Positions 1 through 20,569 of a stretch of 20,569 nt of DNA are shown here, piece after piece. Position numbers and translations under genes: made by a program. Each line of letters starts with the position of its first letter. Position 1 is the first letter of the stretch. The stretch lies in assembly GCA_946625715.1 (NCBI GenBank), contig CAMOTK010000007.1:1-20569 (forward strand), written 5' to 3'. This stretch comes from an uncultured Prevotella sp. (GTDB lineage Bacteria; Bacteroidota; Bacteroidia; Bacteroidales; Bacteroidaceae). The notes under the pieces were generated by a model. That model had not been told where the DNA came from. It saw only the letters and a list, made by a program, of their open reading frames with translations, and did not search any database.

Positions 1-2
1 AC

Positions 3-143
3 GTGGAGAGCGGCATCATCACCATCAAGCCCAAAGACACGGGCTGGGACGATGAATACTCGCAGATGACCCATTTCCACGAGCCCGTCGTGCCCAGCGA
101 CCACACAGCACCCCGTATTCCAACAACCCCAGAAATCAGATAA
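3..143 (+). CDS. C-terminal end of upstream gene, probably OadG-type decarboxylase subunit (partial)
   Basis: An open frame enters from the left edge and stops at 141-143, giving 46 residues. The tail contains TIKPKDTGWDDEYSQ and ends TTPEIR. The stop is only 6 bases before the biotin carrier start, so the two are very likely cotranscribed. In Bacteroidales, sodium-pumping decarboxylase loci commonly run alpha subunit, OadG-like membrane subunit, biotin carrier, beta subunit, so position points to the OadG-like small membrane subunit that anchors the complex. The fragment itself shows no diagnostic motif. The frame is well supported, but the function is inferred from neighbours only. Confidence 0.5.
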   Translation: MESGIITIKPKDTGWDDEYSQMTHFHEPVVPSDHTAPRIPTTPEIR

Positions 144-149
144 AAAGCA

Positions 150-599
150 ATGAACAAGTATCAATATAAAGTACAAGGCGTTGACTACGAAGTAGAGATT
201 GAAGAAGTAGAGGGCAACGTCGCCAAAGTGAACGTGAACGGCATCCCGTTCGAAGTAGAGCTCAAGCAGCCCATCAAGCCCACCAGTCCGCTCAACAAGG
301 TGAAGGTGGAAGCTCCCAAACCTGCTGCCCCTGTAGCCCCCGTGGCTGCTCCCGTAGCCGCTGCTGCTCCTGTAGCTGCCGGCGCCGGCACGCCGCTGAA
401 GAGTCCGCTCCCTGGCACCATCACCGACATCAAGGTGCAGGTAGGCCAGCAAGTGAACGTTGGCGACACCGTGCTCGTGCTCGAGGCCATGAAGATGCAG
501 AACAACATTGAGGCCGAGGTAGCCGGACAGGTGACGTCCATCTTAGTGAAACAGGGCGATACGGTCATGGAAGGTGCAGTTCTGCTGACCATCGGATAA
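150..599 (+). CDS. mmdC: Biotin carboxyl carrier subunit of sodium-translocating decarboxylase
   Basis: This 149-residue protein has the three-part build of decarboxylase biotin carriers: an N-terminal segment (about 1-50), a flexible Ala/Pro/Val-rich linker (about 52-80) and a C-terminal biotinyl domain (about 82-149). The biotinylation motif EAMKM lies at residues 112-116, with K115 as the expected biotin site, and the partner hairpin glycines (PLPGTI, KQGDTV) are present. Biotin on K115 would carry CO2 from the carboxyltransferase subunit to the membrane beta subunit encoded next door. Methylmalonyl-CoA decarboxylase (succinate to propionate route) and oxaloacetate decarboxylase carriers look alike. 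I favour the former from Bacteroidales gene order, but the alpha subunit that decides the substrate lies outside the window. The start is an ATG after an A-rich leader. Confidence 0.88.
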   Translation: MNKYQYKVQGVDYEVEIEEVEGNVAKVNVNGIPFEVELKQPIKPTSPLNKVKVEAPKPAAPVAPVAAPVAAAAPVAAGAGTPLKSPLPGTITDIKVQVGQQVNVGDTVLVLEAMKMQNNIEAEVAGQVTSILVKQGDTVMEGAVLLTIG

Positions 600-632
600 T
601 TGACAATTGAGAATTGATAATTGACAATTGAT
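598..632 (+). repeat. Five tandem copies of a 7-bp AATTGAN unit
   Basis: Five consecutive heptads AATTGAC, AATTGAG, AATTGAT, AATTGAC and AATTGAT run from 598 to 632. The first overlaps the last two bases of the stop codon of the biotin carrier gene, and the last ends 5 bases before the beta-subunit ATG at 638. The 11-mer TTGACAATTGA occurs exactly twice (601-611 is off by one base; the exact copies begin at 600 and 621 as TTGACAATTGA read from T601 and T622 when aligned on GACAATTGA). AATTGA-rich repeats of this kind are frequent between genes in Bacteroidales. No Shine-Dalgarno is visible here, so the repeat forms the whole leader of the beta-subunit gene. Confidence 0.85.
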
Positions 633-637
633 AGTTT

Positions 638-1789
638 ATGTGGCAATTCATTATAGACAACTTCAATGAGTTTCTCACCTACACCGGCTTTGCCAATGCC
701 GAGGTGGGCAACCTCATCATGATAGCCGTAGGTGCGTTTTTCATCTACTTGGCCATCAAGCGCGACTTCGAGCCGCTGCTGCTCGTGCCCATCGGCCTGG
801 GCATCATCTTAGGCAACATCCCCTTCCGTGGCGATGCCGGTTTGGAAATCGGACTCTACGAGGACAACTCCGTGCTCAACATCTTCTATCAGGGTGTGCG
901 ACAGGGTTGGTATCCGCCGCTCATCTTCTTGGGCATCGGTGCCATGACCGACTTCTCGGCATTGCTGGCCAATCCTAAGCTGGTGCTCATCGGCGCAGCT
1001 GCGCAGTTTGGCATCTTCGGCGCCTACATGTTTGCGCTGGCCATCGGTTTCGAGCCCGACCAGGCAGCAGGCATTGCCATCATCGGTGGTGCCGACGGTC
1101 CTACGGCCATCTTCCTCTCGTCGAAGCTTGCTCCCAACCTGATGGGTGCCATTGCCGTGTGTGCCTATAGCTACATGGCACTCGTGCCCCTCATTCAGCC
1201 ACCTATCATGCGCCTGCTCACCACGAAGAAGGAGCGCGTCATCAAAATGAAGCCCGGCCGCGAGGTGAGCCAGACAGAGCGCATCCTCTTCCCCATCATC
1301 GGCTTGCTCATGACGACCTTCATCGTGCCCTCGGGCCTGCCCCTCTTAGGCATGCTGTTCTTCGGCAATCTGCTGAAGGAGAGCGGTAAGACCACACGTC
1401 TGGCCAAGACGGCAGGCGCAGCCCTCAACGACATCGTCGTGATGCTGCTCGGTCTCACCGTAGGCTGCTCCACACAGGCCAGCGAGTTCCTGACCATGAA
1501 CACGGTGTTCATCTTCGCCATCGGCGCTTTTGCCTTCGCCATTGCAACGGCCAGCGGCGTGCTGTTTGTGAAGCTGATGAACGTGTTCCTGCCTGCCGAC
1601 AAGAAAATCAATCCGCTCATCGGCAATGCTGGTGTGAGCGCCGTACCTATGGCAGCCCGCATCTCTCACAACCTCGGTCTGGAATACGACCGCCACAACT
1701 ATCTACTCATGCACGCTATGGGCCCCAACGTGGCCGGCGTCATCGGTTCGGCGGTAGCTGCCGGTGCACTGCTCGGATTCCTTAGCTAA
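638..1789 (+). CDS. mmdB: Sodium ion-translocating decarboxylase beta subunit (OadB/MmdB/GcdB family)
   Basis: This 383-residue, strongly hydrophobic protein matches the beta subunit that decarboxylates carboxybiotin and exports Na+. The family signature GGADGPTAIFLSSKLAP is present, with D153 as the likely equivalent of the essential membrane aspartate of the family. The conserved C-terminal block NAGVSAVPMAARIS followed by HAMGPNVAGVIGSAVAAGALL is also intact. Length is within the family's usual range. It lies 38 bases after the biotin carrier, separated only by a heptad repeat, so the two form one transcription unit. The complex would sit in the inner membrane and turn decarboxylation energy into a sodium gradient. 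Whether the substrate is methylmalonyl-CoA or oxaloacetate cannot be read from this subunit. Confidence 0.92.
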   Translation: MWQFIIDNFNEFLTYTGFANAEVGNLIMIAVGAFFIYLAIKRDFEPLLLVPIGLGIILGNIPFRGDAGLEIGLYEDNSVLNIFYQGVRQGWYPPLIFLGIGAMTDFSALLANPKLVLIGAAAQFGIFGAYMFALAIGFEPDQAAGIAIIGGADGPTAIFLSSKLAPNLMGAIAVCAYSYMALVPLIQPPIMRLLTTKKERVIKMKPGREVSQTERILFPIIGLLMTTFIVPSGLPLLGMLFFGNLLKESGKTTRLAKTAGAALNDIVVMLLGLTVGCSTQASEFLTMNTVFIFAIGAFAFAIATASGVLFVKLMNVFLPADKKINPLIGNAGVSAVPMAARISHNLGLEYDRHNYLLMHAMGPNVAGVIGSAVAAGALLGFLS

Positions 1790-1801
1790 TCAGAAAAGAA
1801 C

Positions 1802-2398
1802 ATGAACAGAGAACGTCCCAAAATAGCCATCATCGACCCCAACACGCTGTCTGTGTTGGGGCTCAAGGCTATTCTGCAAAACGTGATGCCCATCATGACG
1901 GTCGACACGTTCGGGTCGTTCAGCGAGCTGCAAGCCAACAAGCCCGAGCAGTACTTCCACTACTTTGTGGCAATGAACGTAGTACTCCAGAATCGTACGT
2001 TCTTCCAGGCGAACAGACGCAAGACCATTGTGCTCACCCTGTCGCTCGACAGCGCCAGTCAGCTGAATGAGTTCCACAGCCTGTGCATCAACGTACCGGA
2101 AAAAGAGCTCATCCGCTCGTTGCTCGCTATACAGCAACATGGGCACCCTCAAGGCAAGAACATGCCGGAACTGCCTCAAGCGCTTCAGCAGAAGATTCTG
2201 ACCGACCGCGAGATTGAGGTGATGTCCCTCATCGTGCAAGGATATATTAATAAGGAGATAGCCGACCGGCTGAATATCGGTCTGGCCACGGTGGTCACCC
2301 ACCGCAAGAATATCATGGATAAACTCGGCATGAAGAGTGTTTCAGCACTCACCATCTATGCTGTGATGCACGGCTACGTAGACATCAACAAGATATAA
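1802..2398 (+). CDS. LuxR-family transcriptional regulator with degenerate receiver domain
   Basis: This 198-residue protein has a response-regulator-like N-terminus (about 6-115) and a LuxR/NarL helix-turn-helix (about 133-198: LTDREIEVMSLIVQGY, NKEIADRLNI, VTHRKNIMDKLG). In the N-domain the early acidic site is reduced to IIDPN (D12). The strand that should end in the phospho-acceptor Asp reads HYFVAMNVVL, with no Asp. This suggests a pseudo-receiver that is not controlled by ordinary Asp phosphorylation. The gene starts 12 bases after the decarboxylase beta subunit and 20 bases before the DUF4421-phospholipase gene, so it is probably part of that operon. Its DNA-binding domain closely resembles that of the hemerythrin regulator at 5326-6279, including the shared TIYAxxxGxVDI ending. 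Its target genes are unknown. Confidence 0.85.
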   Translation: MNRERPKIAIIDPNTLSVLGLKAILQNVMPIMTVDTFGSFSELQANKPEQYFHYFVAMNVVLQNRTFFQANRRKTIVLTLSLDSASQLNEFHSLCINVPEKELIRSLLAIQQHGHPQGKNMPELPQALQQKILTDREIEVMSLIVQGYINKEIADRLNIGLATVVTHRKNIMDKLGMKSVSALTIYAVMHGYVDINKI

Positions 2399-2418
2399 CA
2401 CAAAACCATAATCAGACT

Positions 2419-5307
2419 ATGAAAACAACCATCAAACGAAGCTGTTTCACCTTGCTGCTGGCAGCCTGCACCCTTGGGCTGCAAGCCGCAGAGGACAACG
2501 ACACCATCAAGCATGAGAATTTCGGGCAAAAGCTCTTGAAACCTGTAAAATGGATTATCCACAACTGGAGCGACTTCGACAAGAACTACGCCGTGCCATC
2601 ATTCTACAACTGGGCAGTACAGTTGCAGAATTCCACCACTTTTGAATGGCTGCGTATGTCGACACCCGAAGGCATGACCATACACATGAACTCGCGATTG
2701 AGCAACCGATTCGGCCCTTATCTCGGATGGCGATTCCTGTTCTTCGGTACGACTATCGACCTGAATGCACTATCGAACTCTACGAAGCGCAAGAATGAGT
2801 TCACGCTGTCTATCAACTCGAACCTCGTGAACATCGACCTCATCAGGCGCAGGACGGGCGGCGACTTCAATATTAACAAGCTGTTGTTCAATTCGCCTTA
2901 CTTTGGAGAATTAGATTTGACTGAATTAAGCCGGATCTACGATTTGGGTGACTACATCAACAACAGTCTGACGGGTGTGAACATCAACTACTTCACCAAC
3001 CACAAGAAATACTCCAACCCTGCTGCTTTCTCCAATGGCGCCATTCAGCTGCGCTCCGTCGGTTCGCCCATTGTCGGCTTGGGCTTCACCCACCAGAAGG
3101 TAGAAAGCTATATCACCGACTTGTTTACTTCCCTTTCGAGCGTAATGATTGTTGACGAAAATAGCAATAGAATCGTCGACGATGATGATTTGCAAAGACT
3201 AAACGACCTTTGGGAACAGTCGGAATCGGATTACTACAAGGCATTGGGTGTCTACTTGGACAATCTCTGGCCCTATCTGAAAATCAACGACGAATATTCC
3301 AAGCTCACACGCACATTCCTGACCAACCGCATTCCTACCGTCACAAAGGTCAACGACCTGCACCTGCAGTTGGGCTACACCTACAACCTGGTGTTCTCGC
3401 GCCGTCTGCTGCTCGGCATGTCGGCTGTTATCTCGCCCAGTTTGAAGTTTATCTCGGCCACCAACAAAGGCGGACTGTCCTACGAGATGGCCGACCAGCT
3501 CTCTGCACTCATCGAGAAGTACGAGGGTCGCCAAGTGCCTGCCAGCGAGTTCCGCTTTGAGAAAAAGCAAACGCACTTAGACGCCAACTTCTTTGCACGT
3601 GCCAGTCTGACCTATAACTTCAACCGCTGGCGTGCAGGCATCAATGCCTCGTTCAGCAATTACCTCTTCAAAGACAACAAGAGGGGCATGTCTATCAACA
3701 ACGGCTATGGCAACGTCGACGTGTACGTTGGCTACTGCTTCGGACGCAAGAAAGACTACCGCTACAACGGTCCTCTGCGCAAGGAATATATCGCCGCAGC
3801 ACTCACACCACAACAGATTGAGGAGATGAAGGACACGATGCCCAAGGGCAATCTGAACGACGGCAGTTCGTATCTGGCAGCGATGGGCAAGACAGGTCGC
3901 TATCATCAAGACCACTTCGACTTGGGCATCTACGGCTGTGACCTTGTGAAGGGGCCCGACGGCAATTACGGCAGCTATGAGATTCAGGACGGCTACATCA
4001 CGCCTGGCGAAGATACAGAAGGCAAACTGAGAGTTGGCACCGTGCTGCCCATCAACAAGAACGGCCGCTTCTCGCTGCAGGCCGGCCACCACAGCGGCAT
4101 ACGTGCCGGTATGTGGTGGAAGTCTCAGTTAGGCATCAACCAGATTCCCAACCAATGGTACCCAGAGATGCTGCACTATGCCCTACGCGGCAAACTGACA
4201 CTCTATCTGCGTGGTCGCATCTTTGGTACGAAGAAACCCGTGAAGGTCGAGATTGAAGACTTCTGCATCAATCACGGCAAGGAGACCCAGAACTTCTTCC
4301 AGATGGGTATCAAGTCGTTCTACTCGCGTTCTACCTATAGCATCGAGGGCAGAATGAAGGTCAACGACCGTCTCTGCCGCGTCTACATCGAACAGAAGAA
4401 GCGCGGCAAGGAGACCATGCTCTTCTTCTCGCGCGTCTACGAGTCGAACTCCACCTGGATGTCGTTGCTCGACGGCAACCGCACCATCGGTTCCATCTCC
4501 TTGCCTGGCACCCACGATGCCGGAACGGCCTCGCTGCCCGAATCGCCCACATTCAAGTTCGGCCACACGCAGAACTTTGCCGTCATCGACCAGTTGCGCG
4601 ACGGCATCCGCGCCTTCGACATCCGTCTGAAGAAGGATTTGCGCTATGGCCACACGATGACCTGCCGCGAGAGTTTCGACAGCACGATGGTCGACTTCGA
4701 CAAGTTCCTGAAGGACCACCCATCCGAAGTCATCATTGCCATGATTGGCAGCGACGAAGCCGGCCACAAATGGGATCCCGAGCTGACGAAAAACTACAAG
4801 AAACTCATCAACAAGTACCCACACCTGTTTGTAGAGGACTTCAAGCCCAGCGACAAGCTCGACGATGTGCGCGGCAAGATTCTCGTCATCCGTCGTCAGG
4901 AAGAGTGCCCCTTCGGCAAGCTGCTGAAGTTCACCGACAACGCCGTGTTCGACTACGACTGCTTCCATGTGGAAGACGTCTACAAGGAGTTCAAGACGTG
5001 GAAGAAAATCAAGCTCGTGGAGCAGAACATCCGCGAAGCCTACGAGAACGAGGACCCCAACAAGTGGTACATCACGTTCAACAGCATCTCGTGGTCGCCC
5101 CGTCGCCATAACCCCTACAGCTATGCCTGGGGCGGCAAGGCCAAGAACATTCGCAAGCCCATCAACAAGAACTTCCGCGAGTTTGTAGAATTGAAAGACT
5201 ACACCGACTTCGGCATCGTGTTCATGGACTTCTACAACGACCACGGCGACAACCCGCAGATTGTGGAAACCATCATCAAGTCAAACTTCCATCGTCAGGA
5301 CGAATAA
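2419..5307 (+). CDS. DUF4421 domain fused to PI-specific phospholipase C-like domain, exported
   Basis: This 962-residue protein starts with a signal peptide (about 1-23, ending GLQA). LAAC at 14-17 could alternatively be a lipobox. Residues about 50-445 resemble DUF4421, a Bacteroidetes envelope family (YAVPSFYNW, GPYLGWRFLFFG, RRRTGGDF). Residues about 446-685 are aromatic- and beta-rich and unassigned. Residues about 686-962 resemble bacterial PI-PLC X domains: SLPGTHDAGT supplies H699 and D700, GIRAFDIR supplies D734 and R736, RYGHTM supplies H745, and VFMDFYNDHG supplies D937. These match the order and spacing of the catalytic set of Bacillus PI-PLC (H32, D33, D67, R69, H82, D274, from memory). 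The enzyme class cleaves phosphoinositides or related glycolipids without calcium. Stand-alone bacterial PI-PLC is about 300 residues, so the fusion to an envelope domain is unusual. The natural substrate is not evident. Confidence 0.8.
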   Translation: MKTTIKRSCFTLLLAACTLGLQAAEDNDTIKHENFGQKLLKPVKWIIHNWSDFDKNYAVPSFYNWAVQLQNSTTFEWLRMSTPEGMTIHMNSRLSNRFGPYLGWRFLFFGTTIDLNALSNSTKRKNEFTLSINSNLVNIDLIRRRTGGDFNINKLLFNSPYFGELDLTELSRIYDLGDYINNSLTGVNINYFTNHKKYSNPAAFSNGAIQLRSVGSPIVGLGFTHQKVESYITDLFTSLSSVMIVDENSNRIVDDDDLQRLNDLWEQSESDYYKALGVYLDNLWPYLKINDEYSKLTRTFLTNRIPTVTKVNDLHLQLGYTYNLVFSRRLLLGMSAVISPSLKFISATNKGGLSYEMADQLSALIEKYEGRQVPASEFRFEKKQTHLDANFFARASLTYNFNRWRAGINASFSNYLFKDNKRGMSINNGYGNVDVYVGYCFGRKKDYRYNGPLRKEYIAAALTPQQIEEMKDTMPKGNLNDGSSYLAAMGKTGRYHQDHFDLGIYGCDLVKGPDGNYGSYEIQDGYITPGEDTEGKLRVGTVLPINKNGRFSLQAGHHSGIRAGMWWKSQLGINQIPNQWYPEMLHYALRGKLTLYLRGRIFGTKKPVKVEIEDFCINHGKETQNFFQMGIKSFYSRSTYSIEGRMKVNDRLCRVYIEQKKRGKETMLFFSRVYESNSTWMSLLDGNRTIGSISLPGTHDAGTASLPESPTFKFGHTQNFAVIDQLRDGIRAFDIRLKKDLRYGHTMTCRESFDSTMVDFDKFLKDHPSEVIIAMIGSDEAGHKWDPELTKNYKKLINKYPHLFVEDFKPSDKLDDVRGKILVIRRQEECPFGKLLKFTDNAVFDYDCFHVEDVYKEFKTWKKIKLVEQNIREAYENEDPNKWYITFNSISWSPRRHNPYSYAWGGKAKNIRKPINKNFREFVELKDYTDFGIVFMDFYNDHGDNPQIVETIIKSNFHRQDE

Positions 5308-5325
5308 TAAAAAACAGTAGCAAAA

Positions 5326-6279
5326 TTACAGCTTGACAGCCGAGATGTCTACGAGGCCATTGACAATGGCGTAGATGGTAAGGCCGGCAGGCGAGTGTAT
5401 TTGCAGTTTGCGTGCAATGTTTCTGCGATGCGTGATGACCGTATTTGTGGAAATGCAGAGGTGGTCGGCAATCTCCTTGTTCGACATGCCCTGCACCACC
5501 GATATGATGACATCCTTCTCGCGCTCGCTCAGCGCATCGGCATCGGCCCCCTTGAAGACCATGCCCGTGATGTTGCGTGTGACGTCGCTCTGCTTCGATA
5601 TTTGCTCCAGGCGCCGAATGGCCGGCACGAAAATATTGTCTTCCACCATCGCATGGCGGCGCAGCCATTCCTCGTTGTCGTAGATGTCGTGCAGCGTGGC
5701 CGTCAGGCGGTTGTTGTGCAGACCGTCGCTGGGCAGATACTTAATAATAAGTAGTTTCAGCTCGCGCAGCTTCTTGTCGGCGGCGCCGTGATGGCGCGAG
5801 AACGTCTCGATGCTATACTCCGCAGTGGGCTTGCCGTCGAGCAGCAACTGCACGTAGGGGAAGAGCGTCTTCTGCTCGTACTTCATGTGGCGCCTGATTT
5901 CCTGCGCATACTCGTCGTAGATGCGCAGGATGAGCTGCGACATGGGGTCGCCGGGGAAAATACTCTCTTCCAGCTGTCGGCGAATGAACGGCAACTGGAA
6001 ATCCAGGAAATAGGCGTGGCTGGCTTCCAGATAGTGCATCAGCGTGGGCACGCTCAGCAGTTCATCGTTCTCTGCATCACTATAGCCGTTGATAGTGAAA
6101 TTCACCACAGCAAGGAACGTGTAGGTGTCTACATCGTTGTCCTCACATGTTTCTCTGACTGTCTTGTCGCCAAAGCCCAAGCTAATGCCAAAACTGCCTA
6201 ACGACTGCAACAAATCGTAGTTGTCACGGATGAGCGAAATCATCTTGTCGTCGGCTTCATACATCTTCTGATTCTTCAT
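5326..6279 (-). CDS. RIC/hemerythrin sensor fused to LuxR DNA-binding domain
   Basis: This 317-residue regulator has three parts. Residues about 10-60 resemble the ScdA/RIC N-terminal domain (DUF542), but the usual Cys pair is replaced by GISLGFG. Residues about 78-225 form a hemerythrin-like four-helix bundle with H82 or H88, H131xxxE135, H163/H164 and H209xxxE213. The order and spacing match the di-iron ligands of E. coli YtfE (from memory H84, H129/E133, H160, H204/E208). Residues 248-317 are a LuxR helix-turn-helix (LSEREKDVIISVVQG, NKEIADHLCI, VITHRRNIARKL). Such a protein would sense O2, NO or iron state through the di-iron centre and change transcription. It faces the 3' end of the phospholipase gene (18-base gap) and is divergent from the porin-imelysin-cytochrome operon, which it probably controls. 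No effector-kinase partner is nearby. Confidence 0.87.
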   Translation of the reverse strand: MKNQKMYEADDKMISLIRDNYDLLQSLGSFGISLGFGDKTVRETCEDNDVDTYTFLAVVNFTINGYSDAENDELLSVPTLMHYLEASHAYFLDFQLPFIRRQLEESIFPGDPMSQLILRIYDEYAQEIRRHMKYEQKTLFPYVQLLLDGKPTAEYSIETFSRHHGAADKKLRELKLLIIKYLPSDGLHNNRLTATLHDIYDNEEWLRRHAMVEDNIFVPAIRRLEQISKQSDVTRNITGMVFKGADADALSEREKDVIISVVQGMSNKEIADHLCISTNTVITHRRNIARKLQIHSPAGLTIYAIVNGLVDISAVKL

Positions 6280-6309
6280 CGTGCGTACCTTATTTATTAA
6301 TTACGGCTG

Positions 6310-6340
6310 CAAAAGTACGTATTTTTTTCCAATTTCACAA
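6310..6340 (-). promoter_or_regulatory. Predicted promoter of the hemerythrin-LuxR gene
   Basis: On the minus strand TACTTTTG (complement of 6310-6317) matches the Bacteroidetes -7 consensus TAnnTTTG. TTG (complement of 6338-6340) lies exactly 20 bases upstream, as expected for the -33 element. It lies about 30 bases upstream of the predicted ATG at 6279. Confidence 0.65.
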
Positions 6341-6358
6341 TCACTAAAAGTAGGTATT
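6311..6358. promoter_or_regulatory. Candidate operator: two 13-bp near-identical direct repeats between divergent promoters
   Basis: AAAAGTACGTATT (6311-6323) and AAAAGTAGGTATT (6346-6358) match at 12 of 13 positions, with starts 35 bases apart. The first overlaps the -7 element of the minus-strand regulator promoter. The second overlaps the -33 element of the plus-strand operon promoter. The first copy also extends into an imperfect palindrome around TACGTA (6316-6321). The placement suits a factor that controls both directions, with the hemerythrin-LuxR protein as the obvious candidate. This is inference from position and repetition only. Confidence 0.45.
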
Positions 6359-6387
6359 GCACGTTCTATGCAAACTCCGTACCTTTG
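6357..6387 (+). promoter_or_regulatory. Predicted promoter of the porin-imelysin-cytochrome operon
   Basis: TACCTTTG (6380-6387) is a perfect Bacteroidetes -7 element (TAnnTTTG). TTG at 6357-6359 lies 20 bases upstream as the -33 element. Transcription would start a few bases after 6387, giving a leader of about 25-30 bases before the ATG at 6422. Confidence 0.7.
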
Positions 6388-6421
6388 CACCTGATTTTAG
6401 AAACGCTCACAAAAACAAGAC

Positions 6422-7747
6422 ATGAACAGTAGAAAAATAAAAGCAATGTGTGCTCTCATGCTGACGCTGACAGCAAGCACGACAATGGCGCACACGAACG
6501 CCACCGACAGCGTAGCCGCCACTGAAGCTACGCCCACCAACAAAAGCCGCTTCAGCTTGGGAGCCTACGGCGAGGCCGTGTTCAGCCGCAATTTCTACAG
6601 CCAACACTTCAACAGATACAAATATCCCGAACAACACAAGGACGACCCTGCGCACGGCCGTTTCGACTTGCCCCACGTCACCGTCAACATGGGCTATGAC
6701 TTCGGTCACGGCTGGTCGATGGGCATGGAGATTGAGTTTGAGCACGGCGGTACGGAAAGTGCCGTAGAGGTAGATGCCGACGAGTCGGGCGAATACGAGG
6801 CCGAGGTAGAACGCGGTGGCGAGGTGGCCCTCGAACAGTTCTGGATACAGAAATCGTTCTCGCGTGCCCTGAATCTGCGCGCCGGCGAGATTGTGGTGCC
6901 CGTAGGTGCCACAAACTACGCTCACATGCCTACGGAGTTCTTCACGGTCTATAGGCCTGAAGGCGAAAACAGCATCCTGCCCTGCACGTGGCATCAGACG
7001 GGTATTTCGCTTTGGGGCCGACTGAAGGACTGGCGCTACGAAGTGCAGTTTCTGTCGGGCCTCGACTCCGAGCGCTTCGGCGCCGAGAGCTTTGTACACT
7101 ACGGCGCCACCAGCGTCTACGAGTTCAAGCTGGCCAATAGCTTTGCCGCTGCCGCACGCATCGACAACTACAGCATACCCGGCCTGCGCCTAAGTCTGAG
7201 CGGATACTACGGCCACACGTTCAACAACACCATGAAGAGCCACAACAGCGCCACTTACGACAAGTGCAAGGGCGCGCTGGCCATCGGGTCGTTCGACTTC
7301 CTGCTCAAACGTTGGAACTGGGTGGTGCGCGGCAACTTCGACTATGCCCACCTGGGCGATGCCTCGCTCATCACGACGTTCAACAACTCCTTCCCCAAGC
7401 ACACGCTGCAGGACGGCTCGCCCTCGAAGCGCCAGCCCGTGGGCAGCGATGCCATAGCCGCAGGCATCGAGGCCGGCTACAACATTCTGTCGCAGTTCAG
7501 CGGCATACGTCCCAACCAGAAGCTCTACGTCTTCGGTCGCTATGAATACTACAACCCGATGAACGCCGGTGCCTACAAGCTGACCTACCTGTGGTGCAAG
7601 AAGCACCGCTTCGCTGCTGGTCTGAACTACTACCCCACGAAGCAGATTGTGGTAAAGGCCGAGTATTCGCACCGCCATTTCGCCAACCCCTACAACGACG
7701 AGCCCGCCCTGAACCTGGGCATCGCCTTCTCTGGCTGGCTTCTGTAG
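6422..7747 (+). CDS. Outer-membrane porin-like beta-barrel protein
   Basis: This 441-residue protein starts with a signal peptide (about 1-23, ending TMA) and continues with alternating aromatic and polar strands typical of an outer-membrane barrel. Features such as YGEAVFSRN near the start, LNLRAGEIVVPVG, GISLWGRL and a final strand ending GIAFSGWLL resemble the OprO/P-like porin family. A His- and Asp-rich stretch (H62, H72, H78, H85) and a strongly acidic segment (about 112-134) occur early and could face the pore or the outside. It is the first gene after the predicted promoter, followed 35 bases later by an imelysin lipoprotein. It probably passes a small solute used by the downstream proteins. 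A metal ligand is an attractive guess but not shown. Confidence 0.75.
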   Translation: MNSRKIKAMCALMLTLTASTTMAHTNATDSVAATEATPTNKSRFSLGAYGEAVFSRNFYSQHFNRYKYPEQHKDDPAHGRFDLPHVTVNMGYDFGHGWSMGMEIEFEHGGTESAVEVDADESGEYEAEVERGGEVALEQFWIQKSFSRALNLRAGEIVVPVGATNYAHMPTEFFTVYRPEGENSILPCTWHQTGISLWGRLKDWRYEVQFLSGLDSERFGAESFVHYGATSVYEFKLANSFAAAARIDNYSIPGLRLSLSGYYGHTFNNTMKSHNSATYDKCKGALAIGSFDFLLKRWNWVVRGNFDYAHLGDASLITTFNNSFPKHTLQDGSPSKRQPVGSDAIAAGIEAGYNILSQFSGIRPNQKLYVFGRYEYYNPMNAGAYKLTYLWCKKHRFAAGLNYYPTKQIVVKAEYSHRHFANPYNDEPALNLGIAFSGWLL

Positions 7748-7782
7748 AAAAAAAACACTATTCAATATAAAAAAAAGGTTTT

Positions 7783-8928
7783 ATGAAGCAAATGAAAACA
7801 ATCACAAACATGGCTGTTGCAATAGCACTTATGGCAACAGTATTCACTTCGTGCAGCAAAGACGAAGAAACAACCGCTACGGGCCAGAACGAAGAACTGG
7901 CACAGGTGAACAAATCGTATGTAGAGAACACCGTCTACGCCACCTACACCCGTCTGGCCGACGAGGCTGAAAAGCTGTCGACCATGTCGGAAGACTTCGA
8001 GAGCCAGGACGCACTCGTTGCGCTCTGCGACCAGTGGAAGACGACGCGTAAGTTCTGGGAGTTCAGCGAGGCCTTCCTCTTCGGAGCCGCATCAGGCTAC
8101 GGCATCGACCCGCACATCGACACCTGGCCGTTCGACGTAGCAGCCTTCAACAACCTCTTCTCCAAGTACCACCCTGCCACCAGCGAGGCCGACGCCAAGA
8201 TTATCGACGAGCAGGTGGCCACAACGCAGAACTTCACCGGTTTCCACGCTATGGAGTACATCATCTTCCGCGACGGTGCTCCTCGTCAGCTCGCCGACAT
8301 CACTGCCGACGAACGCTACTTCGTGAAGGCCGTGGCTGCCGACCTCTATCTCTCGGCCTGCCGTCTGGAAGCCGCTTGGAAAGGCACCGCTAACGTGAAG
8401 GCTGCCCGCCAGCAGCTGCTCGAAGAGACCGACATGACGCCTGCCGACTTCTTCGGCGAGGAGTTCATCAATGCCGGCAAGGCCGGTTCGCGCTATAAGA
8501 CCATCACCGATGCCGCTCTGCAAATCATCGGCGGTTGCCAGGACATCATCGGCGAGGTGGCCGAAGGCAAGATTGGGTCGGCCTATCACGGCGACGACAC
8601 CAACTACATCGAGTCGCCCCATGCCTACAACTCTATTCAGGACTTCTACGACAACGTCTTAGGCTGCAAGCATGCCCTCTACGGCGGTCTGACCGTCGAA
8701 GGCACAACACCCGACGCCAAGTCGCTCATCGCCTACAGCCAGAAGCACTATCCCGCCGAGACGGCCGTCGTCGTCAACGCCTTAGAGACGGCCCTCACTA
8801 AGGTGAACGCCATGAAGCGTCCGTTCGTCAAGAACTACACCGACGCTTCTTGCGGTGAAGCCATCGATGCCCTCGACGCCCTCGACGAGGCACTGAGCGA
8901 CCTGGGACTGAAGTTCATGGGCCAGTAA
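7783..8928 (+). CDS. Imelysin-family (M75-type) lipoprotein
   Basis: This 381-residue protein has a lipoprotein signal ending FTSC, with C24 as the lipidated residue. C24 is followed by SKDEE, which resembles the Bacteroidetes signal that sends lipoproteins to the cell surface. The mature part matches imelysins: FWEFSEAFLFGAASGYGIDPHIDTWP is cut here to its hallmarks (FLFG, DPHIDTWP), and the family GxHxxE motif is G153-F-H155-A-M-E158, followed by YIIF. Imelysins were first called insulin-cleaving peptidases, but members such as EfeO-M75 proteins are linked to iron uptake, and the GxHxxE site is thought to bind metal. It lies between the porin-like gene and a di-heme cytochrome lipoprotein (26-base gap), an association known for iron-regulated imelysin loci in other bacteria. 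Confidence 0.9.
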   Translation: MKQMKTITNMAVAIALMATVFTSCSKDEETTATGQNEELAQVNKSYVENTVYATYTRLADEAEKLSTMSEDFESQDALVALCDQWKTTRKFWEFSEAFLFGAASGYGIDPHIDTWPFDVAAFNNLFSKYHPATSEADAKIIDEQVATTQNFTGFHAMEYIIFRDGAPRQLADITADERYFVKAVAADLYLSACRLEAAWKGTANVKAARQQLLEETDMTPADFFGEEFINAGKAGSRYKTITDAALQIIGGCQDIIGEVAEGKIGSAYHGDDTNYIESPHAYNSIQDFYDNVLGCKHALYGGLTVEGTTPDAKSLIAYSQKHYPAETAVVVNALETALTKVNAMKRPFVKNYTDASCGEAIDALDALDEALSDLGLKFMGQ

Positions 8929-8954
8929 ACATCCATTTAAAACACTAAACAAAC

Positions 8955-10580
8955 ATGAAACGAACGCGATTCATCTTCGGCTGCCTGCTGACGGCATGCG
9001 CCGCACTCCCTCTCACCAGCTGTTCCGACGACAAGGAGACAGCCATCGACGAAGAGAAAACCACCGACTACGACCCCGACGAGTTCTACGCCGGCGGCAA
9101 GCTCGGCACGGCCTTCAACGCTACGAAGTCGGCCTTCGAGCAGCCATCGGGCGCTGTTGAAGCCCAGGGGCTGAGCCACGCGTTTCAGATGGGCGAATAC
9201 GCCTTCGAGCGCGACTACAACCAGAATCAGAGCGGCGCCTTCCACGGCCTTGGCCCTGTGATGGTGCGCGTGGGTTGTCTCTATTGTCACCCGTCCTACG
9301 GCTACGGCAAGCGCACAGAGCAGTATCGCGCCAAGGAGATGGGCAACGGCTATCTGCTCGTGGTCTACGACAAGAAGACCGATGCCTACATCCGCTCGGT
9401 GGCCGGCATGCCTCAGACGCTGGCTGTTGCACCGTTCAAGGCACCTATCGACGAGACGAAAATCAAGATAGACTGGCTGGAATATACCGACGAGTGGGGC
9501 AACAAGTTCCCCGACGGCGAGCCTTATTCGCTCATCTATCCTGAAGTGACCATCCCGGCCGATGCCTACTATGCACCCATCATCGTGCAACGCGACGGCA
9601 AGGACGTCGAGGTGGGTGTCGACGAGATTGGCGTGAAGCTCGAAGCCACCATCGGCATCTACGGCACGGGCCTGCTCGACGCTATTCCCGAGGAAGACAT
9701 CATTGAGCAGTGGAAGAAAGAGGCATCCTTCGGCGCACAGCTCAACCCGGCTTTCTTCAAGGACGGCGAGTATGTGGGCTGGTACTCCAACGCCCTGACG
9801 GGCACGAAGTATGTGCGTCGTTTCACCTACGCTCTGAGCCGTGGCCCCGTGCTCGATGCAGCCGGCGCCAACGCTATATGGAACATCACCAACGTGACGC
9901 GCTCCGACCGCCGCTACCACTATCTCGACCTGGCCGGCAAGTACTATGCCGAGACCTCGTCGAAGGACCCCGACGTGCAGCGCGACTTCTACACCTACTT
10001 CCCCGAGTGGAACAAGACGGGCAACGTGGAGAAGGACATCTACAACTACCTCACCAGCCGCGAACTGCCGGTTGAGATGAACGACGAAGAGTACAAGAAC
10101 TTCATGGTATGGCACCGCGGACTGGCCGTTCCCGCCGCCCGCGACGTAGACACGAAGACCTTCCAGCTGGGCAAGAAGAAGTTCACGGAGATTGGCTGTG
10201 CACAGTGTCACCGCCCGTCGTGGACTACCGGTCCCGACCACATCAAGGACCCCAACGGCATGTTCAAGAACGACACCGACATGCCTCAGTATCCCAACCA
10301 GAAGATATGGCCCTACACCGATATGGTGCAGCACCGTCTGTTCATGAAGAACGACATACGCACGGGCTGGTGTCGCACCACCCCACTCTGGGGCCGCGGC
10401 CTGTCGCTCATCGTGGCCAACCACCAGGACCGTCTGCACGACCGTCGTGCGCGCAACGTCATCGAGGCCATCATGTGGCACGGCTCTGCCCAGAGCGATG
10501 CCCGTCGCAGTGTCGAGAACTTCCGCAAGCTGAGCAAGGAAGAGCGCGACGCGGTGGTCAAGTTCATCAACTCCATCTAA
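8955..10580 (+). CDS. Di-heme c-type cytochrome lipoprotein (DHOR/DUF1111-like)
   Basis: This 541-residue protein has a lipobox LTSC (C23) followed by SDDKE, a likely surface-export signal. Two heme c attachment motifs are visible: CLYCH (C108, C111, H112) and CAQCH (C415, C418, H419). The wide separation and the overall size fit the di-heme oxidoreductase family (DHOR, DUF1111, sometimes called thiol oxidoreductase), which is related to di-heme peroxidases and often found beside imelysins. The true redox substrate of the family is unsettled. Heme attachment requires a cytochrome c synthase, and one is encoded only 4 bases downstream. The protein would act outside the inner membrane, perhaps on the cell surface together with the imelysin, for example by changing the redox state of iron or by consuming peroxide. 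That role is inference. Confidence 0.87.
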   Translation: MKRTRFIFGCLLTACAALPLTSCSDDKETAIDEEKTTDYDPDEFYAGGKLGTAFNATKSAFEQPSGAVEAQGLSHAFQMGEYAFERDYNQNQSGAFHGLGPVMVRVGCLYCHPSYGYGKRTEQYRAKEMGNGYLLVVYDKKTDAYIRSVAGMPQTLAVAPFKAPIDETKIKIDWLEYTDEWGNKFPDGEPYSLIYPEVTIPADAYYAPIIVQRDGKDVEVGVDEIGVKLEATIGIYGTGLLDAIPEEDIIEQWKKEASFGAQLNPAFFKDGEYVGWYSNALTGTKYVRRFTYALSRGPVLDAAGANAIWNITNVTRSDRRYHYLDLAGKYYAETSSKDPDVQRDFYTYFPEWNKTGNVEKDIYNYLTSRELPVEMNDEEYKNFMVWHRGLAVPAARDVDTKTFQLGKKKFTEIGCAQCHRPSWTTGPDHIKDPNGMFKNDTDMPQYPNQKIWPYTDMVQHRLFMKNDIRTGWCRTTPLWGRGLSLIVANHQDRLHDRRARNVIEAIMWHGSAQSDARRSVENFRKLSKEERDAVVKFINSI

Positions 10581-10584
10581 GGAC

Positions 10585-12798
10585 ATGAAGCTAAGACATA
10601 TTCCCTTTATCATTCTTGCCGTCATCATCCTAACCTTGATGACGGCAACTTTTGTTGAAAAGAGCACCGACACCGACACCGTCATGCGGCTCTTCTACGG
10701 CTCTTGGTGGTTCATAGCCCTCTGGGCTTCGCTGGTTGTCAGCGGCGGCATGCTGCTCGTCAGCGAGAAAGTGTGGCGCAAGCCTGCCACGATGCTCCTC
10801 TACTGTGCCTTCGTGCTCATCCTTGTGGGGGCACTCGTCACCCACCTGTGGGGCATGCAGGGCGTTACCCACCTGCGCATGGGCGAGAAGCAGACGACCT
10901 TTGTCGACACCGAGACCGACCGCCAGACCAACTTCCCCTTTGAAGTCAGTCTGAAAGCCTTCGAGGTGAAGAACTATCCCGGCACGTCGTCGCCCATGGA
11001 CTATCACAGTACCATCGAGATTGCCGACGGCGACCGCCGGCAGGAGCTCCACGTGGCCATGAACGCCATCGGCGAGTATCGGGGCTACCGGTTCTATCAG
11101 GCCGGCTACGACAACGACGAGCAGGGAGCCACACTCGCCATCAGCCACGACCCATGGGGCATCGGCATCACCTACACCGGCTACGGACTGCTCTTCCTGA
11201 GCATGCTGCTGCTCATGGTGCTGCCACGCGAAGGCTTCCGCCTGATGCTCTCGCGCAAGGCTGCCACCATCCTCGCCCTCATGCTGGCCCTGCCTGCGCT
11301 CCGCGCTGCCACGCCCCACACGCTGGCCGAGGCCGAAGCCCGACAGCTGGGCGACCTCTACATCTACTACAACGGGCGCATCTGTCCGCTGCAGACGATG
11401 GCCAAGGACCTCACCACCAAGCTCTGCGGCCATCAGAGCTTCAAGGGCTACACGGCCGAGCAGGTGCTCTCGGGATGGATGCTCTTCCCCACCGACTGGA
11501 TAGAGGAGCCCATCATCAAGGTGAAGGGAGCCGTGGCCCGCCACTTGGGCATCGAAGGCAAATATGCATCCTACAGCGAGTTTCATCGCGACAACGGCTA
11601 CCTGCTCGACGACGTGCTCTACGAGATTCATTCTGGCGCACACGTCGACAACGCACGCGACTTTCTGGAAGCCGACGAGAAGATGAACATCATACGCATG
11701 GTGCTCAACGGCGAACTGCTGAAGCTCTTCCCCTGTCGCACAAGCGACGGCATCACCTGGTACACGCCGGCCGACCCGCTGCCGGCCGACATGGAGAAAG
11801 GCAAGTGGATGTTCACCAAACGCTCGCTCGACTATCTGAGCGAACTGGCCTGGACCAACCAGCAGCAGGCGGCCGCCGACGTGATAGGGAAAATAAAGAC
11901 CTACCAGACGAAGGAAGCCGCAGGCATGCTGCCCGGCGAAAAGCTGTTCAAGGCCGAGAAGCTATACAACAGTCTTGAACAGACGCGCACCGCCGCCATG
12001 ATTCTGCTCACCATCGGCTTGCTGGCCTGTGTGGCCTACACGCGTGCATGGATTAGCCGGCGGCGCGTAAACCGCTTTGTGGGCATCGCGGCCAACACGG
12101 TCGTAGCCCTCGCGCTGGTCTACCTGCTGTCGGTCATGTGTCTGCGCGGCTACGTCAGCGGCCATCTGCCCTTCTCCAACGGTTTCGAGACCATGCAGTT
12201 CATGTCGCTGGCCTCGCTGCTCATCACCCTGGTGCTGCAACGCCGCTTCATGCTGGCCATGCCCTTCGGCCTGTTGCTGGCAGGCATGACGCTGCTGGTG
12301 GCCATGATGGGCGGCAGCAATCCGCAGCTCACGCCCCTCATGCCCGTACTTGCATCGCCGCTGCTGTCGCTCCACGTGTGCATCATCATGCTGGGCTACG
12401 CCCTGTTGGTCTTCATCATGCTCAATGGTCTCACGGCCATCATCTTGAACCTCTCCAACCGCCGCAAGCACAAGGCGCAGAGCGAGCAGCAGATTGGTCA
12501 GCTGACGCGCATCTCGCAACTGCTACTCTACCCCGCCGCCTTCTGTCTGGCCGCCGGCATCTTCATTGGTGCCATCTGGGCCAACCAGTCGTGGGGACGC
12601 TACTGGGGCTGGGACCCCAAAGAGGTGTGGGCCCTCATCACGCTGCTGGTCTACGCCGTCGGGTTCCACGCCAAGCATCTCGCTTGGCTACGTCGTCCGA
12701 TGGGCTTCCATGTGTACATGGTGCTGGCCTTCCTCACCATCCTCATGACCTACTTCGGCGTCAACTTTTTCCTCGGAGGCATGCACGCGTATGCGTAA
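10585..12798 (+). CDS. ccsBA: Fused system II cytochrome c synthase CcsBA (ResB-CcsA)
   Basis: This 737-residue membrane protein joins a ResB/CcsB-like N-half (membrane helices near 5-25, 40-60, 68-90 and 193-213, with a periplasmic domain) to a CcsA C-half with multiple helices (from about 470). The heme-handling WWD segment is WGRYWGWDPKEVW (W670 on). Four candidate heme histidines are present: H87, H597, H695 and H734. The gaps of 98 and 39 between the last three match those of Helicobacter CcsBA (97 and 39, from memory), so the synthase looks complete. It exports heme and joins it to CxxCH cysteines outside the inner membrane. The ATG lies 4 bases after the di-heme cytochrome stop (GGAC between them), so the two are tightly coupled, and the neighbouring cytochrome is the obvious client. 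Confidence 0.92.
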   Translation: MKLRHIPFIILAVIILTLMTATFVEKSTDTDTVMRLFYGSWWFIALWASLVVSGGMLLVSEKVWRKPATMLLYCAFVLILVGALVTHLWGMQGVTHLRMGEKQTTFVDTETDRQTNFPFEVSLKAFEVKNYPGTSSPMDYHSTIEIADGDRRQELHVAMNAIGEYRGYRFYQAGYDNDEQGATLAISHDPWGIGITYTGYGLLFLSMLLLMVLPREGFRLMLSRKAATILALMLALPALRAATPHTLAEAEARQLGDLYIYYNGRICPLQTMAKDLTTKLCGHQSFKGYTAEQVLSGWMLFPTDWIEEPIIKVKGAVARHLGIEGKYASYSEFHRDNGYLLDDVLYEIHSGAHVDNARDFLEADEKMNIIRMVLNGELLKLFPCRTSDGITWYTPADPLPADMEKGKWMFTKRSLDYLSELAWTNQQQAAADVIGKIKTYQTKEAAGMLPGEKLFKAEKLYNSLEQTRTAAMILLTIGLLACVAYTRAWISRRRVNRFVGIAANTVVALALVYLLSVMCLRGYVSGHLPFSNGFETMQFMSLASLLITLVLQRRFMLAMPFGLLLAGMTLLVAMMGGSNPQLTPLMPVLASPLLSLHVCIIMLGYALLVFIMLNGLTAIILNLSNRRKHKAQSEQQIGQLTRISQLLLYPAAFCLAAGIFIGAIWANQSWGRYWGWDPKEVWALITLLVYAVGFHAKHLAWLRRPMGFHVYMVLAFLTILMTYFGVNFFLGGMHAYA

Positions 12799-12809
12799 AA
12801 ATGTGTAGC

Positions 12810-12884
12810 GTTTTAACAGTGTTAATACAGCGTTTTAACATAGGCAATTCGCTGTTTTAACAATGTTAATACAGCGTTTTAACA
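12810..12884. repeat. Four GTTTTAACA boxes spaced exactly 22 bp, with two TTAACA-N-TGTTAA palindromes
   Basis: GTTTTAACA occurs at 12810, 12832, 12854 and 12876, each start 22 bases after the previous one. Boxes 1 and 3 continue into perfect palindromes TTAACA-G-TGTTAA (12813-12825) and TTAACA-A-TGTTAA (12857-12869), and both are followed by TACAGC before the next box. The array therefore also reads as two copies of a 44-base unit. It begins 11 bases after the ccsBA stop, between convergent genes. A period of two helical turns suggests a protein-binding array, but none is known to me with this sequence. Confidence 0.8.
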
Positions 12885-12953
12885 TTTGCTCTCCAAATTG
12901 CATCATCCGCGCGGCCTTTCTGATGCTGCAATACGTCGATAATAAGATAAAAA

Positions 12954-12985
12954 CAGCCGCCGATGGTTTTGCCCATCGGCGGCTG
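12954..12985. terminator. rny: Strong hairpin terminator after rny, possibly bidirectional
   Basis: A perfect 13-bp stem (CAGCCGCCGATGG at 12954-12966 pairing with 12973-12985) encloses a 6-base loop. On the minus strand it is followed by TTTTTATC, a good intrinsic terminator for rny. On the plus strand CTTCTTTTA follows, so it may also stop transcripts from ccsBA. Confidence 0.88.
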
Positions 12986-13021
12986 CTTCTTTTATATTAA
13001 TTAATGTATGTGCGCTGGTGC

Positions 13022-14563
13022 TTACTTGGCGTAGGCCACAGAACGGGTTTCGCGGATGACGGTGATTTTCACCTGACCGGGATAAGTCATCTCGTTCTGA
13101 ATCTTGGTGGCAATCTCGCCGCTGAGTGCCTCGGTCTCGGCATCGTCCATCTTGTCGGCACCGACAATGACGCGCAGCTCGCGACCGGCCTGGATGGCGT
13201 AGGTCTTCGTGACGCCGGGATAGCTCATGGCGATGGCCTCGAGGTCGTTCAGACGCTTGATGTAGGCTTCTACAATCTCGCGACGGGCACCGGGACGGGC
13301 GCCGCTGATGGCGTCGCACACCTGCACGATGGGAGCCAGCAGCGTCTGCATCTCCATCTCGTCGTGGTGGGCACCGATGGCATTGCAGATGTCGGGCTTC
13401 TCCTTGTACTTCTCGGCAATCTTGGCGCCATAGAGTGCGTGGGGCATCTCGCTCTCCTCGTCGGGCACCTTGCCGATGTCGTGGAGCAGACCGGCGCGCT
13501 TGGCTTTCTTCGGGTTCAGACCGAGCTCGCTGGCCATCACGGCGCAGAGGTTAGCGGTCTCGCGGGCGTGCTGCAAGAGGTTCTGGCCGTAGCTGGAGCG
13601 GTACTTCATCTTACCCACGATGCGCACCAGTTCGGGGTGCAGGCCGTGGATGCCGAGGTCGATGGCGGTGCGCTTGCCGGTTTCGATAATCTCGTTGTCG
13701 AGCTGCTTCTTCACCTTGGCCACCACTTCCTCGATGCGTGCGGGGTGGATGCGGCCGTCGCTGACCAGCTGGTGCAGGGCCAGACGGCAGGTTTCGCGGC
13801 GCACGGGGTCGAAGGCGCTGATGACGATGGCCTCGGGGGTGTCGTCGACCACGATTTCCACGCCGCAGGCGGCTTCGAGGGCACGGATGTTGCGGCCTTC
13901 GCGTCCGATGATGCGGCCCTTCACCTCGTCGTTGTCGATGTGGAACACGCTGACGCTGTTTTCTACGGCAGTCTCGGTGGCTACGCGCTGAATGGTCTGA
14001 ATGACGATTTTCTTGGCCTGGGCGTTGGCGTTGAGCTTAGCCTCGTCCATAATCTCGTTGATGTAGGCAGCGGCGTCGGTGCGGGCCTCGTCCTTCATGG
14101 CTTCCACCAGTCGGCTCTTGGCTTCCTCGGCGCTCAGGCCCGAGAGTTCTTCGAGCTTCTCGCGCTCCTTGAGCTGCATCTTCTCGAGCTCTTCGCCCTT
14201 GACGGCGAGCAGTTTCTTCTCGTTGTCGATGCGCTGCTGCTGGTTGTCGAGCTCGTTCTTGCGGCGGCCAAGTTCTTCCTGGCGCTGGTTGAGCGACATC
14301 TCGCGCTGCTTCAGCTTGTTTTCACTCTGCTGGATGTGCTGGTTGCGCTGCTGCACTTCCTTCTCCAGCTCGCTCTTCTTGTTGAGGAACTTTTCCTTCA
14401 CTTCGAGCAGTTTTTTCTCCTTGATGACTTCTGCCTGCTTGTCGGCATCGGCCATCTTCTCCTTGTATTTCCCGTTGAGTACCTTCAGGAAAACAAAATA
14501 TCCGCCAACAGCTCCCAGAACGAGAGCAGCGACGGCTATCAGTATCACAAAAAAGAGGTCCAT
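13022..14563 (-). CDS. rny: Ribonuclease Y
   Basis: This 513-residue protein has all the parts of RNase Y. These are an N-terminal membrane helix (about 4-25), a long charged coiled coil (about 30-190), a KH RNA-binding domain with [12 protein letters not shown] at 217-228, and an HD hydrolase domain with H332, the HD pair H361-D362 and further conserved histidines at H399/H400. Length is normal for the family. It is a membrane-anchored endonuclease that starts mRNA decay. The gene lies downstream of zapA on the same strand (35-base A/T-rich gap) and is followed by a strong terminator, so it closes this operon. The ATG start gives the membrane helix directly. Confidence 0.96.
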
Positions 14564-14598
14564 AAAAAAAATTAATTTATATATAGTTAATATTCGCT

Positions 14599-14889
14599 CT
14601 ATTTCAATGCCTCTTCGATTTCAGAAGTAAGTTTAGAGAGAATATCAGCAAAGGGCGACGTGTCGTTCTTGGCACGTTCCATCTCATACCTGAGAGCTAT
14701 CTCGACAAGGGTCATCAGCGCAATGGTATGGTCGCTCTTCTGCCCTTTATAGCGGTCGGCATAGGCATTGTAGCGCTCTGTGATGAATTTGGCGGCACGT
14801 CTATAGTACTCCTCTTCCTCGCGGTTGTGGAGCACCGTCATGATTTCTTCGTCATAGACGTGCAGTCTTATCTTGAGTTTCTCGTCCAT
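14599..14889 (-). CDS. zapA: Cell division protein ZapA
   Basis: This 96-residue protein matches ZapA: an N-terminal beta-rich head ([31 protein letters not shown]), then the helical segment with [23 protein letters not shown] that forms the dimerising coiled coil. ZapA bundles FtsZ protofilaments at midcell. It lies between a small coiled-coil gene (39-base gap) and rny, an order I recognise from Bacteroidales chromosomes. Size is typical. Confidence 0.9.
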
Positions 14890-14928
14890 TTGTTTACTTC
14901 TGCCATCGTTTCGCGGGCGAGTAGAGGG

Positions 14929-15225
14929 TTATCTCTCTCCGCTCAACACGGCAATACATTTGTTCACTTCGCGTATCAGACGGGCCAGCCGGTCTTTGGC
15001 TCCCTGCAGGTCGCCATCGGTGATTTCCAGCATCTTGGCCATCTTCAGCGCGTTGTAGTCCTGACCCGCCTGCTCCAATTTTGCCCGCAGCGACTTGATG
15101 TCCTGCTCGTTCTTCTCGACCTCGGAATACAGCTCCAAGTTCTCCTGCTTCAACTCCTGAAAACGGAGTATCAGCTGGCGGACACGGGTCTCGAACGTGG
15201 CTAAAATCTTCTCATTCTGAGTCAT
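14929..15225 (-). CDS. Small coiled-coil protein, ZapB-like by position
   Basis: This 98-residue, highly charged protein is predicted to be almost entirely helical, with heptad-like spacing of Leu and Ile through residues about 8-65 (RQLILRFQELKQENLELYSEV). It lacks a signal peptide, membrane segment or cysteine cluster. It is directly upstream of zapA and shares the predicted promoter, so a role with ZapA in Z-ring assembly is plausible. ZapB proteins are small coiled coils of similar size, but sequence similarity cannot be judged by eye. The family assignment is inference from size, composition and context. Confidence 0.75.
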   Translation of the reverse strand: MTQNEKILATFETRVRQLILRFQELKQENLELYSEVEKNEQDIKSLRAKLEQAGQDYNALKMAKMLEITDGDLQGAKDRLARLIREVNKCIAVLSGER

Positions 15226-15244
15226 GACGTAATGATTTCTGAGA

Positions 15245-15252
15245 CAAAGGTA
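15245..15252 (-). promoter_or_regulatory. Predicted -7 element for the zapB-like/zapA/rny operon
   Basis: The complement of 15245-15252 reads TACCTTTG, a perfect Bacteroidetes -7 element, about 20 bases upstream of the coiled-coil gene start at 15225. No clear TTG is present at the -33 position. Confidence 0.6.
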
Positions 15253-15319
15253 GGTAAAAAATCGTAATTTTTCCTAATGCGTACCTTATATTTAATATAT
15301 TTAATATTATTTAAAGGTA

Positions 15320-15946
15320 TCAGTCGTCAGAATTCTTCTTAGGCTCCTTCTTGGCCAGCATCACCACGCGATAGACAAAATCGGTGACCCAGCGCTGCGA
15401 GAAGCCGAGCTTCTGGTTGTACTGGCGCACGCCGAGCACCGTCTTGATGACGCCGGCATCGGTGTAGTCGTTCTTGTTGAAAATGTCGTCGACGGTCTTC
15501 TCCGTCATCGCGTAGATGGTCTTTTTGAAGAAGCTGGGCACGCGCAACTTGAACTTCATGAGGTTGCTCGTGAGCATCATGATGTCCTGGATGAAGGCCT
15601 GGAACTGCAGCGTGTAGGGCTGCACGTCCTGCATCTTCTTGCAGCGGCGGTGGATGCTCTGGTCTATCTCCTTGCAGAAGTCGTCGCTCATGCCATACAT
15701 CTCCTTGAGCATCTTCTTGCAGCGCGACTTCTCGCCTACGCCCAACTTGTTGTTCACGGTGGGCACCTTGAGCGTGGTCTTAAACACGCGCAGCTCGGGA
15801 AGGGCGGCCAGGTTGGTGATGCCCAAGTCGGCGGCCATCACAGCCTGGAAATACACACGAATGAGCGTCATGAAGTCTTCCATGCCGCCTGCTTTATTCT
15901 CACTATCGGCTTGCTGCCTACTGAAAAATTTTGATAAGAATCCCAT
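15320..15946 (-). CDS. Protein of unknown function, 208 residues
   Basis: I do not recognise this family. The protein is soluble-looking and basic, with no signal peptide or strong membrane helix. It starts MGFLSKFFSRQQ, is mostly helical, and carries several basic pairs and three cysteines (GEKSRCKKML, DDFCKEI, HRRCKKM). The tail is lysine-rich (KKEPKKNSDD). Codon use resembles that of its neighbours, and a good promoter lies upstream at 15991-15998, so it is very likely a real gene transcribed alone. It is followed by an A/T-rich gap of about 90 bases before the coiled-coil gene start region. It is divergent from rfbA. Nothing in the sequence supports a functional call. Confidence 0.8.
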   Translation of the reverse strand: MGFLSKFFSRQQADSENKAGGMEDFMTLIRVYFQAVMAADLGITNLAALPELRVFKTTLKVPTVNNKLGVGEKSRCKKMLKEMYGMSDDFCKEIDQSIHRRCKKMQDVQPYTLQFQAFIQDIMMLTSNLMKFKLRVPSFFKKTIYAMTEKTVDDIFNKNDYTDAGVIKTVLGVRQYNQKLGFSQRWVTDFVYRVVMLAKKEPKKNSDD

Positions 15947-15990
15947 AATACTTTGATTGTTATATAGTCCGTTTCAACGGAATTTGTGCG

Positions 15991-15998
15991 CAAAGTTA
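15991..15998 (-). promoter_or_regulatory. Predicted -7 element for the 208-residue unknown gene
   Basis: The complement of 15991-15998 is TAACTTTG, matching TAnnTTTG, about 45 bases upstream of the ATG at 15946. A candidate TTTG -33 element (complement of 16021-16024) is 22 bases away, slightly wide. Confidence 0.6.
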
Positions 15999-16062
15999 CA
16001 CTTTTTTCCCAACATTTGTGCAAAATTCACAGCAAAAATGACTCAAAACAAGAAAAAATGTG

Positions 16063-16070
16063 TACCTTTG
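16063..16070 (+). promoter_or_regulatory. rfbA: Predicted -7 element for rfbA, overlapping a spurious upstream GTG
   Basis: TACCTTTG at 16063-16070 is a perfect -7 element. It lies inside the in-frame extension that begins with GTG at 16060. A promoter there means translation cannot start at 16060, which supports the ATG at 16093. The -33 region is not clear. Confidence 0.65.
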
Positions 16071-16092
16071 CACCCCATATAACGTTATATTT

Positions 16093-16971
16093 ATGAAAGG
16101 TATCGTTTTAGCAGGTGGAAGTGGCACACGCCTCTACCCTATTACAAAAGGCATCAGCAAGCAGCTGATACCCATTTTCGACAAGCCGATGATTTACTAT
16201 CCCATCTCGGCACTGATGCTGGCAGGCATACGCGAGATTCTCATCATCTCGACACCCCACGACCTACCCGGCTTCCAGCGCTTGCTGGGCGACGGCTCGG
16301 AACTGGGCGTACGCTTCGAATATGCCGAGCAGCCATCGCCCGACGGGCTGGCACAGGCCTTCATCATCGGCGAGCAGTTCATTGGCAACGACTGCGCCTG
16401 CCTGGTGCTGGGCGACAACATATTCTACGGCTCGGGATTCACGGGACTGCTCAGGCAGAGCGTGGAGAACGCTGAGAAGAACGGACAGGCCACGGTGTTC
16501 GGCTACTACGTGAACGACCCCGAGCGCTACGGCGTGGCGGAGTTCGACGCCGAGGGCAACTGCCTCTCTATCGAGGAGAAGCCCGAACACCCGAAGTCGA
16601 ACTATGCCGTCGTGGGACTCTACTTCTATCCCAACAGCGTGGTCGACATTGCCAAGCACATCAAGCCCAGCGCACGTGGTGAACTGGAAATCACGACCGT
16701 CAATCAGGAATACCTGGAACAGAAGCAGCTGAAGGTGCTCACCCTGCAGCGCGGCTTCGCATGGCTCGACACCGGCACACACGACTCGCTGGCCGAGGCC
16801 TCGACGTTCATTGAGGTCATCGAGAAGCGACAGGGACTGAAGGTGGCCTGCCTCGAAGAGATTGCCTATAAAAAGGGCTGGATAAGCCGCGAGCAGCTGG
16901 CCGAACTGGCCAAGCCCATGCTCAAGAACGGCTACGGACAGTATCTGGCACAACTCGCCAACGGAAAATAA
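16093..16971 (+). CDS. rfbA: Glucose-1-phosphate thymidylyltransferase
   Basis: This 292-residue enzyme makes dTDP-glucose from dTTP and glucose-1-phosphate, the first step toward dTDP-L-rhamnose and related sugars. The nucleotide-binding signature is [18 protein letters not shown] (residues 8-25), followed by [11 protein letters not shown]. The metal-binding block LGDNIFYG has D108. Further family blocks include PDGLAQAF and [10 protein letters not shown] start at ATG 16093 (MKGIVLAGG) rather than the in-frame GTG at 16060, because a promoter element overlaps the longer version and family members begin just before this motif. The rest of the rhamnose pathway (rfbB, C, D) is absent here. The next gene, 21 bases downstream, is a Wzc-like kinase, so the context is surface polysaccharide. 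Confidence 0.94.
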
Positions 16972-16992
16972 CAGAAAAAGATAAATATAAAA

Positions 16993-19509
16993 ATGGAAGA
17001 AATCAAGAAAATTGAGTCCCCGGAAGGACTCGACAACTCAGCACAAAACGAAGAGGAATCATCGTTTGATTTCAGAACCCTCTTCACCATTCTCATCCTG
17101 AATTGGCAATGGTTCGTCCTGTCAATGTTCATCTTCATCTGCGGTTCGCTCATCTACCTGCGCTACAAGAGCCCGGTCTATCAGGTATCGGCTAAGATGC
17201 TCATCAAAGACGAGCAGCAGCAGCGCTACAGAAGCGGACAGATGCTGTCGAACATGCAGGACCTGGGCTTCATCTCCAACTCGGCCGGTATCGACAACGA
17301 GATTGAGATTCTGCAGTCGCACCTGCTGGCTCGCGAGGCCGTCAGAGACCTGAAGCTCTACACCGAGTATCGCTCCGATGGACGTCTGAAGGCGCAGCTC
17401 ATCTACAAGACGCAGCCCATCAGCGTCGACATCGACCCGAAGCATCTCAACATCATGGACGAGGACATGCTGCCCATCAACTTGGAAATCACCAAAGATG
17501 AGGACGGCACCTACAACGTCAAAGGCGTGTGCTTCACGCTGGAAGGCCCCGAAGAGGGCTTCCCCATCGAGGGCTCGTTCCGGTCGCTGCCAGCCACCAT
17601 CCGCACAGAGGCTGGTGTGCTCACGTTCACACAGAACAAGGGCAAGCACATAATCGCTATGAAGGAAGGCCGCAAGCTCTTCGTCAGAATCATGCCGCCG
17701 AAGTATGTGGCAACGAGGTATGTGAACAGCCTCAGCGTAGCACCCACGTCGAAGATGACGTCGATTGCACTGATGACGCTCAGCGACCAGAACGCAGAGC
17801 GCGGCATCGACTATCTGGAGAAGCTGGCTGAGGTCTACAACCGTCAGGCCAACGCCGACAAGAACGAGATTGCCAACAAGACGGAAGAGTTCATCAACGA
17901 CCGTCTGGAGAAAATCAACCACGAACTGGGCGTCACCGAAGGACAACTGGAGAGCTATAAGAGACGCAACAACCTGACACAGCTGCGCATAGATGCCACT
18001 GAGACGCTGCGCAACTCGACACAGTTTGCTCAGAAGCTGTCTGAGGCCAACACGCAGATTCAGCTGCTCGACTACCTGCGCGAGTATGTGGAGAATCCCA
18101 ACAACAAGTACGAGCTCATCCCCTCGAACGTCGGTCTGACCGACGCCTCGTCGGTGCAGACAATCGCTATGTTCAATAAGAACATTCAGGACCGCAACCG
18201 CCTGCTCCGCAGCTCAAGCGAGCACTCGCCTCAGGTGCAGACGCTCACCAGCACTGCCGACGACCTGCGTCGCAGCTTGCTCGTGGCACTGCAACAGGCA
18301 CGCCGCAGTGCCGACATCACCCGCCAGGGCATTGAGAAGGAATATCGCAAGTACTCTGAGCAGGTGTCGAACACGCCTGAACAGGAGCGCATCTTAACTC
18401 AGATAGGACGCCAGCAGGAAGTGAAGTCGGGACTCTACCTCATGCTGCTGCAGAAGCGCGAAGAGAACTCTATCTCGCTGGCTGCTACTGCCGACAAGGG
18501 CCGACTGATTGACGTGCCGATGTTTGGCGGCAAGGTCAGCCCCAAGAGCGCCGTCATTCTGCTCGCCGCTCTGGTCATTGGCTTCGGCCTGCCCCTGCTC
18601 GTCATCTATCTCCTGCAGCTCATCCGCTACAAGATTGAGGGCCATGAGGATGTGGTCAAGCTCACCACTCTGCCCATCGTGGCCGACGTGGCACTGGCCA
18701 GCGATAGCGCCAAGAGCGCTGCCGGCATTGTGGTGCACGAGAACAAGAACGAGCAGACCGACGAGATTTTCCGTTCGATGCGTACCAACATCCAGTTCCT
18801 CATGAAGGAAGGAGAGAAGGTGATTCTCTTCACCTCGTCGACATCGGGCGAAGGCAAGACCTTCAACGCTGCCAACTTGGCCGTCAGCTTCGCACTGCTG
18901 GGCAAGAAGGCCATACTCATCGGTCTCGACATACGCAAGCCGGCACTCGGACGACTGTTCAACATCTCCGACCGCAGCAAGGGCGTCACCGCTCTGCTCA
19001 CAAGAGACCACCTGACGATGGCCGACATCGAGTCGCAAATCAACCCCTCGGGCGTCAACAACAACCTCGACCTGCTGCTGGCCGGACCTGTGCCCCCCAA
19101 CCCCACCGAGTTGCTGGCACGCGAGAGCATGAAGCAGATGATGGAACTGCTGCGCCAGAAGTACGACTACATCGTGCTCGATACGGCTCCCGTTGGTCTG
19201 GTCACCGATACGCTGCAGATTGGCAAGTATGCCGACGTCACAGTCTTCGTTTGCCGCGCCGACTACACGCCGAAGTCGAGCTTCAAGCTCATCAACACGC
19301 TGTCGGCTGAAAACAAGCTGCCCAACATGTGTGTCGTTCTCAACGGCGTCGACATGTCGAAGAAGAAGTACGGCTACTACTACGGCTACGGCAAGTACGG
19401 CAAGTACGGACGCTACGGCAGCTACGGCTACGGCTCATACGGCAGCTATGGCGGCTATGGCTACGGCAACAACTATAGCAACAAGGAAGACAACTCTATC
19501 AAGAAATAA
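16993..19509 (+). CDS. Wzc-like polysaccharide co-polymerase / BY-type tyrosine autokinase
   Basis: This 838-residue inner-membrane protein has a Wzz-type N-half with helices near 32-57 and 519-543, a large periplasmic helical region, and a cytoplasmic kinase domain. Walker A is TSGEGKT (617-623), Walker B is YIVLDTAP with D730, and the Walker A' region reads LIGLDIRKP with D646. The first Asp of the usual DxDxR pattern is Gly here. The C-terminus is an extreme Tyr/Gly tail with 15 tyrosines between Y793 and Y828, far more than the usual cluster. Such proteins control polymer length and export of capsule or exopolysaccharide through cycles of tail autophosphorylation. The gene follows rfbA (21 bases) and precedes a small HAD hydrolase (15 bases), probably in one operon. 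No dedicated Wza-like exporter is in the window. Confidence 0.92.
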   Translation: MEEIKKIESPEGLDNSAQNEEESSFDFRTLFTILILNWQWFVLSMFIFICGSLIYLRYKSPVYQVSAKMLIKDEQQQRYRSGQMLSNMQDLGFISNSAGIDNEIEILQSHLLAREAVRDLKLYTEYRSDGRLKAQLIYKTQPISVDIDPKHLNIMDEDMLPINLEITKDEDGTYNVKGVCFTLEGPEEGFPIEGSFRSLPATIRTEAGVLTFTQNKGKHIIAMKEGRKLFVRIMPPKYVATRYVNSLSVAPTSKMTSIALMTLSDQNAERGIDYLEKLAEVYNRQANADKNEIANKTEEFINDRLEKINHELGVTEGQLESYKRRNNLTQLRIDATETLRNSTQFAQKLSEANTQIQLLDYLREYVENPNNKYELIPSNVGLTDASSVQTIAMFNKNIQDRNRLLRSSSEHSPQVQTLTSTADDLRRSLLVALQQARRSADITRQGIEKEYRKYSEQVSNTPEQERILTQIGRQQEVKSGLYLMLLQKREENSISLAATADKGRLIDVPMFGGKVSPKSAVILLAALVIGFGLPLLVIYLLQLIRYKIEGHEDVVKLTTLPIVADVALASDSAKSAAGIVVHENKNEQTDEIFRSMRTNIQFLMKEGEKVILFTSSTSGEGKTFNAANLAVSFALLGKKAILIGLDIRKPALGRLFNISDRSKGVTALLTRDHLTMADIESQINPSGVNNNLDLLLAGPVPPNPTELLARESMKQMMELLRQKYDYIVLDTAPVGLVTDTLQIGKYADVTVFVCRADYTPKSSFKLINTLSAENKLPNMCVVLNGVDMSKKKYGYYYGYGKYGKYGRYGSYGYGSYGSYGGYGYGNNYSNKEDNSIKK

Positions 19510-19524
19510 AACCCTAACGCATCA

Positions 19525-19962
19525 ATGACAATTGCAGTAGACTTCGACGGAACCATCGTCGAACACAAGTATCCGGAAATCGGCGCTGAGCGGCCTTTCG
19601 CTACCGACACCCTCAAGATGTTGATTAAAGACCGCCACAAGCTGATTCTCTGGACTGTGCGCGAAGGCAAATTGCTGGAAGATGCTGTCAACTGGTGTCG
19701 CGACCGCGGCGTAGAATTCTACGCCGTGAATCGCGACTATCCGGAAGAGACCATCGAGAACAACCAGCACTTCAGCCGCAAGCTCAACTCCATTGACTAC
19801 TGGATAGACGACCGCAACATTGGTGGACTGCCCGACTGGGGCACCATCTACCGCATGATTAAAGACCACAAGACGTGGAACAACCTTATGGACGAAGAAC
19901 TCCAGAACGCCACCATGTCCTACGAACCGCCAAGAAGCAAGAAGCCCTGGTGGAAGTTCTAA
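19525..19962 (+). CDS. Small HAD-superfamily hydrolase
   Basis: This 145-residue protein carries HAD motif I as DFDGTIV (D6, D8), a motif II Thr in LILWTVREG (T44) and motif IV as WIDDRNIGG (D95, D96). K86 is a candidate motif III lysine. It has almost no cap domain, like the compact C0-type HAD proteins common in Bacteroides. These are usually phosphatases acting on small or macromolecular substrates. It starts 15 bases after the tyrosine-kinase stop, so it probably shares that transcript and could act on a sugar phosphate or another phospho-substrate of the polysaccharide pathway. The specific substrate cannot be told. The C-terminus ends in a basic/aromatic SKKPWWKF. Confidence 0.87.
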   Translation: MTIAVDFDGTIVEHKYPEIGAERPFATDTLKMLIKDRHKLILWTVREGKLLEDAVNWCRDRGVEFYAVNRDYPEETIENNQHFSRKLNSIDYWIDDRNIGGLPDWGTIYRMIKDHKTWNNLMDEELQNATMSYEPPRSKKPWWKF

Positions 19963-19983
19963 GAAACATAAAAGCATAAAAAA

Positions 19984-20010
19984 AGCTGTCATCAACATGT
20001 GATGACAGCT
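19984..20010. terminator. Bidirectional hairpin terminator between the HAD gene and rplT
   Basis: AGCTGTCATC (19984-19993) pairs perfectly with GATGACAGCT (20001-20010) around a 7-base loop. A run of A precedes the stem and a run of T follows it, so it can stop the plus-strand kinase/HAD transcript and the minus-strand rplT transcript. Confidence 0.92.
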
Positions 20011-20037
20011 TTTTTTGTAACCTTCTGTATCGTGAGT

Positions 20038-20382
20038 TTACTTTACCTTCTCAACGATGGCCTTGAAAGCCTCGGGGTTGTTCACAGCGAGGTCGGCAAG
20101 CACCTTGCGGTTAATCTCGATACCCGACTTGCTCAGAGCACCCATCAGCTGCGAATAGCTCATACCGTTCAGGCGAGCGGCAGCGTTGATACGCTGAATC
20201 CACAGGCTGCGGAAGTTGCGCTTCTTGGTGCGACGATCGCGATAAGCGTAGGTCAGACCCTTCTCCCAGGTGTTCTTGGCTACTGTCCAAACATTCTTGC
20301 GGGCTCCAAAGTAGCCACGGGTGAGCTTAAGAATTCTCTTACGTTTTGCTCTTGATGCAACGTGATTTACTGATCTTGGCAT
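20038..20382 (-). CDS. rplT: Large ribosomal subunit protein bL20
   Basis: This 114-residue basic protein is a clear L20: [19 protein letters not shown] at the N-terminus, then [33 protein letters not shown] and the C-terminal domain with NRKVLADLA. It is an early-assembly 23S rRNA-binding protein. It follows rpmI on the minus strand by 35 bases, the usual infC-rpmI-rplT order. In many bacteria L20 represses this operon, but no leader can be seen here because the operon start lies beyond the window. Confidence 0.97.
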
Positions 20383-20417
20383 AATTTTCTTTCTTTAAAT
20401 GTTCGACAATAGGTTTT

Positions 20418-20569
20418 TTAACGGAGACACAACAGGTCACGAACCTGCTTCATGTTGCTGGTGTCTACAATCGTGTAGCCCTGCAAATTACGCTTCTGCT
20501 TCTTGGTCTTCTTCGTCAGAATGTGGCTGTGGTAAGCGTGATGTCTCTTAACCTTACCTGTACCGGTGA
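20418..20569 (-). CDS. rpmI: Large ribosomal subunit protein bL35 (partial, 5' end outside window)
   Basis: The minus-strand frame runs from the right edge to the stop at 20418-20420 and gives about 50 residues. These include TGTGKVKRHHAYHSHIL, then TKKTKKQKRNL and the ending VRDLLCLR. This is the typical body and tail of L35, a small basic ribosomal protein. Only the first residues lie outside the window. It is directly upstream of rplT in the normal order. Confidence 0.94.
   Translation of the reverse strand, partial: TGTGKVKRHHAYHSHILTKKTKKQKRNLQGYTIVDTSNMKQVRDLLCLR

Follow-up and report, generated by a model that had tools for sequence, protein, structure and literature searches.

A barrel-imelysin-DHOR-CcsBA operon of an uncultured Prevotella sp. 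is most likely an iron-starvation module, because its apparent counterpart in Bacteroides thetaiotaomicron is induced at low iron and its type of regulator is in print (PMC10434189). We put at about two in three the probability that the module is run by a fused activator of the hemerythrin-CdhR type, with the switch and the surface iron chemistry proposed below; from the data at hand we infer binding by the regulator, the iron signal, and the reactions of imelysin and DHOR with iron. The locus occupies positions 5326 to 12798 of the window, the whole stretch of 20,569 nucleotides analyzed here (GCA_946625715.1, contig CAMOTK010000007.1). Re-reading placed all five genes, and the intergenic gaps of 35, 26, and 4 bases, exactly where a first-pass annotation had put them. 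Its gene identities also held, through Pfam scores above the cut-offs for the regulator, imelysin, DHOR, and CcsBA and through predicted structure for the barrel.

The counterpart, BT2473-BT2482, was matched to the window by gene order and product names alone. It encodes CcsA, a porin, a thiol oxidoreductase (taken as DHOR), peptidase M75 (imelysin), and an HTH regulator; iron depletion induces it 62.7- to 323.7-fold, and by its product list it is longer than the window operon, like the distant clade L075-L080 (PMC10434189). At low iron the same organism raises a hemerythrin and regulator pair 16- to 20-fold and lowers nrf and ccsAB 30- to 36-fold (PMC10434189). The pairing of hemerythrin with CdhR is in print, fused in Prevotella intermedia (PMC10434189). 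Across the pairs PG1236-1237 and BT0519-0520 and the P. intermedia fusion, hemerythrin precedes or is fused to a LuxR-type regulator and is up at low iron, and CdhR activates hmuYR (PMC10434189, PMC10101095, PMC9666725). The window regulator is likened to PG1237 and BT0520 on the basis of the Fig. 3E legend of PMC10434189, and it differs from these pairs in standing divergent from an imelysin-DHOR operon. The combination had initially been taken for an undescribed one. Low-iron induction and the fused hemerythrin-regulator proved to be published, whereas the operator and regulon are absent from the main text of PMC10434189, which contains 0 instances of "motif," "promoter," or "regulon"; that 2023 iron transcriptome paper itself calls knowledge of Bacteroidales iron regulation scarce and the mechanism of CdhR unclear. 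The operon and regulator type are thus known, the switch (a di-iron sensor with a dyad) was not found in print, and the whole is a known iron module in altered form.

Pseudomonas aeruginosa PA4370-PA4373 and EfeUOB likewise combine imelysin and a peroxidase, di-heme or of another kind, in operons that respond to iron, and an outer-membrane imelysin type also lacks the EfeU permease (PMC3143127). Those operons are described there as Fur regulated, whereas the window operon has a LuxR-type dyad, CcsBA, a porin with an acidic stretch, and signals for export to the surface. No EfeU (Ftr1-type) permease is found among its four genes, and it was not assigned to EfeUOB.

The regulator (positions 6279 to 5326, minus strand; 317 aa) is divergent from the operon and matches hemerythrin PF01814 (54.5 bits, cut-off 25.3; 2.2e-14) and GerE (62.9 bits, cut-off 23.5; 2.1e-17). 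Its sensor part (5590 to 6279, minus strand) is a RIC/ScdA-like di-iron domain with H88, H131xxxE135, H164, H209xxxE213, and an invariant C45, and the LuxR/GerE helix-turn-helix spans residues 249 to 304 (5368 to 5535, minus strand). ScdA aligns end to end with the sensor half, over its whole N-terminal part and with the same domain length. The six positions (4 His, 2 Glu: H88, H131, E135, H164, H209, and E213), which we take to be the ligands of YtfE/ScdA, are invariant in 14 sensor parts aligned to ScdA, with H164 conserved at 90% or more but not invariant among 22 full-length regulators. The score against TIGR03652 (RIC) is far below the cut-off (49.9 versus 204.7 bits), and no Cys stands opposite the Cys-Cys site in the alignment to ScdA; for these reasons the protein is not filed as a RIC. 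The RIC/hemerythrin label given earlier is therefore kept as RIC-like and dropped as true RIC: the sensor shares domain length and six ligands with ScdA and YtfE but is fused to a DNA-binding domain and lacks their Cys-Cys site. A parallel idea, with no homology claimed, is mammalian FBXL5, a ubiquitin ligase subunit rather than a transcription factor, whose hemerythrin domain reads iron status.

The operon promoter carries a NarL-type 7-2-7 dyad, TACCNAT-TT-TTRGGTA (read off a frequency table of 68 distinct sites), which overlaps the -33 box and is separated from the -7 box by 20 bp. Operators of NarL/LuxR proteins consist of two inverted heptamers 2 bp apart, and the predicted dyad has that layout. 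In the window the predicted operator, TCACTAA-AA-GTAGGTA (6341 to 6356), is flanked by two divergent -33 boxes: the operon promoter (6357 to 6387, plus strand) combines TTG at 6357 to 6359, 20 bp, and the -7 box TACCTTTG at 6380 to 6387, and the regulator promoter (6310 to 6340, minus strand) combines TTG at 6340 to 6338, 20 bp, and the -7 box TACTTTTG. Read by eye, this operator departs from the strict pattern at two bases, those that are usually TT; it fits less well, and the window's own genome holds no strict-pattern site at one mismatch or fewer.

Where more than 150 bases precede the barrel start, the dyad core was found in 34 of 40 operon promoters with a fused regulator nearby versus 7 of 1023 other open reading frames of the same loci. 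These counts follow removal of four named loci that repeat the DNA of unnamed loci (L110, L139, L145, and L150; 35/41 versus 7/1044 before) and still include the near-identical groups L064/L065, L046/L047, and L070/L071/L073. Because the core motif is absent from 55 of 125 operon promoters, many in loci labeled only Bacteroidales or other families and some in Prevotella, the dyad switch is not universal. At the genome level, 60 of the 73 regulator-bearing genomes tested hold the dyad, "split" ones being counted on a hemerythrin-only match of ∼230 residues with a LuxR neighbor seen in part of them, versus 1 of 15 without a regulator, several of these only 75 to 84% complete (p = 4e-8). Related genomes are not independent, and the fairer comparison is within five genera, where the dyad accompanied the regulator in 12 of 15 genomes (G037, G011, and G031 have a regulator but no site) and occurred in 1 of 12 lacking it (p = 3e-4).

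It is unlikely that a different regulator, either Fur or a LuxR protein like that at 1802 to 2398, acts on the dyad and that the hemerythrin protein merely accompanies it. The helix-turn-helix of the 1802-2398 protein is in the same class, and the one regulator-less genome with a site, G104, has it before a gene that by eye is FeoA-like. Yet the Fur family occurs in 15/15 regulator-less genomes, of which one has the dyad, making Fur an unlikely owner; the small LuxR type occurs in 5/15, none of those five with a site, and is an unlikely owner too. The NarL/LuxR layout of the dyad also speaks against this reading, as does the dyad upstream of, and pointing at, the hemerythrin regulator's own gene in eight genomes (G053, G054, G072, G101, G133, G151, G152, and G158).

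Beyond the regulator's own gene, the dyad precedes genes for TonB receptors, flavodoxin, FeoAB, and pyruvate formate-lyase (PFL). Among 20 hand-picked neighborhoods of regulators away from the operon, three contain nearby FeoAB genes immediately preceded by the dyad; the 20 comprise 19 of the 46 genomes in which the fused regulator is distant from the cytochrome or the cytochrome is missing, plus a second G072 copy, and include G033, G043, and G108, already known to hold a site somewhere. A fourth FeoAB-dyad-regulator neighborhood, L301, was met through the dyad itself. Many other sites precede genes with no plain link to iron (enolase, TetR, PEMT, and unnamed proteins), and a rubrerythrin-like gene follows one weak site. 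We advance tentatively, at somewhat less than even odds, the broader proposal that the hemerythrin-LuxR protein senses iron directly through its di-iron site and is the chief activator of the iron-starvation program in Bacteroidaceae and relatives, replacing Fur at these promoters and reaching TonB, FeoAB, the surface operon, flavodoxin, and PFL through one dyad.

The same target list bears on a surface peroxidase or NO defense unit, in which DHOR would destroy H2O2 and the di-iron regulator would sense O2 or NO. We consider this quite unlikely: PFL, a predicted target, is an O2-sensitive enzyme; no gene for NO detoxification was noticed after the dyad when the list was read by eye; and MauG, which has the DHOR-type fold, does not work mainly as a peroxidase. 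The published trigger, moreover, is low iron (PMC10434189). Of the roles proposed by the first-pass annotation, iron acquisition was strengthened, since the B. thetaiotaomicron counterpart is induced at low iron and FeoAB, TonB receptors, and flavodoxin share the dyad, while peroxide or NO defense, with O2 or NO as main trigger, gained little support against an iron-sparing gene set.

The first operon gene (6422 to 7747, plus strand; 441 aa) encodes an outer-membrane, porin-like barrel that reaches no Pfam family cut-off (best OMP_b-brl, 19.7 versus 28.7), does not match PF07396 (phosphate-selective porin O/P), and gave no match in a PDB sequence search with its profile. Structure prediction gives a porin barrel, in which we counted 16 strands; PorB and chitoporin top the Foldseek list, and OprP is at rank 16. 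An acidic stretch (residues 103 to 138; 6728 to 6835, plus strand) contains invariant E103, E105, E107, E116, E121, E124, E126, E130, and E138, in a loop of low model confidence (pLDDT < 50 at 110 to 114 and 116 to 132).

The imelysin lipoprotein (7783 to 8928, plus strand; 381 aa) belongs to PF09375 (133.9 bits, cut-off 23.5), and its GxHxxE motif, GFHAME (residues 153 to 158; 8239 to 8256, plus strand), has G153, H155, and E158 invariant in 24 sequences. The DHOR di-heme cytochrome lipoprotein (8955 to 10580, plus strand; 541 aa) belongs to PF06537 (110.1 bits, cut-off 22) and has two heme sites, CLYCH (residues 108 to 112; 9276 to 9290) and CAQCH (residues 415 to 419; 10197 to 10211), whose Cys and His are invariant in 48 sequences. 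Its model has a di-heme peroxidase/MauG fold: Foldseek matches were weak (best E 8e-4, TM 0.22/0.35), and a second look with VIA was clear. A PDB sequence search with the single DHOR sequence found no match, and one with its profile found one, to the CxxCH region in a construct of cytochrome c555. DHOR could alternatively be a protein-modifying enzyme, like MauG and the copper-linked MauG-like 6e1c, that oxidizes an imelysin residue such as the invariant W115 and so builds an iron site. This seems rather improbable, since in the structure ranking a hydrazine synthase subunit comes first and 6e1c falls among peroxidases with tied Z.

After their lipid Cys, the imelysin reads C24-SKDEE and the cytochrome C23-SDDKE, and at least two acids lie within 5 residues of that Cys in 54/54 imelysins and 54/58 cytochromes. 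CS(D/E)2 is a surface-lipoprotein signal (PMC6222051), and the surface placement claimed earlier for both proteins is supported by these counts. A porin together with a surface cytochrome could also form a conduit carrying electrons across the outer membrane to external ferric iron, for respiration and not uptake. In its favor, the distant clade L075-L080, whose longer operon also has a RidA-like gene, adds a second porin matching PF07396 (Porin_O_P) and a small lipoprotein whose match to a cytochrome stays below threshold. But the window cytochrome has two hemes only, a multiheme protein is absent from the operon, the operon is induced when iron is scarce, and its dyad is common to iron-uptake genes, so that we regard a conduit as very unlikely.

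The last gene (10585 to 12798, plus strand; 737 aa) encodes CcsBA, a heme attachment synthase with ResB/CcsB fused to CcsA: ResB (54 bits, cut-off 24.6) and Cytochrom_C_asm (111.8, cut-off 29.9) match within one protein, which scores below the NCBIfam CcsB cut-off (139.7 versus 187.6). The idea that the operon makes its own heme-loading machine stands insofar as CcsBA is tied to the operon, with no match in G033 and G108, two same-genus genomes without the cytochrome. It does not extend to every operon: CcsBA is missing from 7 of 80 named loci, three at contig ends (L103, L124, and L157) and four not (L100, L112, L117, and L122), and G075 keeps only a remnant.

The operon is widespread in Bacteroidales. 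In the 80 named loci gathered with the cytochrome profile, imelysin is present in 79, the barrel in 76, and CcsBA in 73, the imelysin and barrel misses lying at contig ends; the grouping is beyond chance. Beside the operon in these loci stands a fused regulator in 20 and a split hemerythrin and LuxR pair in 6. Of the 103 genomes that match the cytochrome, 100 were counted (G024, G104, and G133 hold fragments of 37 residues or fewer and were left out). Regulator and operon are only partly linked in them: the regulator lies within 12 kb in 44 (39 fused, 5 split, G149 being split), against a chance linkage roughly estimated at ∼1 in 100, and does not in 56, in part owing to short contigs. Operon divergence within one genus was first read as simple exchange; that was dropped, and the case is left as tree disagreement, because a closer relative, L083, shares the operon type.

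We propose that, when iron is available, the RIC-type di-iron site of the fused hemerythrin-CdhR type activator would be filled and the regulator off. Under iron shortage the site would empty and the regulator would bind the 7-2-7 dyad overlapping the -33 box, turning on its own gene, the operon, iron uptake by the ferrous and TonB-linked routes, and enzymes that spare iron. The imelysin and di-heme cytochrome lipoproteins, placed on the cell surface, may bind iron and alter its redox state, and the adjacent porin, with its acidic loop, may admit Fe2+ to the periplasm for FeoAB. CcsBA would be carried in the operon because it supplies heme attachment once the Nrf-linked set, which falls in low-iron B. 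thetaiotaomicron, is shut off.

A predicted operator, a sensor with likely metal ligands, and a target list open iron sensing in Bacteroidales, a leading group of gut anaerobes, to standard experiments. A further question to which the operon suggests an answer is why a cell short of iron invests heme in a cytochrome and keeps a second heme-attachment machine. BT2473-BT2482 is also up in colitis data cited by PMC10434189, and the locus therefore bears on how gut commensals meet iron withholding by the host.

The five genes that the first-pass annotation described are present in the window, with the gaps of 35, 26 and 4 bases that it gave: a hemerythrin-LuxR (GerE) regulator (5326..6279, minus strand), divergent from an operon (6422-12798, plus strand) encoding a barrel, an imelysin, the DHOR di-heme cytochrome and CcsBA. 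Pfam confirmed hemerythrin plus GerE, imelysin, DHOR, and ResB plus Cytochrom_C_asm; no Pfam family reached the cut-off for the barrel. The source assembly is 65% complete (1.87 Mb, 244 contigs, the window being contig C7). Counting the source genome, 103/151 family genomes gave a cytochrome match. A species-genome scan gave at least 590 loci, under record names that include Prevotella, Bacteroides, Tannerella, Porphyromonas uenonis, Muribaculaceae, Salinivirgaceae, Paludibacteraceae and Cryptobacteroides. The conservation across Bacteroidales proposed earlier as a check was borne out in the 80 named loci kept for counting, which carry DHOR (80), imelysin (79), barrel (76) and CcsBA (73). Four named loci whose sequence continues beyond the cytochrome (L100, L112, L117 and L122) lack an adjacent CcsBA.

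In a distant clade (L075-L080), additional genes are inserted before CcsBA: they encode a Porin_O_P protein, a small protein whose cytochrome match is sub-threshold at best, and a Ribonuc_L-PSP protein (Pfam searches covered L076 and L077 only). This gene order closely resembles the products listed for B. thetaiotaomicron BT2473-BT2482. A Ribonuc_L-PSP (RidA-like) protein of ∼380 aa adjoins CcsBA in several loci (L031:11485-12636, L077:4456-5598). Two P. uenonis loci (L155, L160) have tandem DHOR genes, with imelysin on one side and CcsBA on the other. The imelysin at L027:8753-9955 (genome G044) has its usual N-terminal helix (YVDNVVLATYRTLANNA) at the C terminus, by eye a circular permutation. 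It differs from the permutation already published for Bacteroidales, which seems to be the form present in L074, L076, L077 and L080. Elsewhere in the window, a 962-aa DUF4421 protein (2419-5307; 8e-54) is convergent with the regulator and has a sub-threshold PI-PLC-X match near its C terminus (0.0094), and repeat units around GCGTTTTAACA / GTTAATACAGCGTTTTAACA were seen by eye at 12805-12890, directly after CcsBA and ahead of a convergent gene.

Operon upstream regions share the core motif GTATTG-N20-TAnnTTTG. With spacings of 18 to 22 accepted and duplicate loci removed, it was found at 70/125 operons versus 7/1023 other ORFs of the same loci (71/129 and 7/1044 before duplicate removal): 34/40 operons with a fused regulator nearby (26/31 divergent, 8/9 otherwise placed), 3/7 with the split form (separate hemerythrin and LuxR genes) nearby, and 33/78 with neither nearby. 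The spacing is 20 in every operon promoter except two (L055, L084). The pattern TTG-N20-TAnnTTTG occurs at 82/1177 other ORFs, preceded by GTA in only 6. A table of 68 distinct sites yielded a 7-2-7 dyad, TACCNAT-TT-TTRGGTA, as the predicted operator; its right half extends into the -33 box. Bacteroidetes transcription starts ∼5 bases past the -7 box; if so here, the dyad centre would lie near -43, a class II activator position. The window has a single dyad (6341-6356) flanked by divergent -33 boxes, and on either side 20 bp separate the -33 box from the corresponding -7 box. The gap between the two -33 boxes is 16, the tightest among 26 divergent regions that carry a core site; the next is 32.

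We scanned 57 + 40 genomes for the strict pattern (the full dyad, ≤1 mismatch). It was present in 60/73 genomes with a fused or split regulator versus 1/15 without a regulator match (Fisher p = 4e-8), and in 2/9 with a distant hemerythrin only; the reversed control had 0 sites in all 97. Within five genera the corresponding counts were 12/15 versus 1/12 (p = 3e-4). Of the 15 tested genomes that have the regulator and lack a cytochrome match, 13 retain the dyad by our own tally; the dyad therefore tracks the regulator rather than the operon. Fur is present in 15/15 regulator-less genomes; the small LuxR type encoded at window 1802-2398 is present in 5/15, and 0/5 of these have the dyad. The sole exception among regulator-less genomes, G104, has a strict site with 0 mismatches (G104:C42:12758-12804, locus L236) and no hemerythrin regulator that we could find; the gene behind the site starts, by eye, like FeoA. 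The small LuxR-type protein of the window (198 aa) has no Pfam match beyond its GerE-type end; in L069 and L314 a homolog lies next to the hemerythrin regulator. In eight genomes (G053, G054, G072, G101, G133, G151, G152 and G158) the dyad lies upstream of the regulator gene and is oriented towards it, so the regulator likely controls its own gene.

The dyad also marks other genes. The looser core pattern had 77 sites in 12 same-genus genomes versus 0 for the reversed control; that control ignores promoters as such, hence the tally of GTA against all TTG boxes. Inspection of the genes behind 72/77 sites (75 entries, overlaps included) gave the barrel operon (8), a TonB-receptor-like group (8), flavodoxin-like genes (5) and the regulator (3), the others being mixed or unnamed. 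The source genome has 4 core sites: one at the operon, one at a TonB receptor gene (Pfam), one at a gene whose product matches NMT1 below threshold, and a fourth that does not resemble the dyad. We also examined 40 regions of 14 genomes, chosen mainly at sites distant from the operon; there the next gene resembled a TonB receptor (∼13), flavodoxin (4), pyruvate formate-lyase (3), enolase (3), TetR (3) or FeoAB (1), the remainder being other or unclear; Pfam confirmed one gene per kind and two TonB receptors. An enolase-like gene directly follows the dyad at L272, L294 and L298, which represent three genomes and two genera (Pfam for L272 only).

The expected co-occurrence of regulator and operon held in part: the regulator or its split form lies ≤12 kb from the cytochrome in 44/100 genomes and not in the rest; chance linkage would give roughly 1 of 100. 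In the 80 named loci, 20 have the fused and 6 the split form beside the operon. A regulator match (E ≤ 1e-25) was found in 136/151 genomes, so the regulator probably does more than run the operon. We hand-picked 20 regulators located apart from the operon and inspected their neighbourhoods. In three of these, FeoAB is nearby and the dyad sits immediately upstream of it: the arrangement is divergent in L322 (G100; identified by BLAST only) and L328 (G129), and one gene intervenes in L324 (G146). A fourth case, L301 (G045), reached through a dyad match, reads by eye as regulator, dyad, outer-membrane-like gene and FeoAB-like gene. In the DHOR tree the window pairs with L083 (1.0) in a clade (0.919) that excludes L061, L066, L069 and L081, whereas the regulator tree groups it with those four (0.998). 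Judged from these conflicting sequence trees, regulator and operon histories partly differ.

Residues 1-230 of the regulator align with ScdA over their full length (E 3e-7) and with YtfE over a portion (E 0.008). The likely di-iron ligands H88, H131, E135, H164, H209 and E213 do not vary among 14 sensor parts; the Cys-Cys site of ScdA is lost, and nearby C45 is invariant. We call the sensor RIC-like, and not a true RIC, because it scores far below the curated RIC model.

The barrel was modelled from 47 sequences (the window and 46 relatives) as a porin barrel (mean pLDDT 82.2), with 16 strands counted by hand from the listed strands. PorB and chitoporin were the top fold matches; OprP ranked 16. 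Residues 103-138, which strand order in the model would place in outer loop 2 and the strand ends that border it, average 14.0 acidic versus 2.3 basic residues (53 sequences), a composition that would be suited to capturing cations. The fold of DHOR is that of di-heme peroxidases and MauG, so the protein may carry out redox work on iron or may modify imelysin. In a CcsBA search of 20 genomes, the six without the cytochrome (G009, G027, G033, G043, G108, G135) gave none or a short weak CcsA-like match, and the operon CcsBA is the sole one in two single-contig genomes (G005, G150). In G075 (L066) it has shrunk to a ∼220-aa remnant, and a short CcsA-like protein lies on a separate contig.

Published data connect these genes with iron. 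In low iron, BT2473-BT2482 rises 62.7-323.7-fold (it is also up in colitis), a hemerythrin and CdhR-type pair, fused in P. intermedia, rises 16-20-fold, and nrf with ccsAB falls 30-36-fold (PMC10434189). With the Nrf-linked set shut down in iron-poor B. thetaiotaomicron, a CcsBA of the operon's own makes sense. The paper also finds flavodoxin, TonB loci, TetR-ABC loci, FeoB and pflAB raised in at least one species studied, classes that the predicted regulon overlaps; "enolase" has 0 occurrences in that paper, and "motif," "promoter" and "regulon" are absent from its main text. CdhR regulates hmu (PMC10101095, PMC9666725), iron operons combine imelysins with peroxidases (PMC3143127), surface export signals CS(D/E)2 and K-(D/E)2 are described (PMC6222051, PMC5080379), and the BT_2479 signal peptide serves cargo export (PMC13192842). 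Among the matches listed from open-licence literature, none ties the regulator to the operon. The system, which the first-pass annotation did not know as a described one, is thus partly in print; as far as the literature searched goes, the operator, the regulator-operon tie, the regulon and the evidence for di-iron ligands are new.

The first-pass annotation had left iron acquisition, iron redox and NO or peroxide defence side by side. The defence reading is little supported, and iron acquisition is the likely function. The gene set, surface signals, di-iron ligands, and dyad with its co-occurrence are in hand here or in print, as is low-iron induction of the B. thetaiotaomicron counterpart (PMC10434189). 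We propose that the regulator would bind the dyad, with loss of iron from its di-iron site as the signal, and that imelysin and DHOR would handle iron at the cell surface and the porin would let it in.
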